NCBI RefSeq assembly: GCF_014644415.1 | Contig: NZ_BMKQ01000001.1 | Span: 1,788,861 to 1,852,860, forward strand | Reading direction: 5' to 3' | Length of the DNA: 64,000 bases | Source: Marmoricola endophyticus | GTDB taxonomy: Bacteria; Actinomycetota; Actinomycetes; Propionibacteriales; Nocardioidaceae | Shown: piece after piece, positions 1 to 64,000 of the stretch | Layout of the letters: each line of letters opens with the position of its first letter | Numbering within the stretch: position 1 is the stretch's first letter | Made by a program: the position numbers and the translations under genes | Notes under the pieces: generated by a model | The model's database searches: none | Seen by the model: only the letters and a program-made list of their open reading frames with translations | Told to the model about the DNA's origin: nothing

Positions 1-149
1 GGTCGCTCGGCATGACCTCGCTGTTCATCGACGCCGACCCGCACGCGGTCGGCTTCTACGAGCGCGCCGGCGCGGTCCACGTCGGCGAGGTCGCGAGCGG
101 CTCGATCAGCGGGCGGGTGCTGCCCCAGCTGCGTCTGACCACCGGCTGA
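1..149 (+). CDS. GNAT-family N-acetyltransferase, C-terminal fragment at window edge
   Basis: Only the last 48 codons are in the window, read in frame from base 3 to the TGA at 147-149. The peptide contains AVGFYERAGAVHVGE, the block that closes many GNAT folds: the helix following the acetyl-CoA site, then the FYxxxGF-like turn. The substrate-binding part lies upstream and is not visible, so the acceptor cannot be named. The gene converges on the DUF1330 gene, with a single base between the two stop codons. The family is moderately secure and the function is open. Confidence 0.6.
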   Translation, partial: SLGMTSLFIDADPHAVGFYERAGAVHVGEVASGSISGRVLPQLRLTTG

Positions 150-150
150 G

Positions 151-441
151 TCAGTCGACGCCGGGCACGATCCGCAGGTCGCGGACCGCGCCGTCGCCGA
201 GCGCGGCGAGCGCCTCGGCGTACGCCTCGCTCGCGTACGCCGCCGTCGCCGCCTCCACGTCGTCGAACTCCACGATCACGGACCGCTGCTCGACACCGTC
301 CTCGAAGACGGCCGCCGGCATCCCCCGAGCGATGAAGCGACCGCCCGCGGCGGCGATCGCGGGACCGGCGAGCTCGGCGTATGCCGCCACCTTCGCCGGG
401 TCGCTGATCTCGCGGTAGGCGCTGATCCAGTACGCAGTCAT
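151..441 (-). CDS. DUF1330 family protein
   Basis: This 96-residue protein starts MTAYWISAYREI and reads as one DUF1330 domain, a small dimeric alpha/beta barrel of the ferredoxin-like type. The early W-I-S-x-Y-x-E-I strand, the central GGRFIARG turn and the VIVEFDDVEAA segment are typical. No catalytic role is established for the family, and it is usually annotated only by fold. Its ATG overlaps the last four bases of the upstream membrane protein gene (ATGA), so the two are probably co-translated. It is full length for the family. Confidence 0.75.
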   Translation of the reverse strand: MTAYWISAYREISDPAKVAAYAELAGPAIAAAGGRFIARGMPAAVFEDGVEQRSVIVEFDDVEAATAAYASEAYAEALAALGDGAVRDLRIVPGVD

Positions 442-923
442 GCGTCGAGTCTGGCAGCCCGCGCGACACCGGCCACCACCGCGACGTAGACCGCGTGCTG
501 GGCCAGCGAGCTGACCACGACGTCGCGACGCCAGCGCCACGGCGGCGGGGCGCCGCCGACCGTCGGGAACAGCGTCCACGCCATGGCCTGGCAGCCGGCG
601 TAGAACGTCGGCACCGCCGCCGTCGCCGGCAGGCGGGTGCGCAGGAGGTCGTACCCGACGGCGACGGCGGAGCCGTAGCCCCAGTGCGCGAGCAGGAAGT
701 ACCCCCGACGCTGCGCCTCGCCGCGCGCCGGTCGGCGCAGGACCGCGCCGACGGCGGTGGCCACGTGCGTGCTCGCGTCGTAGTCGACCGGGTGGTCCAG
801 CCGCGGTCTCAGACGCCGCTCGAGGGTGGTCGTGGCGGTCATCGCGGCGGTCCCCGCCAGCCCGGACAAGAGCGCACGAGTCAGCACGACGCCGATGCTG
901 CCAGGCTGCGAGACCTGCGACAC
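438..923 (-). CDS. Hypothetical integral membrane protein
   Basis: I do not recognise this 161-residue protein as a named family. It has about four hydrophobic stretches (roughly residues 8-28, 74-94, 103-120 and 136-154) separated by Arg-rich loops, so it is probably an inner-membrane protein. The GTG at 921-923 is the first start in an open frame whose stop overlaps the start of the DUF1330 gene. It faces the Old Yellow Enzyme gene divergently across about 70 bases. No catalytic motif is visible. Confidence 0.5.
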   Translation of the reverse strand: MSQVSQPGSIGVVLTRALLSGLAGTAAMTATTTLERRLRPRLDHPVDYDASTHVATAVGAVLRRPARGEAQRRGYFLLAHWGYGSAVAVGYDLLRTRLPATAAVPTFYAGCQAMAWTLFPTVGGAPPPWRWRRDVVVSSLAQHAVYVAVVAGVARAARLDA

Positions 924-993
924 AGGGGGAATCAGAGCCGACCGGTGACGGCTGCGCTGCGTGAACGATCAACCAACCTGCCAGGAGCGACTC

Positions 994-2067
994 GTGACGA
1001 CAGCCTTCGACCCCATCCGCATCGGCCGCTGGGACCTGCCCCAGCGCTTCGTGATGGCCCCGCTGACCCGCAACCGTGCGCCCGAGGGCGTGCCGGGCGA
1101 GCTCAACGCGACGTACTACGGCCAGCGCGCCGGCGCCGGCCTGATCGTCACCGAGGGCTCGCAGCCCAGCGCGGTCGGGCAGGGCTACCTCGACACCCCC
1201 GGCTTCCACTCCCCCGAGCAGCTCGCCGGGTGGCGGCTGGCGGCGGACGCCGTCCACGAGGGCAACGGCTACCTCGTCGCGCAGCTGATGCACGCCGGGC
1301 GGATCGCGCACCCCGACAACAAGAACGGGCTCGAGTCGGTGGCGCCGAGCGCGCTGCAGGCGCCGGGCGAGATGGTGACCGCGAACGGCCGCACCGAGAA
1401 CACCGTCCCCCGCGCGCTGGAGACCGACGAGATCCCGGGCATCGTCGAGGAGTTCGTCACCGCCGCGAGGAACGCCGTCGAGGCGGGCCTGGACGGGGTC
1501 GAGGTGCACTCCGCCAACGGCTACCTGCTGCACCAGTTCCTCGGGCAGTCCTCGAACGAGCGGACCGACGAGTACGGCGGCTCGCCCGAGAACCGCGCAC
1601 GGCTGAGCATCGAGGTCACCCGCGCCGTGGCCGAGGCCATCGGCGCCGACCGGGTCGGCATCCGCATCTCCCCCGCGCACAACATCCAGGGCGTGCTCGA
1701 GGAGGACCAGGCGGAGACGATCGCGGCGTACCGGACGCTCGTCGACGGCATCGCCGACCTCGGGCTGGCGTACCTCTCGATCCTCGCGGACCCGACCACC
1801 GACCTGGTCGCGGACCTGAAGGAGCGCTTCGGCGGCCCGGTGATGCTGAACTCCGGGTTCAGCTCGGTGACCACGCTCGCCGACGTGGAGAAGATCCTCG
1901 ACGAGGGTCTCGGCGACCTGGTCGCCGTGGGTCGCGAGTTCCTCGCCAACCCCGACCTCGCCGAGCGCTGGCGCACCGGCGCGGACCTCAACGAGCCGAA
2001 CCCGGCCACGTTCTACGGCGGTGGGGCCGAGGGCTACACCGACTACCCGTTCCTCTCCGAGTCCTGA
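994..2067 (+). CDS. Old Yellow Enzyme family alkene reductase
   Basis: This 357-residue FMN-dependent NAD(P)H reductase belongs to the OYE/NemA family, which reduces activated C=C bonds of enones and nitro compounds in the cytoplasm. The evidence includes MAPLTRNRAP near the N terminus, VHSANGYLLHQF with the substrate-binding His and Asn, the family signature around NERTDEYGGSPENRAR, and VAVGREFLANPDL at the phosphate-binding end. The start at GTG 994 is chosen because AGGAG sits six bases upstream; an in-frame GTG at 961 lacks a ribosome site. A strong hairpin at 2082-2112 ends the transcript. The physiological substrate is unknown. Confidence 0.93.
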   Translation: MTTAFDPIRIGRWDLPQRFVMAPLTRNRAPEGVPGELNATYYGQRAGAGLIVTEGSQPSAVGQGYLDTPGFHSPEQLAGWRLAADAVHEGNGYLVAQLMHAGRIAHPDNKNGLESVAPSALQAPGEMVTANGRTENTVPRALETDEIPGIVEEFVTAARNAVEAGLDGVEVHSANGYLLHQFLGQSSNERTDEYGGSPENRARLSIEVTRAVAEAIGADRVGIRISPAHNIQGVLEEDQAETIAAYRTLVDGIADLGLAYLSILADPTTDLVADLKERFGGPVMLNSGFSSVTTLADVEKILDEGLGDLVAVGREFLANPDLAERWRTGADLNEPNPATFYGGGAEGYTDYPFLSES

Positions 2068-2081
2068 GGGCAGTACGTCAT

Positions 2082-2112
2082 CGGGCCCGCCGGGAATGAC
2101 CCGGCGGGCCCG
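2082..2112 (+). terminator. Strong GC hairpin terminator after the alkene reductase
   Basis: A perfect 13-base-pair stem (CGGGCCCGCCGGG pairing with CCCGGCGGGCCCG) encloses the loop AATGA. It lies 15 bases after the reductase stop and 42 bases before the next ATG. There is little T after the stem, as is common for terminators in high-GC actinobacteria. Confidence 0.75.
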
Positions 2113-2153
2113 GTTGCTCCCCGGTTGATCAGCCCCCACCACCAGGAGGTCGC

Positions 2154-3176
2154 ATGCGTGCCGTCGTCTACACCCAGCCCGGGGACGCCTCCGTCCTCGA
2201 CCTCGTCGAGCGCGAGGCGAGTGAGCCCGGCCCCGGTCAGGTACGGGTGCGGCTCGTGCGTGCCGGGGTGAACCCGACCGACTGGAAGTTCCGGGCCGGC
2301 GGGATGGGTCCGCTGGCGTTCCCCGAGATCGTGCCCGGGCAGGACGGTGCCGGCGAGGTCGACGCCGTCGGCGCCGGTGTCGAGGACCTCGCGCCCGGTG
2401 ACCGCGTGTGGGTGATGCTCGCGCAGCACACCCGCCCCGGTGGCACCGCTCAGGAGCAGGTCGTCCTCCCCCGGGCAAACGTGGCGCCGCTGCCGGAGAG
2501 CGCGTCGTACGACCTCGGCGCCTCGCTGGGAGTCCCGGCCGTCACGGCGCACCGCGCCCTGACCACGTCGGAGGACTACGGCGACCGGCTCTCGCCGGGC
2601 TCGATGGACGGGGCGACCGTCCTCGTCGCGGGCGGCGCGGGTGCGGTCGGGAACGCCGCGATCCAGCTCGCCCGGTGGGCGGGCGCGACCGTGATCACGA
2701 CCGTGAGCAGTGACGAGAAGGCCGTGCTGGCCAAGGCCGCCGGTGCCCAGCACACGGTGAACTACCGCGACGGCGACACGGCGAGCGCGATCCGGGACCT
2801 CGCGCCGGACGGCGTCGACCTCGTCGTCGAGGTGGCGCCGGCGCAGAACCTCGCGCTCGACCTCGCCGTGATCCGGCCGCGGGCGACGATCGCGATCTAC
2901 GCCAACAACGGCGGCGACGAGGTCACCCTCAGCGTGCGCGAGACGTTCTCCACCAACGTCCGGTTCCAGTGGGTGCTGCTGTACACCGTCGGCGACGCGG
3001 CACTGCGCGCGGCCGCCGAGGACGTCAGCGCCGCCGTGGCCGACGGAGCGCTCGCGGTCGGCGACGAGCGCGGCGTCCCGCTGCACCACTACCCGCTCGA
3101 GCAGACCCCCGAGGCGCACGCCGCGGTCGAGGCGGGAGCGGTCGGCAAGGTGCTGATCGACGTTTCCGAGGACTGA
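2154..3176 (+). CDS. Zinc-less NADPH:quinone oxidoreductase (MDR superfamily)
   Basis: This 340-residue medium-chain dehydrogenase/reductase is of the quinone-oxidoreductase type. The N-terminal GroES-like domain shows GVNPTDWKFRAGG and PGQDGAGEVDAVG, where zinc alcohol dehydrogenases would carry zinc ligands. The Rossmann domain carries VLVAGGAGAVGNAAIQLA, the NADPH-binding glycine motif. The C terminus ends AVEAGAVGKVLIDV as in QOR proteins. It is expected to reduce quinones or conjugated carbonyls with NADPH. AGGAGG lies six bases before the ATG. The hairpin upstream suggests it is transcribed apart from the alkene reductase, although both act on similar substrates. Confidence 0.9.
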   Translation: MRAVVYTQPGDASVLDLVEREASEPGPGQVRVRLVRAGVNPTDWKFRAGGMGPLAFPEIVPGQDGAGEVDAVGAGVEDLAPGDRVWVMLAQHTRPGGTAQEQVVLPRANVAPLPESASYDLGASLGVPAVTAHRALTTSEDYGDRLSPGSMDGATVLVAGGAGAVGNAAIQLARWAGATVITTVSSDEKAVLAKAAGAQHTVNYRDGDTASAIRDLAPDGVDLVVEVAPAQNLALDLAVIRPRATIAIYANNGGDEVTLSVRETFSTNVRFQWVLLYTVGDAALRAAAEDVSAAVADGALAVGDERGVPLHHYPLEQTPEAHAAVEAGAVGKVLIDVSED

Positions 3177-3226
3177 CCCAGCCCGCTCTCAGAGCATCCT
3201 CATCCGGGGTGGCTAGCGTCCGGACG

Positions 3227-4189
3227 ATGCCCCCGACTGCCACTCGTACCGTGTCCCTGCTCGTCAACGGTGGAGCACGTCGCGGCCGCGGCACCCTCGC
3301 CGCCGCGCACGCCGCCCTCGCGCGCTCCGGGCTCGGGGAGGTCACCGTGCACACCGTCACCGAGGGGGCCGACCTCGCCGGGACGCTGCACGCCATCACG
3401 GCCACCGCACCCGACCTGCTGGTCGTCGGCGGGGGCGACGGGACCGTGAGCTGCGCGGCCGGCGCCGTCGCGGGCACGCGTACGACGCTGGGCGTGCTGC
3501 CGCTGGGCACCGCCAACGACTTCGCACGCACGTTGCAGATCCCGAGCGAGCTGGACGCAGCGATCCGCACCCTGGTCGAGGGGAAGGTCGTCGACGTCGA
3601 CCTCGGCCGGGTGGACGGCGCCACGGCCGACAGCCGCGCCCGGGCGTACCTCAACGTCGCCTCGATCGGGCTCTCGACCGGCGTCACGCACGCTCTCTCC
3701 CCGCGCGCCAAGCGGCTGCTGGGGCCGGCAGCGTACCCGGTCGCGACCGTGCGCGCCTTCCGCCGGCACCGACCGTTCACCGCGTGCCTGTCGTTCCCCG
3801 ACGGCGACCACCCCGACCTGGAGATGACCGACCTGCTGCAGGTGGCGGTGGGCAACGGCAGGCACTACGGCGGCGGCAACGCCGTCTCGCCGGTCGCCTC
3901 GCTCGACGACCACCTGCTCGACGTGTACGCCATCGGCCGCGGACGCATGCGGGACCACGTCTCGATCGCGCGACTGTTCCGCGACGGGCGGTTCGTCGAG
4001 CACGACCGCGTCGTGCACGTGCGCACCCGCCGGGTGCAGGTCCTGACCGACCAGCCGATGCCGGTGAACCTCGACGGCGAGATCGCGGCGCGCACCCCGG
4101 CGTCGTTCACCGTCGAGCGCAACGCGGTACGCGTCGTGGTCCCGCACGCCAGCACGGCCGCGACGCTCGACGGTCCGCCCGCGCCGTGA
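3227..4189 (+). CDS. YegS/DgkB-like diacylglycerol or lipid kinase
   Basis: This 320-residue protein is a member of the diacylglycerol-kinase catalytic family that phosphorylates membrane lipids with ATP. Key motifs are VVGGGDGTVS (nucleotide-binding GGDGT) near residue 68 and LPLGTANDFARTL (the GTxNDFA block). A C-terminal segment has NLDGEIA, equivalent to the conserved D-G-E near the family's end. The start at ATG 3227 begins directly at the conserved fold; longer frames upstream are non-conserved. A paralogue lies at 51048. The lipid acceptor cannot be told from sequence. The gene converges on the DUF998 gene. Confidence 0.88.
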   Translation: MPPTATRTVSLLVNGGARRGRGTLAAAHAALARSGLGEVTVHTVTEGADLAGTLHAITATAPDLLVVGGGDGTVSCAAGAVAGTRTTLGVLPLGTANDFARTLQIPSELDAAIRTLVEGKVVDVDLGRVDGATADSRARAYLNVASIGLSTGVTHALSPRAKRLLGPAAYPVATVRAFRRHRPFTACLSFPDGDHPDLEMTDLLQVAVGNGRHYGGGNAVSPVASLDDHLLDVYAIGRGRMRDHVSIARLFRDGRFVEHDRVVHVRTRRVQVLTDQPMPVNLDGEIAARTPASFTVERNAVRVVVPHASTAATLDGPPAP

Positions 4190-4205
4190 CGCGATCCGCC
4201 CGCGG

Positions 4206-4802
4206 TCAGGCCCGCGCCGCGCGCGAGGTCGTCCGGCGCACCAGGGCGACCGCGGCCAGCGGCCACAGCGACTGAGCACCGGCGACCACCCGCTCGACCC
4301 CGCCGACCCGCGGGCCGCCGAGCTCGGTCCCCAGCCACGCGGCCAGCGCCCCGAGCCCGATCCCGGCCACCAGCCCGGCGCGCCTGCTCGGCACGTCGGA
4401 GAGCAGCGGCCACGCGGCGAGGAGCACGAAGCTCGTGGTCGCCACCGGGACGTGCGCCTGCGACGGCTCGGCGAACACCGCGACCGACGTCGTGGCGACC
4501 CCACCCGCGGCGAGCAGCACCCGCGACGCGGGTCGCGCCTCGGTCAGGCCAAGGGCGGTGACCACGTGCGCGACGCCGGTGACGGCGATGCCGGTGGTCA
4601 TCACCCAGCGGTCGGTGGCGTCGTGGCCCGCGAGGGCGCTGATCGTCTGCGACACCGGGTCGTACGACGCCGGCTGCCGGGTGGCGGCGAGCGTCCAGCC
4701 CCCGATCAGTGCCACGGGCGCCACGACGGAGGAGACCAGGACGGATCGGTGCACGAGGCCGATCCTGCCGTACTCCGCCACGCGACGCCCTACCCGCGCC
4801 AC
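4206..4802 (-). CDS. DUF998 family integral membrane protein
   Basis: This 198-residue, six-segment hydrophobic protein resembles DUF998: the first membrane helix is followed by the SYDPVSQTISALAG loop (a conserved D-x-x-S-x-T-I-S-x-L element). Its function is unknown. The GTG at 4800-4802 lies inside the last codons of the upstream ligase gene, giving a 13-base overlap, so translation is probably coupled. An internal GTG at about 4754, just before the first helix, is an alternative start. The coupling may be positional rather than functional. Confidence 0.72.
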   Translation of the reverse strand: MARVGRRVAEYGRIGLVHRSVLVSSVVAPVALIGGWTLAATRQPASYDPVSQTISALAGHDATDRWVMTTGIAVTGVAHVVTALGLTEARPASRVLLAAGGVATTSVAVFAEPSQAHVPVATTSFVLLAAWPLLSDVPSRRAGLVAGIGLGALAAWLGTELGGPRVGGVERVVAGAQSLWPLAAVALVRRTTSRAARA

Positions 4803-6157
4803 TCGGCGCGACGCGCCTTGCCCATGTCGTCCCGGAGCCGGCTCGTCGTCTGCTGCCAGGTCGCCGGACGCTGCACCTCGAGCAGCCGCCCGGCGGCCCA
4901 GACCCCGATGTCGGCGAGGTCCTCCGGCGCCGTCTCGACGACGGCGTGGACCTGCCCGGACCTCTCGACGACCAGGCAGGAGCGCACTGCCGGGTGCCGC
5001 TCGATCACGCCCTCGACGTCGGCCGGCCAGACCGTGCCGTCCGGCGTCCGGACGGCGTCCTCGAGCCGGTCGCCGAGGAAGAGATAACCCTGCTCGTCGA
5101 GGTGACCGGCGTCGCCGAGCGTGTGCCAGCCGTCGCGCACCACCGGTTCAGCGCCGAGGTAGGAGTACGTCTCCCGGTCGCGCCGCATCAGCACCTCGCC
5201 GGTCTCCCCGAAGCCGCACCCCGTCCCGTCGGCACGGACCACCCTCAGTCGCGTGCCGCCCGTCGGCCGCCCGACCGAACCGGGGTGTGCAAGCCACTCC
5301 TCGCCCCCGATGCAGGTCAGGCCCTGCGACTCGGTGCCGGCGTACACCTCCACGACCCGCTCCGGCCCGAGCCACCCCAGCCACTCCCGCTTCAGCCAGG
5401 GCGGGCAGCGGGCCCCCAGGTGCAGCACCGACTCCAGCGAGGACACCTCGGCCGAGGCTCGTCGTGGCGAGCGCCAGACAGCGAGCATGCTCGTCGGGGA
5501 CAGCAGTCCCCACGTGACGTCGTGGGTCTCGACCAGCCGCAGCCACTCAGCCGGGTCGAAGGCCGTCATCAGCACCAGCGTGTGACCGCACATCAGCCCC
5601 CGCATCGCGTACGTGAACGGTGCCGCGTGGTGCAGCGGCGCCGCCACCAGCTGGACGGCGTCGCGGGGGACGAACGCCGCCGGGGAACGGTCCGGGTCCC
5701 ACGTGGCAGGCGCCGCTGCGCGGACGATCTTCGGCCGCCCCGTGCTCCCGGAGGAGGTGGGCGCCTTCCAGCAGGAGGCGGCCAGGTCGGGCAGCTCGGC
5801 GCACGGCGGCAGGTCGTCGACCAGCGGCGGGTCGTGGTCGACGAGGAGAGGGGCGGCGGCGAGCTCGAGCACGTCGCGTCGTTCCCCCTCCGGCAGCGAC
5901 GGCGGGACCGGCTGCGGCGTGGCCCCGGCTCGCCAGGCCGCCACCGCCGCGACGACGAACCCGATCCCACTCTCGAGCACGATGCTCACGTGGTCGTCGA
6001 CCGCGAGCCCGCCGCGGCGCCAGTGCGCGGCGAGCCGCCGCGTCCACTCCCCCAGCTCGCGCCTGGTCAGCGCGGCCCCGCCGCAGCGCACGGCCACCCG
6101 GTCCGGGTCGCGCCGCTCGAGCTCGTCGAGCGCGGCAGCGATGGTCGTCTCGCTCAC
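4790..6157 (-). CDS. AMP-forming acyl-CoA synthetase/ligase family protein
   Basis: This 455-residue member of the ANL superfamily activates a carboxylate as an acyl-adenylate and usually passes it to CoA. Core motifs are in order: TSSGSTGRPKIV (P-loop A3, about residue 135), VYAGTESQG (A5), HTLGDAGHLDEQGYLFLGDR (A7-A8 with the hinge Asp), and DDMGKARR with the catalytic A10 lysine close to the C terminus. It is shorter than typical fatty-acyl ligases and closer in length to o-succinylbenzoate-CoA ligases, but no men genes are near. It diverges from the Nit1C cluster across a 120-132 base gap. The substrate is unknown. Confidence 0.85.
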   Translation of the reverse strand: MSETTIAAALDELERRDPDRVAVRCGGAALTRRELGEWTRRLAAHWRRGGLAVDDHVSIVLESGIGFVVAAVAAWRAGATPQPVPPSLPEGERRDVLELAAAPLLVDHDPPLVDDLPPCAELPDLAASCWKAPTSSGSTGRPKIVRAAAPATWDPDRSPAAFVPRDAVQLVAAPLHHAAPFTYAMRGLMCGHTLVLMTAFDPAEWLRLVETHDVTWGLLSPTSMLAVWRSPRRASAEVSSLESVLHLGARCPPWLKREWLGWLGPERVVEVYAGTESQGLTCIGGEEWLAHPGSVGRPTGGTRLRVVRADGTGCGFGETGEVLMRRDRETYSYLGAEPVVRDGWHTLGDAGHLDEQGYLFLGDRLEDAVRTPDGTVWPADVEGVIERHPAVRSCLVVERSGQVHAVVETAPEDLADIGVWAAGRLLEVQRPATWQQTTSRLRDDMGKARRAEWRG

Positions 6158-6207
6158 GGCTCCACGCTAGGCGCCGCGACACGGCGCGGCCGCCCAGCGA
6201 CGACCAC

Positions 6208-6267
6208 GTAACACGACGCTCACACGAGTGAGCGCGAATCGTATTCCGCTCGGAACCACTGCGAAAC
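6208..6267 (+). promoter_or_regulatory. Putative GlnR-type boxes upstream of the Nit1C cluster
   Basis: Three half-sites sit in one 11-base register: GTAAC at 6208, GGAAC at 6252 and GAAAC at 6263. The last two form GGAAC-n6-GAAAC, close to the actinobacterial GlnR pattern GTnAC-n6-GAAAC. Intermediate steps of the register (CTCAC, GAGCG, GTATT) are weak. The position between two divergent units and the nitrogen-starvation link of the family make nitrogen control plausible. No certain -10 or -35 could be assigned. Confidence 0.35.
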
Positions 6268-6277
6268 AAGGCGCACG

Positions 6278-7111
6278 TTGACTCTCGTCATGGAACGGAC
6301 ACACGACGCGCACCGGCACATCGGGGTGCTGCCGTCGTACCCCTTCTACGGCGGCCCGCCGATCAGCCCGGACACGACCGCTGTCGCCTCGGTGGAGGAG
6401 CTCATCGCGGACCTCGACGAGCACCGCATCGAGCGGACCCTCGTGCTGCCGAACTACGGCGTGCCCGACCCCCAGGCCTCCTTTGACCTCAATCCCCTCG
6501 CGCTCGAGGCCGCGCAGCGCGACGACCGGGTGCGGTGCGGGCTGTGGGTCTCCCCCAAGGCCTCCGACGCGTTGCGCAACGACGCGGCGCTCGCACTCGT
6601 CGCCGAAGCCGGCGTCGCGGCGCTCAAGACCAGCTTCCTCCTCGGCGGCTCGGTCGACGACCCCGACTGCGCCGAGCAGCTGGACCGGATATTCACCACG
6701 GCCGCGGACCACGACCTCGTCGTCCACGTGCACACCTCTCCCGGTGGTGCCTCCGACATCGACGCGATCGGCACGCTCGTCGAGAGGTACGGCGACGCCA
6801 CGAAGATCCACCTCGTCCACCTCGGCGGCGGGATGAGCGGGCACATGAAGCTGATCGGCGGCCGGTTCTTCGACTGGGTCGAGTCCGGCAAGCAGGTGTG
6901 GACCGACACCTCCTGGACGATCGGCTTCGCCCCCGCCTGGCTGGTGGCCGAGATCGAGCGGCGCGGCGTCGGGCACGACCGGGTCCTCTTCGCCACCGAC
7001 ACCCCGTGGGGCGACTACGCCGGCGAGCACGCCCGCCTGGCCGCCGCGGCCGGGGACGGCTCGCTGGCCCGCGCCTTCTTCACCGAGAACTTCGAGTCGC
7101 TCTACGGCTGA
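6278..7111 (+). CDS. Amidohydrolase-2 family metal-dependent hydrolase at head of Nit1C cluster
   Basis: This TIM-barrel metal hydrolase (PF04909 type) is 277 residues from TTG 6278, or 273 from the in-frame ATG at 6290; neither has a clear ribosome site. The first strand carries DAHRHIG with the metal-binding H-x-H. Later come VHVHTSPGG, VHLGGGMSGHMK and FATDTPWGDYAGEH, supplying the remaining His and Asp ligands. Family members hydrolyse or decarboxylate small carboxylates, lactones and amides. It precedes the MSMEG_0572 homologue by 41 bases on the same strand, so it probably belongs to the operon. It is not one of the core Nit1C genes I know. Confidence 0.82.
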   Translation: MTLVMERTHDAHRHIGVLPSYPFYGGPPISPDTTAVASVEELIADLDEHRIERTLVLPNYGVPDPQASFDLNPLALEAAQRDDRVRCGLWVSPKASDALRNDAALALVAEAGVAALKTSFLLGGSVDDPDCAEQLDRIFTTAADHDLVVHVHTSPGGASDIDAIGTLVERYGDATKIHLVHLGGGMSGHMKLIGGRFFDWVESGKQVWTDTSWTIGFAPAWLVAEIERRGVGHDRVLFATDTPWGDYAGEHARLAAAAGDGSLARAFFTENFESLYG

Positions 7112-7152
7112 CCCCAGCAGATCCGATGAACCCCACCCACCAGGAGGCACCA

Positions 7153-7677
7153 ATGTCCGTGTACGACGACGAGATCCTCGCCAACATGCAGACCTCGCTG
7201 GGAGAGGTCCCGCACCCCTCCCAGGCCAAGGGCACCGACCTGTACGGCAGCACGAAGCTGTTCCCCGACTACCAGGCGTCGGAGGGCCAGTCCTGGCTCA
7301 CCCTCGTCCACGGGATCCCCCACGAGAGCTCGGTCAGCTTCGTGGCCGTGCTTCAGTCCACCCGCGCGCTGCGCAAGGGCTTCGACACGACCCTCTACTT
7401 CTACGGCCCCGGAACGTTGGCCTGCATGGACACGCGCGGGTTCCCCACCACCGGCGACGGAGCCTTCCCCGGCAACCAGAACATGAACGACTCGATCAAG
7501 ACCTTCATCTCGGAGGGCGGCACGGTCCTGTGCTGCCGCTTCGGCCTCGCGCTGCACGGCTGCCGCGAGGAGGACCTCATCGAGGGCGTCGTCCCGGCCC
7601 ACCCGCTCGACGTCCAGGACGCCGTCATCCACTTCGCCAACAAGGGCGCGGTGATCAACTCCTGCTACAACCTGTGA
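7153..7677 (+). CDS. MSMEG_0572/Sll0783 family nitrogen starvation response protein
   Basis: This 174-residue protein is recognised as the Sll0783/MSMEG_0572 family from its opening LANMQTSLGEVPHPSQAKG, the central YFYGPGTLACMDTRGFP and the end INSCYNL. In Synechocystis the homologue is induced by nitrogen starvation and needed for polyhydroxybutyrate accumulation; its biochemical role is not known. Cysteines at CMD, VLCCRFG and HGC are prominent and may bind metal or cofactor. AGGAGG lies five bases before ATG 7153. Ten bases separate it from the radical SAM gene. It is cytoplasmic, with no signal peptide. Confidence 0.9.
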   Translation: MSVYDDEILANMQTSLGEVPHPSQAKGTDLYGSTKLFPDYQASEGQSWLTLVHGIPHESSVSFVAVLQSTRALRKGFDTTLYFYGPGTLACMDTRGFPTTGDGAFPGNQNMNDSIKTFISEGGTVLCCRFGLALHGCREEDLIEGVVPAHPLDVQDAVIHFANKGAVINSCYNL

Positions 7678-7687
7678 GGGACGACCC

Positions 7688-8752
7688 GTGACGACAGCGC
7701 GCTCGACGCGGGTCGACGTCGCGATCCAGGGGATCCGCCTCCTCGACGCTCCGGTGTCGAGGCGGGCGGGAGCCGGGCCCAGCGACGACGGCCACGTGCT
7801 CCTCGACGGGGTGGGCGCGGCCATCCCGCTCAACCCCCGCAGCCCGTACTCCGTGCGCGGCGGCAAGCTCCTCCTCGACGGCGCCGACACCGGCATGGGC
7901 GTGGAGGCTGTCGCCCGACCGCGGTTCTACGACCTCACCACCGCGGACGGGGTGTCGTACGAGCAGATCGCCCGCCTGCACTCCTCGCACGTCCTGGCCA
8001 CGACCGTGGTGCAGACCTGCGCACGGTACGACGAGGACGAGCGCTGCCGGTTCTGCGCGATCGAGGAGTCCTTGCGGCAGGGGGCGACCGTGGCGGTGAA
8101 GACGCCGGCCATGATCGCGGAGGTCGCGGTGGCCGCGCACCGCCTCGACGGGGTCAGCCAGGTCGTGATGACCACCGGCACCTCCCGGGGCCGCGACCGC
8201 GGCGCCACCCACCTGGCCCGGTGCGTCCGCGCGGTGCACGAGGTGCTCCCCGACCTGCCGGTCCAGGTGCAGTGCGAGCCGCCGGCAGACCTGGCCAGCA
8301 TCACCGAGCTGTACGAGGCCGGGGCCCGCTCGATCGGCATCCACGTGGAGTCGCTGGACGACGACGTACGCCGCCGCTGGATGCCCGGCAAGGGCTCGGT
8401 GCCCATGGCGGAGTACCGCTCCGCCTGGGCCGAGGCCGTCCGGGTCTTCGGCTGGAACCAGGTCTCGACCTACCTCCTGGTCGGCCTCGGCGAGGACCCC
8501 GACGAGCTCGTCGCCGGCGCCGAGGAGCTGATCGCGATGGGGGTCTACCCGTTCGTGGTGCCGTTCCGGCCGCTCGCCGGGACGCTGGCCACCGACGTCG
8601 ACGGCGTCGCCGCGCCCGATCCCGCCGTGGTCGCCGACGTGACGTCGCGGGTCGCGGCGGCGCTCCGCGCCGCCGGCATGGCGGGCGCCGACCAGGCCGC
8701 CGGGTGCGCGGCCTGCGGCGCCTGCTCCGGCCTGTCCTGCGAGGGGGCGTGA
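7688..8752 (+). CDS. MSMEG_0568 family radical SAM protein
   Basis: This 354-residue radical SAM enzyme is of the Nit1C type (NitD-like). The cluster-binding segment is QTCARYDEDERCRFCAIEE: cysteines at 111, 120 and 123, giving CX8CX2C instead of the usual CX3CX2C, placed where a biotin-synthase-like barrel begins. Residues 340-351 contain a second group, CAACGACSGLSC, that could hold an auxiliary iron-sulfur cluster. GTG 7688 is used as start and is ten bases after the previous stop. The stop overlaps the next ATG by one base (TGATG). The radical chemistry performed is unknown. Confidence 0.9.
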   Translation: MTTARSTRVDVAIQGIRLLDAPVSRRAGAGPSDDGHVLLDGVGAAIPLNPRSPYSVRGGKLLLDGADTGMGVEAVARPRFYDLTTADGVSYEQIARLHSSHVLATTVVQTCARYDEDERCRFCAIEESLRQGATVAVKTPAMIAEVAVAAHRLDGVSQVVMTTGTSRGRDRGATHLARCVRAVHEVLPDLPVQVQCEPPADLASITELYEAGARSIGIHVESLDDDVRRRWMPGKGSVPMAEYRSAWAEAVRVFGWNQVSTYLLVGLGEDPDELVAGAEELIAMGVYPFVVPFRPLAGTLATDVDGVAAPDPAVVADVTSRVAAALRAAGMAGADQAAGCAACGACSGLSCEGA

Positions 8753-10167
8753 TGAGCGGCGCGACGGTCGTCTCACCTGCGTCCTGCGTCCTGACCGGGC
8801 CGGCGCCGGGCCCCACGGTGGTACGCGCCGATCCCGGTCGGGACGCCGCCGGCCTGCGGACGTACGCCGCCCTGCGGCACCGCGCCTTCGTCGAAAGCCA
8901 GGGGCTCTTCGAGCACCACGACCTCGACGACGCCGACACCGACCCGCGCACCGTCGTCCTGCTGTCCCGCACGGCGTCGGGTGTGGTCGTCGGCGGCGTC
9001 CGCCTCCATCCGGTCACCGACGGGAGGGACCTCGGGTGGTGGCAGGGAAGCAGACTGGTCGTCGCACCGGGCAGTGCCCCCGGCACCGGCACCGCACTGG
9101 TCCGCGCGGCCTGCGCGACGGCCGAGGACCTCGGCGCGCTGCGCTTCGAGGCGTGCGTGCAGGCCCGCCACGAGGCGCTCTTCACCGGGCTCGGCTGGCA
9201 GCGGCTCGCCCCGAGGTCGCTGCACGGCGTGCCGCACGTCGACGTCCGCTGGCCCGTGGGCCGGGTCGCCCGGCTGGTCGCCGCCACGAAGTCGCCGCTC
9301 GCCGGTCTGGTCCCCGCGCTCGTCGGCGCCGCCCCGGCCGGGCACGTGCCCGGCTTCCTCGGCGACGACGGGGCACCGCTCGCCGGCACCGACGTGGTCG
9401 CCGCGTGCGACGCGATCCTGCCCTCGATGGTCGAGCGCGACCCCGAGTGGGCCGGCTGGTGCGCGGCCCTGGTCAACCTCAACGACCTCGGCGCCATGGG
9501 CGCCACCCCGGTCGGGCTGCTCGACGCCGTCGGCGCCCGCGACGCCGCCGCCGCGCGCCGCGTGCTGCACGGACTGGCCGAGGCCTCCCGCGCCTGGGCC
9601 GTGCCGGTCCTCGGCGGGCACACCCAGCTCGGGGTGCCGGCCTCGCTCAGCGTCACCGCCCTCGGACGTACGACGACCCCGGTCCCGGGCGGCGGTGGTC
9701 GCCCCGGCCACCGGCTGCGCGTGACCGCGGACCTGGGCGGCGGCTGGCGCCCGGGCTACGCCGGGACCCAGTGGGACTCCTCGTCGCACCGCACCGGTGC
9801 TGAGCTGCGCGCCCTCGGTGGCGTCGTCCGCACCCTCGACCCGGCGGCCGCGAAGGACGTCTCCATGGGCGGGCTGGTCGGGACGCTCGGCATGCTCGCC
9901 GAGGCCTCCGGGTGCGGCGCGGTGCTGGACGCGGCCGACGTGCCGACGCCGGGCACGTCGTCGTACGCCGACTGGGTGACGTGCTTCCCGGGGTTCGCGA
10001 TGCTCACCGCGCACGAGGACGACGCGGACGTCTCGGGCCTGCCCGGCTTCGTGACGTCGCAGGCGTGCGGGGAACTGACGAGCGGCTCCGGGGTCCGGCT
10101 GCGCTGGCCCGACGGCGAGGTGACCGAGGTCCTGACCGGCCCGGTGACCGGGCTGGGGGCGGCGTGA
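8752..10167 (+). CDS. MSMEG_0567/Sll0787 family protein: GNAT domain fused to AIR-synthase-like domain
   Basis: This 471-residue two-domain protein starts with a GNAT-like region at about residues 30-165 (LRHRAFVESQGLF, then ALRFEACVQARHEALFTGLGW). Residues ~185-445 resemble the AIR synthase/thiamine-monophosphate kinase fold: DAILPSMVERDP, NLNDLGAMGATPVG, VLGGHTQLG and KDVSMGGLVGTLGML. In other Nit1C clusters these are separate genes (nitE and nitF in Pseudomonas). AIR-synthase folds use ATP to activate amides, so an ATP-dependent step on a nitrogenous small molecule is an inference. The ATG overlaps the radical SAM stop and the stop overlaps the nitrilase GTG. Confidence 0.87.
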   Translation: MSGATVVSPASCVLTGPAPGPTVVRADPGRDAAGLRTYAALRHRAFVESQGLFEHHDLDDADTDPRTVVLLSRTASGVVVGGVRLHPVTDGRDLGWWQGSRLVVAPGSAPGTGTALVRAACATAEDLGALRFEACVQARHEALFTGLGWQRLAPRSLHGVPHVDVRWPVGRVARLVAATKSPLAGLVPALVGAAPAGHVPGFLGDDGAPLAGTDVVAACDAILPSMVERDPEWAGWCAALVNLNDLGAMGATPVGLLDAVGARDAAAARRVLHGLAEASRAWAVPVLGGHTQLGVPASLSVTALGRTTTPVPGGGGRPGHRLRVTADLGGGWRPGYAGTQWDSSSHRTGAELRALGGVVRTLDPAAAKDVSMGGLVGTLGMLAEASGCGAVLDAADVPTPGTSSYADWVTCFPGFAMLTAHEDDADVSGLPGFVTSQACGELTSGSGVRLRWPDGEVTEVLTGPVTGLGAA

Positions 10168-11030
10168 GCACCGCGGTCGCGGCAGTGGCCGCACCCTTCG
10201 GTCGCGACGTCGAGGACAACCTGGCCCGCATCGCGTCCCTCGTCGATGACGCCCGTGCGCAGGGCGTCGGGCTGCTGGCCCTCCCCGAGGCGTGCCTCGG
10301 TGGCTACCTCTCCGTGCTCGGCGCAGGCCGCGACGGCAGCCACGACGAGTCGCCGGACTCGCTGCCTCCGGCGATGGACCTCGACGGCCCCGAGCTGCGC
10401 CGGGTCGCCGAGCTGGCCCGGGAGATGACGCTGGTCGTCGGCTTCTGCGAGTCCGACGGCGCCGAGCGCTACAACAGTGCGGCTGCGGTGACCGGCGACG
10501 GGGTGCTCGGTGTGCACCGCAAGGTGCACCAGCCGCTCGGCGAGGACGCCCACTACGCCGCCGGCTCGGAGCTGGCCGCGATCGACAGCCCGGCCGGCCG
10601 CCTCGGCCTGCTGATCTGCTACGACAAGGCGTTCCCGGAGTCGGCGCGTGCGCTGGCCCTCGACGGCGCCGAGACGATCGTCTGCGTCTCGGCCTGGCCT
10701 GCGTCGCGCACCGCGGCGTCCGACGACCTCGCCGAGGACCGCTGGACCCGACGCTTCACCCTCTTCGACCGCGCACGTGCCCTGGAGAACCAGGTCGTCT
10801 GGGTGGCGTCCAACCAGTCCGGGACCTTCGGCTCACTGCGCTTCGTCGCCAGCGCGCAGGTCGTCGGACCCGGCGGCGACGTGCTGGCCACGACCGGTAC
10901 CGCCGAGGGCCTGGCCGTCGCGCGGGTCGACGTCGCCGCGGAGGTCGCCGCTGCACGGCGGTCGATGTTCCACCTGCGCGACCGCCGACCGGAGGTCTAC
11001 CCGAGCGGTCAGGAGGCCGTCCTTGCCTGA
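10164..11030 (+). CDS. Nit1C nitrilase (Nit6803-like carbon-nitrogen hydrolase)
   Basis: This 288-residue cytoplasmic nitrilase-superfamily enzyme hydrolyses a C-N bond through a Glu-Lys-Cys triad. All three residues are present: E42 in LPEACLGGY, K120 in HRKVHQP and C152 in LICYDKAFPE. The homologue in Pseudomonas fluorescens (NitC) is needed for growth on cyanide as nitrogen source. GTG 10164 overlaps the previous stop as GTGA, which fixes the start. The natural substrate here could be cyanide, a nitrile or an intermediate made by the radical SAM enzyme. It should be compared with the catalytically altered paralogue at 12611. Confidence 0.92.
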   Translation: MSTAVAAVAAPFGRDVEDNLARIASLVDDARAQGVGLLALPEACLGGYLSVLGAGRDGSHDESPDSLPPAMDLDGPELRRVAELAREMTLVVGFCESDGAERYNSAAAVTGDGVLGVHRKVHQPLGEDAHYAAGSELAAIDSPAGRLGLLICYDKAFPESARALALDGAETIVCVSAWPASRTAASDDLAEDRWTRRFTLFDRARALENQVVWVASNQSGTFGSLRFVASAQVVGPGGDVLATTGTAEGLAVARVDVAAEVAAARRSMFHLRDRRPEVYPSGQEAVLA

Positions 11031-11337
11031 GATGACGTTCACCGTGCGCTGGCCCGACGGCGTGGTCGAGGAGTGCTACTCACCCTCACTGGTGGTCCAC
11101 GAGCACCTCGAGGCCGGGACCGACTACCGGGTCGAGGAGTTCTCGCGGCGGGCCACCTACGCACTGAGCATCGCCGGTGACCGGGTGCAGGAGATCTTCG
11201 GCTTCGCCTGCACGTCGGCGATCTCCACCACCGAGCAGATCCAGACGCGTGCGGCGGCGTACGCCCCGGACGAGGTGGTGCGCGTCCTCGGCATGCACGA
11301 CGGCGAGTCCCGTGCCAGGCCGGAGCAGCGGGCATGA
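11023..11337 (+). CDS. MSMEG_0570 family nitrogen starvation response protein
   Basis: This small 104-residue protein of the conserved Nit1C family starts MPEMTFTVRWPDG when TTG 11023 is used. That start is favoured because AGGAGG at 11011-11016 is six bases away, against 15 bases for ATG 11032, and because it overlaps the nitrilase stop by eight bases. No catalytic motif is visible. The protein is acidic, with a single Cys near the start and another in the FACTSA segment. Its function is unknown; it may be a small partner of the flavin enzyme encoded next. Confidence 0.85.
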   Translation: MPEMTFTVRWPDGVVEECYSPSLVVHEHLEAGTDYRVEEFSRRATYALSIAGDRVQEIFGFACTSAISTTEQIQTRAAAYAPDEVVRVLGMHDGESRARPEQRA

Positions 11338-12614
11338 GCGGGCCCGAGGAGGTGCCGGTCGTCATCGTGGGTGGCGGCCAGGCAGGGCTCTCGGTGAGCT
11401 GGTTCCTGGTGCGCGACGGAGTGCAGCACGTCGTGGTGGAGGCGAACACCGCCGCGCACGAGTGGGCCGACAGCCGCTGGGACAGCTTCACCCTGGTGAC
11501 CCCGAACTGGCACTGCCGACTGCCCGGCTACGCCTACGCCGGCTCCGACCCCGACGGCTTCATGACACGCGAGGAGGTCGTCGACTGGCTCGCGGGGTAC
11601 GTGGCCTCGTTCTCGCCGCCGCTCGTCGAGCACACCCGGGTCACGTCCGTGGCCGAGCACGAGGACGGCGGCTTCACGGTCACGGCCGAAGGCCCCGGCG
11701 GCGTGCGGTCCTGGTCGGCCGCGCAGGTGGTGCTGGCGACCGGCGGCTACCACGTGCCGATCGTGCCCTCGTGGGCGCCGTCGCTGGACCCCTCGGTGGC
11801 CCAGGTGCAGTCGGCGGACTACGAGCGGCCCGACCAGCTGCCCGAGGGAGCGGTGCTCGTCGTCGGGTCGGGCCAGTCCGGCGCCCAGATCGCCGAGGAC
11901 CTGCACCTGGCCGGGCGTCAGGTGCACCTCGCGCTCGGCGACGCCCCGCGCGTGGCCCGCACATACCGCGGCCGGGACACCATGACCTGGCTGGCCCAGA
12001 TGGGCCTCTACGACACCCCGGTCGCGTCGTACCCGGGCGGTCTGGCGGCCCGCGAGAAGACCAACCACTACGTCACCGGCCGCGACGGCGGCCGCGACAT
12101 CGACCTGCGCCGCTTCGCCGCGGAGGGGATGAGGCTGTACGGGATGCTCGCCGACGGGGCCGGCACCCTGCTGCGCTTCCTGCCGACCGCCGAGTCCGCG
12201 CTGGACGACGCGGACCGGGTCTACAACTCGATCTGCCGCGACATCGACGCCTACGTCGAGCGCGAGGGCATCGACGCACCGCCGGGCAGTCCGTACGAGC
12301 CGGTCTGGCGCCCGGGGTCCGAGACCACGACGCTGGACCTCGCCGAGGCGGGCGTCGGCAGCATCGTCTGGGCGATCGGCTACCGCCCCGACTACCGGTT
12401 CGTGCGGGTCGGCGCCTTCGACGGGTCCGGCCGCCCGACCCACACCCGGGGCGTGAGCGCCGTGCCGGGGCTCAGCTTCGTGGGCCTGCCCTGGCTGCAC
12501 ACCTGGGGCTCGGGACGCTTCCTCGGCGTCGCCGCTGACGCCGAGCACGTCGCCGACCACGTCGTCGCCGCGGTGCGCGGCGACCTCGCCGCCCCGGGGG
12601 TCGGGCGCTCGTGA
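11334..12614 (+). CDS. MSMEG_0569 family flavin-dependent oxidoreductase
   Basis: This 426-residue FAD protein is of the flavin-monooxygenase (FMO-like) group. VVIVGGGQAGLSVSWFL is the FAD dinucleotide fold at residues ~8-24 and VVGSGQSGAQIAEDL near residue 180 is the NADPH fold. The acidic SIVWAIGYRPDY block near the C terminus is the ATG-type motif linking both domains. It probably oxygenates or oxidises a small nitrogen compound made in the pathway (NitH-like). ATGA overlaps tie it to both neighbours, indicating one translationally coupled unit. No signal peptide. Confidence 0.9.
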   Translation: MSGPEEVPVVIVGGGQAGLSVSWFLVRDGVQHVVVEANTAAHEWADSRWDSFTLVTPNWHCRLPGYAYAGSDPDGFMTREEVVDWLAGYVASFSPPLVEHTRVTSVAEHEDGGFTVTAEGPGGVRSWSAAQVVLATGGYHVPIVPSWAPSLDPSVAQVQSADYERPDQLPEGAVLVVGSGQSGAQIAEDLHLAGRQVHLALGDAPRVARTYRGRDTMTWLAQMGLYDTPVASYPGGLAAREKTNHYVTGRDGGRDIDLRRFAAEGMRLYGMLADGAGTLLRFLPTAESALDDADRVYNSICRDIDAYVEREGIDAPPGSPYEPVWRPGSETTTLDLAEAGVGSIVWAIGYRPDYRFVRVGAFDGSGRPTHTRGVSAVPGLSFVGLPWLHTWGSGRFLGVAADAEHVADHVVAAVRGDLAAPGVGRS

Positions 12615-13450
12615 GGATCGGGGCGGTCGCCGCCCACTTCGGCCGTGACGTCGAGCGGTCGGTGGTCAAGGTCGAGGGCATCATCGCCGAGGCGCGCGGC
12701 GCCGACGTCGACCTGCTCGTCCTGCCGCACGCCAGCCTCGGCGGATACCTCACCGACCTGCAGCACCCCGCCACCGACGACCTGCCACCGGGGCTGCGCG
12801 AGGACGGCCCCGAGATCGCCCGGCTGATCGCGGCGTGCGGGCCGCTGGTGGTCTGCCTCGGCTACTCCGAGGCGCTCGACGGCCCGCGCCCGCTGGCCGG
12901 CGCAGCCCTGTGCCTGCACGGCGGAGGCGTGCTCGGACGGCACCGCAAGGTCCACCAGCCGCCCGGTGAGCGCAGTGTGTACGCCGCCGGGGACCGGTTC
13001 GCGGCCTTCGACACCCCCGTCGGGCGGATCGGCATGCTGATCGACTACGACAAGACCTTCCCCGAGGCCGCGCGGGCCCTGGCGCTGGACGGCGCGACGA
13101 CGATCGCCTGCCTGTCTGCCTGGCCGGCCAGCGTCACCGACCGGACCCGGCGGCTGACCCACGACCGGCAGTCCCGGCTGTTCGACCTCTACGACGCCGC
13201 GCGGGCGGCCGAGAACCAGGTCGTCTGGGTCTCCTCCAACCAGACCGGGCTGATGGGCACGCTCCGCTTCCTCGGCCGGGCGAAGGTCGTGGGTCCGGGC
13301 GGGGACGTCCTCGCCCGGACGACCGGCAAGGGAGCGATGGCGCTCACCGACGTCGACGTCGACCTCGAGGTCGCCCGCGCACGACGACAGCTGCACCACC
13401 TCGACGAGCTGATCGCGCTCACCGACCGCGTCGACGGAGTCGTCCGATGA
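12611..13450 (+). CDS. Nitrilase-superfamily paralogue with altered catalytic triad
   Basis: This 279-residue protein clearly shares the fold with the nitrilase at 10164: it has matching HRKVHQP, YAAG, AARALALDGA and LSAWPAS segments. However, the catalytic glutamate is replaced by His40 (LPHASLGGY, codon CAC at 12728) and the nucleophilic cysteine by Asp145 (LIDYDKTFPE, codon GAC at 13043); only Lys113 is kept. It is full length with no frameshift, and both ends overlap neighbours by four bases, so it looks maintained rather than decayed. It may be a regulatory or structural partner of the active nitrilase, or may catalyse different chemistry with a His/Asp site. Confidence 0.88.
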   Translation: MRIGAVAAHFGRDVERSVVKVEGIIAEARGADVDLLVLPHASLGGYLTDLQHPATDDLPPGLREDGPEIARLIAACGPLVVCLGYSEALDGPRPLAGAALCLHGGGVLGRHRKVHQPPGERSVYAAGDRFAAFDTPVGRIGMLIDYDKTFPEAARALALDGATTIACLSAWPASVTDRTRRLTHDRQSRLFDLYDAARAAENQVVWVSSNQTGLMGTLRFLGRAKVVGPGGDVLARTTGKGAMALTDVDVDLEVARARRQLHHLDELIALTDRVDGVVR

Positions 13451-14538
13451 GGGTCGCCCTGCTGACCTACTCGACGCGCCCGCGCGGCGGGGTCGTCCAC
13501 ACCCTCGCGCTGGCGGAGGCGCTCGCCCGGCTCGGCGAGGAGGTCCACGTCTGGACCCTCGGCCGCGGCGGCGACACCACGTTCTTCCGTCCCGTCGACC
13601 CGGCGGTGACCGTGCACGCGGTGCCGTTCGCCGCGGCCGAGGAGGAGGCGGTCGGCCCGCGGATCGTCCGCTCGATCGCGGTCCTCGCCGACGCGTTCGC
13701 CGGTGAGCGTGCGTCGTACGACGTCGTGCACGCGCAGGACTGCATCTCGGCCAACGCCGCGCTGCCGTGCGTACGCACCATCCACCACCTCGACGACTTC
13801 GCCACCCCCGAGCTGGCGGCCTGCCACGAGCGGGCGGTCGTCGAGCCCACCGTGCGGATATGCGTCTCGGCCGCCGTCGCCGAGGAGGTCCGCGCCGGCT
13901 GGGGGCTGCGGCCGACCGTCATCCCCAACGGCGTCGACGCCGCACGCTTCGAGGCCGGCGCGACGGACGGCGCCGGACGGGCGGCGTGGTCGGACCGGCT
14001 CGGCGACTACGTGCTCGCCCTCGGCGGCATCGAGCCCCGCAAGGGCAGCCTGGACCTGCTCGAGGCGTTCGCCCGGCTGCGCGAGCGACGACCCGGGCTG
14101 CGGCTGGTGATCGGCGGCGGCGAGACGCTCTTCGACTACCGCGACTACCGCGCCCGCTTCGAGGCCCGCGCCGCCGAGCTGGGAGTGGTGCCGGAGGTGC
14201 TGGGCGTCCTGCCGGAGGACGACCTGCCGTCGCTGATCGCCCAGGCCGGAGCGCTGGCGTTCGTGTCCACGAAGGAGGGCTTCGGCCTGGCCGCGCTCGA
14301 GGCCCTCGCCGCCGGCGTGCCCGTCGTCGCCCGCGACCTGCCGGTGCTGCGGGAGGTGCTGGGCGAGACGGTGTCGTACGCACGCGACCAGGCGGGCATC
14401 GCCACGGCTCTCGACCGCGCGCTGAGCGACGCGCTCGACCCCGCCCCGGGCCGCGCGCTCGCCCGCCGGTTCACCTGGGACGCGGCCGCCCGCGCCCACC
14501 GCGAGCTGTATGCGTCGCTCGCCGGCGTACCACGCTGA
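13447..14538 (+). CDS. MSMEG_0565 family glycosyltransferase (GT4-like)
   Basis: This 363-residue GT-B fold glycosyltransferase is the last gene of the Nit1C unit. PRGGVVHTLALAEAL forms the first Gly-rich loop, VIPNGVDAARFE opens the C-terminal donor domain, GGIEPRKGSLDLLEA is the nucleotide-sugar-binding strand, and STKEGFGLAALEALAAG supplies the EX7E retaining motif. No signal peptide is seen. In this cluster it may glycosylate the pathway product, an inference from neighbourhood only. The start ATG overlaps the previous stop. It converges on ileS with a 31-base gap and no obvious terminator. Confidence 0.9.
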   Translation: MRVALLTYSTRPRGGVVHTLALAEALARLGEEVHVWTLGRGGDTTFFRPVDPAVTVHAVPFAAAEEEAVGPRIVRSIAVLADAFAGERASYDVVHAQDCISANAALPCVRTIHHLDDFATPELAACHERAVVEPTVRICVSAAVAEEVRAGWGLRPTVIPNGVDAARFEAGATDGAGRAAWSDRLGDYVLALGGIEPRKGSLDLLEAFARLRERRPGLRLVIGGGETLFDYRDYRARFEARAAELGVVPEVLGVLPEDDLPSLIAQAGALAFVSTKEGFGLAALEALAAGVPVVARDLPVLREVLGETVSYARDQAGIATALDRALSDALDPAPGRALARRFTWDAAARAHRELYASLAGVPR

Positions 14539-14569
14539 CGGGGCCCGCACCGCGTCCTGGGTCAGCGAC

Positions 14570-17500
14570 TCACGCCCGCTCGAGGCTGATCGTCACGCTC
14601 TCGCCGTCGGCCAGGGCCGCGGACTCGCCGTCGACCGGCGCACCGGTGACGGAGTACGACGTGGCCAGCACCTCGCCGGAGATGAGGTCGGCGTACGCCT
14701 CGGCAGCGTTGCGGGCCGCCTCGCTGCCGCCGAGCACCAGGCTGATCCGGTCGGAGACGTCGAGTCCGGCGGACCGGCGAGCCTGCTGCACTGCGCGCAC
14801 CACGTCGCGGGCCAGCCCCTCGGCGGCCAGGTCGGGGGTGACGCGGGTGTCGAGGACGACGAAGCCGCCCCCGGGCAGCACGCCGAGCGCCGTACCCTCC
14901 TCGGCGGCCTCGGCGACGGTCTCCAGGGAGTACTCCCCCTCGACCAGCGCCAGCCCGCCCGCGGTGACGGTGCCGTCGGCGGCGACCGACCAGTCGCCGG
15001 ACTTCGAGCCCTTGATCGCCACCTGCACGTCCTTGCCCAGCCGCGGTCCGGCCGCGCGGGCGTTGACGGTGAGCCGCTGCGCCACGCCGTACGACGACGC
15101 CTCGTCGGAGGAGGTGCCGATCACCCGCACCGAGCGGACGTTGACCTCGTCGCCGACGATGGAGGCGAAGTCAGTCAGCGCGTCCGGGTCGGGCACGACC
15201 ACCGTCAGCGCGGCCAGCGGCAGCCGGGTGCGCAGCTGCTCGGCCTTGCGCAGGGCCGAGGTCGCCGAGCACACCTCGCGCACCTCGTCCATGGCCGCGA
15301 CCAGCGCGTCGTCGGCCGGCAGCTCCTCGACCGAGGGCCAGTCGGCCAAGTGCACTGAGCGCCCGCCGGTCAGGCCGCGCCAGATCTCCTCGCTGATCAG
15401 CGGCAGCAGCGGGGCCGTCGTACGGCACAGCACGTCCAGGACGGTGGCCAGCGTGCCGAAGGCCCCGACGTCGACAGCGCCTGCAGCCGCCCAGAACCGC
15501 TCCCGCGAGCGGCGGATGTACCAGTTCGACAGCACGTCGAGGAACGACCGCGTCGTGTCGCAGGCGTCGGCCACGGCGTAGGCGTCGAGCTGGGCGGTGA
15601 CCGAGGCGACGTACTCCCTCGTCTTGGCCAGCAGGTAGCGGTCCATCGGGTCGCTCGACGCGGTGGACGCCACGGCGTCGTGGCCGGCGGCGTTGGCGTA
15701 GAGCGCGAAGAAGTACCAGCTGTTCCACAGCGGGATCAGCACCTGTCGCACCCCGTCGCGGATGCCCTGCTCGGTGACGACGAGGTTGCCGCCGCGCAGG
15801 ATCGGGCTGGCCATGAGGAACCAGCGCATCGCGTCGGCGCCGTCGCGGTCGAAGACCTCGCTGACGTCGGGGTAGTTGCGCAGCGACTTGCTCATCTTCT
15901 CGCCGTCGGAGCCGAGCACGATGCCGTGGCTGATGCAGTTCTCGAAGGCGGGACGGTCGAAGACACCCGTGGCCAGGATGTGCAGGGTGTAGAACCAACC
16001 GCGCGTCTGGGCCATGTACTCGACGATGAAGTCGGCCGGGAAGTGCCCCTCGAACCAGTCGTCGTTCTCGAACGGGTAGTGCACCTGCGCGAACGACATC
16101 GACCCCGAGTCGAACCAGACGTCCAGGACGTCCGCGACCCGGCGCATCGTCGAGCGACCGGTCGGGTCGTCGGGGTTGGGCCGGGTCAGCTCGTCGACGA
16201 ACGGCCGGTGCAGGTCCGGGTTGCCGTCGCGGTCGCGCGGCAGGTCGCCGAAGTCGCGCTCGAGCTCGGCGAACGAGCCGTAGACGTCCAGGCGCGGGTA
16301 GGCCTCGTCGTCGGACTTCCACACCGGCACCGGGCTGCCCCAGAACCGGTTGCGGGTGATCGACCAGTCCCGGGCGTTCTCGACCCACTTGCCGAACTGG
16401 CCGTCCTTGACGTGCTCGGGGACCCAGTTGATCTGCTGGTTGAGCTCGCCCATCCGCGCCTTGAACTTCGTCACCTCGACGAACCACGACGAGACGCCCT
16501 TGTAGATCAGCGGCTCGCGGCAGCGCCAGCAGTGCGGGTAGGAGTGGTCGTACGTCTCGCGCCGCAGCAGCACCGTCCCCGGCGTCACCGAGCCCGTGCC
16601 CGCCTTGAGGTCGTCGATGATGTGGGCGTTGGCGTCGAAGACCTGCATGCCGGCGTACTCGGTGACCGGCGCGGTGAACCGCCCGTCCTTGCCGACCGGC
16701 ATCACCGCCTCGATGCCCTCGCGGTCGGTGACCACCTTGTCGTCCTCACCGAACGCACCGGCGGTGTGCACCAGCCCGGTGCCGTCGGTGGTGGTGACGA
16801 ACTCCGCGGTGACCACGCGGAAGGCTCCTCCGTGACCGCGGTAGTACGAGAACGGTGGGTCGTACGTCGCACCCGCCAGCGCCGCCCCGGTGGTCCGGGC
16901 GACCACCTCGGCCCCGGCGAGCTCGCGCTCGTACGCCCCCAGCCGCGCCTCGGCGAGGACGAAGCGCTCTCCGTCCTTTTCCACGACCACGTAGTCGATG
17001 TCCTCGCCCACCATCACCGCGAGGTTCGACGGCAGCGTCCACGGCGTGGTCGTCCACACCAGCGCCTTCGCGCCGGCGTGCTCGCCCGAGGTCAGCTCCA
17101 CGCCGACCGTGACGGCCGGGTCCTGGCGGTTGCGATACGTGCCCTCGTCCATCCGCAGCTCGTGGTTGGACAGCGGCGTCTCGTCGTTCCAGCAGTACGG
17201 CAGCACCCGGAAGCCCTCGTAGACCCAGCCCTTGTCGTAGAGCTGCTTGAAGGCCCAGATCACCGACTCCATGTAGTCGGCGTTCATGGTGCGGTAGTCG
17301 TGCTCGAAGTCGACCCAGCGCGCCTGGCGGGTGACGTAGTCGCGCCACTCGCCGGTGTACTTCATCACCGAGGCCCGGCAGGCCTCGTTGAACTTCTCGA
17401 TGCCGAGCTCGAGGATCTCGTCGGTGGTCTTGATCCCGTTCAGGCGCATCGCCTCGAGCTCGGCGGGCAGACCGTGGGTGTCCCAGCCGAACCGGCGCTC

Positions 17501-17776
17501 GACCCGGCGTCCGCGCATCGTCTGGTAGCGCGGGACGAGGTCCTTGACGTAGCCGGTGAGCAGGTGGCCGTAGTGCGGCAGACCGTTGGCGAAGGGCGGT
17601 CCGTCGTAGAAGACGAACTCGTTCGACCCGCCCGGCCCTGCGTCGCGCTGCTCGACGCTGGCGCGGAACGTGTCGTCGTCGGCCCAGTAGGCCAGCACCG
17701 CCTCCTCGACCTCCGGGAAGCGCGGGCTGGCGGGGACGTCGTCGCGGCCCGTGGCGGAGACCCGGGGATAGGTCAT
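14570..17776 (-). CDS. ileS: Isoleucyl-tRNA synthetase
   Basis: This 1068-residue class I synthetase charges tRNA-Ile. The HIGH motif appears as HYGH in [16 protein letters not shown] and KMSKS appears intact in [13 protein letters not shown] zinc-type HCWRCREP block follows the editing domain region, and the eukaryote-like long form (IleS2 type, as in mycobacteria) fits the length and the HYGH variant. ATG 17776 begins [10 protein letters not shown], preceded by AGGAG; a longer open frame reaches into the leader but is not conserved. The upstream leader is a T-box, so expression should rise when uncharged tRNA-Ile accumulates. Confidence 0.96.
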
Positions 17777-17789
17777 GGGCGGTGCTCCT

Positions 17790-17995
17790 GGTCTGGTCGA
17801 TGTCGTGTCGTGCTGGACACGAGGACGACGAGAGCCGCGGTACCACCTCGATTGCCCCGGGCGGGGCCACTTCGTTGCGGGCTGTGACGGGCCCACCCGT
17901 TCGGGTCTACTTGGTCGCCCGAGATGGATCAGTGGACGACTGTTCTTCCGAAGGCTCGCCGCTGATGACGGCTCGAACGCCTCTGAGCGCTCATG
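17790..17995 (-). promoter_or_regulatory. T-box riboswitch leader of ileS
   Basis: On the minus strand, GAGGTGGTACCGCGGC lies at about 17835-17849, matching the T-box consensus that pairs with the tRNA acceptor end (core GGTACCGCG). Downstream a short perfect stem (TCGTGTC/GACACGA) precedes the AGGAG ribosome site, as expected for an expression platform. AUC triplets suitable as isoleucine specifier occur upstream on the transcript (for example in TGATCCATCT near 17928), but I could not fix the specifier loop. Outer limits are approximate. Actinobacterial ileS leaders are a known class, often acting on translation initiation. Confidence 0.85.
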
Positions 17996-18001
17996 CTACA
18001 G

Positions 18002-18035
18002 CCCGCTCCGGTGCCGAGGACGGCGCCGGAGCGGG
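18002..18035 (-). terminator. Hairpin terminator after bldC
   Basis: A perfect ten-base-pair stem, CCCGCTCCGG at 18002-18011 with CCGGAGCGGG at 18026-18035, encloses a 14-base loop. It starts 20 bases after the bldC stop on the minus strand and separates bldC from the ileS leader, which lies immediately downstream. Confidence 0.65.
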
Positions 18036-18054
18036 TGGAGCGGAGCGGGCTGGT

Positions 18055-18267
18055 TCAGTCGACCGGGCCGCGCTGCTGGGGCACGGCGCCGTTGAGCAGG
18101 CCACGGACCTCGGACTCCACGTAGCGGCGGTGCCCGCCCAGCGTGCGGATCGACGTGAGCTTGCCGGCCTTGGCCCAGCGCGTCACGGTCTTCGGGTCGA
18201 CCCGGAACAGCGCGGCCACCTCGGCCGGGGTCAGCAACGTCTCGGACTCCTCGGGGCGCACGGACAC
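18055..18267 (-). CDS. bldC: BldC-like MerR-family DNA-binding regulator
   Basis: This 70-residue single-domain winged helix regulator contains LLTPAEVAALFRVDPKTVTR (recognition helix region) followed by WAKAGKLTSIRTLGGHRR, the BldC signature. Streptomyces BldC is 68 residues, controls developmental timing and binds direct repeats cooperatively without an effector domain. GTG 18267 with AAAGGGGGG just upstream is the start; a longer upstream frame lacks similarity. The order bldC, amino-acid dehydrogenase, DUF3073, purM, purF matches the Streptomyces locus, supporting orthology. Its own promoter region carries 11-base direct repeats. Confidence 0.93.
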   Translation of the reverse strand: MSVRPEESETLLTPAEVAALFRVDPKTVTRWAKAGKLTSIRTLGGHRRYVESEVRGLLNGAVPQQRGPVD

Positions 18268-18596
18268 GGCGACCCCCCTTTCTGGACGGGATTGAGTGGA
18301 TGCAGCGGACGACTCCCCCAAGCCCTTGCGTGCCCGCTTCGAAGGAGTCTGCCACCCTTCGGGGTCATCGCCTACCCCTTGTCGGACTTGTGTGGAGCGG
18401 TCCGTCACGCGTGCTGCATGTTTGTGCAGGTCAGAAGTATGAAGCACCCGAAATCTGATCGAAAAATCTTTTTCGTGCGAACCCGGTGAACGACTGCACA
18501 CCGGGCGAACAGTACAGAACCGTGACATCCGTACGCGCCGGTCTAGGGTCGGGACACACGCGGATGAGCACCACGCACACCCTCGAAAGGCGACAG
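18268..18596. promoter_or_regulatory. Divergent bldC / amino-acid dehydrogenase intergenic region
   Basis: This 329-base gap has no supported gene. Bases 18420-18480 are strikingly AT-rich for this genome. They hold two copies of a CGAAA-led direct repeat 11 bases apart (CGAAATCTGAT at 18449, CGAAAAATCTT at 18460) and the palindrome CGAAAAATCTTTTTCG (18460-18475). TAGGGT at 18544-18549 could be the -10 of the dehydrogenase gene. The rest shows nothing I can name. Confidence 0.45.
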
Positions 18597-19709
18597 ATGA
18601 CCCTCGGACCCGACCGTGACCCGGACCGCCCCCAGCGCGACGGCGTGTTCGCCCGGCTCGAGGGGCACGAGCAGGTCGTCCACTGCGAGGACCGCGAGTC
18701 GGGACTCCGCGCGATCATCGCCGTCCACTCCACCGCGCTCGGCCCGGCGCTGGGCGGCACCCGGTTCCACCCGTACGCCGACGAGCAGGCGGCGCTCGAG
18801 GACGTCCTCGCACTCTCCCGCGGGATGACGTACAAGAACGCGCTCGCGGGCCTCGACCACGGCGGCGGCAAGGCCGTCATCATCGGCGACCCGCGCACCG
18901 ACAAGTCGGAGGTGCTGCTGCGGGCGTACGGCCGCTTCGTCGCCTCGCTCGGCGGCCGGTACGTGACAGCCTGCGACGTGGGGACCTACTCGGAGGACAT
19001 GGACGTCGTCGCGCGCGAGTGCGACTTCGCCACCGGCCGCACGGTCGAGCACGGCGGAGCGGGCGACTCCAGCGTGCTGACGGCCTACGGCGTGTTCCAG
19101 GGGATGCGCGCCGCCGCGGAGTCGGTGTGGGGTGCGCCGACCCTGGCCGGACGCACCGTCGGGGTCGCCGGTGTCGGCAAGGTGGGCAGGCACCTCGTCC
19201 GCCATCTCCTGGAGGACGGCGCCCGGGTCCTCGTCACCGACGTGTGGCAGCCCGCCGTGGACGCCGTCGTGGCGTCGCACCCCGAGGTGAGGGCGGTGCC
19301 GGACACCGACGCGCTGATCGCCTCACCGCTCGACGTCTACGCGCCGTGCGCGCTCGGCGGGGCGCTGGACGAGCCGGTCACCGACGCCCTGACCGCGAGG
19401 ATCGTGTGCGGTGCCGCCAACAACCAGCTGGCCGGCGACGAGGTCGGCGCGCGGCTGCTGGACCGCGGCATCACCTACGCCCCCGACTACTGCGTCAACG
19501 CCGGCGGCGTCGTGCAGGTCGCCGACGAGCTCGACGGCTTCTCCTTCGAGCGGGCGCAGCGCCGGGCGGCGAAGATCTTCGACACCACGCGTGAGGTGCT
19601 GCGCGTGGCGGACGCCGAGGGCATCTCGCCGGCGGTCGCCGCCGACCGGGTCGCCGAGCAGCGGATCGCCGGCGTCAGCCGGCTGGGCGCGATCCGCGTG
19701 GGTCGCTGA
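18597..19709 (+). CDS. vdh: Valine/leucine dehydrogenase (Glu/Leu/Phe/Val dehydrogenase family)
   Basis: This 370-residue NAD-dependent branched-chain amino acid dehydrogenase reversibly deaminates valine or leucine to the 2-oxo acid and ammonia. [20 protein letters not shown] carries the substrate and catalytic lysines, [13 protein letters not shown] is the NAD-binding glycine motif, and CGAANNQLA is the conserved cofactor-side block. ATG 18597 is preferred because GAAAGG lies seven bases upstream; an ATG at 18564 adds 11 residues. Position next to bldC matches Streptomyces vdh. It may feed branched-chain fatty acid precursors. A hairpin at 19766 follows. Confidence 0.9.
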
Positions 19710-19765
19710 GCAGCCGCGGCACACCGCCACGGCGTACGACCGGCGTCACCGCGTCGGTTCGGGGA

Positions 19766-19789
19766 GGGCCGGCGACGACGCACCGGCCC
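19766..19789. terminator. Hairpin between vdh and the DUF3073 gene
   Basis: GGGCCGG (19766-19772) pairs with CCGGCCC (19783-19789) around a ten-base loop in the gap between two convergent genes, so it may serve both. No T-tract follows. Confidence 0.5.
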
Positions 19790-19793
19790 GCGG

Positions 19794-19985
19794 TCAACCG
19801 CGCGGGCGGTCCGCCCAGTCGTCGTCGCCCGAGACGTCGTCGGAGGCGTCATCAGAGGCTCCGCCGCCGTCGCCGGAGTCTCCGTGGAGCTCCTTCGCCA
19901 ACGCGTCGAAGTCTGTGTCCTGGCTCCGGTACTTCAGATCGCGAGCGACCTTGGTCTGCTTCGCCTTAGCTCGGCCGCGCCCCAT
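19794..19985 (-). CDS. DUF3073 family small protein
   Basis: This 63-residue protein opens MGRGRAKAKQTKVARDLKY, the invariant basic start of DUF3073, followed by a conserved S-x-D-T-D-F-D-A-L segment and a long acidic Gly/Ser/Asp tail. The charge switch from basic head to acidic tail is typical. Function is unknown. It lies between purM and the amino-acid dehydrogenase as in Streptomyces, which strengthens the call. It is too small for domain analysis beyond this. Confidence 0.88.
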   Translation of the reverse strand: MGRGRAKAKQTKVARDLKYRSQDTDFDALAKELHGDSGDGGGASDDASDDVSGDDDWADRPRG

Positions 19986-20131
19986 TGGGTCCGACCCCCT
20001 CGCAAGTTCGGCCGGGGCCCCTGGGGCTCACCGGTCTGGTGTCAGCATGTCGTAGGTCGAGACTACCCAACGACCGGGCGGTCACGCACGCCGCCCGGCC
20101 GGTAAGCGTCCTCGGCACGCGCCGAGGGACC

Positions 20132-21214
20132 TCAGCGGTGGTCGCCGACCAGCCGCACCGCACCTCGCTCGTCCGCGGCCGCCTCGGTGACCTCTCCGGC
20201 GACCCACGCACGGACGCCGTGGTCGCCGAGCAGCGAGACGGCCGCGTCGGCGTCGTCCGGGGCGACGAGAGCCACCATGCCGACGCCGCAGTTCAGCGTC
20301 CGCTCGAGGTCGGCACGGTCGATGGACCCCACGTCGCGGACCAGGTCGAAGACCGCCGGCAGCGCCCAGGTGCCGCGGTCGAGGGTCGCGGTCAGCTCCT
20401 CGGGCATCACGCGCTCCAGGTTGGCGGCGAGCCCGCCGCCGGTGATGTGCGACATCGCGTGGGTGGCGGTGCCGGCGGCCAGCGCCAGGCACGCCTTGGC
20501 GTACACCCGCGTCGGCTCGAGCAGCTCCTCGCCCAGCGTGCGACCGAGCTCGGCGACATCGCGGTCCAGGGCCCAGCCGGCGCGCTCGAGCAGGACGTGA
20601 CGGACCAGGGAGTACCCGTTGGAGTGCAGCCCGCTTGAGGCCATCGCGACCACGGCGTCCCCGGGGCGCACCAGCGCCGGGCCGAGCAGCGCGGAGGCCT
20701 CGACCACCCCGGTCGTGGAGCCGGCGACGTCGTACTCGCCGGGCGCCATCAGCCCCGGGTGCTCGGCGGTCTCGCCGCCGATCAGCGCGCAACCGGCCTG
20801 CAGGCACGCCTCGGCGATGCCCTTGACGATGGCGGCGACCCGTTCGGGGACCACCTGCCCAGTGGCGATGTAGTCGGTGAGGAACAGCGGCTCGGCCCCG
20901 CACACCACGAGGTCGTCGACGAGCATGCCGACCAGGTCGAAGCCGATCGTGTCGTGGACGTCCATCGCCTGCGCGATCGCGACCTTCGTGCCGACGCCGT
21001 CGGCCGAGGTGGCCAGCAGCGGACGGTCGTACGCCTTGAGCGCAGAGGCGTCGAAGAGACCCGCGAAGCCGCCGATCCCGCCGATCATCTCCTCGCGGCG
21101 GGCCTTGTCGACCCAGACCTTCATCAGCTCGACCGCACTGTCGCCGGCCTCGATGGAGACCCCCGCCGACTCGTACGTCGCCGACGCGCCGGCGCCTTCG
21201 CTGTCCGCGCTCAC
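20132..21214 (-). CDS. purM: Phosphoribosylformylglycinamidine cyclo-ligase (AIR synthetase)
   Basis: This 360-residue enzyme is step five of purine synthesis: it closes FGAM to AIR with ATP. The N-terminal YESAGVSIEAGD, the ATP-site LLATSADGVGTKVAIA, VVCGAEPLFLTDYIATG, GGETAEHPGLM, ASSGLHSNGYSLVR and the HITGGGLAANLERV block all match PurM in order. GTG 21214 overlaps the purF stop as GTGA, so the pair is translationally coupled. It is full length and cytoplasmic. The AIR-synthase-like half of the Nit1C protein at 8752 is a distant relative of this fold. Confidence 0.97.
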   Translation of the reverse strand: MSADSEGAGASATYESAGVSIEAGDSAVELMKVWVDKARREEMIGGIGGFAGLFDASALKAYDRPLLATSADGVGTKVAIAQAMDVHDTIGFDLVGMLVDDLVVCGAEPLFLTDYIATGQVVPERVAAIVKGIAEACLQAGCALIGGETAEHPGLMAPGEYDVAGSTTGVVEASALLGPALVRPGDAVVAMASSGLHSNGYSLVRHVLLERAGWALDRDVAELGRTLGEELLEPTRVYAKACLALAAGTATHAMSHITGGGLAANLERVMPEELTATLDRGTWALPAVFDLVRDVGSIDRADLERTLNCGVGMVALVAPDDADAAVSLLGDHGVRAWVAGEVTEAAADERGAVRLVGDHR

Positions 21215-22800
21215 GGGCGCTCCAGCGCGTCGCCGCCGCCCGCACCGGCCGCGGACCGCTGACCGGCTGCGAGCGGGTTCGACGCCGAGAGCTCGGCCAG
21301 CTTCTCCGGGAAGGACTCCAGCAGGTGCTTGCCCAGGTGCTCGGGCTCGGGCAGCTCGACCGGGTAGACGCCGTCGAAGCAGGCCCGGCACAGGCTCTCC
21401 TTCGGCACCTCGGTCGCCGCCACGGTGTCCTCGAGGTCGACGTAGCCCAGGCTGTCGGCGCCGATCGAGGCGCAGATCTCGTCGGTCGTGAGGCCGTTGG
21501 CGATCAGCTCGGCACGGGTGGCGAAGTCGATGCCGTAGAAGCACGGCCACTTCACCGGCGGGCTGGCGATGCGTACGTGGACCTCGCGGGCCCCGGCCTC
21601 GCGCAGCATCCGGATGAGCGCGCGCTGCGTGTTGCCGCGCACGATCGAGTCGTCGACCACGACCAGGCGCTTGCCCTCGATGACGTCGCGCAGCGGGTTC
21701 AGCTTGAGCCGGATGCCGAGCTGGCGGATGGTCTGCGAGGGCTGGATGAAGGTGCGTCCGACGTAGGAGTTCTTCACCAGCCCGGTGCCGTACGGGATCC
21801 CCGACCGCTCCGCGTAGCCGATCGCGGCCGGCGTCCCGGACTCGGGCACGGGGATCACGAGGTCGGCGTCGACCGGGTGCTCCTCGGCCAGCCGGCGGCC
21901 GATCTCCACCCGGACCCCGTGCACCTGGCGCCCGGAGATCCGGGTGTCGGGCCGGGCGAGGTAGACGAACTCGAACAGGCAGCCCTTGGGCTCCGGCTCG
22001 GCGAAGCGCATGGTGCGCAGGCCGTCCTCGTCGACGACGACCATCTCGCCGGGCTCGACCTCGCGGACGTACGAGGCACCGACGATGTCCAGCGCCGCGG
22101 TCTCGGAGGCGACCACCCAGCCCCGCTCGAGCCGGCCGAGCACCAGCGGCCGGATCCCCTGGGGGTCGCGGGCGGCGTACAGCGTGGACTCGTTCATCCA
22201 CACGAAGCAGAAGGCGCCGCGGATCTGCGGGAGCAGCTCCATGGCCCGCTGCTCGAGCGTGGTGTCGGGGTGGTGGGCGAGCAGCGCGGTGACCAGGCTG
22301 GTGTCGTTGGTCGAGGTCTCCAGGTTGCGCGCGTGGATGTCGAGCTCGCCGTTGCTGCTGGGCAGGCCGGCGACCAGCTGCTGCAGCTCGGAGGTGTTGG
22401 TCAGGTTGCCGTTGTGGCCCAGCGCGATCGAGCCGTCCATCGTCGGGCGGAAGGTCGGCTGCGCGTTGTGCCAGGTGCTGGCCCCGGTCGTGGAGTAGCG
22501 CGAGTGGCCGACCGCGATGTGGCCCCGCAGCGCCTCCAGCGTCGACTCGTCGAACACCTGGGAGACCAGTCCCATGTCCTTGTAGACGAGGATCTGCCGG
22601 CCGTTGCTGACCGCGATGCCGGCCGACTCCTGCCCTCGGTGCTGCAGCGCGTAGATGCCGTAGTAGGCGAGCTTGGCGACGTCCTCGCCGGGAGCCCACA
22701 CCCCGAACACGCCGCAGGCGTCCTGGGGACCCTTGTCGTGCGGGTCGAGGTCGTGCGTCAGGCGGCCGTCGGCGGGACGACGGCGAGCATTGGCGGCCAC
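21211..22800 (-). CDS. purF: Amidophosphoribosyltransferase
   Basis: This 529-residue glutamine PRPP amidotransferase is the first committed step of purine synthesis. After a short propeptide-like leader comes DACGVFGVWAPG, placing the N-terminal nucleophile cysteine, then the class II glutaminase domain with QHRGQESAGIA. The phosphoribosyltransferase half has VVVDDSIVRGNT, the PRPP-binding loop. GTG 22800 is chosen because TACAGT, a good -10 hexamer, ends seven bases before it, which predicts a leaderless transcript; GTGs at 22806 and 22809 are alternatives. It overlaps purM by four bases. Confidence 0.96.
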   Translation of the reverse strand: MAANARRRPADGRLTHDLDPHDKGPQDACGVFGVWAPGEDVAKLAYYGIYALQHRGQESAGIAVSNGRQILVYKDMGLVSQVFDESTLEALRGHIAVGHSRYSTTGASTWHNAQPTFRPTMDGSIALGHNGNLTNTSELQQLVAGLPSSNGELDIHARNLETSTNDTSLVTALLAHHPDTTLEQRAMELLPQIRGAFCFVWMNESTLYAARDPQGIRPLVLGRLERGWVVASETAALDIVGASYVREVEPGEMVVVDEDGLRTMRFAEPEPKGCLFEFVYLARPDTRISGRQVHGVRVEIGRRLAEEHPVDADLVIPVPESGTPAAIGYAERSGIPYGTGLVKNSYVGRTFIQPSQTIRQLGIRLKLNPLRDVIEGKRLVVVDDSIVRGNTQRALIRMLREAGAREVHVRIASPPVKWPCFYGIDFATRAELIANGLTTDEICASIGADSLGYVDLEDTVAATEVPKESLCRACFDGVYPVELPEPEHLGKHLLESFPEKLAELSASNPLAAGQRSAAGAGGGDALERP

Positions 22801-22917
22801 GCGCACCACTGTACGGCGACCGGGCCGCGTCGGGTGAACCGCTGGGCGGCGCGAGCCTGCCCTGGGCCGAGCAACGTGACCTAGGGTGCGAGGCACACAT
22901 CCGTCTCGGGAGGTCCT

Positions 22918-24369
22918 GTGTCGTCGTACCGTCATCTGCGAGCCCTGGCGCTCGCGCTCGTCGCCCCGTTGGTCGCCGCACTCGCCGTCGGGCTGCCGGC
23001 CGGTCCCGCCGGCGCGGCCGCTCCACCACCGGACCTGCTCGCCCAGGTGAAGGCGCTGCCCCACGTGGTCTCGGCCGAGGAGAAGCAGGCACCGGAGGGC
23101 TACCGCTACTTCGTGATCGGCTTCTCCCAGCCGGTCGACCACGACCACCCCGACCAGGGCACGTTCACCCAGCGGATGACGCTGCTACACAAGGACGTCT
23201 CGCGCCCGATGGTGATGTACACCAGCGGCTACGGCGTCTCGACGACACCGTCGCGCAGCGAGCCGACGCGGATCGTCGACGGCAACCAGATCAGCATGGA
23301 GTACCGCTTCTTCGAGCCCTCCCGTCCCGCCCACCCGAAGTGGACCAAGCAGCTGACGATCAAGCAGGCCGCCGAGGACCAGCACGAGATCATCCGGTCC
23401 TTCAAGCGGCTCTACACCGCACACTGGCTGACCACGGGCGGTTCGAAGGGCGGCATGACCGCGACGTACCACCGCCGGTTCTTCCCCCGCGACGTCGACG
23501 GGACCGTCCCGTACGTCGCCCCCAACGACGTCGTCGACACCAAGGACGTCTACAACGACTTCCTCGACCACGTCGGCAGCGACCAGCAGTGCCGCGACGA
23601 CCTGACCGCGCTGCAGCGCCGCGTGCTGCGCAACCGCGTCTGGTTCACCGACAAGACCCGCCGGGTGTCGCGGGAGAACCACTACACCTACGACATCGTC
23701 GGCAGCCTGCCCAGGGCCATGGAGTCGGCGGTCGTCGACATGTACTTCGCCTTCTGGCAGTACTCCCCCGAGTCCGACTGCGCCACGGTCCCGGACGCCC
23801 GCACGGCGACCAACGACCAGGTCTGGGACTTCTTCGAGGCCCACTCCTCGCTGACGACGTACGCCGACCAGCAGGTCTCGGGCTACACGCCGTACTACTT
23901 CCAGGCGGCCTACCAGCTCGGCTCGCCCGAGCCGTACGAGACCCGGCTGACGAAGCTGCTGCGCTTCCCCGGCGCCGACGTCGCCGCCACCTTCGTGCCG
24001 GCCGACATCCGGCCGAAGCGGTTCGACACCGCGGCGATGCCGGACGTCGACCACTGGGTACGCACCCGCTCGACCCGGATGCTGTACGTCTACGGCTCCA
24101 ACGACCCGTGGAGCGCCGAGCCGTTCGCCTGCGGCAAGGGAGGCGCCGCGCGCGAGTGCGAGCGGCACTACGTCCCCGGCGGCAACCACGGCTCGACCAT
24201 CGCGCAGCTGCCCGAGGCCGAGCGGGAGCACGCCACGGACCTGGTGCTGCGCTGGGCCGGGCTGCCCTCGAGCGACGAGGCGGCCAAGCAGATCGCGCGG
24301 ACGGGGGCACCCGAGCGGGAGCCCGCCCTGGACCGCCGCGCGGACTACCTCGTACGACACGGCGCGTAG
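22918..24369 (+). CDS. Secreted serine peptidase, family S37 (tripeptidyl aminopeptidase type)
   Basis: This 483-residue exported protein has a Sec-type signal peptide of about 34 residues: a basic start, [17 protein letters not shown] and an Ala-rich cleavage zone. The mature part has FSQPVDHDHPDQGTF and HWLTTGGSKGGMTA, in which the GGSKGG serine elbow is characteristic of S37 (PS-10 type prolyl tri/tetrapeptidyl aminopeptidases). A late Asp (YGSNDPWSAEPF) and His (PGGNHGSTIAQL) complete the triad. GTG 22918 follows GGGAGG. It probably trims peptides outside the cell. A very stable hairpin ends the gene. Confidence 0.87.
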   Translation: MSSYRHLRALALALVAPLVAALAVGLPAGPAGAAAPPPDLLAQVKALPHVVSAEEKQAPEGYRYFVIGFSQPVDHDHPDQGTFTQRMTLLHKDVSRPMVMYTSGYGVSTTPSRSEPTRIVDGNQISMEYRFFEPSRPAHPKWTKQLTIKQAAEDQHEIIRSFKRLYTAHWLTTGGSKGGMTATYHRRFFPRDVDGTVPYVAPNDVVDTKDVYNDFLDHVGSDQQCRDDLTALQRRVLRNRVWFTDKTRRVSRENHYTYDIVGSLPRAMESAVVDMYFAFWQYSPESDCATVPDARTATNDQVWDFFEAHSSLTTYADQQVSGYTPYYFQAAYQLGSPEPYETRLTKLLRFPGADVAATFVPADIRPKRFDTAAMPDVDHWVRTRSTRMLYVYGSNDPWSAEPFACGKGGAARECERHYVPGGNHGSTIAQLPEAEREHATDLVLRWAGLPSSDEAAKQIARTGAPEREPALDRRADYLVRHGA

Positions 24370-24378
24370 GGTGCGCCA

Positions 24379-24420
24379 ACGACGACAGGCCCGGGGCTGC
24401 TGCCCCGGGCCCGTCGTCGT
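24379..24420. terminator. Bidirectional hairpin terminator
   Basis: An 18-of-19 paired stem (arms beginning ACGACGAC and ending GTCGTCGT, with core GGCCCGGGGC/GCCCCGGGCC) closes a four-base loop TGCT. It fills the gap between the convergent S37 peptidase and the molybdenum hydroxylase small subunit, so it can stop transcription from both sides. Confidence 0.85.
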
Positions 24421-24427
24421 GCAGAGG

Positions 24428-24904
24428 TCACATCTTCGTGGAGCCCTGCTTGATCGCCTCGCGGATCCGGCTGTAGGTGCCGCAGCGGCACACGTTGCGG
24501 ATCGAGTCCAGGTCGGCGTTGGTGATCGCGCGTCCCTCCGCCTTGACCTTCTTCACCAGTGCGACGGCCGCCATGATCTGGCCGGGCTGGCAGTAGCCGC
24601 ACTGGGCGACGTCGCGGTCCAGCCAGGCCTGCTGCATCGGGTGCAGCTCCTTGCCCACGGTGTCGGGCAGGCCCTCGATGGTGGTGACCTCGTCGGTCTC
24701 CTTGAGGTCCTTGACCTGCACCGAGCAGGGGTTGAACGCCTTGCCGTTGATGTGCGACGTGCAGGCCTTGCAGACGTTGATCCCGCAGCCGTACTTGGGG
24801 CCGGTCACGCCGAGGATGTCGCGGAGCACCCAGAGGACGCGCACGTCGTCCTCGACGTCGACGGTGACGGTCTCGCCGTTGAGCTTGAAGGTGTGCTTGG
24901 GCAT
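24428..24904 (-). CDS. Molybdenum hydroxylase [2Fe-2S] subunit (IorA-like)
   Basis: This 158-residue electron-transfer subunit has the plant-type ferredoxin cluster ligands in KYGCGINVCKACTS and FNPC, and the second cluster ligands in VAQCGYCQPGQIM and NVCRCGTYSR. This layout is shared by isoquinoline 1-oxidoreductase alpha, quinoline oxidoreductase and aldehyde dehydrogenase small subunits. It transfers electrons from the large subunit encoded ten bases upstream on the same strand. ATG 24904 has GAGGAG just before it. The electron acceptor is unknown. Confidence 0.9.
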   Translation of the reverse strand: MPKHTFKLNGETVTVDVEDDVRVLWVLRDILGVTGPKYGCGINVCKACTSHINGKAFNPCSVQVKDLKETDEVTTIEGLPDTVGKELHPMQQAWLDRDVAQCGYCQPGQIMAAVALVKKVKAEGRAITNADLDSIRNVCRCGTYSRIREAIKQGSTKM

Positions 24905-24914
24905 GGGTGGCTCC

Positions 24915-27317
24915 TCAGTAGGTGTACTGCAGACCGTCGGTCGGCGACTCGGGGATGGGTGGCGAGAACGGCTTGACCTCGAACGCGTCCGGGGTCTGGT
25001 CGTGCAGGATCGGGAACCGGGTCGGCATCGTCCCGGTCGCCTTCCAGTACGCGGCGGCGGTCGCGGCCATCGAGGAGGCCACGCCGGCCTCGCCGGCACC
25101 GCCGGGCTGCTCGGAGTCGCTCTTCATCACCACGCACTGGAAGTCCAGCGGGGCGTTCCACTGGCGGGTGTAGAAGAAGTTGTCCCAGCTGCCCTCGAGG
25201 AAGCTCCCGTTTCGCAGGTGGCTGCTGCTGGTGAGCGCCTGGGCGATGCCGTCGGAGACGCCGCCCATCATCTGGGCCTCGAGACCGCGCGGGTTGATCA
25301 CCAGGCCGGCGTCGACCACGATCGTCGCGCGCATCACCCGAGGACCGGTGACCGCGTCACGGATCTTCCGGTTGACGGTCTCGGGTCGGCAGTCGAGCTC
25401 CACGATCGTGGCCGTGGCCCCCTTGTACTCCTTGTGGATCGCCACCCCCTGGGCCGTGCCCTTGGGCATCGTCTTGCCCCAGTTGGCCACCTCGGCGACC
25501 TTGCGGAGCACGGCCTTGGTCCGCTCCTCCTTGAGGAACCGCAGCCGGAACTCGACCGGGTCCATCTTCAGCGCCTCGGCGAGCTTGCCCATCATCAGCT
25601 CCGAGGCCGTGCGCACGTCCGGGGAGTAGATGTTGCGCACGCTGCTGGTCGGGAACTGCTCCTGGTTCTTGGTCTCGGTGAGCAGCTGGGTGACGACGCC
25701 CATGTTGTAGCCGAGCTCCTGGGTGAGCAGGAAGATCGACTCCGAGAAGCCGAGGTTGCCCAGCCCGGTCGGGAGGTCGGCCGCGAGGTTCGTCAGGCGC
25801 TCGCCGAGGCCGTGCCTGAAGTCGGTGGAGACGCCGGTGTGGCGCTGCTCGAAGGTCAGGATCGAGTTGCCCAGCACCGTGGCCCGGATGCGGGAGGTGG
25901 ACATCGGGTGCGACCGGCCCTGACGCGGCTCGTCGCAGCGGTGCCACATCAGCTTCACCGGCTTGCCGAACGCCTTGGCGGCCCGCGCGGCCTCGATCGC
26001 GCCGTCGCTGAACAGCTTGTGCCCGAACGAGCCGCCCCCCGTGATCACGTTGACGGTCACGTTCGTCTGCGGGATGCCCAGCGCGTCGGCGATGTTGGCC
26101 TGGGCGACGAGCGGCGACTTCAGCCCCGCCCACACCGTGATCTTGCCGTCCTTGTAGTCCGCGACCGCACAGTTGGGCTCGAGCGCCGCACCGCTGCGGA
26201 ACATGAACTCGAAGGACGCCTCGACGGTCTTGGCCAGGATCGGCACCTTCGGCACCGCCAGCGGCAGCTGGGCGGCGCGCAGCTGCTTCAGGACGGCCTC
26301 GTCGTCCATCCCCTCGACCGTGCCCCTGTTCCAGACCACCTGGAGGGCGCGCACCGCGTCGATGCACTGGCCGAACGTCCGTGCGCGTACCGCGACGCCG
26401 GTCGGCAGCGTGGCCACGTGCGTGACACCGGGCATCGCCAGCACGGCGGCGCGGTTCTTGATGCTCTTGGGCTTCCCGTTGACCGTGGGCGGGCGGCAGA
26501 TCATCGTCGGCAGCGCGTCCTTGACGGCGAGGTCCATCGAGAACTGCTTCTTGCCGGTCACCGCGTCCAGCGCGTCGACCCGGTTGCGGGGCGTACCGAT
26601 CACCTTGTGCTCGCTGGGCTTCTTCAAGGTGACGTCGACCTTCTCGGTCGACGGGCTGGCCGCCTTGGCCGCCGCCTCGCCGTAGGTCACCGAGCCGCCG
26701 CCCGGCAGCGAGATGATGCCCTCCTTGGACTTCAGCAGCGCCACCTGGCCGCCGAGCAGGATCGCGGCCGCGTCGAGCAGACGCTTCTTGGCCAGCGCCG
26801 CGGCCACCCGGACCGGCGTGTAGGTCGAGACCGTGGTGTTGGAGCCGCCGGTCAGCTGGTTGAAGAGCAGCTCGGGCCGGGCGGGCGCGAGGCTGACCTG
26901 GACCTTGCTCAGCGGCAGGTCCAGCTCCTCGGCGATGATCATCGCCGTCGAGGTGGTGATCCCCTGCCCGACCTCCATCCGCGGCAGCGCGAAGTGGGCC
27001 ACCCCGTCCTTGTCGACCTCGATGGTGATCAGCTGCGAGGTGGGCAGCGCCGCCTGCGTCTGCAGGTCCTCGAGGTCGTACGCCTCCGCGATCTGCGGGG
27101 CCGACGGGATCGGGGTGCCGGACCCCGCGGCCGGGGTCGCCGCGTCGGCCGGCATCGCGCCGGTGGTGAGGTCGGCCGCGACGGCGAGGGTGCTGCCGGC
27201 GACGACGTAGCCGACGAAGTGTCGGCGTCCGAGCCCCCCGGGCGCCGCGTCGACCGCCTCCTGCTCGTCCTCGAACTCGACTCCGTCGGTGGGCGTGCGG
27301 TGCTGGTCTGTCGTCAC
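24915..27317 (-). CDS. Molybdenum hydroxylase large subunit, Tat-exported (IorB-like)
   Basis: This protein of about 800 residues resembles the isoquinoline 1-oxidoreductase beta subunit or membrane-bound aldehyde dehydrogenase. An N-terminal GRRHFVGYVVAGSTLAVAA is a twin-arginine-like signal, so the folded holoenzyme with its small subunit is probably exported. ALPRMEVGQGI, GGGSFGHK and GGAGEAGVASS (the catalytic Glu of the molybdenum hydroxylases) are present. GTG 27317 is chosen because GAGGA is seven bases away; GTG 27380 is an alternative. There is no XdhC-type maturation gene or cytochrome subunit next to it. The substrate is likely an aldehyde or N-heterocycle. Confidence 0.85.
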   Translation of the reverse strand: MTTDQHRTPTDGVEFEDEQEAVDAAPGGLGRRHFVGYVVAGSTLAVAADLTTGAMPADAATPAAGSGTPIPSAPQIAEAYDLEDLQTQAALPTSQLITIEVDKDGVAHFALPRMEVGQGITTSTAMIIAEELDLPLSKVQVSLAPARPELLFNQLTGGSNTTVSTYTPVRVAAALAKKRLLDAAAILLGGQVALLKSKEGIISLPGGGSVTYGEAAAKAASPSTEKVDVTLKKPSEHKVIGTPRNRVDALDAVTGKKQFSMDLAVKDALPTMICRPPTVNGKPKSIKNRAAVLAMPGVTHVATLPTGVAVRARTFGQCIDAVRALQVVWNRGTVEGMDDEAVLKQLRAAQLPLAVPKVPILAKTVEASFEFMFRSGAALEPNCAVADYKDGKITVWAGLKSPLVAQANIADALGIPQTNVTVNVITGGGSFGHKLFSDGAIEAARAAKAFGKPVKLMWHRCDEPRQGRSHPMSTSRIRATVLGNSILTFEQRHTGVSTDFRHGLGERLTNLAADLPTGLGNLGFSESIFLLTQELGYNMGVVTQLLTETKNQEQFPTSSVRNIYSPDVRTASELMMGKLAEALKMDPVEFRLRFLKEERTKAVLRKVAEVANWGKTMPKGTAQGVAIHKEYKGATATIVELDCRPETVNRKIRDAVTGPRVMRATIVVDAGLVINPRGLEAQMMGGVSDGIAQALTSSSHLRNGSFLEGSWDNFFYTRQWNAPLDFQCVVMKSDSEQPGGAGEAGVASSMAATAAAYWKATGTMPTRFPILHDQTPDAFEVKPFSPPIPESPTDGLQYTY

Positions 27318-27438
27318 GACGCTGTCCTCGTCTCGCGTGGCACCCGGGGTCACCCGGGCGTTCCCTCCCCGCTGACTCACCTCGGGGCCGAACCCGCGAG
27401 GTGTGACCCGTCCACAGTGACGACCGACACAGGCGTTG

Positions 27439-27457
27439 CCAAGGCAGCCTCACCTAA
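27439..27457 (-). promoter_or_regulatory. Weak candidate iron box upstream of the molybdenum hydroxylase genes
   Basis: On the minus strand the 19-mer beginning TTAGGTGAGGCT matches about 13 of 19 positions of the DtxR/IdeR consensus TTAGGTTAGGCTAACCTAA, with a good first half and a poor second half. It lies about 120 bases upstream of the chosen start. The rest of the 272-base gap to 27590 shows a GCAGGT/ACCTGC palindrome near 27480 and nothing else I can name. Confidence 0.2.
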
Positions 27458-27589
27458 GAACGCCCCCTCCGTCCGTGCAGGTGCACAAACCTGCAGGGAA
27501 GGGCCGAAAACGCACGTGCGGGGGTGACTCGCTGGCCGACGACGCAGGTGCGCCTCGGAGTGCGGCAAACGTTTCGCAGACGCGGAGCC

Positions 27590-28930
27590 TCAGGTGGTCA
27601 GCTGACGCAGCAGGAGGGTCTCGGCCAGGATCACCCGCTCGAACTCGGCGAGGTGGAGACCCTCGTTGGCCCCGTGCGCCCGGGTGTCGGGGTCCTCCAC
27701 GCCGGTCACCAGGACGCTCGCCTCGGGGAAGGCCTCGAGGAACTCGGCGATGAACGGGATCGACCCGCCGACCCCCATGTCGATCGGCTCCGTGCCGTCC
27801 CAGGCCTCGCGGAACGCCGCGCGCGCCGCGTCGTACGCCGGGCCGGACGCCTCGATCCGGGTCGCCTCACCGGTGTCGACGACCTCGATCCCGAGCGTGG
27901 CACCCCACGGCGTGTGCTCCTCCAGGTGACGCCGCAGGCAGGCGACGGCGTTCTCCGTGGTGTCACCCGGCGCGATCCGCATCGAGATCCGCGCACGTGC
28001 CGCGGGTACGAGCGTGTTGCTGGCGCCGGCGACCTTGGGGGCGTCCAGCCCGGTGATGCTGAGCGAGGGCTTGGTCCACAGCCGCTCGACCGCGGAGCCG
28101 GTGCCCATCCACTCCAGGCCGGGAGCGGCACCGGACTCCGCGCGCAGCCGCTCCTCGGGGTACTCGACGTCGGCCGCGGGACCGGCGTGCAGGCCCGCGA
28201 CGGCGACGTCGCCCGCGTCGTCGTGCAGGCTGGCGATCAGCCGGCTCAGCGCGATCAGCGCGTCCGGCGCGAGGCCGCCCCACATGCCGGAGTGGACGGC
28301 GTGGTTCAGCGTGCGGACCTCGACGTCGACGCGGACCAGGCCGCGCAGGCTGGTCGTCAGCGCCGGGACGCCGATGTCCCAGTTGCCGGAGTCGGCGATG
28401 ACGATGACGTCGGCGGCGAGCTCCTCGCGGTGCTGGGCCAGCAGGTCGACGAGGGTCGCCGACCCGACCTCCTCCTCGCCCTCGACGAAGACCACGAGGT
28501 TCACCGGCAGGTCGTCGCCCCAGACGCGGGCGGCCGCCAGGTGGGCGGCGATGCCGGCCTTGTCGTCGGCGGCACCGCGACCGTAGAGCCTCGTCCCCCG
28601 CTCGGTGGGCTCGAACGGCGGGCTGTCCCAGTCGGCGTGGTCGTTCTCGGGCTGGACGTCGTGGTGGGCATAGAGCAGGACGGTGGGCGCCCCCTCGGGC
28701 CCGCTCTTGTGGGCGATCACGGCGGGCGCGGTGCCCTCGGCGGCCCGGGTCACCTCGGTCGCGAAGCCCTCGGCCTCGAACAGCGCACGCACCGCCTCCG
28801 CGCTGCGCTCGACCTCACCGAGGCGCTCGGGGTCGGCGCTGACCGACTCGATCCGTACCAGGTCCTCGAGGTCCCGGCGGATGCCGGGGAGGACGTCGTG
28901 GACACGGGCGCGGAGGTCGTCGGTGCTCAT
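27590..28930 (-). CDS. M20 family dipeptidase
   Basis: This 446-residue cytoplasmic di-zinc peptidase has VLLYAHHDVQPEND with the first zinc His and Asp, RGAADDKAGIAAH with the bridging Asp, and VVFVEGEEEVGSA with the catalytic Glu pair. A dimerisation insert separates the two halves of the catalytic domain as usual for M20. It hydrolyses dipeptides or N-acyl amino acids. ATG 28930 gives a normal family length. The sterol-carrier-like gene precedes it by ten bases on the same strand, making a two-gene operon. The exact substrate is undetermined. Confidence 0.92.
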   Translation of the reverse strand: MSTDDLRARVHDVLPGIRRDLEDLVRIESVSADPERLGEVERSAEAVRALFEAEGFATEVTRAAEGTAPAVIAHKSGPEGAPTVLLYAHHDVQPENDHADWDSPPFEPTERGTRLYGRGAADDKAGIAAHLAAARVWGDDLPVNLVVFVEGEEEVGSATLVDLLAQHREELAADVIVIADSGNWDIGVPALTTSLRGLVRVDVEVRTLNHAVHSGMWGGLAPDALIALSRLIASLHDDAGDVAVAGLHAGPAADVEYPEERLRAESGAAPGLEWMGTGSAVERLWTKPSLSITGLDAPKVAGASNTLVPAARARISMRIAPGDTTENAVACLRRHLEEHTPWGATLGIEVVDTGEATRIEASGPAYDAARAAFREAWDGTEPIDMGVGGSIPFIAEFLEAFPEASVLVTGVEDPDTRAHGANEGLHLAEFERVILAETLLLRQLTT

Positions 28931-28940
28931 GGTGTCGACG

Positions 28941-29315
28941 TTAGTCCCCGTCGAGGGGGAGGAACCCGGTCAGGTCGGTGCGCTCGCCGGAGGCCCGGAC
29001 GTCGCCGGCAGCGAGCGCGTCGGCCCAGGTCGTACGCCCGGTGGCGAGGTCGACCCAGGTGCTCGCGCCCATCTCGACGACGGCCGGCGGGGTGCCGCGG
29101 GTGTGCCGCACCCCGGGCACCACCTGGACCGCGGCGTACGGGGGCACCCGCACCTCCACGGACGCACCGGGCGCGCGCCGCTGCAGCAGGGCGAGGAAGT
29201 GCTTGACCAGGGTCCGCAGCACCTCCTTGTCGTCCGACCCGGCGGCGTAGGCGTCCAGCGCGGCCGCGAGCTCGGCGGCGGGGGCGGGGGAGAGGCGACG
29301 GGGCACGCACCCCAT
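28941..29315 (-). CDS. Sterol-carrier (SCP2)-like family protein
   Basis: This 124-residue protein resembles the actinobacterial sterol-carrier-family proteins: an N-terminal helix (PAAELAAALDAYAAGS), then RRAPGASVEVRVPPYAAVQ and a C-terminal WVDLATGRTTWADALAAGDV. The latter is the usual SCP2-type pattern in which a substrate tunnel helix ends with a G-D-V-x-A-S-G-x-R turn. Lipid binding is inferred from fold only. It is directly upstream of the M20 peptidase. It faces the Nei gene divergently across 50 bases. Confidence 0.7.
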   Translation of the reverse strand: MGCVPRRLSPAPAAELAAALDAYAAGSDDKEVLRTLVKHFLALLQRRAPGASVEVRVPPYAAVQVVPGVRHTRGTPPAVVEMGASTWVDLATGRTTWADALAAGDVRASGERTDLTGFLPLDGD

Positions 29316-29365
29316 CCTCCCCTGCGGGTAGGGCGTGAGACACGCCTAGTTGCCAGACTGGGCGC

Positions 29366-30196
29366 GTGCCCGAGGGAGACAGCGTCTACGTGCTCGCCCG
29401 GAGGCTCGACGTCCTGGTCGGGCAGGAGGTGGTGCGCAGCGACCTGCGCGTCCCGGCCCTGGCCACCCGCGACCTGGCCGGGCGCACGGTGCTCGAGCAG
29501 GCGACGCACGGCAAGCACCTGCTGACCCGGTTCGGCGGCCCCGACGGCGGCGTGACGCTGCACAGCCACCTGCGGATGGACGGGTCGTGGACCGTCACCC
29601 GCCCGGGTCGCCGGCTCCCCGCACACCTGATGCCGGACGTCCGCGTCGTGCTGGAGGTGGGGTCCGGCGCCACGGCGTGGGGGCTGCACCTGCACGACCT
29701 CGCGCTGGTGGCCACGACCGCCGAGACGGACCTCGTGGGACACCTCGGCCCGGACCCGCTCCGGCCGGACTGGGACCCGGACGAGGCCGTACGACGGCTC
29801 GCGGCGGACCCGTCGGCCCCCCTCGTCTCCGCGCTGCTCGACCAGACGCACCTCGCCGGCCTCGGCAACCTGTGGGTCAACGAGCTGGCGTTCCTGACCG
29901 GCCACAGCCCGTGGACCCCGGTCGGAGAGGTGGACCTGGACCGGCTCGTACGCCTCGCGGCGCGCGCCCTGAGGCACTCGGCGACGGCGCCGGGCGCGTA
30001 CCAGGTCACCACCGGCAGCTCGCGGCACCGCGAGAACCACTGGGTCTCGGGACGCAACCGCCGTCCCTGCCTGCGCTGCGGCACGACGGTGCGGATGGTT
30101 CCCGAGCTGCCCGACGACCCCGCGAACCGGCGGACCTGGTGGTGCCCGTCGTGCCAGCCGGGCCCCGGGCCCGAGGCGCGCCGCGGTAGTCCCTGA
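29366..30196 (+). CDS. Endonuclease VIII-like DNA glycosylase/AP lyase (Nei2 type)
   Basis: This 276-residue base-excision repair enzyme starts MPEGDSVYVLARRLD: after removal of Met, Pro2 is the Schiff-base nucleophile and Glu3 the acid catalyst of the Fpg/Nei family. An H2TH region has DQTHLAGLGNLWVNE. A four-cysteine zinc finger closes the protein (CLRCGTTV ... WWCPSC). It removes oxidised pyrimidines and nicks the abasic site. GTG 29366 must be the start because the catalytic Pro is residue 2. Its stop lies inside the left arm of a long palindrome. A second family member is at 44562. Confidence 0.93.
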   Translation: MPEGDSVYVLARRLDVLVGQEVVRSDLRVPALATRDLAGRTVLEQATHGKHLLTRFGGPDGGVTLHSHLRMDGSWTVTRPGRRLPAHLMPDVRVVLEVGSGATAWGLHLHDLALVATTAETDLVGHLGPDPLRPDWDPDEAVRRLAADPSAPLVSALLDQTHLAGLGNLWVNELAFLTGHSPWTPVGEVDLDRLVRLAARALRHSATAPGAYQVTTGSSRHRENHWVSGRNRRPCLRCGTTVRMVPELPDDPANRRTWWCPSCQPGPGPEARRGSP

Positions 30197-30249
30197 CGTT
30201 TCCGCGGACGAACCGGGCACCAGAACGCCGAAACGTCCTGGACTACCGC
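30183..30249. repeat. Long imperfect inverted repeat between nei2 and a truncated reductase gene
   Basis: Arms 30183-30202 (GCGGTAGTCCCTGACGTTTC) and 30230-30249 (GAAACGTCCTGGACTACCGC) pair at 18 of 20 positions around a 27-base loop. The left arm contains the nei2 stop, and the right arm ends exactly one base before the stop codon of the truncated reductase. It could act as a bidirectional terminator or be a small palindromic mobile repeat. Confidence 0.7.
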
Positions 30250-30573
30250 TCAGGCGCCGCCGTCGGCCGCGACCTCGTCGGGCGCACCCGAGAGGACCGT
30301 GGTGTGCTCCCAGGTCGGCTGCGTCAAGGAGGACGAGAGAACGTACTTCGGCAGGGGGTTGATGAAGGCGCCGAGCTCGTCGGCGGTGTTGCCCGGCCAG
30401 TACGTCGACCACTCGTCGTACAGCCGACGGCCCATGAGGTACGCCGTCACCTGCTCCTGGTGGGCGCTCATCGCCGCGGCCATCGCCTCGTCGAAGTAGG
30501 GGAAGTGGAACGTGTGCGGCGACTCGACGACGCCGTCGAGGGTGGAGAAGAAGGTCGAGACGAGACGGCCCAT
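30250..30573 (-). pseudogene. Truncated dihydrofolate-reductase/RibD-C family protein
   Basis: The 107-residue product begins like a normal DHFR-family protein: MGRLVSTFFSTLDGVVESP, then YLMGRRLYDEWSTYWPG and PLPKYVLSSSLTQPTW. The family is normally about 180-200 residues. Here the reading frame stops after SGAPDEVAADGGA, and the part with the G-G-x-x-L nucleotide-binding turn is missing. The stop coincides with the end of the palindrome at 30183-30249, suggesting the 3' half was lost there. It may still be translated. It lies 62 bases downstream of purL. A full-length relative is at 49000. Confidence 0.7.
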
Positions 30574-30635
30574 GACTCCGCTCCCGGGTGCGGTGGTGAT
30601 CGGTCGCACGGTCCGACCCGGTCCCCGTCCGGGAC

Positions 30636-32948
<2,313 letters not shown>

Positions 32949-33096
32949 CGAAGGGCCTTTCGACAGCGCGGGTGGACGACGCCCCAACCTACCGAGCCGG
33001 CTGTCCCACCTCGCCGTCGCCCGTACCGGGTCACGACGACGACCGCCACCGGCGCACGTCGCCGCGGTCGTCCACGACACGCCGACGACGGTCGTT

Positions 33097-33120
33097 GACA
33101 ATTACAGCGTTGTAGTTGTC
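33097..33120. promoter_or_regulatory. Palindromic operator in the purL/DUF1906 intergenic region
   Basis: GACAATTACAGC at 33097-33108 mirrors GTTGTAGTTGTC at 33109-33120 with only two mismatched pairs and a C|G centre, the layout of many LacI/GalR-type operators. The TTGACA at its left edge could be a -35 element for the DUF1906 gene. A second perfect repeat, AGCAAC-TCCT-GTTGCT, follows at 33121-33136. The region is AT-rich compared with its surroundings. The regulator is unknown. Confidence 0.5.
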
Positions 33121-33209
33121 AGCAACTCCTGTTGCTCATGTGACTTGTGTGATTTCCTCATCGGGTCCGGCGCCCCGTGCGCCCCGTTTCGTCCCCCCGG
33201 AGCCTCGTG

Positions 33210-34562
33210 ATGACCTCTCGGACCCCGTCCCTGCGCCCCCGCCGGGCGCGCCGTCTTCTCGCGGCGACGGCGGCTCTCGCCGCGGCCACCACCGGCGTCG
33301 GGATCGCCTCGTCCCCGGCACAGGCGTCCGGCGGAGCGCCCGGCGACTTCTACGGTCGCGCCTTCGACCAGTGCACCGCGCCGAGCCAGTCGGCGATGAC
33401 GGCATGGATGAACAGCTCGCCGTACCGCGGGGTCGGCATCTACCTCTCCGGCGACTCCCGCGGCTGCACCTCGCAGCCCAACCTCACCTCGACGTGGATC
33501 CGCACCCAGATCGCGGCCGGCTGGCACCTGCTGCCGATCACCCTCGGCCCGCAGGCGTCGTGCACCACCCGGGAGCGCTACCTCAAGCAGGTCCGGATCA
33601 ACCCCAGCACGACCTCGACCTATGCCGCCGCCCGCGCACAGGGGACCGCCGAGGCCAAGAAGACCGTCAGCCGCGCGACGGCGCTGGGGATCCCCAAGGG
33701 CAGCACGATGTTCTACGACCTCGAGGCCTTCGACACCGGCCGGTCGACCGCCTGCACCGAGTCGGCGAAGTACTTCGTCTCGGCCTGGAGCACCCAGCTG
33801 CGCGCCACGGGCTGGAAGTCCGGCTTCTACTCCTCCGGCGCGTCCGGCATCCGGATGCTCGACGACGCACGCGTGCGGACGCCCGGCAAGTTCGCCATGC
33901 CCGACCAGCTGTGGATCGCGGACTGGAACGGGCAGGCGACGACCAGCTCGGCGTACGTCCGCAGCGACGGATGGACCCCGCACAAGCGCATCCACCAGTT
34001 CCAGGGCGGGCACAACGAGACGTACGCCGGCGTCACCATCAACATCGACTCCAACCACGCCGACCTCGGCCGCGGGGCGTACCTCACCGCCGAGCCGGCC
34101 CACCCCGGCGGGATCGGCTGGGCCGCCAACACCTACATCGCCCTCAACGAGAAGGCCACCAACACCGGCCAGATCCGGCTGCTGCAGAGCATGCTGAGCA
34201 GCGCCGGCTACTACAAGGGCGCCGTCGACGGCGTCTGGACCCGTCCGCTGTCCGCGGCCGTGGGCACGTTCCGCAAGGAGCACGGCCTCGCCGGCACGTG
34301 GGACTGGACCAGCACCCAGTGGATGCAGCTGATGACGCGCGGAGCGACGCCGGTCGTGAAGTACGGCTCGGCCGGCGACGAGGTGCGTCGCGTGCAGCGC
34401 GCGCTGAACGCCTCGGGCGTGAGCCGCAAGATCCCGATCAGCGGCGTGTTCACGGTGTCCACACCCGCCGCCGTGCAGGACTACCAGCGCAAGGTGGGGA
34501 TCAGCCCCTCCGGCGTCGTGAACGCGACCACCTGGGCGGCCCTGACCCGCGGTCGGCGCTGA
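33210..34562 (+). CDS. Secreted DUF1906 (Rv2525c-like) protein with two peptidoglycan-binding repeats
   Basis: This 450-residue exported protein has a signal region RRARRLLAATAALAAATTG ending at about AQA (residue 41) with a twin-arginine-like start. Residues 45-290 form a DUF1906 glycoside-hydrolase-like TIM barrel (FDQCTAPS, GVGIYLSGDSRGC, GSTMFYDLEAFD, LWIADWNG, HQFQGGHNE). Residues ~300-370 and ~375-450 are PG_binding_1 modules (IRLLQSMLSSAGYYKGAVDG; EVRRVQRALNASG). It probably acts on or binds cell wall. ATG 33210 is used; GTG 33207 is adjacent. A palindromic operator lies about 90 bases upstream. Confidence 0.87.
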   Translation: MTSRTPSLRPRRARRLLAATAALAAATTGVGIASSPAQASGGAPGDFYGRAFDQCTAPSQSAMTAWMNSSPYRGVGIYLSGDSRGCTSQPNLTSTWIRTQIAAGWHLLPITLGPQASCTTRERYLKQVRINPSTTSTYAAARAQGTAEAKKTVSRATALGIPKGSTMFYDLEAFDTGRSTACTESAKYFVSAWSTQLRATGWKSGFYSSGASGIRMLDDARVRTPGKFAMPDQLWIADWNGQATTSSAYVRSDGWTPHKRIHQFQGGHNETYAGVTINIDSNHADLGRGAYLTAEPAHPGGIGWAANTYIALNEKATNTGQIRLLQSMLSSAGYYKGAVDGVWTRPLSAAVGTFRKEHGLAGTWDWTSTQWMQLMTRGATPVVKYGSAGDEVRRVQRALNASGVSRKIPISGVFTVSTPAAVQDYQRKVGISPSGVVNATTWAALTRGRR

Positions 34563-34569
34563 GCGGCGC

Positions 34570-34905
34570 TCAGCCACCGCCCTCGAGGAGCACGACGCCG
34601 AGGACGAGCACGAGCAGACCGAGGGCCTGACGCCGCGAGGGACGCTCGCCGAAGAGCACGAGGCCGCCGAGGGCCGCGAAGGCGATCGCCGCGCCGGTCC
34701 AGGCGGCGTACGCCACGGCGAGGGGCATGCCCTCGGCGACCGCCCGCCCCACCGGGAGGACGGAGCCGGACAGGCCGATGTTCGCCAGGACCACCAGCAC
34801 CACCCGTCGGCCGCGAGCGGCAGCAGGACCCGCGGCGAGCCGCAGTGCGACCAAGCCGCAGAACTGGGTGACCACGGCGACGCCGATCCAGACCCACGCA
34901 CTCAC
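34570..34905 (-). CDS. SMR-family small exporter subunit lacking the membrane glutamate
   Basis: This four-helix, 111-residue small multidrug resistance protein starts at a GTG overlapping the previous SMR stop (GTGA). Helix 1 reads WVWIGVAVVTQFCGLVALRL: the essential proton/substrate Glu of EmrE is replaced by Gln. Helix 4 (ALGLLVLVLGVVLLEGG) is normal. As the second half of an overlapping pair, it is probably the partner of the 34902 protein in a heterodimer. It converges with the DUF1906 gene, with seven bases between stops. Confidence 0.82.
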   Translation of the reverse strand: MSAWVWIGVAVVTQFCGLVALRLAAGPAAARGRRVVLVVLANIGLSGSVLPVGRAVAEGMPLAVAYAAWTGAAIAFAALGGLVLFGERPSRRQALGLLVLVLGVVLLEGGG

Positions 34906-35294
34906 CGCCGGCCGACCTGGACCATCAGCACGCCCACACCGAGCGCCAACACGCCGGCCAGCTGCGCCGTCGTCAGGACGTCCCCGTCGACGACGACGCT
35001 GAGCAGCGTCGCGGCCAGGAGCCCGCAGCCGGTGAGCAGCCCGTACGCCGCGCCGACCCGCGCGCCCCGCGCGAAGACCCTGCCGATCAGCGCGGTGGTG
35101 GCGGCGTACGCGAGGAGGGCGACGAGCAGCGGGCCGGGTCGGGTCAGCCCCTCGGAGGCGCTCAGGCCGGCCGTGCCGGTCACCTCCGCGACGACCGCGA
35201 GCAGCAGGAGGACTCCGGTCGGCACGGGTCCGGCCATCGTCCGGTCCGGTCGGGTGGCGCGGGTCTGGGTCCTCGGGGTCTCGGTCGTCGTCAC
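34902..35294 (-). CDS. SMR-family small exporter subunit with membrane glutamate
   Basis: This 130-residue, four-helix SMR transporter subunit has helix 1 VLLLLAVVAEVTGTAGLSAS, which keeps the membrane Glu in the A-E-V-x-G-T context typical of EmrE-like proteins. Helix 4 shows LALGVGVLMVQVG. The predicted N terminus is about 20 residues longer than usual, so translation may begin at the internal ATG near 35237 (MAGPVPTG). It precedes its partner with a four-base overlap. A LysR-type regulator diverges from it and may control the pair. Cations or guanidinium-like compounds are possible substrates. Confidence 0.82.
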   Translation of the reverse strand: MTTTETPRTQTRATRPDRTMAGPVPTGVLLLLAVVAEVTGTAGLSASEGLTRPGPLLVALLAYAATTALIGRVFARGARVGAAYGLLTGCGLLAATLLSVVVDGDVLTTAQLAGVLALGVGVLMVQVGRR

Positions 35295-35365
35295 CTCCCA
35301 AGCATCGCGACGTCGGTGACGTCAGAAAAGTGATTCTTTCTCGTTCTGTGATTCATAATGACTGA

Positions 35366-36293
35366 ATGCCGATGGATCCGTCCCGCCTGCTCGTGCTCCA
35401 GGCGGTCCACCGCACCGGCGGCGTGCTGAGCGCGAGCAGGGTCCTCCACCTCACGCCCTCGGGCGTCTCCCAGCACCTCGCCAAGCTCGAGCGCGAGGCC
35501 GGGCTGGAGCTTGTGGACCGGACCCGTCGCGGCGGGGGCAGACCGGTGACGCTGACCGCGGCCGGGCGGGCCCTCGCCGAGCAGACCGCACAGCTGACCG
35601 CCGCCATGGCCAGCGTGGAGCGAGAGGCCGACCGCTACCGCGGACAGCGCGGCGGCGTCGTCCGGATCGGCTCCTTCGCCAGCGCGCTGGCACTGCTGGT
35701 CGCTCCCGCGGTCGTCTCGCTGTCGCTGACCGAGCCGGCCATCGACCCGCGCGTCGTCGAGGTGACCGGCGGCGGCCTGGACCGGCTCGTGGGCAACCAG
35801 CTGGACCTCCTCGTCACCGACCGCCCCCCTGCCGAGATCACCGCCCGGCACCGCGGCGCGGTGGTCACCGAGCTGATGCACGACCCGCTGCGCATCGTGC
35901 TGCCCGCCGAGGCCGCCGGGTCCAGCGACGAGGAGATCCTGCGCGGGCCGTGGATCCTCGCCGACGACGACTCGCGCCGTACCCTCGAACGGGTCGCGAT
36001 CGGCCGCGGCGTGACGCTCGACGCCCGGCACGTCGGCTACGACGCCGGCACCGTGCTCGCGCTGGTCGCCGCCGGCCTCGGCGCCGCGATCAGCCCGCAG
36101 CTGACGCTCTCCAACCACCCGAGGGCGCGCTTCGCCGTCTACTCGGGGGCGCTCGACCCCGGCGGTCGGACGATCAGTGTGGTCCACGGCCCGCAGCCGG
36201 CACCGGCGGTCGAGCGGTTCGTGGAGGAGCTGCGCCGTCAGGCGAGCGACGCCGAGCAGCCGGTCGCGGCCTCGGCCGAGCCGGGCGACGCGG

Positions 36294-36322
<29 letters not shown>
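35366..36322 (+). CDS. LysR-family transcriptional regulator
   Basis: This 318-residue regulator has an N-terminal winged helix-turn-helix ([20 protein letters not shown], then [18 protein letters not shown]) and a periplasmic-binding-like effector domain from about residue 90. ATG 35366 follows CATAAT (35354-35359) by six bases, suggesting a leaderless transcript. It faces the SMR exporter pair across 71 bases, an arrangement in which LysR proteins usually control the divergent operon. The effector is unknown. Its 3' end overlaps the 3' end of purQ by 29 bases. Confidence 0.92.
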
Positions 36323-36952
<630 letters not shown>

Positions 36953-36956
<4 letters not shown>

Positions 36957-37207
36957 GACACCGTCTCCTCGACGTGCACCGTGAAGTTCTCGATCACCGG
37001 GTTGGACAGCAGCGTCTCGGCCATCCGGTGCACCTCGGCGAGCCGGTCCTCGTCGACCTCGCCCTCGAGCTCGATCTCGAACCTCTTGCCCTGGCGCACG
37101 TCGACCACGTCGGCGAAGCCGAGCCGGGGCAGCGCTCCGTGCACCGCCTTGCCCTGGGGGTCGAGGATCTCCGGCTTGGGCATCACGTCGACGACGACTC
37201 GGGGCAC
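36953..37207 (-). CDS. purS: Phosphoribosylformylglycinamidine synthase subunit PurS
   Basis: This 84-residue small subunit links PurQ and PurL in the three-part FGAM synthase. [20 protein letters not shown], then [17 protein letters not shown] and [13 protein letters not shown] are the family's conserved blocks. GTG 37207 has GAAGGAG six bases upstream; longer frames upstream are not conserved. It heads the purS-purQ pair. The preceding LCP gene lies 85 bases downstream of neither and has its own transcript direction shared with this pair, so read-through is possible. Confidence 0.95.
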
Positions 37208-37292
37208 GGGCGCTCCTTCGGGAGTGAGAACGACGCCACGCAGTCTAGGACGGCCGCCGACCCGGCGCGTCCGGGCGCCCACACGTGCCGGG

Positions 37293-38924
37293 TCAGTCGG
37301 TACGCGCGGGCAGGGTGGCCGCGGCGCTGACGTCGGCGCCGTCCGAGCCGTCGTCGTCGGACTCGTCGCCGGTCTCCGGGTGGTACGCGCAGTCGTCCTT
37401 GGCGGTCGTCGCCTGCAGCGAGTCCTGCGCGTCGTCCGACGCCGCCTGCCGCGCGTCCTCGCGGGCCTGGCGACGCTGGGCGAGCAGGTCGCGCGCCTCG
37501 GACCTGGATGGCAGTGCGTCCGTGGCGGCGCGTACGGCGACGCGGGCACCGACCAGCGCACGCTGGTGGGGGGTCGCCGCCTTCGCCGGTGCGCGCCGGC
37601 CCGAGGTGGTGGCCTTCTCTGCGGTGCGGAGGGCCCGCTGCACGGTCTCGTGCACGACGTCGTAGTCGGGGTCGTTCGGGTCGAAGTCCGACGAGCGCTG
37701 GAAGACCACCGAGGTCAGCTGCTGGTCCTTCATCTTCAGCGCGGTGTCGACGAACGCGGGGAGCACGTCCTGGGGGATGTCGGTGCGCAGGATCTTCTTC
37801 CCCACGCTCGCGAGCTTGGTGTAGCGCAGCAGCAGCTTGGCCGGGTCGGCCTCGTCGACGATCGCGTTGATCGCGCAGCGCTGCCGCTCCATCCGCTTGT
37901 AGTCGGTGGAGCCGTAGCGGCCGCGCGTGAACCACAGCGCCTTGAACCCGTCGAGCCGCTTGTGCGGCCCGGGCTGGATGTAGCCGGTCGGCGGGATCCC
38001 GGCACTGGTGTTGCCGTTGATCGGGACCTTCTCGTTGACGTTGACCGTGATGCCGCCCATCGCGTCGACGATCTGCTGGAAGCCCTGCAGGTTGACCAGG
38101 AGGTAGTAGTCGACCGAGATGCCGAGCGCGCCGGAGACACCGAGCTTGAGCGCGTCGGCGCCCTCGTTGTCCGAGCCCCGGATCGCGTCGGGGTTCGTGG
38201 CCGGGACGTTGCGGTAGATCGCGTTCAGCATCGACTCGCCGGGGTCGGTGCCGAGGTCGAACCCGTCGGGGTAGAGGTCGTGCAGCTCGGTGCCGTCCGG
38301 GAACGGGACGTCGCGCAGGTTCCGCGGGAGGCTGAACAGCACCGTCCGACCCGTGTGGGTGTCCATCGAGGCGAGGATGACGCTGTCGGTACGGATGCCG
38401 GTCCGCCCGACCCCGCCGTCGCCGCCGAGCAGCAGCAGGTTGACCCGCCGCTTGCCGCCCCAGGGGTTGTCACCGCTGCCGGAGATCGTGGGGACCGTCG
38501 CCGACTGCGGGTCGCCGGCGATGGTCCGGATCGTGCCCGCCTGCACCGTCGCGTAGTAGCCGGTGGTCGCCAACGGTGCGGTGATCGCCACGGCCAGCGC
38601 CATCGTCAGCAGGTTGCCGCCGATGCGCTGCCCGGTCGTGGGCCGCGCGGGCCGGGTCGAGAGGTACGTCGAGACCAGGACGCCGAGCCAGACGACGAGC
38701 AGCACCGCGCAGACCACGGCGATCGCCACGAGCTGGCGCGGGACCACGGCGATCTGCGCCAGCTCGCCACCCTTGGCGTGGACGTAGGCGTACCCCACCA
38801 CCGCGAAGACGACCACGGGCACCACGAACGCCCCGAGCGTCCAGCGCACACTGCGCCCGAACCCCGAGACACGCTGAGCGCGACGCGAGCCCGGGACCCC
38901 GGTCCGCGCCCGTTGGGCCGTCAC
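37293..38924 (-). CDS. LytR-CpsA-Psr (LCP) family cell-wall ligase
   Basis: This 543-residue membrane protein has three hydrophobic stretches in its first ~125 residues (about 30-50, 62-84 and 105-122). The extracytoplasmic LCP domain follows, including VNLLLLGGDGGVGRTGIRTD with the conserved Arg/Asp pocket for the polyprenyl pyrophosphate head, SLPRNLRDVPFPDG, and KALWFTRGRYGSTDYKRMER. The C-terminal 140 residues are Ala/Arg/Asp-rich and of low complexity. LCP proteins attach secondary polymers such as teichoic acids or arabinogalactan to peptidoglycan. It is 85 bases upstream of purS. Confidence 0.9.
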   Translation of the reverse strand: MTAQRARTGVPGSRRAQRVSGFGRSVRWTLGAFVVPVVVFAVVGYAYVHAKGGELAQIAVVPRQLVAIAVVCAVLLVVWLGVLVSTYLSTRPARPTTGQRIGGNLLTMALAVAITAPLATTGYYATVQAGTIRTIAGDPQSATVPTISGSGDNPWGGKRRVNLLLLGGDGGVGRTGIRTDSVILASMDTHTGRTVLFSLPRNLRDVPFPDGTELHDLYPDGFDLGTDPGESMLNAIYRNVPATNPDAIRGSDNEGADALKLGVSGALGISVDYYLLVNLQGFQQIVDAMGGITVNVNEKVPINGNTSAGIPPTGYIQPGPHKRLDGFKALWFTRGRYGSTDYKRMERQRCAINAIVDEADPAKLLLRYTKLASVGKKILRTDIPQDVLPAFVDTALKMKDQQLTSVVFQRSSDFDPNDPDYDVVHETVQRALRTAEKATTSGRRAPAKAATPHQRALVGARVAVRAATDALPSRSEARDLLAQRRQAREDARQAASDDAQDSLQATTAKDDCAYHPETGDESDDDGSDGADVSAAATLPARTD

Positions 38925-38943
38925 GAAAGCGAAGTGTAGGCGC

Positions 38944-40512
38944 CTACGACAGCTCGCGCTTCAGGATCTTCCCCGTGGAGGTCATCGGCAGCTCGTCGAC
39001 GACCTCGACCACGCGCGGGTACTTGTAGTTGGCCATCTGCTCCTTGCCCCAGGCGACGAGGTCGTCGCCCGACACCGAGGCACCCTTCTGCAGGATGACG
39101 AACGCCTTGATCTCCTCGCCGTGGCTCTCGTGCGGCACACCGATGACCGCGGCGAGGGAGACGTCGGGGTGCGTCATCAGCACCTCCTCGATCTCGCGGG
39201 GGTACACGTTGTAGCCGCCGCGGATGATCATGTCCTTCGAGCGGTCGACGATGTAGTACCAGCCGTCCTCGTCGCGGCGGCCGAGGTCGCCGGAGCGGAA
39301 CCACCCGTCCTCGATCACCTCGGCGGTGGCCTCGGGGCGGTCGTAGTAGCCCTTCATCACGTTGTGGCCCTTGATCGCGATCTCGCCGACCGCCTCGGGG
39401 GTCCACTCGACCTGGTCCCAGCTGTCGCCCTCGAGCAGCGCCATCTCGACCCCGGGGATCGGGATGCCGATCGAACCGGGTCGTACGTCCTCGCCGTAGG
39501 GCGAGAAGCTGGCGACCGGCGAGGTCTCCGACAGGCCGTAGCCCTCGAGGATCGTCACGCCGAACTTCTCCTGGAACCGCTTGTGCACCTCGACCGGCAG
39601 GGCCGACCCGCCCGCCGCGGCGACCCGCAGGTTCTGGGCCAGGGAGCTGACGTCGATCGAGTCGTCGTCGGCCAGCGCGCCGAGCAGGCCCCAGTACATC
39701 GTCGGCACGCCGGCGAAGAACGACACCGACTCGGAGAGCATCAGGCCGAGCGCTGCCTTGGCCTCGAAGCGCGGCAGCATCACCACGGTGCCGCCGAAGG
39801 CGAACGCGCCGTTCTGGATGACGGTCTGCCCGAACGAGTGGAACAGCGGCAGCACGCAGAGGTAGGTGTCGGGGTTGTCGATGTCGGCGGCGAAGAGGTC
39901 CTTGCCCGACAGCGCGTTGTCGCGCATGTTGCGGTGGCGCAGCTCCGCGCCCTTGGGCTGGCCGGTGGTGCCCGAGGTGTAGAGGATGACCGCGGTGTCG
40001 TCCTCGTCGGTGGCCACGGCCTCGAAGGTGGCCGGCTGGTCGGCCATCGCCCGGCCCATCGTCTCGGTGCCCTCGATCGTGGTCTCCGCCCCGGGGTCGG
40101 CGGTGATGAGGAAGAACTCGGTGCAGGTGTCGGTCTGCTCGAACCCCTGGTGGCCCTCGGCGCCGATCGGCAGGTCCTCGGTGCCCTGGAAGCAGAAGTA
40201 CGCCTTCGCGTCGGAGTCGTCGAGGTGGTAGGCGACCTCGCGCGCCTTGAGCAGGACGTTGAGGGGGACGACGGTGCCGCCGGCCTTGATGATCCCGTAG
40301 TAGGCGATGGTGAAGTACGGCAGGTTCGGGCAGCTCAGCGCCACCTTGTCGCCCGGCTGGATCCCGCGGGAGGCCAGCAGGTTCGCGACCTGGTTCGCCG
40401 CCCCCTGGACCTGCGCGTAGCTCAGGTGGGTGTCCCCGAGGACGATCGCCTCGCGGTCCGGGTGCCGGTCGGCGGTGTCGTCGAGGAGGGCAGCGAGGTT
40501 GTACGTCGTCAT
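38944..40512 (-). CDS. Long-chain fatty-acid-CoA ligase (FadD-like)
   Basis: This 522-residue ANL-superfamily ligase makes acyl-CoA from a fatty acid, ATP and CoA. Motifs in order are ILYTSGTTGQPKGAEL (P-loop), LEGYGLSETSPVAS (A5), WFRSGDLGRRDEDGWYYI (A7), DMIIRGGYNVYPREIEEVL (A8 hinge) and TGKILKREL with the catalytic A10 lysine at the C terminus. It is full length with ATG 40512. The next gene on this strand lies 19 bases on and encodes the LCP protein. The chain length preference cannot be read. A repeat copy sits in its upstream gap. Confidence 0.92.
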   Translation of the reverse strand: MTTYNLAALLDDTADRHPDREAIVLGDTHLSYAQVQGAANQVANLLASRGIQPGDKVALSCPNLPYFTIAYYGIIKAGGTVVPLNVLLKAREVAYHLDDSDAKAYFCFQGTEDLPIGAEGHQGFEQTDTCTEFFLITADPGAETTIEGTETMGRAMADQPATFEAVATDEDDTAVILYTSGTTGQPKGAELRHRNMRDNALSGKDLFAADIDNPDTYLCVLPLFHSFGQTVIQNGAFAFGGTVVMLPRFEAKAALGLMLSESVSFFAGVPTMYWGLLGALADDDSIDVSSLAQNLRVAAAGGSALPVEVHKRFQEKFGVTILEGYGLSETSPVASFSPYGEDVRPGSIGIPIPGVEMALLEGDSWDQVEWTPEAVGEIAIKGHNVMKGYYDRPEATAEVIEDGWFRSGDLGRRDEDGWYYIVDRSKDMIIRGGYNVYPREIEEVLMTHPDVSLAAVIGVPHESHGEEIKAFVILQKGASVSGDDLVAWGKEQMANYKYPRVVEVVDELPMTSTGKILKRELS

Positions 40513-40585
40513 GGTCGAAACCTACCCGGAGGTAGGTGGCCCAGGTCACCCGTGCTCGAGGCGCACCGGCAGCGCCCGCCCACCA

Positions 40586-40657
40586 GGTGGTCGAGCCCGA
40601 CCGGGCGCCAGCGAGGGCGATGTCCGGAGCCTGTCGGAGGGAGGACGTCGAGACCAC
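40586..40657. repeat. Intergenic REP-like repeat, partial copy
   Basis: The segment starts GGTGGTCGAGCCCGACC and ends GGAGGACGTCGAGACCAC, the same blocks in the same order as the repeat at 58781-58868, but with about 35 bases of other sequence inserted and the left half missing or degenerate. It occupies the 164-base gap upstream of the fatty-acyl ligase, which otherwise holds nothing I can name. Confidence 0.7.
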
Positions 40658-40676
40658 ACGCCGGCGCGCGTGCGAG

Positions 40677-41219
40677 TCAGCCGAAGCCGCCGCTCCACCA
40701 GACCACCAGCAGGGCAACGACCGTCACCACGGCGCCGACCGCCCCGACCAGCCCGACGACGAGCCCGATCCGCTCCGCGGCACCCCGCCGCTCGAGCCAG
40801 CCCTGGTCCCGCGCCACCTCGCGCACGATCGTCCGGCCCCCGGACAGGTCGGTGGTCTCCTCGGCGACCTGGTGCAGGCGCCAGCCCTCCAGCTGGTACG
40901 TGCGGGAGACGCTCCTGCCGGTGAGGCGACCTGCCGCGACCCCGGCGGAGAGCACCGGCTCCATCTCCCCGCGGCGTCGCGGGTCGGGGCGCCAGGTGAG
41001 GGTACGGACGACGTCGGTGATCCGGACCGTCTCCTGACCCTCGTCGACGGCGACGTGGTGGGTCATGGCCGAGGCGTCCGCGCGACGCAGCAGCGGCCAC
41101 CACTGCTCGTCCTCGACGGCGAGCGAGACGTCGAAGCCGCTCTCGGTCTCGGTGACGACGTACGGCGTCCCCTCCGCGCGGCGGCGCACCTCGTGCAGCA
41201 GCAGCGACCGGCTCTTCAC
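40677..41219 (-). CDS. Hypothetical protein with C-terminal membrane anchor
   Basis: I do not recognise this 180-residue protein. It is mostly soluble and charged, with a SRPBCC-like beginning (RSLLLHEVRRRAEGTPYVV) and one strongly hydrophobic segment near the end (about residues 150-176, VVGLVGAVGAVVTVVALLVV). It looks anchored to the membrane by its C terminus. GTG 41219 overlaps the stop of the preceding SRPBCC-type gene (GTGA), and that gene touches purC, so the three form one coupled unit. Its role is unknown. Confidence 0.6.
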   Translation of the reverse strand: MKSRSLLLHEVRRRAEGTPYVVTETESGFDVSLAVEDEQWWPLLRRADASAMTHHVAVDEGQETVRITDVVRTLTWRPDPRRRGEMEPVLSAGVAAGRLTGRSVSRTYQLEGWRLHQVAEETTDLSGGRTIVREVARDQGWLERRGAAERIGLVVGLVGAVGAVVTVVALLVVWWSGGFG

Positions 41220-41653
41220 CGGGCCGACGACCCGCCCAGCAGGTCCGCGGCCCGGCGCAGGTCGCCCGCGACCGCACCGTCGGCGAGGCGGTCGGCCAGA
41301 CCCGCCGGCCACCGCCACGGGCCGGTCCCCCGGACGTCCATCTCGACCGACACCGCCGTCCCGGCCCCCTCCGGCTCGAAGCGGAGCGTGAGGTCCGCGG
41401 ACACGCCGAACCAGCTCCCGGTCTCGGCCCACAGCGTCGGGCGCTGCAGCTGGGTGATCCGCATGTGCGGGCGTACTCCCGCCCAGGTCAGGTCGCGCCA
41501 GCGCTGGCCGACGCGCGGCCCGTCCTCGTCGAGCATCTTCACCGCACGGAGGCTGGTCTGCCACGCAGGCCGGTTGCGCGGGTCGGCGAGGTAGTCGAAG
41601 ACCTCCTCCGGCGGCGCGGCGAAGGTCACGGTCCTCGGCCGGGGAGCAGCCAT
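41216..41653 (-). CDS. SRPBCC (START-like/polyketide cyclase) family protein
   Basis: This 145-residue helix-grip protein opens RTVTFAAPPEEVFDYLADPR, followed by RPAWQTSLRAV, the usual start of SRPBCC/polyketide-cyclase-2 domains. A later TLRFEPEGAGTAVSVEMDV strand pair and the long C-terminal helix complete the fold. Such proteins bind hydrophobic ligands. ATG 41653 shares one base with the purC stop (TGATG). There is no sign it belongs to purine synthesis; the coupling may reflect compaction only. Confidence 0.78.
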   Translation of the reverse strand: MAAPRPRTVTFAAPPEEVFDYLADPRNRPAWQTSLRAVKMLDEDGPRVGQRWRDLTWAGVRPHMRITQLQRPTLWAETGSWFGVSADLTLRFEPEGAGTAVSVEMDVRGTGPWRWPAGLADRLADGAVAGDLRRAADLLGGSSAR

Positions 41654-42549
41654 CAGTACGACTCGCCGGTCAGCAGCCGCCCGGCCTCGGCGTAGCGCTC
41701 GCGGGTGCGCTCGACGACCTCCGCGGGCAGGACCGGGGGCGCCGTCCCGGAGTCCTTGTCCCAGCCGGAGGCGGGCGAGAGCAGCCAGTTGCGCACGATC
41801 TGCTTGTCGTACGACGGCTGCGTGCGGCCGGGCTGCCACTCGGTGGCCGGCCAGAAGCGGCTGGAGTCCGGCGTCAGCACCTCGTCGGCGAGCACGATCG
41901 TCCCGTCCGGGCGCCGGCCGAACTCCAGCTTCGTGTCGGCCAGGATGATGCCCCGCGCGCGCGCCATCGCCTCGGCGCGCGCGTAGACGGCGAGCGTCAG
42001 CTCACGCAGCGTCTCCGCCGTCGCTCGACCCACGGTCTCGACGACCGCCTCGAAGGAGACGTTCTCGTCGTGGTCGCCGAGCTCGGCCTTGGTGGCGGGC
42101 GTGAAGATCGGCTGCTCCAGGCGGCTGCCGTCGACCAGGCCGGCGGGGAGGTCGATACCGCAGACCGTGCCGTCGGCGTCGTACTCCAGCAGCCCGGAGC
42201 CGGTCAGGTAGCCGCGGGCCACGCACTCGACCGGCAGCATCTCCAGCGGCTCGCAGACCACTGCCCGGCCCTCCAGCCCGGCGGGCACGTCGAGCGAGAC
42301 GACGTGGGCGGGGACGAGGTCCACGAGCTGCTCGAACCACCACAGCGACATCCGGGTGAGGATCGTGCCCTTCCCGGGGATGGCCGGCTCCAGCATGAAG
42401 TCGAAGGCGGAGATCCGGTCGCTGGCCACCATCAGCAGGTGGCCGGCGTACGGGCCCTCGGTCAGCCGGTAGAGGTCGCGGACCTTGCCGGAGTGGACGT
42501 GCTCGGCGCCGGGGACGTCGGGCGCGGGCGGGATGCTGGTCGGAGCCAC
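41653..42549 (-). CDS. purC: Phosphoribosylaminoimidazole-succinocarboxamide synthase
   Basis: This 298-residue SAICAR synthetase couples CAIR and aspartate with ATP. HSGKVRDLYRL (phosphate loop), VASDRISAFDFMLEP (GxxxSDR signature), ECVARGYLTGSGL, and LADTKLEFGRRPDG with VLADEVLTPDSSRFWP are all found in order. The length is usual for the long actinobacterial form. GTG 42549 is the start; it diverges from the sulfotransferase gene across 68 bases. It heads a coupled unit with the SRPBCC protein and the anchored hypothetical protein. Confidence 0.97.
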   Translation of the reverse strand: MAPTSIPPAPDVPGAEHVHSGKVRDLYRLTEGPYAGHLLMVASDRISAFDFMLEPAIPGKGTILTRMSLWWFEQLVDLVPAHVVSLDVPAGLEGRAVVCEPLEMLPVECVARGYLTGSGLLEYDADGTVCGIDLPAGLVDGSRLEQPIFTPATKAELGDHDENVSFEAVVETVGRATAETLRELTLAVYARAEAMARARGIILADTKLEFGRRPDGTIVLADEVLTPDSSRFWPATEWQPGRTQPSYDKQIVRNWLLSPASGWDKDSGTAPPVLPAEVVERTRERYAEAGRLLTGESY

Positions 42550-42617
42550 GCGACCGAGCCTAACGAGATGCTCGTTCAGACTGTTTGTCTATCGGCATTG
42601 CTGTTTATGCTGAAGTG

Positions 42618-43604
42618 ATGAGGCCCCTCCCCCGCCCCGACTTCCTGCTGGTCGGCGCCCCCAAGGCCGGGACGACCGCGCTGCACGCCGCCCTGCGCCA
42701 GCACCCGCAGGTCTTCGTGAGCGACCCCAAGGAGCCGAAGTACTGGCTGTGCGACGACGCTCCCCCGCCCGCCTGGCGCGGGCCCGGCGACGCGCACTCC
42801 CAGCAGGAGTGGGTCTGGCGACGGCAGGAGTACGACGACCTGTTCCGCCCGGCGCGCGAGGACCAGGTGCGAGGGGAGTCGACGCCGTTCTACCTGTGGA
42901 GCCGCGGCGCCCACCGCCGCATCGGTGAGCAGCTGCCCGGAGTCCGGGTCGTCGCGGTGGTCCGCGACCCGGTCGACCGGGCGTACTCCAACTGGATGCA
43001 CCTGTGGTCCGACGGGCTGGAGCCCGTCGCCGACTTCGAGGCGGCCTTCGCCCGGCAGGACGAGCGGGTGGCTGCCGGCTGGGCGCCGTTCTGGCGCTAC
43101 CGCGACCTCGGGCTGTACGGCGACCAGCTCGCCCACCTCTACCGCCACGTCGATCCCGAGCGCGTGCTGGTGCTGCGCTACCGCGAGATCGTCGACTCTC
43201 CCGGCGCCACGGTCGACCGGGTGTGCCGCTTCCTCGGGATCGACGAGGGCCGGGTGGCGAGCATCCCGCGGGACAACGCGCGCTCGTTCGTGGCCGACGG
43301 GCCCCGGACCCGCGCCCTCGGTGCCCTCGTGCGCGGCGGCGCCTGGCTGGGCCAGTTCGCGCCGCCGCAGGTGTGGCGACGCGGTCACGAGCCGCTGGTC
43401 CGTGCGCTCGCCGGCTCCGGCGAGGCGGCCAGGCCGAGGCTGAGCGTCGAGCAGCGGGCGCGGCTCGTGCCGGCGTTCGAGGACGACGTGCACCTGCTCG
43501 AGCAGCTGACCGGCGAGGACTTCTCGGACTGGGTCTCCGCCCGGAGCCGCGGGTCCTACGCCGACCGCGTCGGTGCGGCGGCGCCGGTCAGCGCAGCATC
43601 GTGA
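42618..43604 (+). CDS. Sulfotransferase (PAPS-dependent)
   Basis: This 328-residue sulfotransferase starts DFLLVGAPKAGTTALHAAL, where GAPKAGTT is the 5'-phosphosulfate-binding loop. VVRDPVDRAYSNWMHL is the 3'-phosphate-binding motif with the Arg and Ser expected. It would move a sulfuryl group from PAPS to an alcohol or amine on a lipid or glycan. ATG 42618 is preferred because the conserved fold begins at once; an ATG at 42585 lies in an AT-rich promoter-like stretch with TATGCT near 42606. It overlaps the beta-propeller gene by 17 bases at the 3' ends. Confidence 0.9.
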   Translation: MRPLPRPDFLLVGAPKAGTTALHAALRQHPQVFVSDPKEPKYWLCDDAPPPAWRGPGDAHSQQEWVWRRQEYDDLFRPAREDQVRGESTPFYLWSRGAHRRIGEQLPGVRVVAVVRDPVDRAYSNWMHLWSDGLEPVADFEAAFARQDERVAAGWAPFWRYRDLGLYGDQLAHLYRHVDPERVLVLRYREIVDSPGATVDRVCRFLGIDEGRVASIPRDNARSFVADGPRTRALGALVRGGAWLGQFAPPQVWRRGHEPLVRALAGSGEAARPRLSVEQRARLVPAFEDDVHLLEQLTGEDFSDWVSARSRGSYADRVGAAAPVSAAS

Positions 43605-44475
43605 CCAGGTCGTGCGCACCGTCCGGGCGAGCCGCCTCGACGTAGAACCGGGTGCGCCCGTCGGGCAGCCGCACGGCCGCGGCGTAGCGCAGCGCCCCGT
43701 CGGCGTACGGCGAGCGCAGCGGCTCGGCGTCGTCGGGCACCAGACGCTCGCCGTCCCAGCGGGCGACGCCGGTCGTCTCGTACCAGTTCGAGGCGGCGTC
43801 GGGACGACCGTCGTACAGCACGACGAGCGGGTCCTCGGCGACCACGGTCGTCACCCTTGCCCCGCGGGCGTCCCAGCGGCCGGCGCGGGGCACGAGCACG
43901 TCACCGGCGTCGTCCCAGACCAGGCCGTCGGGGCTGGTGAGCAGGCGGGTGGTCATCCGGTCCTCGGCGTCGGCGACGTCGAGGGGGTGGCAGCACAGCC
44001 ACATCTCCCACGTACCGTCCGCTCGCCGTCGCACGACGGGATCCTTCACCGCCACGCTCGCGCTGCCCGGCAGGACGATGCGCCGCTCGCCGGTCGGCAG
44101 CGCCTCGGGCGTGGGCGCGGTCAGCGAGTCGACCCACCAGTGCTTGGAGCCGGGCGTCGCGCAGGAGAGGTAGAGCCGCCACCCCACGCCGGGCACCGGC
44201 ACCAGGACCGGGCGCTCGAAGGACTCGGCGCCGAACTCGTCGCGGTGCACCTCCGCGACGACCTCGAAGCGGACGCCGTCCGCGGACCGCGCGACCCGGA
44301 CCGTGACGCCACGGCCGACGGTCAGCGGACGGCGGTCGCGCCAGGTCAGCCAGAACACCCCGTCGACCAGGACCGCCGACGCTGCGCCGGCCCAGTTGCC
44401 CGGCCCGACACCGGGGGCGGGCACCACGACGGTGGCGCCGTCGTACGTCGGCAGCGGGAGCGTGTGGGTGGGCAC
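43588..44475 (-). CDS. Glycoside-hydrolase-like five-bladed beta-propeller protein
   Basis: This 295-residue cytoplasmic protein has repeating W/Y-rich blades of the kind found in GH43/GH32/GH130-like propellers: DGVFWLTWRDRRP, VARSADGVRFEVV, RRRADGTWEMWLCCHP, LTSPDGLVWDD and GRTRFYVEA. The DPVVRRRADG and AEDPLVVLYDGRPD elements sit where acidic catalytic residues fall in such folds. No signal peptide is seen, so extracellular polysaccharide is an unlikely substrate. GTG 44475 begins the conserved region. The exact activity is unknown. Confidence 0.68.
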   Translation of the reverse strand: MPTHTLPLPTYDGATVVVPAPGVGPGNWAGAASAVLVDGVFWLTWRDRRPLTVGRGVTVRVARSADGVRFEVVAEVHRDEFGAESFERPVLVPVPGVGWRLYLSCATPGSKHWWVDSLTAPTPEALPTGERRIVLPGSASVAVKDPVVRRRADGTWEMWLCCHPLDVADAEDRMTTRLLTSPDGLVWDDAGDVLVPRAGRWDARGARVTTVVAEDPLVVLYDGRPDAASNWYETTGVARWDGERLVPDDAEPLRSPYADGALRYAAAVRLPDGRTRFYVEAARPDGAHDLVTMLR

Positions 44476-44561
44476 GTGACCAGGATAGTCGACCCTCCGA
44501 CTGCACATTTCGGCTTCCCCGGGGTGAGGTGGTCCTCCACCCGGGTGAGGAGACTGTGCGG

Positions 44562-45341
44562 GTGCCCGAGCTGCCCGAGGTCGAGTCCGCACGGGCGGTG
44601 ATCGAGGCGTACGCGCTGCACCGCGCGATCGAGGCGGTGGACGACACCGACACGTACGAGTGCCGCCCGCACGAGCCGGGCGAGATCGCGAGCGCGCTGG
44701 TCGGACGTCAGCTCTCGGCGGCGCACCGGCGTGGCAAGACGATGTGGTGCACCACCTCCCGCGGCGGGCCCGACCTGGGCATCCACCTCGGGATGAGCGG
44801 CCGGATCGTCATCGAGGACCAGGAGGGCGGCGACCCTCAGCGCGGGACGGCCCGCAAGGAGGAGTGGTACCGCTTCTCGCTGACCTTCGAGGGCGGCAGC
44901 CGCCTGCGCCTGCTCGACAAGCGACGGCTCGGACGCGTCCGGCTCGACCCCGACCTGTCCGACCTCGGTCCTGACGCGGCCGAGGTGGACCGGGAGGACT
45001 TCCGCTCACTCGTCGGTCGCGGCACCGCACCGCTCAAGGCCCGGCTGCTGGACCAGTCGACGCTCGCCGGCATCGGCAACCTGCTGGCCGACGAGGTGCT
45101 CTGGCAGAGCCGGCTGGACCCGCGCCGACCCGCGGGCTCCCTCTCGGCCGACGAGCTGGACGGTCTGCGCCGGCGGTTGCGGTCCTCGATCCGCTCGGCG
45201 GTGCGCCACGGCGGTGTGCACACCGGCGAGGTGGTGCCGCACCGGGCCCGTGACGGGCACTGCCCCCGCTGCGGTGCGGAGATGGCGCGGGGCACCGTCG
45301 GCGGGCGCACGACGTACTGGTGCCCGGTCGAGCAGGCCTAG
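44562..45341 (+). CDS. Fpg/Nei family DNA glycosylase with a three-cysteine finger
   Basis: This 259-residue base-excision repair protein starts MPELPEVESARAVIE, giving the Pro2 nucleophile and Glu3 acid of the Fpg family. HLGMSGRIVI and the H2TH-region LDQSTLAGIGNLLADE follow. The C-terminal finger has CPRC and, 16 residues on, WCPVEQA: spacing as for CX2CX16CX2C but with Glu in place of the last Cys. It may bind zinc with that Glu or have a weakened finger. GTG 44562 is fixed by the Pro2 rule. Stop codons of this gene and the VOC gene overlap in CTAG. Confidence 0.88.
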   Translation: MPELPEVESARAVIEAYALHRAIEAVDDTDTYECRPHEPGEIASALVGRQLSAAHRRGKTMWCTTSRGGPDLGIHLGMSGRIVIEDQEGGDPQRGTARKEEWYRFSLTFEGGSRLRLLDKRRLGRVRLDPDLSDLGPDAAEVDREDFRSLVGRGTAPLKARLLDQSTLAGIGNLLADEVLWQSRLDPRRPAGSLSADELDGLRRRLRSSIRSAVRHGGVHTGEVVPHRARDGHCPRCGAEMARGTVGGRTTYWCPVEQA

Positions 45342-45766
45342 AGCTCCTCGGCGAGCATCACGATGATGCCGCTGGGGCCACGCAGGTAGCTCAGCCGGTA
45401 GACGTCCTGGTAGTTCGCCACGCCGCGCAGCGGGTGGCAGCCGTGCCGGGCCGCGACCTCCAGCGCGGCGTCGATGTCGTCGACGGCGAACGCCACGCGG
45501 TGCATCCCGATCTCGTGCGGCCGCGTCGGCTCGGTCTCGATCGCGTCGGGGTGGAGGTACTCGAACAGCTCGAGCGTGCCGGAGCCGTCCGGCGTCTGCA
45601 GCATCGCGATCCTGGCGTGGTTGCCGTCGAGGCCCACCGCCGTGTCGGCCCACTCCCCCGAGATCTCGTCCCGGCCGACCACCGTGAGCCCGAGGTCGGT
45701 GAAGAAGGCGACCGTCTCCTCGATGTCACGGACCGCGATCCCGACGTTGACGAGAGAGATGGCCAT
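45338..45766 (-). CDS. VOC (glyoxalase/dioxygenase superfamily) protein
   Basis: This 142-residue protein has two beta-alpha-beta-beta-beta modules: LVNVGIAVRDIEETVAFFTD at the start and MHRVAFAVDDIDAALEVAAR in the second half, with GTLELFEYL as the module-ending acidic strand. His in MHR and Glu in LELFE are candidate metal ligands, as in methylmalonyl-CoA epimerase-like VOC proteins. The first-strand ligand is not evident (LVNV rather than LxHV). The reaction is unknown. The gene is 33 bases downstream of acylphosphatase on the same strand. Confidence 0.85.
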   Translation of the reverse strand: MAISLVNVGIAVRDIEETVAFFTDLGLTVVGRDEISGEWADTAVGLDGNHARIAMLQTPDGSGTLELFEYLHPDAIETEPTRPHEIGMHRVAFAVDDIDAALEVAARHGCHPLRGVANYQDVYRLSYLRGPSGIIVMLAEEL

Positions 45767-45799
45767 GACCGCGACGCTACCGAGGCGAACGGCCCCACG

Positions 45800-46075
45800 T
45801 CACTGCTCGACCCGGAACTCCCTGGCACCGCTCGCCGGCACCTCTGCGACCTGGACGTCGTCCACCCGTGCTCCGCTCGGCCCGCCCCGGCACCACTCCA
45901 CCAGCGCGCCGACGGCGTCGCGCTCGCCCTCGGCGCGGGCGGTCACCGCGCCGTCCGGCTCGTTGCGCACCCACCCGGCGACGCCCAGCCGCTGCGCCTG
46001 CTGCTGGCAGGAGTAGCGGTAGGACACCCCCTGCACCCGGCCGGTGATCCGCAGGTCGACGGCGTACTCGCTCAT
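45800..46075 (-). CDS. acyP: Acylphosphatase
   Basis: This 91-residue cytoplasmic enzyme hydrolyses acyl phosphates. The active-site loop reads RVQGVSYRYSCQ with the catalytic Arg, and the second motif VAGWVRNEPDGAV supplies the catalytic Asn. The length is exactly that of the family. ATG 46075 follows a gap with 21-base tandem repeats. The VOC gene follows and may be co-transcribed. Confidence 0.93.
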   Translation of the reverse strand: MSEYAVDLRITGRVQGVSYRYSCQQQAQRLGVAGWVRNEPDGAVTARAEGERDAVGALVEWCRGGPSGARVDDVQVAEVPASGAREFRVEQ

Positions 46076-46106
46076 CGACCCAGCACATCACGGCTCGCAC
46101 CCGCCG

Positions 46107-46274
46107 GGTCGAGTTGCGGGTTCTGCAGGGTCGAGTTGCGGGTTCTGCAGGGTCGAGTTGCGGGTTCTGCAGGGTCGAGTTGTGGGTTCTGCGGGGTCTA
46201 GCTGCGGGGCCGCGTGCCCGACCTGCTGGTCGTACGACACGAGGCACCACTCGCGCCGGCAGAACCCGCAACTC
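46107..46274. repeat. 21-base tandem repeat with an inverted copy, between purB and acyP
   Basis: Four consecutive copies of GGTCGAGTTGCGGGTTCTGCA start at 46107, 46128, 46149 and 46170 (the last with two changes), followed by a decayed fifth near 46191. CAGAACCCGCAACTC at 46260-46274 is the exact reverse complement of the unit core, so the RNA can fold into alternative hairpins. All frames stay open because 21 is a multiple of three, but nothing suggests coding. It fills most of the 239-base gap 46076-46314. Confidence 0.9.
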
Positions 46275-46314
46275 ACGCCTGCAGGAGGCGCAGCTCAACG
46301 GGAAGGGGGCGCGA

Positions 46315-47730
46315 CTAGAGGATCGCGGCGGGGGTGTAGCGCGCGGCCTCGGGGTCGGCGTCGGTCACGGCCTCGACGCTGCGGCACACCTGCTCGACCT
46401 GGGCCCGGGCGGCGCCGGTGAACTCGATCGGCTCGGCGACCAGCCGCTCCAGCGCCGCCTCGTCGAGGCCGAGCCGCTCGTCGGCACCGAGGCGCGCCAG
46501 CAGGTCGTTGTCCGGGCGGCCCTGGCGCATCTCCAGCGCGACCGCGACCGCGTGCTCCTTGATCGCCTCGTGCGCGGACTCGCGACCCACCCCCGCGCGG
46601 ACAGCCGCCATGAGCACCTTCGTCGTCGTCAGGAAGGGCAGGTACCGGTCCAGCTCCCGCTGCACCACCGCCGGGAACGCACCGAACTCGTCGAGCACGG
46701 TGAGGAAGGTCTGGAACAGCCCGTCACAGGCGAAGAAGGCGTCCGGCAGGGCCACGCGTCGTACGACGGAGTCGGAGACGTCACCCTCGTTCCACTGGTC
46801 GCCGGCGAGCTCGCCGAGCATCGCCAGGTTGCCGCGCAGGACGACGGCGAGGCCGTTGACCCGCTCGCACGAGCGGGTGTTCATCTTGTGCGGCATCGCC
46901 GACGAGCCGACCTGGCCCTCCGCGAACCCCTCGGTGACCAGCTCGTTGCCCGCCATCAGCCGGATCGTGGTGGCCAGGTTCGACGGTGCGGCCACCGTCT
47001 GCACCAGCGCGGAGACGACGTCGAAGTCCAGGGAGCGCGGGTAGACCTGGCCGACGCTCGTCAGCACCGCCTCGAAACCGAGGTGCTCGGCCACGCGGCG
47101 CTCCAGCTCCGCGAGCTTCTCTGGATCGCCGAGCAGGTCGAGCATGTCCTGGGAGGTGCCCATCGGACCCTTGATGCCGCGCAGCGGGTAGCGCGCCAGC
47201 AGGTCGTCGACGCGGGCCAGCGCGACCAGCAGCTCGTCGGCGACCGTGGCGAAGCGCTTGCCCAGGGTGGTCGCCTGCGCGGCCACGTTGTGCGAGCGAC
47301 CCGCCATCACGGTGGACTCGTGCTCGGCCGCCAGCCGGGCCAGGCGGGCCAGCGTGGCGACCACGCGGGTGCGTACGAGCACCAGCGACTGGCGGACCTG
47401 GAGCTGCTCGACGTTCTCGGTCAGGTCGCGAGAGGTCATCCCCTTGTGGATGTGCTCGTGGCCGGCCAGCGCGCAGAACTCCTCGATCCGAGCCTTCACG
47501 TCGTGGCGGGTGACCCGCTCGCGCTGCGCGATCGAGGCCAGGTCGACCTCGTCGACGACGGCCTCGTAGTCCTCGACCACGCCGTCGGGCACCTCCACCC
47601 CGAGGTCGCGCTGTGCACGGAGCACCGCGATCCACAGCCGGCGCTCGAGGACGACCTTGTGCTCGGGGGACCAGACCTGCGCGAGGTCGGCGCCGGCGTA
47701 CCGGCTGGCGAGGACGTTGGGGAGGCTCAC
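46315..47730 (-). CDS. purB: Adenylosuccinate lyase
   Basis: This 471-residue fumarase/aspartase-superfamily enzyme acts twice in purine synthesis, splitting SAICAR and adenylosuccinate. KGMTSRDLTENVEQLQVRQS, GRSHNVAAQATTLGKRFA and the signature loop SSAMPHKMNTRSCERV, carrying the catalytic Ser, are present. GTG 47730 begins VSLPNVLASRY as in relatives; an upstream open frame is not conserved. It lies 22 bases downstream of purD on the same strand, so it ends the purA-reductase-purD-purB operon. A repeat region follows the stop. Confidence 0.96.
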   Translation of the reverse strand: MSLPNVLASRYAGADLAQVWSPEHKVVLERRLWIAVLRAQRDLGVEVPDGVVEDYEAVVDEVDLASIAQRERVTRHDVKARIEEFCALAGHEHIHKGMTSRDLTENVEQLQVRQSLVLVRTRVVATLARLARLAAEHESTVMAGRSHNVAAQATTLGKRFATVADELLVALARVDDLLARYPLRGIKGPMGTSQDMLDLLGDPEKLAELERRVAEHLGFEAVLTSVGQVYPRSLDFDVVSALVQTVAAPSNLATTIRLMAGNELVTEGFAEGQVGSSAMPHKMNTRSCERVNGLAVVLRGNLAMLGELAGDQWNEGDVSDSVVRRVALPDAFFACDGLFQTFLTVLDEFGAFPAVVQRELDRYLPFLTTTKVLMAAVRAGVGRESAHEAIKEHAVAVALEMRQGRPDNDLLARLGADERLGLDEAALERLVAEPIEFTGAARAQVEQVCRSVEAVTDADPEAARYTPAAIL

Positions 47731-47752
47731 GTGCGCCGAGTCTATCGGCGGG

Positions 47753-48988
47753 TCAGCGGGCGGCGGCGATGTCCGTACGCCACTGGGCGCCGGGGAAGGA
47801 GATGCCGCCGACCCCGGCGTAGGCCGCCTCGCGCGCGGCGGCGAGGTCGGCCCCGGTGGCGGTGACCGCGAGGACACGGCCGCCCGCGGTGACCAGCGCG
47901 TCGCCGTCGAGCGCCGTCCCGGCGTGCACGACGTCGACGTCGGGACGCTCGGAGACGGCGTCGGTGCCCACGATGACGTCGCCCTTCGAGGACGACTCCG
48001 GGTAGCCGGCCGAGGCCATCACCACCGCGACCGCGGCACCGTCGCGGAACCGGGGCGGCTCGACCGAGGCGAGGGTCCCGGTCGCGGCGGCGTGGAGCAG
48101 CCCCCCGAGAGGGGAGTCCAGCAGCGCCAGCAGCGGCTGCGTCTCGGGGTCGCCGAAGCGGGCGTTGAACTCGACCACCCGTACGCCGCGCCCGGTGAGG
48201 GCGAGGCCGGCGTACAGCAGCCCGGCGAACGGCGTGCCCCGACGCGCCATCTCGTCCACGGTCGGCTGCAGCACGGTGTCGAGCACGTCGTCGACGAGGT
48301 CGGCCGGCGCCCAGTCCAGCGGCGTGTACGCACCCATGCCGCCGGTGTTGGGACCCTCGTCGTGGTCGTGGATCCGCTTGAAGTCCTGCGCGGGCTGCAG
48401 CGGGTAGACGGTGCGCCCGTCGGTCAGCGCGAACAGCGACACCTCGGCCCCGTCGAGGAACTCCTCGACGACCACCCGCTCGCACGCCGCCGCGTGCGCG
48501 ACCGCCTCCTCCCGGCGGTTCGTGACGACGACGCCCTTGCCGGCGGCGAGCCCGTCGTCCTTCACGACGTACGGCGCCCCGAGCGCGTCGAGCGCGTCGG
48601 CCACCTCCTCGGGTGTCGTGCAGGCCCGCGCCTCGGCGGTCGGGACGCCCGCGGCGGCCATGACCTCCTTCGCGAACGCCTTGGACCCCTCGAGCCGGGC
48701 CGCCTCGCGCGACGGGCCGAAGCAGGCGACGCCCGCGTCGCGCACGGCATCGGCGACCCCGGCGACCAGTGGCGCCTCCGGTCCGATGACGACCAGGTCC
48801 ACGCCCAGCCCCGTGGCCAGCGCGGCGACGGCGGCGCCGTCGAGCGGGTCGACCTCGTGCAGCGTGGCGACCGACGCGATGCCGGGGTTGCCGGGCGCGG
48901 CGTGCACCTCGCTCACCGCGGGATCGCGGACGAGCGCGAGGGCTAGGGCGTGCTCGCGCCCTCCGGGACCGACGACGAGGACCTTCAC
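47753..48988 (-). CDS. purD: Phosphoribosylamine-glycine ligase (GAR synthetase)
   Basis: This 411-residue ATP-grasp enzyme is step two of purine synthesis. It begins VKVLVVGPGGREHALALAL, then VVIGPEAPLVAGVADA, APYVVKDDGLAAGKGVVV (ATP-grasp loop), DHDEGPNTGGMGAYTP and VVEFNARFGDPETQ, all diagnostic. GTG 48988 lies 11 bases after the reductase gene stop. It is full length and cytoplasmic. Placement between the reductase and purB supports a single transcript from purA. Confidence 0.97.
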   Translation of the reverse strand: MKVLVVGPGGREHALALALVRDPAVSEVHAAPGNPGIASVATLHEVDPLDGAAVAALATGLGVDLVVIGPEAPLVAGVADAVRDAGVACFGPSREAARLEGSKAFAKEVMAAAGVPTAEARACTTPEEVADALDALGAPYVVKDDGLAAGKGVVVTNRREEAVAHAAACERVVVEEFLDGAEVSLFALTDGRTVYPLQPAQDFKRIHDHDEGPNTGGMGAYTPLDWAPADLVDDVLDTVLQPTVDEMARRGTPFAGLLYAGLALTGRGVRVVEFNARFGDPETQPLLALLDSPLGGLLHAAATGTLASVEPPRFRDGAAVAVVMASAGYPESSSKGDVIVGTDAVSERPDVDVVHAGTALDGDALVTAGGRVLAVTATGADLAAAREAAYAGVGGISFPGAQWRTDIAAAR

Positions 48989-48999
48989 GGTCAGCGACC

Positions 49000-49575
49000 C
49001 TAGGACATTGCCTGGGCCCTGGCGTACCTCGAGAGCACGACGCCGCCGGGCAGCTCCCGGCTGCCGACGAGGGTCAGCGGCAGCGCGGCCCCGCCGAGCA
49101 GCGGGATCCCGGCGCCGAGCAGGACCGGGTTGACCTTGAGGTGCAGCTCGTCGATCTCGTCGACGAGCTGGGCGGCGAGGTGGCCGCCGCCGCACAGCCA
49201 CACGTCGAGGTCCGAGTCCTCCGCCTTCAGCGCGCGCACCGTCGCCAGCGGGTCCGTGGTGGCGGTGACCGTCGGGTCCTCGGGAAGGGAGCGCGTGGTG
49301 GCGACGTACTGGCGCAGGTGCGGGTACGCGCTGGTCAGGCCGGCGTCCAGCGCCGGCTCGTGGGTGCGCGCGCCCATCACCACGGTGTCGAAGCGCCGGG
49401 CCGCGCCGGTGACGCCGAGCGCGTCGCGGACGTGCGCGGGGCAGGTCTCCGGGTAGTCGGCGAACAGCGCCGCCAGCGTCTGCGGGTCCTGCGGGAACAT
49501 CGAGAAGTCCCCGCTCGGATCCGCGATGAACCCGTCTGCGGAGACCGCGACGTAGTAGGCGAGCCGGCGACCCAC
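49000..49575 (-). CDS. Dihydrofolate reductase/RibD-C family reductase
   Basis: This 191-residue NADPH-dependent reductase-like protein starts LAYYVAVSADGFIADPSGD, with VVMGARTHEP and the nucleotide-binding LDVWLCGGGHLAAQLVDEID at about residue 125. The end NPVLLGAGIPLLGG is typical of RibD-C relatives rather than true FolA. It is full length, unlike the truncated member at 30250. It sits between purA (four-base gap) and purD (11-base gap), so it is co-transcribed with purine genes. Its substrate is unknown; folate or riboflavin precursor chemistry is possible. Confidence 0.85.
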   Translation of the reverse strand: MGRRLAYYVAVSADGFIADPSGDFSMFPQDPQTLAALFADYPETCPAHVRDALGVTGAARRFDTVVMGARTHEPALDAGLTSAYPHLRQYVATTRSLPEDPTVTATTDPLATVRALKAEDSDLDVWLCGGGHLAAQLVDEIDELHLKVNPVLLGAGIPLLGGAALPLTLVGSRELPGGVVLSRYARAQAMS

Positions 49576-49578
49576 GAC

Positions 49579-50976
<1,398 letters not shown>

Positions 50977-51047
50977 TCACGCTACCAAGACCGGGTCACC
51001 CCTCCGGGCTCGTCCGCCGCGCTGGCGGAGTCGGTAGGTTCGCCCGC

Positions 51048-51965
51048 GTGGACCCGCTGCTGCTGATCGCCAACGCCGGCGCCGGGTCGGCCGAGCGGGA
51101 GGCGCTGGAGCAGGCCCTGGCCGTCCTGCGCGCCGAGACCGACGTCGAGGTGGCCCGTACGAGCTCGCCGGGGGACCTCGACGGCGTGCTGCACCGGGCC
51201 GCCAGCCGGACGATCGTGGTCGCCGGCGGCGACGGCAGCCTGCACGCGGTGGTCGCCGCGCTGCACCGCCGCCACGACCTCGGCCGCTCGACGCTGGCGC
51301 TGCTCCCGATGGGTACCGGCAACGACTTCGCCCGCGGCAACCAGATCCCGCTCGACCCGGCCGAGGCCGCCCGACTGGTCCTCGTCGGCGACGTACGACC
51401 CGTCGACCTGCTGGTCGACGAGGTCGGCGAGGTGGTGGTCAACAACGTGCACGCCGGCGCCAGCGCGCAGGCCAGCCGCCGAGGCGCGCGCTGGAAGCAC
51501 CGTCTCGGCCGGGTCGGCGTCGGCCGCGTCAACCTCGGCAAGCTCGGCTACCCGATCGGCGTGGTGCTGGCCGCGGTGCGGCCGCCGTTCGTCCGGCTCC
51601 GGGTCGAGGTCGACGGCGACGTGCTGTGCGACGTGGACCGGCACGTCCTCATGGTGGCCGTGGGCAACGGCTCGACCGTGGGCGGCGGCGCGGAGGTCAA
51701 CCCCGACGCGACCACCGAGGACGGGGTGGTGGACATCGTGCTCTCGCTCGCCACGGGCCCGCTGGCGCGGTTCGGGTACGTCACCGACCTGCTCCGTACC
51801 CGCCAGACCGAGCGCGACGACGTGCTGCACCGGACCGGGAGCCGGGTCACGATCTCGGGCGAGCCGTTCTGGTGCTCGGCCGACGGCGAGGTCTACGGTC
51901 CCGAGCGGCACCGCGCCTGGAGGGTGGAGAAGGCGGCGTACTCGATGGTGCTGCCGCCGCGCTGA
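51048..51965 (+). CDS. YegS/DgkB-like diacylglycerol or lipid kinase (second copy)
   Basis: This 305-residue lipid kinase-family protein has LLLIANAGAGSAE at the start, IVVAGGDGSLHAVVAAL (GGDGT-type loop with Ser for Thr), LLPMGTGNDFARGNQIP, and a late WCSADGEVYGP block equivalent to the D-G-E of the family. GTG 51048 starts at the conserved strand. Compared with the copy at 3227 it lacks strong similarity outside motifs, so they are probably paralogues with different lipids. It diverges from purA. It ends 65 bases before the convergent SDR gene. Confidence 0.88.
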   Translation: MDPLLLIANAGAGSAEREALEQALAVLRAETDVEVARTSSPGDLDGVLHRAASRTIVVAGGDGSLHAVVAALHRRHDLGRSTLALLPMGTGNDFARGNQIPLDPAEAARLVLVGDVRPVDLLVDEVGEVVVNNVHAGASAQASRRGARWKHRLGRVGVGRVNLGKLGYPIGVVLAAVRPPFVRLRVEVDGDVLCDVDRHVLMVAVGNGSTVGGGAEVNPDATTEDGVVDIVLSLATGPLARFGYVTDLLRTRQTERDDVLHRTGSRVTISGEPFWCSADGEVYGPERHRAWRVEKAAYSMVLPPR

Positions 51966-52029
51966 GGCGTTCGGTGCGCCTCGTGTGCCCGAGCGGTCGC
52001 TGTGGCGACCACCTGAGCACACGACTCGC

Positions 52030-52743
52030 TCACCAGGCGATGAGGCCGCGCTGCTTGTGCCCCACGGTGACCGACTCCGCGGAGATCGCGCCCGCGGCCT
52101 CGGAGCACAGGAACACCACGAGGGCCGCGACCTGCGCGGGCGTGGAGTCCCCGGTCATCCCGGTCGCCACCTCGCCCGAGGGCTCCTCGACGACGGGGCC
52201 GGGGTGGACGACGTTGACGGTGACCCCGGTCCCGGCGAGGCCGTCGGCGAGGGCCGTCGCCGTCGTGACCACGGCGGCGTTGCGGGTCGCAGCGGTCGCC
52301 GAGGCCGTCAGGTAGCTGTGCATCCCACCGAGCTGGACGACGCGTCCCCACCCTGCGGTACGCATCCCGGGCAGGACCGCGTTGGTCATCCGCAGGTAGC
52401 CCATCGCCTTGTCCGAGGTCGCCTGCAGCACCTGCTCGGGGTCGTTCGCCCGGTCGGGGTCGAGGGTGTCGGCCGGCGGAGCCGCGGTGTTGACCAGGAC
52501 CTCGACCGGGCCGTACGACTCACGGACGCTGAGCACGGCCGCGTCGACCGAGCCGGGTTCCGTCGTGTCGAGCACGACGGTCCCGACACCGAGGCCCTCG
52601 GCGACCTCGGCCAGCCGGAGCTCGTCGCGCGCGCCGATCACGACGGTCGCGCCCTCGGCGACCAGCGCCGCCGCGACGGCACGGCCGATCAGTCCCGTGC
52701 CGCCGGCGACCAGCGCCACCCTGCCCGTCAGTCCCAGGTCCAT
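52030..52743 (-). CDS. Short-chain dehydrogenase/reductase-like protein without the YxxxK motif
   Basis: This 237-residue Rossmann protein has VALVAGGTGLIGRAVAAAL as NAD(P)-binding loop, VLVNTAAPP in place of the usual N-N-A-G, and VNVVHPGPVVEEP after the active site. Where classical SDRs have Y-x-x-x-K, this protein reads SATAATRNAAVV, so the catalytic Tyr and Lys are Ala and Asn on my alignment. It may be a non-catalytic or divergent SDR. ATG 52743 gives normal length. It follows the symporter gene by 22 bases and may share its transcript. Confidence 0.82.
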   Translation of the reverse strand: MDLGLTGRVALVAGGTGLIGRAVAAALVAEGATVVIGARDELRLAEVAEGLGVGTVVLDTTEPGSVDAAVLSVRESYGPVEVLVNTAAPPADTLDPDRANDPEQVLQATSDKAMGYLRMTNAVLPGMRTAGWGRVVQLGGMHSYLTASATAATRNAAVVTTATALADGLAGTGVTVNVVHPGPVVEEPSGEVATGMTGDSTPAQVAALVVFLCSEAAGAISAESVTVGHKQRGLIAW

Positions 52744-52765
52744 GACCCCAGTCTGCCCGTCGGCC

Positions 52766-54439
52766 TCAGACCGGGTCCGGCCTCGTCGGGTCGGCGGGGT
52801 CGTCACTCAGGTCGGCGGCCACCCGCGGGTCGTCGGCGTCGGCGTAGTAGTCACCCGGCCGGGTGCGGTCCCTGCCGTTGCCGACCTTGGCGGCGTTGAG
52901 CACGAGACTGAGGACGACGGTGACGACCAGGTTGAGGGCGAAGGCCGTCATCGCGATGTAGCCCATGTCGCCCAGCCCGGGGATCTCGGCCAGCGAGCCG
53001 CCGAAGTGCTTGCCGGTGGCCGGGTTGATCACCTGGTACGCCTTCACGGTGCCGTACACCATCCCGACGGCCCAGCCCGCCAGCAGCGCCCACCGGTGGA
53101 ACCAGCGGGTGTAGAGGCTGAACACGACGGCCGGGAAGATCTGCAGGATCCAGATCCCGCCGAGCAGCTGGAAGTTGATCGCGTTGGCCTTGTCCAGGGT
53201 GAGCACGAAGACCAGCGCGAACGCCTTGACCAGCAGCGAGACGACCTTGGAGACCTGGGCCTCCTGCTTCGGCGTCGCCTTCTTGTTCAGCCACTCCTTG
53301 TAGATGTTGCGGGAGAAGGTGTTGGCCGCGGCGATCGACATGATCGCGGCGGGAACGAGCGCCCCGATCGCGATCGCGGCGAACGCGACGCCGGCGAACC
53401 AGTCGGGGAAGAAGTCCTCGAACAGCTGCGGGACCACCAGCTGCGGGTTGGGGTTCCCGTCCAGGCCGGTCACGTCGGTCTTGGCCGCGATGGCCACCCA
53501 GCCGAGCAGCGCGAGCAGCCCCAGCACGAAGGAGTACGCCGGCAGGATCGCGGCGTTGCGCCGGATCGTGTTCCGGCTCGAGGAGGACAGGCTCGCCGTC
53601 ACCGAGTGGGGGTACATGAACAGCGCGAGCGCCGAGCCGAGGCCGAGGGTGGCGTACGCCCAGCCCTGACCCTCGCCGGGGAGGAACGCGCCCGTCGGCT
53701 TGCCGGTCGCCTGGTTGACCGAGTCCATCTTCTCCTTGGCCGCACCGAAGATCTCGTGCCAGCCGCCGACCTGCGAGGGCAGGTAGATCACGGCCACGAT
53801 GATGACCAGGTAGATGAGGATGTCCTTGACGAACGCGATCACCGCCGGCGCGCGCAGGCCCGAGGTGTACGTGTACGCCGCGAGCACCGCGAAGGCCACG
53901 AACAGCGGCGCGTCCTTGGCGAACCAGTTGTCGCCGCCGCCGATCCCGGCCACCTCGAGCACCGCCTGGATCCCGACGAGCTGCAGCGCGATGTAGGGCA
54001 TCGTCGCCACGAAGCCGGTCACGGCGACGGCCAGGCTGAGGCCACGGTCGTCGTACCGGCCCCGGACGAAGTCCGCGGTGGTGACGTAGCCGTGGCGGTG
54101 GCTGACCGACCACAGCCGGGCCATGAAGACGAAGATGATCGGGTAGAGCACGATCGTGTACGGCACGGCGAAGAACCCCGCGACGGCGCCGGTGGCGAAC
54201 ATCGCGGCGGGCACGGCGACGAACGTGTACGCCGTGTAGAGGTCACCACCGAGCAGGAACCAGGTGATCCAGGTGCCGAACTTGCGCCCGCCCAGACCCC
54301 ACTCGTCGAGGGAGTCCAGCGAGTCGGCCCGCTTGAACCGCGCGGCCATGAAGCCGGCGACGGCCACCAGCAGGAACAGCACGACGAGGACAGCGAGGGC
54401 GACGCCGTTGATCGAGGAGTCGGTCACCAGCGGCGTCAT
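52766..54439 (-). CDS. Sodium:solute symporter family monocarboxylate permease (MctP-like)
   Basis: This 557-residue protein with about 13 membrane helices is an SSS family member. Features are EWGLGGRKFGTWITWFLLGG early on, SGLRAPAVIAFVKDILIY, MYPHSVTASLSSSSRNTIRR and VPAAIMSIAAANTFSRNIYKE, the last being the conserved helix-8 sodium-site region. MctP-type carriers import lactate, pyruvate or acetate. ATG 54439 overlaps the DUF3311 gene stop (ATGA), a common pair in which the small protein accompanies the symporter. The C-terminal ~35 residues are acidic and soluble. Substrate preference is inferred. Confidence 0.88.
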   Translation of the reverse strand: MTPLVTDSSINGVALAVLVVLFLLVAVAGFMAARFKRADSLDSLDEWGLGGRKFGTWITWFLLGGDLYTAYTFVAVPAAMFATGAVAGFFAVPYTIVLYPIIFVFMARLWSVSHRHGYVTTADFVRGRYDDRGLSLAVAVTGFVATMPYIALQLVGIQAVLEVAGIGGGDNWFAKDAPLFVAFAVLAAYTYTSGLRAPAVIAFVKDILIYLVIIVAVIYLPSQVGGWHEIFGAAKEKMDSVNQATGKPTGAFLPGEGQGWAYATLGLGSALALFMYPHSVTASLSSSSRNTIRRNAAILPAYSFVLGLLALLGWVAIAAKTDVTGLDGNPNPQLVVPQLFEDFFPDWFAGVAFAAIAIGALVPAAIMSIAAANTFSRNIYKEWLNKKATPKQEAQVSKVVSLLVKAFALVFVLTLDKANAINFQLLGGIWILQIFPAVVFSLYTRWFHRWALLAGWAVGMVYGTVKAYQVINPATGKHFGGSLAEIPGLGDMGYIAMTAFALNLVVTVVLSLVLNAAKVGNGRDRTRPGDYYADADDPRVAADLSDDPADPTRPDPV

Positions 54440-54717
54440 CGCGCGCCACCCTTCGGCGCGCGGCGCGCGGCCAGCGTCAGCTTGTACGCCGTCCAGGTGA
54501 GCCCGGAGCACAGGAACACCCAGAGGAACTGGTACCAGAAGAAGAACGGGAAGCCCCACAGCTCCGGGTCGTCCTTGGCGTACGACGGCACCCACATCAG
54601 CGCCACGATGGGGATCAGCAGGCAGATCCCGGCGAGGACCATCTTGGTCCGGTCGGTGCGCGGCACGGGCGGGCTGTCGGAGCCGGGGCTGTCGGCTCCC
54701 GGGGGCGTGGTGCTCAT
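54436..54717 (-). CDS. DUF3311 small membrane protein
   Basis: This 93-residue protein has two hydrophobic segments (MVLAGICLLIPIVALMWV and FFFWYQFLWVFLCSGLTWTAY) after a Pro/Ser-rich cytosolic head. WxxPFFxWYQ is the DUF3311 signature, seen here as WGFPFFFWYQFLW. Such proteins are encoded with sodium:solute symporters and probably assist them. The four-base overlap with the symporter gene supports that. Confidence 0.87.
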   Translation of the reverse strand: MSTTPPGADSPGSDSPPVPRTDRTKMVLAGICLLIPIVALMWVPSYAKDDPELWGFPFFFWYQFLWVFLCSGLTWTAYKLTLAARRAPKGGAR

Positions 54718-54784
54718 GTGGCGGAGGTTACAACGCTTTGGACGGGCCGGGTATTGTGCCCGGCCACTGCTTTCGGAGACCGCG

Positions 54785-54803
54785 GACCGCCGCCACGGCG
54801 GTC
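54785..54803 (-). terminator. Hairpin after the PLP enzyme gene
   Basis: GACCGCCG (54785-54792) pairs perfectly with CGGCGGTC (54796-54803) around CCA, 17 bases after the stop of the minus-strand PLP enzyme. A second hairpin, GGCCGGG/CCCGGCC near 54748-54764, lies between it and the DUF3311 start. Confidence 0.55.
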
Positions 54804-54819
54804 GAGCATGTCGAGACCC

Positions 54820-55737
54820 CTACAGCACGTCGTCGCGGGCAAGGAGGCCGGGCAGGCCGCCGGAGTGGAGGAGCACGACCCGGCGACCGGGCACGCCGTC
54901 CGGGCCGTTCAGGGCGGCCACCAGCCCCGCGGCGGCGCGGCCGGTGTAGATCGGGTCGAGGAACACGCCCTCGGTGCGCGCGACGAGCCGCAGCGCGGAG
55001 CGGACCTCGTCGCCCACGGTCGAGTAGCCGTCGCCGACCCGGTCGCCGTCGATGCGCAGCGCGCCGTGCGCGACACCCATCCCGGCGAGGAGCCCCTCCA
55101 CCGCGGCGGCCGCGTCCGGCACGGCACCCGTGTCGACGCCCAGCACGCGGTCGGCACCGAGGCCGGCGACCAGCCCGGCCATCGTGCCGCCGGAGCCGAC
55201 GGCGGTGACGACCAGGTCGAGGTCGGGGACCTGCGCCTGCAGCTCCTCGGCGCAGCGGACGTACCCGGTCGCGGAGAGCGGGCTCGAGCCGCCGTACGGG
55301 ACGACGTACGGGCTCCGTCCGGCGGTCCGGCGCTCGGCGGCGACCTGCGCGACGACCGCCTCGGTGTCGCCGTCGCCCACCCAGACGAGCTCCGCGCCGG
55401 CGAGCGCGTCCAGCAGCAGGTTGCCGCGCGCCTCGGCGGGCGGGTCGCCCCACAGCACGAGCACGCAGTCCAGGCCGAGGCGGGCTGCGGCGGCCGCGGT
55501 GATCCGGGCGTGGTTGCTCTGCGCCGCACCGGAGGTGACCAGCAGGTCCGCGCCCTGCGCGGTCGCCTCGGCCAGCAGCGGCTCGAGCTTGCGGACCTTG
55601 TTGCCGCCGGCGCCGAGGCCGGTCAGGTCGTCGCGCTTGAGCAGCAGTGCGTCGGGCTCCGTGCCGAGGTGCGCCGCGAGCCGCGGCAGCGGCTCGAGCG
55701 GTGTCGGCCAGGTACCGAGCAGCAGACGGTCGGTCAC
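54820..55737 (-). CDS. D-cysteine desulfhydrase / ACC deaminase family PLP enzyme
   Basis: This 305-residue fold-type II PLP enzyme has LLLKRDDLTGLGAGGNKVRK (with the Schiff-base Lys in GGNKVRKLE) and TSGAAQSNHARITAAAAA. It also has AVGSGGTMAGLVAGL as the phosphate-binding loop and SGGLPGLL near the end. Members break down D-cysteine or 1-aminocyclopropane-1-carboxylate; the sequence alone does not separate them, and I see no decisive residue. GTG 55737 overlaps the DUF3151 stop (GTGA). A hairpin ends the unit. Confidence 0.87.
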   Translation of the reverse strand: MTDRLLLGTWPTPLEPLPRLAAHLGTEPDALLLKRDDLTGLGAGGNKVRKLEPLLAEATAQGADLLVTSGAAQSNHARITAAAAARLGLDCVLVLWGDPPAEARGNLLLDALAGAELVWVGDGDTEAVVAQVAAERRTAGRSPYVVPYGGSSPLSATGYVRCAEELQAQVPDLDLVVTAVGSGGTMAGLVAGLGADRVLGVDTGAVPDAAAAVEGLLAGMGVAHGALRIDGDRVGDGYSTVGDEVRSALRLVARTEGVFLDPIYTGRAAAGLVAALNGPDGVPGRRVVLLHSGGLPGLLARDDVL

Positions 55738-56192
55738 AGCAGCGCGTCGGCCGCCTCGGCGCTGGAGTCGCGCAGGAACTGCCGGCAGCGCGCCTCCTCG
55801 GGCGCCTCGCCGATGCGACCCGCGGCGAGCGTCAGCGCGGCCAGCGCACGGAGGAACCCGCGGTTCGGCCCGTGCGACCACGGGACGGGGCCGTGCCCCT
55901 TCCAGCCGTTGCGGCGCAGCTGGTCCAGCGAGCGGTGGTAGCCGACGCGGGCGTAGGCGTACGCGGTCACGTCGTCGACCGCCTCGTCGGCGAGGGCCGC
56001 CTCGGCGAGCGTCGCCCAGGCGACCGGCGACTCCGGGTGGCGGCGTACGACGTCGGTCGCCACGGCCCCGCCGGCCAGCTCGGCGGCGGCAGGGTCCTCG
56101 GGCAGCAGGGTCGCCGGCGGCCCGGACAGCAGGTCGGGCTGGCTCGGGTGGGACAGGTCGGGGCGCTCGGGAGGCGGGGCGGAGGTGCTCAC
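55734..56192 (-). CDS. DUF3151 family protein
   Basis: This 152-residue actinobacterial conserved protein has a TPR-like helical core: ATDVVRRHPESPVAWATLAE, then AYAYARVGYHRSLDQLRRNG and WSHGPNRGFLRALAAL. The W-K-G-x-G-P-V-P-W-x-H motif is the most characteristic stretch. Function is unknown. In mycobacteria the homologue sits next to fba, as it does here. GTG 56192 is preferred over an upstream ATG that adds six residues; no clear ribosome site is seen for either. Confidence 0.82.
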   Translation of the reverse strand: MSTSAPPPERPDLSHPSQPDLLSGPPATLLPEDPAAAELAGGAVATDVVRRHPESPVAWATLAEAALADEAVDDVTAYAYARVGYHRSLDQLRRNGWKGHGPVPWSHGPNRGFLRALAALTLAAGRIGEAPEEARCRQFLRDSSAEAADALL

Positions 56193-56263
56193 GTCAACGA
56201 TTGTCCACACCCCACCTCGCAGGGTCTTGGGCGGTGTCGGAGAGGTGTCGTACGGTGGCCGAC

Positions 56264-56551
56264 ATGTCGAACACAGATTCGAGCGACGTCCCCGCCGACG
56301 ACCGGCACACCAGCCCCGAGGACACCGACGCGATCGGCGCGACCTCCCAGGCCGAGCAGGGCACCGGCACCACCGAGAAGGACCCCGAGCAGTGGGTCAC
56401 CGGCGACGAGCCGATGACCGGCGCGCAGAAGTCGTACCTCGACACGCTGGCGCGCGACGCCGGCGAGACCCTGCGCGGCGACCTCACCAAGGCCGAGGCC
56501 TCGGAGGAGATCGACCGGCTGCAGGGCTCGACGGGTCGCGAGAGCGGCTGA
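56264..56551 (+). CDS. DUF3072 family protein
   Basis: This 95-residue, highly acidic protein is disordered at the N terminus (DSSDVPADDRHTSPEDTDAI) and ends in a DUF3072 module: EQWVTGDEPMTGAQKSYLDT, LARDAGETL and a KAEASEEIDRLQ helix. The module is a short helical pair found in small actinobacterial proteins of unknown role. ATG 56264 is likely. It lies between DUF3151 (divergent) and fba (convergent, seven bases apart). Confidence 0.85.
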   Translation: MSNTDSSDVPADDRHTSPEDTDAIGATSQAEQGTGTTEKDPEQWVTGDEPMTGAQKSYLDTLARDAGETLRGDLTKAEASEEIDRLQGSTGRESG

Positions 56552-56558
56552 GCCCGGC

Positions 56559-57593
56559 TCAGGCGCCGAGCGTGTGCCCGCTGGAGGACAGGTGCTCGCA
56601 CGCCTCGACGACGCGCGCGGCCATCCCGGCCTCGGCGGCCTTGCCCCAGGCACGCGGGTCGTAGGCCTTCTTGTCGCCCACCTCGCCGTCGATCTTCAGC
56701 ACGCCGTCGTAGTTGTCGAACATGTGGCCCGCGACCGGGCGGGTGAAGGCGTACTGCGTGTCGGTGTCGACGTTCATCTTGATCACGCCGTACGACACCG
56801 CCGCGGCGATGTCCTCCGCGCTGGAACCCGAGCCGCCGTGGAAGACCAGGTCGAAGGGGCGCCCGTCAGGGCCCTGGCCGAGCTTCTCGGCGGCGACCTC
56901 CTGGGCCTTCTTCAAGATCTCCGGACGCAGCTTGACGTTGCCGGGCTTGTAGACGCCGTGCACGTTGCCGAAGGTGAGCGCGGTCAGGTAGCGCCCCTTG
57001 TCGCCGGCACCGAGCGCCTCGATGGTGGCGATCGCGTCCTCGGGCGTCGAGTAGAGCTTGTCGCCCGCCCCGCCCTCGACGCCGTCCTCCTCGCCGCCGA
57101 CGACGCCGATCTCCACCTCGAGCACGATGTGCGCGGCGGCCGCCTTCTCGAGCAGCTCCTGGGCGATCTGGAGGTTCTCCTCCAGCGGCACGGCCGAGCC
57201 GTCCCACATGTGCGACTGGAACAGCGGCAGCTGCCCGTTGCGCACCCGCTCGACGGAGATGTCGAGCAGCGGGCGCACGAAGCCGTCGAGCTTGTCCTTG
57301 GGGCAGTGGTCGGTGTGCAGCGCGACGTTGACGGGGTACGACTTCGCCACCTCGGCGGCGTACGCCGCGAACGCCGACGCCCCGGTGACCATGTTCTTGA
57401 TCGTCGGGCCGGAGAAGTACTCCGCACCACCGGTGGAGACCTGCAGGATCCCGTCCGAGCCGGCCTCGGCGAAGCCGGCCAGGGCGGCGTTGAGGGTCTG
57501 CGAGGAGGAGACGTTGATCGCCGGGTAGGCGAAGCCCTTCTCCTTGGCGTTGTCGAGCATCTGGGCGTACGTCTCGGGCGTGGCGAGCGGCAT
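56559..57593 (-). CDS. fba: Class II fructose-bisphosphate aldolase
   Basis: This 344-residue zinc-dependent aldolase of glycolysis and gluconeogenesis begins with TPETYAQMLDNAKEKGFAYP and AINVSSSQTLNAAL. HTDHCPKDKLDG contains the catalytic Asp and zinc His, EVEIGVVGGEEDGVEGG the zinc Glu region, and LVFHGGSGSSAEDI the phosphate-binding loop. ATG 57593 is the start. TAGGCT about 40 bases upstream on the minus strand is a plausible -10. Monofunctional and full length. Confidence 0.96.
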   Translation of the reverse strand: MPLATPETYAQMLDNAKEKGFAYPAINVSSSQTLNAALAGFAEAGSDGILQVSTGGAEYFSGPTIKNMVTGASAFAAYAAEVAKSYPVNVALHTDHCPKDKLDGFVRPLLDISVERVRNGQLPLFQSHMWDGSAVPLEENLQIAQELLEKAAAAHIVLEVEIGVVGGEEDGVEGGAGDKLYSTPEDAIATIEALGAGDKGRYLTALTFGNVHGVYKPGNVKLRPEILKKAQEVAAEKLGQGPDGRPFDLVFHGGSGSSAEDIAAAVSYGVIKMNVDTDTQYAFTRPVAGHMFDNYDGVLKIDGEVGDKKAYDPRAWGKAAEAGMAARVVEACEHLSSSGHTLGA

Positions 57594-57660
57594 GCGGGTG
57601 GCTCCTGCGAGGTCGGGTGCGTCTGCGGATTCGAGCCTAGTGGCTACCGGCCGGTCGGTC

Positions 57661-58266
57661 TCAGGTCAGTCCGGCGGCGGCGAACGCACGAGCGTAGATC
57701 TCGTGGATCAGGCGCTCCTTGCGGGCGTTGTAGGCCATCGTCGACTCCCCCGCCGCGGCCGAGTCGTCGGCAGCCTCCCGCTTGAGCGCGGCGTAGCGGT
57801 CGCGGTCCTCGGTGTCGCGGCGCAGGTGGTCGCGGAAGACCCGGTGCTTCCACGGCTCCGGCGACTCGGGGCCGAACACGTGCAGGTTGCTGCGCGGGTC
57901 CTGCCCACGCAGGCAGCGGTGGCCGAACCACCACGGCTCGCGCACCCGCAGCTCGAAGCCGAGGGCCTCCAGCGCCGGGAGGTAGCCCGGCTCGGCCTCG
58001 GGGTCGGCGACCACGAGGTCGGCGTCGATGATCGGCTTCGCGGCCAGTCCCGGCACCGAGGTGGACCCCACGTGCTGAAGCAGCAGGACCCGTGGACCGA
58101 GCGCGGCGTCGAGGCGCGCGGCCAGCCGGTCGAACTCACCGGGCCAGGCGTCGTCGTACGTCACGACGACGGGGGTCTCCTGCGTCTCCTGCCCTCTCAC
58201 CCACGGCGACTCACCCTCAGGGACGGCGATGGCGGGGAAGGCGACGATGTCGGCTCGGCTGGGCAC
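57661..58266 (-). CDS. GrpB/UPF0157 family nucleotidyltransferase-like protein
   Basis: This 201-residue protein has LLLQHVGSTSVPGLAAKPIIDADLV (split here: QHVGSTSVPGL and KPIIDADL), the GrpB signature with the GS and D-x-D of the nucleotidyltransferase fold, followed by HVFGPESPEPWKHRVFRDHL. The biochemical activity is not established. It is full length from ATG 58266. It diverges from the DUF2867 gene with 23 bases between starts and follows no operon partner. Confidence 0.88.
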   Translation of the reverse strand: MPSRADIVAFPAIAVPEGESPWVRGQETQETPVVVTYDDAWPGEFDRLAARLDAALGPRVLLLQHVGSTSVPGLAAKPIIDADLVVADPEAEPGYLPALEALGFELRVREPWWFGHRCLRGQDPRSNLHVFGPESPEPWKHRVFRDHLRRDTEDRDRYAALKREAADDSAAAGESTMAYNARKERLIHEIYARAFAAAGLT

Positions 58267-58289
58267 AGCCCGAGGCTAGCCTCGAGCGC

Positions 58290-58739
58290 GTGGACGTCTT
58301 CACGAGCGCGCGGGCCTCGAGCCTCGACGTCTCGCCGGACCTCGCGTGGGGACGGCTGGTGGCCGGCGGGCCGGGCGCGCACTGGTACCTCGACGCCCTT
58401 CCGCTGATGTTCCGCGCCACCCTCGACCGGCTCCTCGGCGGCGAGCCGCTGGTCCGGCCGCCCGACGGCGTCCTCACCACCGGGGACCGCGCCGGCTTCT
58501 GGACCGTCGAGCACGCCGAGGACGGCTGCCTGCTGATGGTCGCCCGGGTCAAGGCGCCTGGCAGCGTACGGATCGGGTGCGAGCTGACGCCCGAGAAGGG
58601 CGGCACCCGCTTCCGCCAGGAGGTGAGCTTCCACCCCGGCGGCCCGCTCGGGGTCGGCTACCTGCTCGCCGACCTCCCCGCGCGGGAGGTGCTGATCCAG
58701 CTGCTCCACTCCCGCACCAGGCGCGAGCTGATCGGGTAG
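58290..58739 (+). CDS. DUF2867-like protein
   Basis: This 149-residue cytoplasmic protein resembles the DUF2867 half of some SDR-type proteins: WYLDALPLMFRATLDRLLGG, then GFWTVEHAEDGCLLMVARVK and the late FRQEVSFHPGGPLGVGYLL with a C-terminal amphipathic helix. The family has a helix-grip appearance and unknown activity. GTG 58290 is inferred from conservation and lacks a clear ribosome site. It ends before an intergenic repeat. Confidence 0.65.
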   Translation: MDVFTSARASSLDVSPDLAWGRLVAGGPGAHWYLDALPLMFRATLDRLLGGEPLVRPPDGVLTTGDRAGFWTVEHAEDGCLLMVARVKAPGSVRIGCELTPEKGGTRFRQEVSFHPGGPLGVGYLLADLPAREVLIQLLHSRTRRELIG

Positions 58740-58780
58740 GTCGGCCCGCTGCCCGCTCACCGTCCGTGAGCACCTCACCG

Positions 58781-58868
58781 GGTCTCGACGCGCTCGCTGG
58801 CGCTCGCTGCTCGACCACCCACGGTGGTCGAGCCCGAACCGAGCGCAGCGAGGGAGGACGTCGAGACC
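58781..58868. repeat. Intergenic REP-like palindromic repeat, full copy
   Basis: Terminal arms GGTCTCGACG (58781-58790) and CGTCGAGACC (58859-58868) pair perfectly. Inside, GCTCGACCACC (58809-58819) pairs with GGTGGTCGAGC (58823-58833) around CAC, and CGCTCGCTGG mirrors CAGCGAGG-type sequence. It lies between the convergent DUF2867 and TrmH genes. A partial copy is at 40586-40657. Confidence 0.82.
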
Positions 58869-58893
58869 ACTCACCGTGAGGGGCGCACCCACC

Positions 58894-59580
58894 TCAGCCG
58901 GGCAGGTCGGCGTACGTCCGGATCCAGGCATGCATGGCGACCGCCGCGGCGGCGGAGGCGTTGATCGACCGCGTCGACCCGAACTGCGCGATCGAGAACG
59001 TCGCCTCGCACGCGTCGCGGGCCTGCGGGGAGAGTCCCGGCCCCTCCTGGCCCAGCAGCAGGCAGACCGAGCGGGGCAGCGCGGCGGTCTCCAGCGGGAC
59101 CGAGCCGGGGAGGTTGTCGATCCCCCACAGGGCGACCCCACGCTCCGCGAGGTACGACGCCAGCGCCGCGGCGTCACGGTGGTGGCGCAGGTGCTGATAG
59201 CGGTCGGTGACCATGGCGCCGCGCCGGTTCCAGCGGCGGTTGCCGACGATGTGCACCTCGGCGGCGAGGAACGCGTTGGCGGTCCGCACCACGGTGCCGA
59301 TGTTGAAGTCGTGCTGCCAGTTCTCGATGGCCACGTGGAAGTCGTGCCGGCGGGTGTCCAGGTCGGCCACGATCGCCTCGAGCGTCCAGTACCGGTAGCG
59401 GTCGACCACGTTGCGGCGGTCGCCCTCACGGAGCAGGCGCTCGTCGTACCGCTCGTCCGTCGGCCACGCCCCGACCCACGGTCCGACCCCGACCTCCGGA
59501 GGGCCGTGCGGCATCGGGTCGTACGGCGCGCTCTCCTCGGCGGCGGGCTCCTCGCGGTCGCCGGGCGTGCGTTCGGTCAC
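58894..59580 (-). CDS. TrmH/SpoU family RNA methyltransferase
   Basis: This 228-residue SPOUT-class methyltransferase uses SAM to 2'-O-methylate RNA. Motif 1 is DFNIGTVVRTANAFLAAEVH with the conserved Asn and Arg, motif 2 LLLGQEGPGLSPQA, and motif 3 GSTRSINASAAAAVAMHAW, which together form the SAM-binding knot. An N-terminal acidic stretch of about 30 residues precedes the domain. The RNA target (tRNA or rRNA) is not evident. ATG 59580 starts it, divergent from the DedA gene. Confidence 0.9.
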   Translation of the reverse strand: MTERTPGDREEPAAEESAPYDPMPHGPPEVGVGPWVGAWPTDERYDERLLREGDRRNVVDRYRYWTLEAIVADLDTRRHDFHVAIENWQHDFNIGTVVRTANAFLAAEVHIVGNRRWNRRGAMVTDRYQHLRHHRDAAALASYLAERGVALWGIDNLPGSVPLETAALPRSVCLLLGQEGPGLSPQARDACEATFSIAQFGSTRSINASAAAAVAMHAWIRTYADLPG

Positions 59581-59632
59581 GACCGCAGGCTATGACCGCG
59601 CCACGCTGGGCCGACTCGCCTACCCTTGGGGG

Positions 59633-60361
59633 GTGGCTGCTCCGTTCACCGTCGTGCTCACCCCGCTGCTGCTGGGGATCTCCTGGATGGAGCCGGACTA
59701 CCTGCTCGACACGTTCGGCGGCGCACTGATCTGGTTCAGCCTGGCGATCGTCTTCGTGGAGTGCGGACTGTTCTTCCCGTTCCTGCCCGGTGACACGCTG
59801 CTGTTCGCGCTCGGGCTGTTCATCGCCGGCGACCAGATCCACGTGTTCGGCGTCGAGTCGCACCTGGTCGAGCTGATCAGCGCGATGGTGCTGCTGATGG
59901 TTGCCGGCTTCCTCGGCAACGTCGCGGGCTACGAGATCGGGCGCAAGCTCGGCCCGCCGCTGTACCGCCACGACGGACGCATCCTCAAGCGGAAGTACCT
60001 CGACAACACGCGGTACTTCTTCGAGCGGCACGGCAACAAGGCGCTGGTGATCGGCCGGTTCGTGCCGTTCGTCCGCACCTACATCACCCTCGTCGCCGGC
60101 ATCACGCAGATGCAGCGTCGTCGGTTCTTCGTCTGGAGCGCGGTCGGCGCCGTCGCCTGGGTCGTCTCGATCACCCTGCTCGGCTTCTTCCTCGGCCAGG
60201 TCTCCTGGATCGGCGAGAACCTCGACTACGCGATGATCGCGATCGCCCTGTTCACCGTCGTTCCCCTGATCATCGAGGCGATCCGGCACAAGGCCACGCA
60301 CGGCGACGACGACAGTGAGCCCGCTCCCGCCGAGGAGCCGAGCAGCGCCGAGGCGCGCTGA
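59633..60361 (+). CDS. DedA family membrane protein
   Basis: This 242-residue inner-membrane protein has VFVECGLFFPFLPGDTLLFA (the E-x-G-x-x-x-P-x-x-P-G-D motif) and FLGNVAGYEIGRKLG. It also has RFVPFVRTYITLVAGITQMQ (the F-x-R-x-x-P-x-x-R-type loop) and several more helices. DedA proteins act in lipid flipping and membrane homeostasis. GTG 59633 comes six bases after TACCCT, so a leaderless start is possible. A short acidic tail ends the protein. Repeats follow the stop. Confidence 0.92.
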   Translation: MAAPFTVVLTPLLLGISWMEPDYLLDTFGGALIWFSLAIVFVECGLFFPFLPGDTLLFALGLFIAGDQIHVFGVESHLVELISAMVLLMVAGFLGNVAGYEIGRKLGPPLYRHDGRILKRKYLDNTRYFFERHGNKALVIGRFVPFVRTYITLVAGITQMQRRRFFVWSAVGAVAWVVSITLLGFFLGQVSWIGENLDYAMIAIALFTVVPLIIEAIRHKATHGDDDSEPAPAEEPSSAEAR

Positions 60362-60364
60362 CCC

Positions 60365-60462
60365 CACCGCGAGACGTCGCGTGTACGCGCCGCCTCACCG
60401 CGAGACGTCGCGTCTACGCGCCGCCTCACCCCGAGACGTCGCGTCTACGCGACGTTTCGGGG
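60365..60462. repeat. Three 31-base direct repeats ending in a hairpin terminator
   Basis: Copies begin CACCGCGAGACGTCGCGTGT at 60365, and with minor changes at 60396 and 60427. Only the third copy changes after TACGCG, into GACGTTTCGGGG, which makes a long hairpin: ACGTCGCGT-CT-ACGCGACGT extended outward by CCCCGA/TCGGGG. It fills the gap between convergent dedA and pyrE genes and ends at the pyrE stop, so the last copy probably terminates transcription. Confidence 0.85.
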
Positions 60463-60463
60463 T

Positions 60464-60991
60464 TCAGGCGCGGGCGGAGGCCAGGTCGGCCCTGGTGAGC
60501 ACCGGGCGCACCTCGAGCCGTACGTCCGCCAGCGGGTTCTCCCCGGCCGGGCTGCGGTCGATCGCGCAGACGACGGTCTCGACGACCGCGCCGGCCTCGC
60601 GCAGCGCGTTCGTCGCGTCGCGGACGGCACCGCCGGTGGTGACGACGTCCTCGACCAGCGTGATCCGGCGGCCCTCGACGGACGGCCCCTCCGCGAGCTT
60701 GCAGGTGCCGTACTCCTTGGCCCTCTTGCGTACGAACAGCGCCGGCAGCCCGACCCGCGCGGCCAGCGTCGTGGCGATCGGGATGCCCCCCATCTCGAGC
60801 CCACCGAGCAGCTCGGTGCCCTCGGGCACGAGGTCGACCATCGCGTCGGCGACCCGGGCGAGGAGCGCCGGGTCGGACTCGAAGAGGTACTTGTCGAAGT
60901 ACTCGTGCGAGGTCTGCCCCGAGCGCAGCGTGAACTCGCCGGTCAACCGGCAGCAGGCGTCGATGTCGCGGGCCAGGGTGGGGTCGCTCAT
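60464..60991 (-). CDS. pyrE: Orotate phosphoribosyltransferase
   Basis: This 175-residue PRTase transfers the ribose phosphate of PRPP to orotate in pyrimidine synthesis. FTLRSGQTSHEYFDKYLFES is the start of the fold, FVRKRAKEYGTCKLAEGP the flexible loop lysines, and ITLVEDVVTTGGAVRDA the PRPP-binding motif with two acidic residues. ATG 60991 gives a family-typical length. It is monofunctional, without an OMP decarboxylase fusion. It diverges from the dapC-like gene and ends at the repeat hairpin. Confidence 0.95.
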   Translation of the reverse strand: MSDPTLARDIDACCRLTGEFTLRSGQTSHEYFDKYLFESDPALLARVADAMVDLVPEGTELLGGLEMGGIPIATTLAARVGLPALFVRKRAKEYGTCKLAEGPSVEGRRITLVEDVVTTGGAVRDATNALREAGAVVETVVCAIDRSPAGENPLADVRLEVRPVLTRADLASARA

Positions 60992-61175
60992 GCGACGAAC
61001 CCTAGGGCGTGCCGCGGAACGCGTGGCCGTCGCGAGCGGCGTCCGGTGCGTGCGGTGGCGAGGCGCGGACGTGAAGGCGGGCCGGTGCCCGTCGAGCGAC
61101 CGCAACGCTGCCAGCGTGCGTGCCGGGCGTCGTGCAGCAGGTCACGCGTCCGCTGGACGCCCTAGGTTGGCGGGC

Positions 61176-62348
61176 ATGGCACGCGCGCACGCAGCCCGGC
61201 TGACCGGCTTCGAGACCACGATCTTCGCCGAGCGCTCGAAGCTCGCGGTGGCGACCGGGTCGGTCAACCTCGGGCAGGGGTTCCCCGACGAGGACGGGCC
61301 GAGCGACGTGATCGAGCGGGCCGCGCAAGCGATGCACGAGGGGCGCAACCAGTACGCCCCGGGCCGCGGCACCCCCGAGCTGGTCGCGGCGGTGCGCGCC
61401 CACCAGCGCGCGCACTACGGCATCGACCTGGCGCCCGAGCAGGTCGTGGCCACCACGGGCGCCACGGAGGCGGTCGCGGCGGCGATCCTCGGGCTGGTCG
61501 AGCCGGGCGACGAGGTGCTGACCCTCGAGCCGTACTACGACTCGTACGCCGCGATGGTCGCGATGGCCGGAGGCGTACGTCGTGGGGTGCCGCTGCGCGG
61601 ACCGTCGTACCGACCCGACCCCGCGGAGCTGGCTGCGGCGATCACCCCGCGCACCCGCCTGCTGCTGCTGAACTCCCCGCACAACCCGACCGGGACCGTC
61701 CTCACCCGCACCGAGCTGGAGCAGATCGCGGCCCTGGCGCTCGAGCACGACCTGACGGTGGTGACCGACGAGGTGTACGAGCACCTGACGTTCACCGGCG
61801 CCGAGCACGTCCCGATCTCGACGCTGCCCGGGATGGCCGAGCGGACGCTGACCATCTCCAGCATCGGGAAGTCGTTCTCCCTGACCGGGTGGAAGGTCGG
61901 CTGGGCGACCGGGCCGGCCGCGCTCGTGGCCGCGGTGGAGTCGGCGAAGAACTGGCTGACCTACACCTCCGGCGCACCGCTGCAGCCGGCCGCGGCGTAC
62001 GCCCTCGACGAGCGGGTCGCCTGGACCGGCACCCTCGCCGCCGAGCTCGAGGCCAAGCGCGACCTGCTGGTCGGCGGGCTGCGCTCACTCGGGCTGGACG
62101 CGAACGACCCGCAGGGGACGTACTTCGTGATGAGCGACGTCGCCGACCTCGGCTGGCCCGACGCCGTCGCGTTCGCCGACGCCCTGGTCGAGCGCGCGGG
62201 CGTCGTGGTCATCCCGTGCCCGGTGTTCTACGGCGAGGAGCACCGCGCCGGCGAGGGCCGGCACAAGGTGCGCTGGGCGTTCTGCAAGCGGCGACCCGTG
62301 CTCGAGGAGGCGCTCGAGCGGCTGGCCGGGACCGACCTGTCGGCATAA
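61176..62348 (+). CDS. dapC: Class I/II aminotransferase, probable N-succinyldiaminopimelate aminotransferase
   Basis: This 390-residue PLP aminotransferase has a cofactor lysine in ISSIGKSFSLTGWKVGWA, preceded by LLLNSPHNPTGTVL and VTDEVYEHLTF, which carry the PLP-binding Asn, Asp and Tyr. The start FAERSKLAVATGSVNLGQGF and the block NQYAPGRGTPELVAAV resemble mycobacterial DapC, which makes the diaminopimelate branch of lysine and peptidoglycan synthesis. A kynurenine/methionine-type aminotransferase cannot be excluded. ATG 61176 begins the conserved region. No dap genes are adjacent. Confidence 0.85.
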   Translation: MARAHAARLTGFETTIFAERSKLAVATGSVNLGQGFPDEDGPSDVIERAAQAMHEGRNQYAPGRGTPELVAAVRAHQRAHYGIDLAPEQVVATTGATEAVAAAILGLVEPGDEVLTLEPYYDSYAAMVAMAGGVRRGVPLRGPSYRPDPAELAAAITPRTRLLLLNSPHNPTGTVLTRTELEQIAALALEHDLTVVTDEVYEHLTFTGAEHVPISTLPGMAERTLTISSIGKSFSLTGWKVGWATGPAALVAAVESAKNWLTYTSGAPLQPAAAYALDERVAWTGTLAAELEAKRDLLVGGLRSLGLDANDPQGTYFVMSDVADLGWPDAVAFADALVERAGVVVIPCPVFYGEEHRAGEGRHKVRWAFCKRRPVLEEALERLAGTDLSA

Positions 62349-62394
62349 GCCCGGATCAGCCTGGTGCCAGCGATTTGTCAGTTATGGTCCTGTA

Positions 62395-63078
62395 GTGAAT
62401 CTCGCTCTCGGGAGAACCCTCACCACGCTGCTCGCCGTACCGGCCACAGCACTCGCTCTCGTCGGGTGCGGCAGTTCGGGCAGCACGCCCGCTGCTGACC
62501 GATCAGGGGCGAGCCGGGCAGCCTCGCCGTCGGCGAGCCCGACCGAGCCCGTCGCGTCCCCGACCGTCTCGCGCGCGGAGCAGCGGCGCCTGCAGGCCAA
62601 GATCCTCGTCGATGCGCCGGCGAAGGACCTGGTCTGGCGTCACGCCGAGGTCCCGTCGAGCTGGCGCACGATCTCCACGCCGCAAGGCAGCGAGCAATGG
62701 CAGATCGGCCGGTCGGCGTGCATCGTCGCCACCGAGCAGCCCGCAGGCGTGGGCACCTCGAAGGAGACCTCGGCCGACGCCGCGGCGAGGTTCGCGCAGA
62801 AGTTCGCGAAGGCCTCCTCCTTCCCCGCCGCCACCAGCACCAAGCGCGGCACCTTCCTGCAGCCGCAGATCGTCAACGACGGCGCGCTGAGGGGCAAGGT
62901 GAAGGTGGCCACGCTCGAGCAGACTTTCGGTTCGACCATCCACACCTATGCGATGGGCTACATCTCCGGCGACTTCGCGCTCCAGCTCTTCGCAGCCTGC
63001 GGCAAGAACCAGTGGAAAGCCAACATCGATCAGATCGAGCAGTTCCTGCAGAACCTGTACGTGTCGACGACCTACTGA
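62395..63078 (+). CDS. Putative secreted lipoprotein
   Basis: This 227-residue protein has a lipoprotein signal: TLTTLLAVPATALALVGCGS, where VGC is the lipobox, predicting acylation of Cys24. A Ser/Pro/Ala-rich linker of about 35 residues precedes a globular domain with two further cysteines (SACIVAT and FAACGKN), likely paired. I recognise no family; the layout resembles small actinobacterial surface lipoproteins. GTG 62395 lies in TAGTGAAT with no ribosome site. It converges on the monooxygenase gene. Confidence 0.75.
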   Translation: MNLALGRTLTTLLAVPATALALVGCGSSGSTPAADRSGASRAASPSASPTEPVASPTVSRAEQRRLQAKILVDAPAKDLVWRHAEVPSSWRTISTPQGSEQWQIGRSACIVATEQPAGVGTSKETSADAAARFAQKFAKASSFPAATSTKRGTFLQPQIVNDGALRGKVKVATLEQTFGSTIHTYAMGYISGDFALQLFAACGKNQWKANIDQIEQFLQNLYVSTTY

Positions 63079-63088
63079 GCAGTCGTCG

Positions 63089-64000
63089 TCACCGCAGGCC
63101 CGGCCAGCCGGTGTACGCCTCGGCGAGATACGTCGAGCCGGCCGTCGAGCCGGTGACCATGGCCAGCTCCCCCAGCCGACGCCGCTCGTCGAAGTCGGTG
63201 TCCTGCGGCGCGGTGTGCAGCATCGTGGTCATCCAGTACGAGAAGTGCTGGGCCTTCCACACCCGGCCCAGGGCGCGGGGCGTGTAGTCGTCGAGAGCGT
63301 CGCGACCGGCGGGTCCGAGGGCACGCTCCAGCACCTCGGCGAGCACGCGGACGTCGGCCAGGGCGAGGTTGAGGCCCTTCGCGCCGGTCGGCGGGACGGT
63401 GTGCGCGGCGTCGCCAGCCAGCAGGAGGCTGCCGTGCCGCATCGGCTCGGAGACGGTGGACCGGAACGGCAGGACGGTGCGCTCGACGATCGGCCCCTGC
63501 CGCAGCTCGAGGCCGTCGTCGCCCGCGACCCGCGCCTGCAGCTCGGACCAGATCCGGTCGTCGGACCAGGCGCTCGGGTCCTCGTCGGCGTCGCACTGGA
63601 AGTACATCCGCTGCAGGTCGTCGGTGCGCTGGGAGATCAGCGCGAAGCCGTGCGGCGAGCGCGCGTAGATCAGCTCCTCGGCGCTCGGCGGGGCCTCGGT
63701 GAGGATCCCGAACCAGGCGAACGGGTACTCCCGCGAGTAGCGCCGCAGGCCGGGGATCGCCCGTCGGGTCTCGCTGCGGGAGCCGTCGGCGCCGACGACC
63801 ACGTCGCACCCGACCGTGTGCGCCGTACCTGCACCGTCGACGTACGACAGCACCGGCCGGTCGCCCGTCACATCGGCGACCCGGCCCTCGCGCACCCCGA
63901 AGCGCACGTCGCCGCCGTCGCGCTCGCGGGCGTCGGCGAGGTCGACGAACACCTCGGTCTGCGGGTAGAGCGTCGTCGTCGCGCCGACCAGTCCTGCGAA
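63089..64000 (-). CDS. pobA: 4-hydroxybenzoate 3-monooxygenase, C-terminal part (window edge)
   Basis: About 303 codons of the C-terminal part are present; the N-terminal FAD fold lies beyond the window. VVVGADGSRSETRRAIPG is the flavoprotein hydroxylase D-G motif and LAGDAAHTVPPTGAKGLNLA, with ADVRVLAEVL after it, is the G-D fingerprint in the exact PobA form. It hydroxylates 4-hydroxybenzoate to protocatechuate with NAD(P)H and oxygen. The frame is open to the last base. Other group A hydroxylases are possible but fit less well. Confidence 0.87.
   Translation of the reverse strand, partial: FAGLVGATTTLYPQTEVFVDLADARERDGGDVRFGVREGRVADVTGDRPVLSYVDGAGTAHTVGCDVVVGADGSRSETRRAIPGLRRYSREYPFAWFGILTEAPPSAEELIYARSPHGFALISQRTDDLQRMYFQCDADEDPSAWSDDRIWSELQARVAGDDGLELRQGPIVERTVLPFRSTVSEPMRHGSLLLAGDAAHTVPPTGAKGLNLALADVRVLAEVLERALGPAGRDALDDYTPRALGRVWKAQHFSYWMTTMLHTAPQDTDFDERRRLGELAMVTGSTAGSTYLAEAYTGWPGLR

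Follow-up and report, generated by a model that had tools for sequence, protein, structure and literature searches.

The purB-acyP gap of Marmoricola endophyticus carries one copy of a dispersed gene-end element built of 22-bp repeats

A two-armed array between purB and acyP

The 64,000-nucleotide stretch of the M. endophyticus genome that we analyzed, referred to as the window, contains purA, purD, purB and acyP, all of which were identified by Pfam and lie on the − strand; an ORF with a RibD_C domain is situated between purA and purD. A repeat element occupies the gap between purB and acyP (Table 1). Its called units begin 17 nt past the purB stop codon and finish 34 nt ahead of the acyP start. 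TRF detected a tandem array at 46106-46208 with a period of 22, 4.7 copies and 93% matches, as well as an inverted period-22 stretch at 46241-46297. A repeat search gave unit spacings of 22, 22 and 22 and inverted arms of 37-63 nt. The original prediction had placed a tandem repeat of four near-identical copies downstream of the purine genes, with a reverse-complement core about 70 bases further on. All of this was borne out except for the period, which is 22 rather than 21. The core GAGTTGCGGGTTCTG is located at 46111, 46133 and 46155, recurs with one change at 46177, and is found inverted at 46260-46274. Three of the four left units are identical over 22 letters, and the first inverted unit follows the fourth direct unit at a step of 56, or 22 + 34.

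Table 1. Features of the purB-acyP gap and its flanking genes (window coordinates)
Feature	Coordinates	Strand	Basis
acyP, acylphosphatase; next gene downstream	45800..46075	−	Pfam
Left arm, four direct 22-bp units CGAGTTGYGGGTTCTGCRGGGT	46110..46197	+	Repeat search, TRF, unit scan
Left-arm unit starts	46110, 46132, 46154, 46176	+	Unit scores 28.0, 28.0, 28.0, 27.1
Weak fifth direct unit CTAGCTGCGGGGCCGCGTGCCC	46198..46219	+	By eye, in register; below unit-score threshold
Central spacer	46220..46231	none	Unit scan
Right arm, three inverted 22-bp units	46232..46297	−	Repeat search, unit scan
Right-arm unit starts	46232, 46254, 46276	−	Unit scores 16.4, 25.0, 20.8
Right-arm outer flank, family consensus GCGCCCCCTnCCCGT before the outermost unit	46298..46312	−	Alignment A1
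purB, adenylosuccinate lyase; the element follows its 3′ end	46315..47877	−	Pfam

Strong folding was predicted for the element as RNA on both the − strand (−115.9 kcal/mol, z −5.3) and the + strand (−131.6 kcal/mol, z −4.8), such that the competing hairpins proposed originally do exist as a physical potential. No canonical intrinsic terminator (a GC-rich stem plus a T run) was found on either strand of 45700-46500, and the Rfam 15 covariance models gave no match over the array in a search of 44500-48000 at E <= 1. The units of this element are contiguous, with a start-to-start distance of 22, and thus lack the unique spacers between repeats that define a CRISPR. The position of the element fits a putative role in ending the purine operon, which is possible. 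A tuning of acyP expression had also been suggested originally and would be conceivable. Elsewhere in the window, a weak match to the L17 ribosomal-protein leader (RF03132) lies within the Fapy-glycosylase gene at 44940-44988 (+); its 28.7 bits fall below the gathering score of 34.9, and the match is probably due to chance.

Dispersal at gene ends and a plan common to relatives

Searching the genome and its relatives revealed that the core and its variants are dispersed and that the plan of the element is common to other species. The 3.66-Mb genome has 7 exact copies of the core, compared with 0 for the reversed-pattern control, while the unit pattern GAGTKGNNNNTTCTGC has 43 matches versus 2 for its reversed form. 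From 43 arms we built a sequence model of 59 positions, which gave 90 matches in this genome, with a best E value of 1.5e-17, and weak matches in the other 23 congeners (best 7.8e-4, at most seven per genome). Altogether, 36 genome regions and the window yielded 39 elements with at least two units, for a total of 175 units. Three regions with weak matches (L139, L156 and L157) contain no element of at least two units and were left out, as was a 31-bp array in the window that has another period. From these data we conclude that the purB-acyP feature belongs to a gene-end element with copies dispersed through the genome.

Both orientations are present in 30 of the 39 elements, and all 30 converge, with direct units first and inverted units second. 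The other 9 have a single orientation. Arms contain 1 to 5 units. Within the outermost left units, positions 1, 2, 4, 16 and 19 (counted from 0) are invariant in 30 of 30 elements, and positions such as 0, 11, 12 and 15 are split about evenly. Neighboring units of an arm resemble each other more closely than expected by chance (p 0.011 and 0.0006), which is what tandem duplication would produce. No link was detected between unit similarity and chromosomal distance (Mantel p 0.60), and spread by neighborhood exchange was dropped for lack of a distance effect.

Two elements also appear to be split. The left and right arms are at 2114-2157 and 3909-3974 of L137, with 1.8 kb of genes between them, and at 6043-6108 and 7115-7180 of L142, with 1.0 kb of genes between them. 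Between the arms that are 1.0 kb apart, a 243-aa ORF lacked any Pfam match at E <= 0.01. Three ORFs were tested between the arms that are 1.8 kb apart: one had no Pfam match, one matched GAF domains and one matched DUF1990. With no transposase among the tested ORFs, an autonomous mobile element between the split arms was rejected. A separate observation concerns arm length. On the higher-coordinate side of dnaA (C1, 2,207,575), all 10 unequal two-armed elements have the longer arm on the left, an excess that was found post hoc (p 0.002), compared with 2 to 2 on the other side. This bias may reflect the direction of replication.

The elements lie between 17 convergent, 21 co-directional and 1 divergent gene pairs, with genes called by a simple codon-usage finder rather than taken from an annotation. 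As background, a 180-kb sample of this genome contained 85 gaps of 50-450 bp, of which 14 were convergent, 45 co-directional and 26 divergent, so that the elements show both a divergent deficit (Fisher p 0.0003) and a convergent excess (Fisher p 0.002). The outermost unit starts −3 to 26 nt from the stop of the upstream gene in all but one of the 21 co-directional elements, the exception being L122 at 96 nt. Where this distance is −3, the called stop codon is the TGA within the TGAG of the unit. We consider the identity and siting of this element family to be well established.

The lettering of the units is private to this species. Pattern GAGTKGNNNNTTCTGC had 2 matches in the other 23 congeners together, and none of the other 340 genomes of the taxonomic family had more than 5, a number reached in G340. 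A two-unit pattern was found neither in genome_contigs, from which records of this or near genomes may have been omitted, nor in viral_contigs. We dropped in part the reading that the element itself is private, because the weak congener matches, when read by eye, showed the same plan in other letters: a 22-bp period, a YGAGTnG core, converging arms and a position at gene ends. Arrays of this construction were seen by eye in, for example, G010, G016, G018, G019 and G023. Three GAGTNG cores with the period left free between 16 and 28 gave 149 matches in the 24 congeners. With the period fixed at 22+22 there were 70 matches in 10 of the 24 (this genome, 19; G018, 14; G006, 10; G019, 7; G011, 6; G023, 6; G015, 4; G016, 2; G004, 1; G010, 1). 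G023 additionally has ten matches with a span of 48, or 21+21, beside a 22-bp array (C1; L289, L291, L292, L294 and L295). In the wider family the three-unit pattern was present in 70 of the 335 genomes, spread over 9 of the 26 genera, counts in which some matches may be coding repeats and for which the control is not independent, as the reversed pattern GNTGAGY also matches true units starting with GTTGAGT. The largest number of matches in one genome was 140, in G246. The remainder of the unit differs by species, being GAGTCGGCSCTTGTGGTGCGCC-like in G246, GAGTTGCCCCTTCCTCACCGTC in G109 and GAGTCGTCACATCTGACCCGTT in G126.

Forty regions from eight other species, picked for holding a three-core match, comprised 22 convergent, 14 co-directional and 1 divergent case and 3 without a call; thus, 36 of the 37 with a callable context were convergent or co-directional. 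Units of both orientations were present in 22 of these regions, which come from seven species and all converge, and the other 18 have a single orientation. In the case of G246, forty regions contained 42 elements, of which 18 were convergent, 17 co-directional, 4 divergent and 1 intragenic, with 2 lacking a call. Only 8 of the 42 have both orientations, all converging, and 34 have one. Array direction in G246 shows no tie to gene direction, and adjacent units are likewise more alike than chance. The recurrence of one plan in other lettering points to a common, so far undescribed kind of gene-end element; no such arrays are described for Nocardioides or Nocardioidaceae in the largely non-subscription literature that we searched.

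Three sites of our elements could be aligned on both flanks in the congener G003. There, the purB-acyP gap carries another array, the L136 site carries another palindromic element (judged partly by eye), and nothing comparable was seen by eye at the L138 site. Three sites are too few to claim conserved occupancy.

Other repeats were observed in similar places. The G003 purB-acyP array (L083 1834-2037) consists of five copies of an unrelated 32-bp unit with inverted copies, and no second cluster of this kind was seen in the 580 kb of G003 that were covered. G003 also contains a perfect palindrome, GGTTTTGCCGGGYRCCCGGCAAAACC, with a T run before the stem and an A run after it; its 12 copies in 580 kb (C19:380001-960000; L158-L166 and L179-L198) lie in 7 convergent, 5 co-directional and 0 divergent gene pairs, compared with 95, 325 and 96 among all G003 gene pairs there. 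The 31-bp array of the window has three copies at 60365-60463 and fills the gap between two convergent genes, a VTT-domain (DedA-like) gene with its stop at 60361 and a phosphoribosyltransferase (pyrE-like) gene with its stop at 60464. In G003, the orthologous gap is short and has no array. These three cases indicate that several unrelated repeat families are found at gene ends of the genus. We also noted tandem GGTTGAGTGGCGCCCGCT-like units of ~18 bp near a run of masked bases in G006 (L098; C7 around 259193), and a 97-bp tandem repeat of 3.1 copies at C1:1919491-1919783 of the M. endophyticus genome.

Arm pairing, helical phasing and possible function

If pairing between the arms were selected, arms of the same element should match better than arms of different elements. 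Outer-outer identity was 15.79 of 22 versus 15.70 when permuted (p 0.40, n=29), and inner-inner identity was 14.66 of 22 versus 14.75 (p 0.66, n=29). Swapping right arms shifted the mean folding energy by ~2 of 93 kcal/mol (p 0.059 for the + strand and 0.135; 10,000 permutations), a weak trend towards arm pairing; an earlier run of 40 shuffles had given 1 of 40 and 2 of 40. The arms of G246 had an outer-outer identity of 14.43 versus 16.53 permuted and an inner-inner p of 0.17 (n=7). Thus, arm identity and arm-swap folding in this genome, as well as the results for G246, do not support a hairpin kept by compensating changes, and there is no clear co-variation between the arms of an element. 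As for the competing hairpins of the original prediction, same-element arms pair no better than mixed arms beyond this non-significant trend.

Across the center of the elements, the start-to-start steps were 23-26 in 16 elements, 33-35 in 8 and 45-46 in 3, the others being 56, 57 and 76. Their circular concentration R at 10.5 bp was 0.88 over all 30 elements, and 0.89 when restricted to the 14 steps above 26. In the seven other species with two-orientation regions (n=22), R was 0.60 at 11 bp and 0.54 at 10.5, compared with only 0.20-0.24 at 9.5-10, and the phases were nearly equal to ours (2.2 and 3.6 versus 1.5 and 2.9). The concentration in G246 was weaker than here (R 0.62 at 10.5, n=8). 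Center spacing therefore moves in steps of ~10.5-11 bp, although the naive Rayleigh p of 7e-11 overstates the phasing because the elements share ancestry and are not independent trials.

We lean slightly towards a model in which the arrays act as phased sites on the DNA rather than through RNA pairing. Each unit would be a putative site, two helical turns long, for a DNA-binding protein that recognizes its sequence and either travels with the lettering of the units or co-evolves with it. Within an arm the units would be copied by tandem duplication, while whole elements would spread as small non-autonomous elements and persist at gene ends only. We infer a binding protein, a boundary function and mobility in this model. 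The bound array might form a boundary at which transcription of the flanking genes is stopped or insulated, a function that we propose tentatively and at somewhat less than an even chance. The entire chain, from dispersed element through phased protein sites and copying to gene-end boundary, is more tentative still. Several points argue against the chain. The period and core could be inherited from one ancestral element that bound no protein, common ancestry inflates the phasing statistic, and arm-swap folding shows its weak trend towards pairing. G246 has 4 of 42 elements in divergent gaps and one within a gene, its array direction is untied to gene direction, and its phasing is weak. In its broadest form, the model would have the whole taxonomic family marking gene ends with phased 22-bp putative protein sites, in which the core and helical spacing are kept and the remainder of the site is rewritten by each species in step with its DNA-binding protein, the array setting a directional boundary to transcription, or to conflict between replication and transcription, with no classical terminator involved. 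We regard this extension as unlikely.

Two other readings are close rivals of phased sites, each of which we consider possible but doubtful. One is a bidirectional RNA hairpin, in which the arms would form a long stem from either side and end transcription without a U run, or would protect the mRNA 3′ end, a role that has been proposed for REP sequences. The position of the elements directly after stop codons is consistent with such a hairpin, as is strong folding on either strand, with an energy of about −93 kcal/mol for the average element. Convergent gaps also have a better mean folding per base, −0.51 here and −0.50 in G003 versus approximately −0.40 to −0.42 for other gaps, and the purB-acyP junction carries another array in G003 and other stem-loops, seen by eye, in G006 and G008. 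U-less stem-loop transcript ends are reported in Streptomyces in the sections of PMC8269248 considered here. However, same-element arms are unmatched beyond the family consensus, unit number is often unequal between arms, and no T run follows the stem. Moreover, a single orientation precludes a long stem in 34 of 42 elements of G246, 18 of 40 regions of the eight species and 9 of 39 elements here.

The second rival is a selfish or neutral miniature mobile element combined with a minisatellite, which would be spread by a transposase, duplicated by slippage and purged outside gene ends. The minisatellite part had been put forward originally, and it fits in part, as the likeness of neighboring units within an arm implies that units duplicate. 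That likeness, which recurs in G246, argues for this reading, as do private lettering in each species with many copies per genome, a patchy distribution among genomes, the missing link between distance and similarity, and a described parallel, BrickBuilt of Porphyromonas (PMC4596501, in the part covered here). By itself, however, a mobile element predicts neither the fixed orientation of the arms, nor center steps of ~10.5-11 bp, nor a conserved core with a changing remainder, and none of the 24 congeners has a Y1_Tnp transposase. Lastly, the identity of three of the four left units in the window does imply a recent local duplication, and yet the original alternative of a neutral duplication restricted to purB-acyP, with a core found only here and no structural conservation, is excluded by the dispersal of the core and its variants in 39 elements of this genome and by the same plan in other species.

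The means by which transcription ends or is insulated in high-GC bacteria without U-run terminators are poorly mapped. A repeat plan that keeps its period, core, orientation and siting while its lettering turns over between species provides natural replicates, since each genome offers dozens of gene ends with the mark and matched ends that lack it. Should the arrays be read by a protein, a pull-down or its co-occurrence with the arrays in the ~70 genomes that bear them ought to reveal it. If no protein does so, the family would be a clean case of a private repeat that spreads only at gene ends.

Relation to known repeats and terminators

Intrinsic terminators of high-GC bacteria that lack a U run, as described in the consulted part of PMC8269248, resemble the present elements in being stem-loops at gene ends with no U run. 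They differ in that they constitute no repeat family, whereas our elements show no clear co-variation of their arms and are commonly one-armed in relatives.

REP sequences and BIMEs share more features with the family. According to the passages of Di Nocera et al. (2013; PMC3733652) covered here, REPs fall into the GTAG and CGTC superfamilies, are dispersed and extragenic, lie mostly in convergent and co-directional gaps downstream of coding regions, are species-specific in some families, and often have units of opposite orientation. The siting is matched here, with 38 of the 39 elements in gaps between convergent or co-directional genes, as well as 36 of the 37 callable regions of the eight other species. 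In contrast, the REPs of that source are palindromes of 20-40 bp, whereas the 22-bp unit is a weak hairpin at best: a single unit folds at −4.5 (+) and −1.5 (−) kcal/mol (z −0.58 and −1.06), with better folding for a pair of units (z −2.4 and −2.7). Our elements also differ in having contiguous direct units of fixed period in two converging arms, and a GAGTnG core for which no GTAG or CGTC tag is described. The RAYT domain (Y1_Tnp, PF01797) was found in 0 of 24 congeners at E <= 0.001, compared with 5 of 14 control genomes, and a RAYT-driven REP was rejected on this ground. A point in common is that, in the same source, CGTC REPs have no dedicated transposase. Since the unit is no stable palindrome and no Y1_Tnp was found in the congeners, we did not file the family under REP. 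The REP passages searched in that paper do not mention Actinobacteria.

The BrickBuilt MITE of Porphyromonas gingivalis consists of contiguous 23-nt tandem units, occurs in ~19 copies per genome, and is always intergenic, with a variable unit number and a limited host range (PMC4596501, in the portion covered here). Contiguous tandem units of fixed length, in variable number and at many intergenic loci, are likewise found in our family. BrickBuilt has a leader and a tail with small inverted ends, and target-site duplications, as described in the same portion, and lies 49-591 nt from coding sequences, whereas the units here are often −3 to 30 nt from stop codons. In our elements, the tandem units themselves are inverted between two arms, and the lettering changes between species while the period and core stay. 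The outer flanks of both arms share a consensus (alignment A1). The element was not filed under BrickBuilt because the orthologous gaps in G003 are too diverged to serve as empty sites for recognizing target-site duplications. Among known kinds, the family is most like REP/BIME in its siting and most like BrickBuilt in being a small dispersed element made of tandem units.
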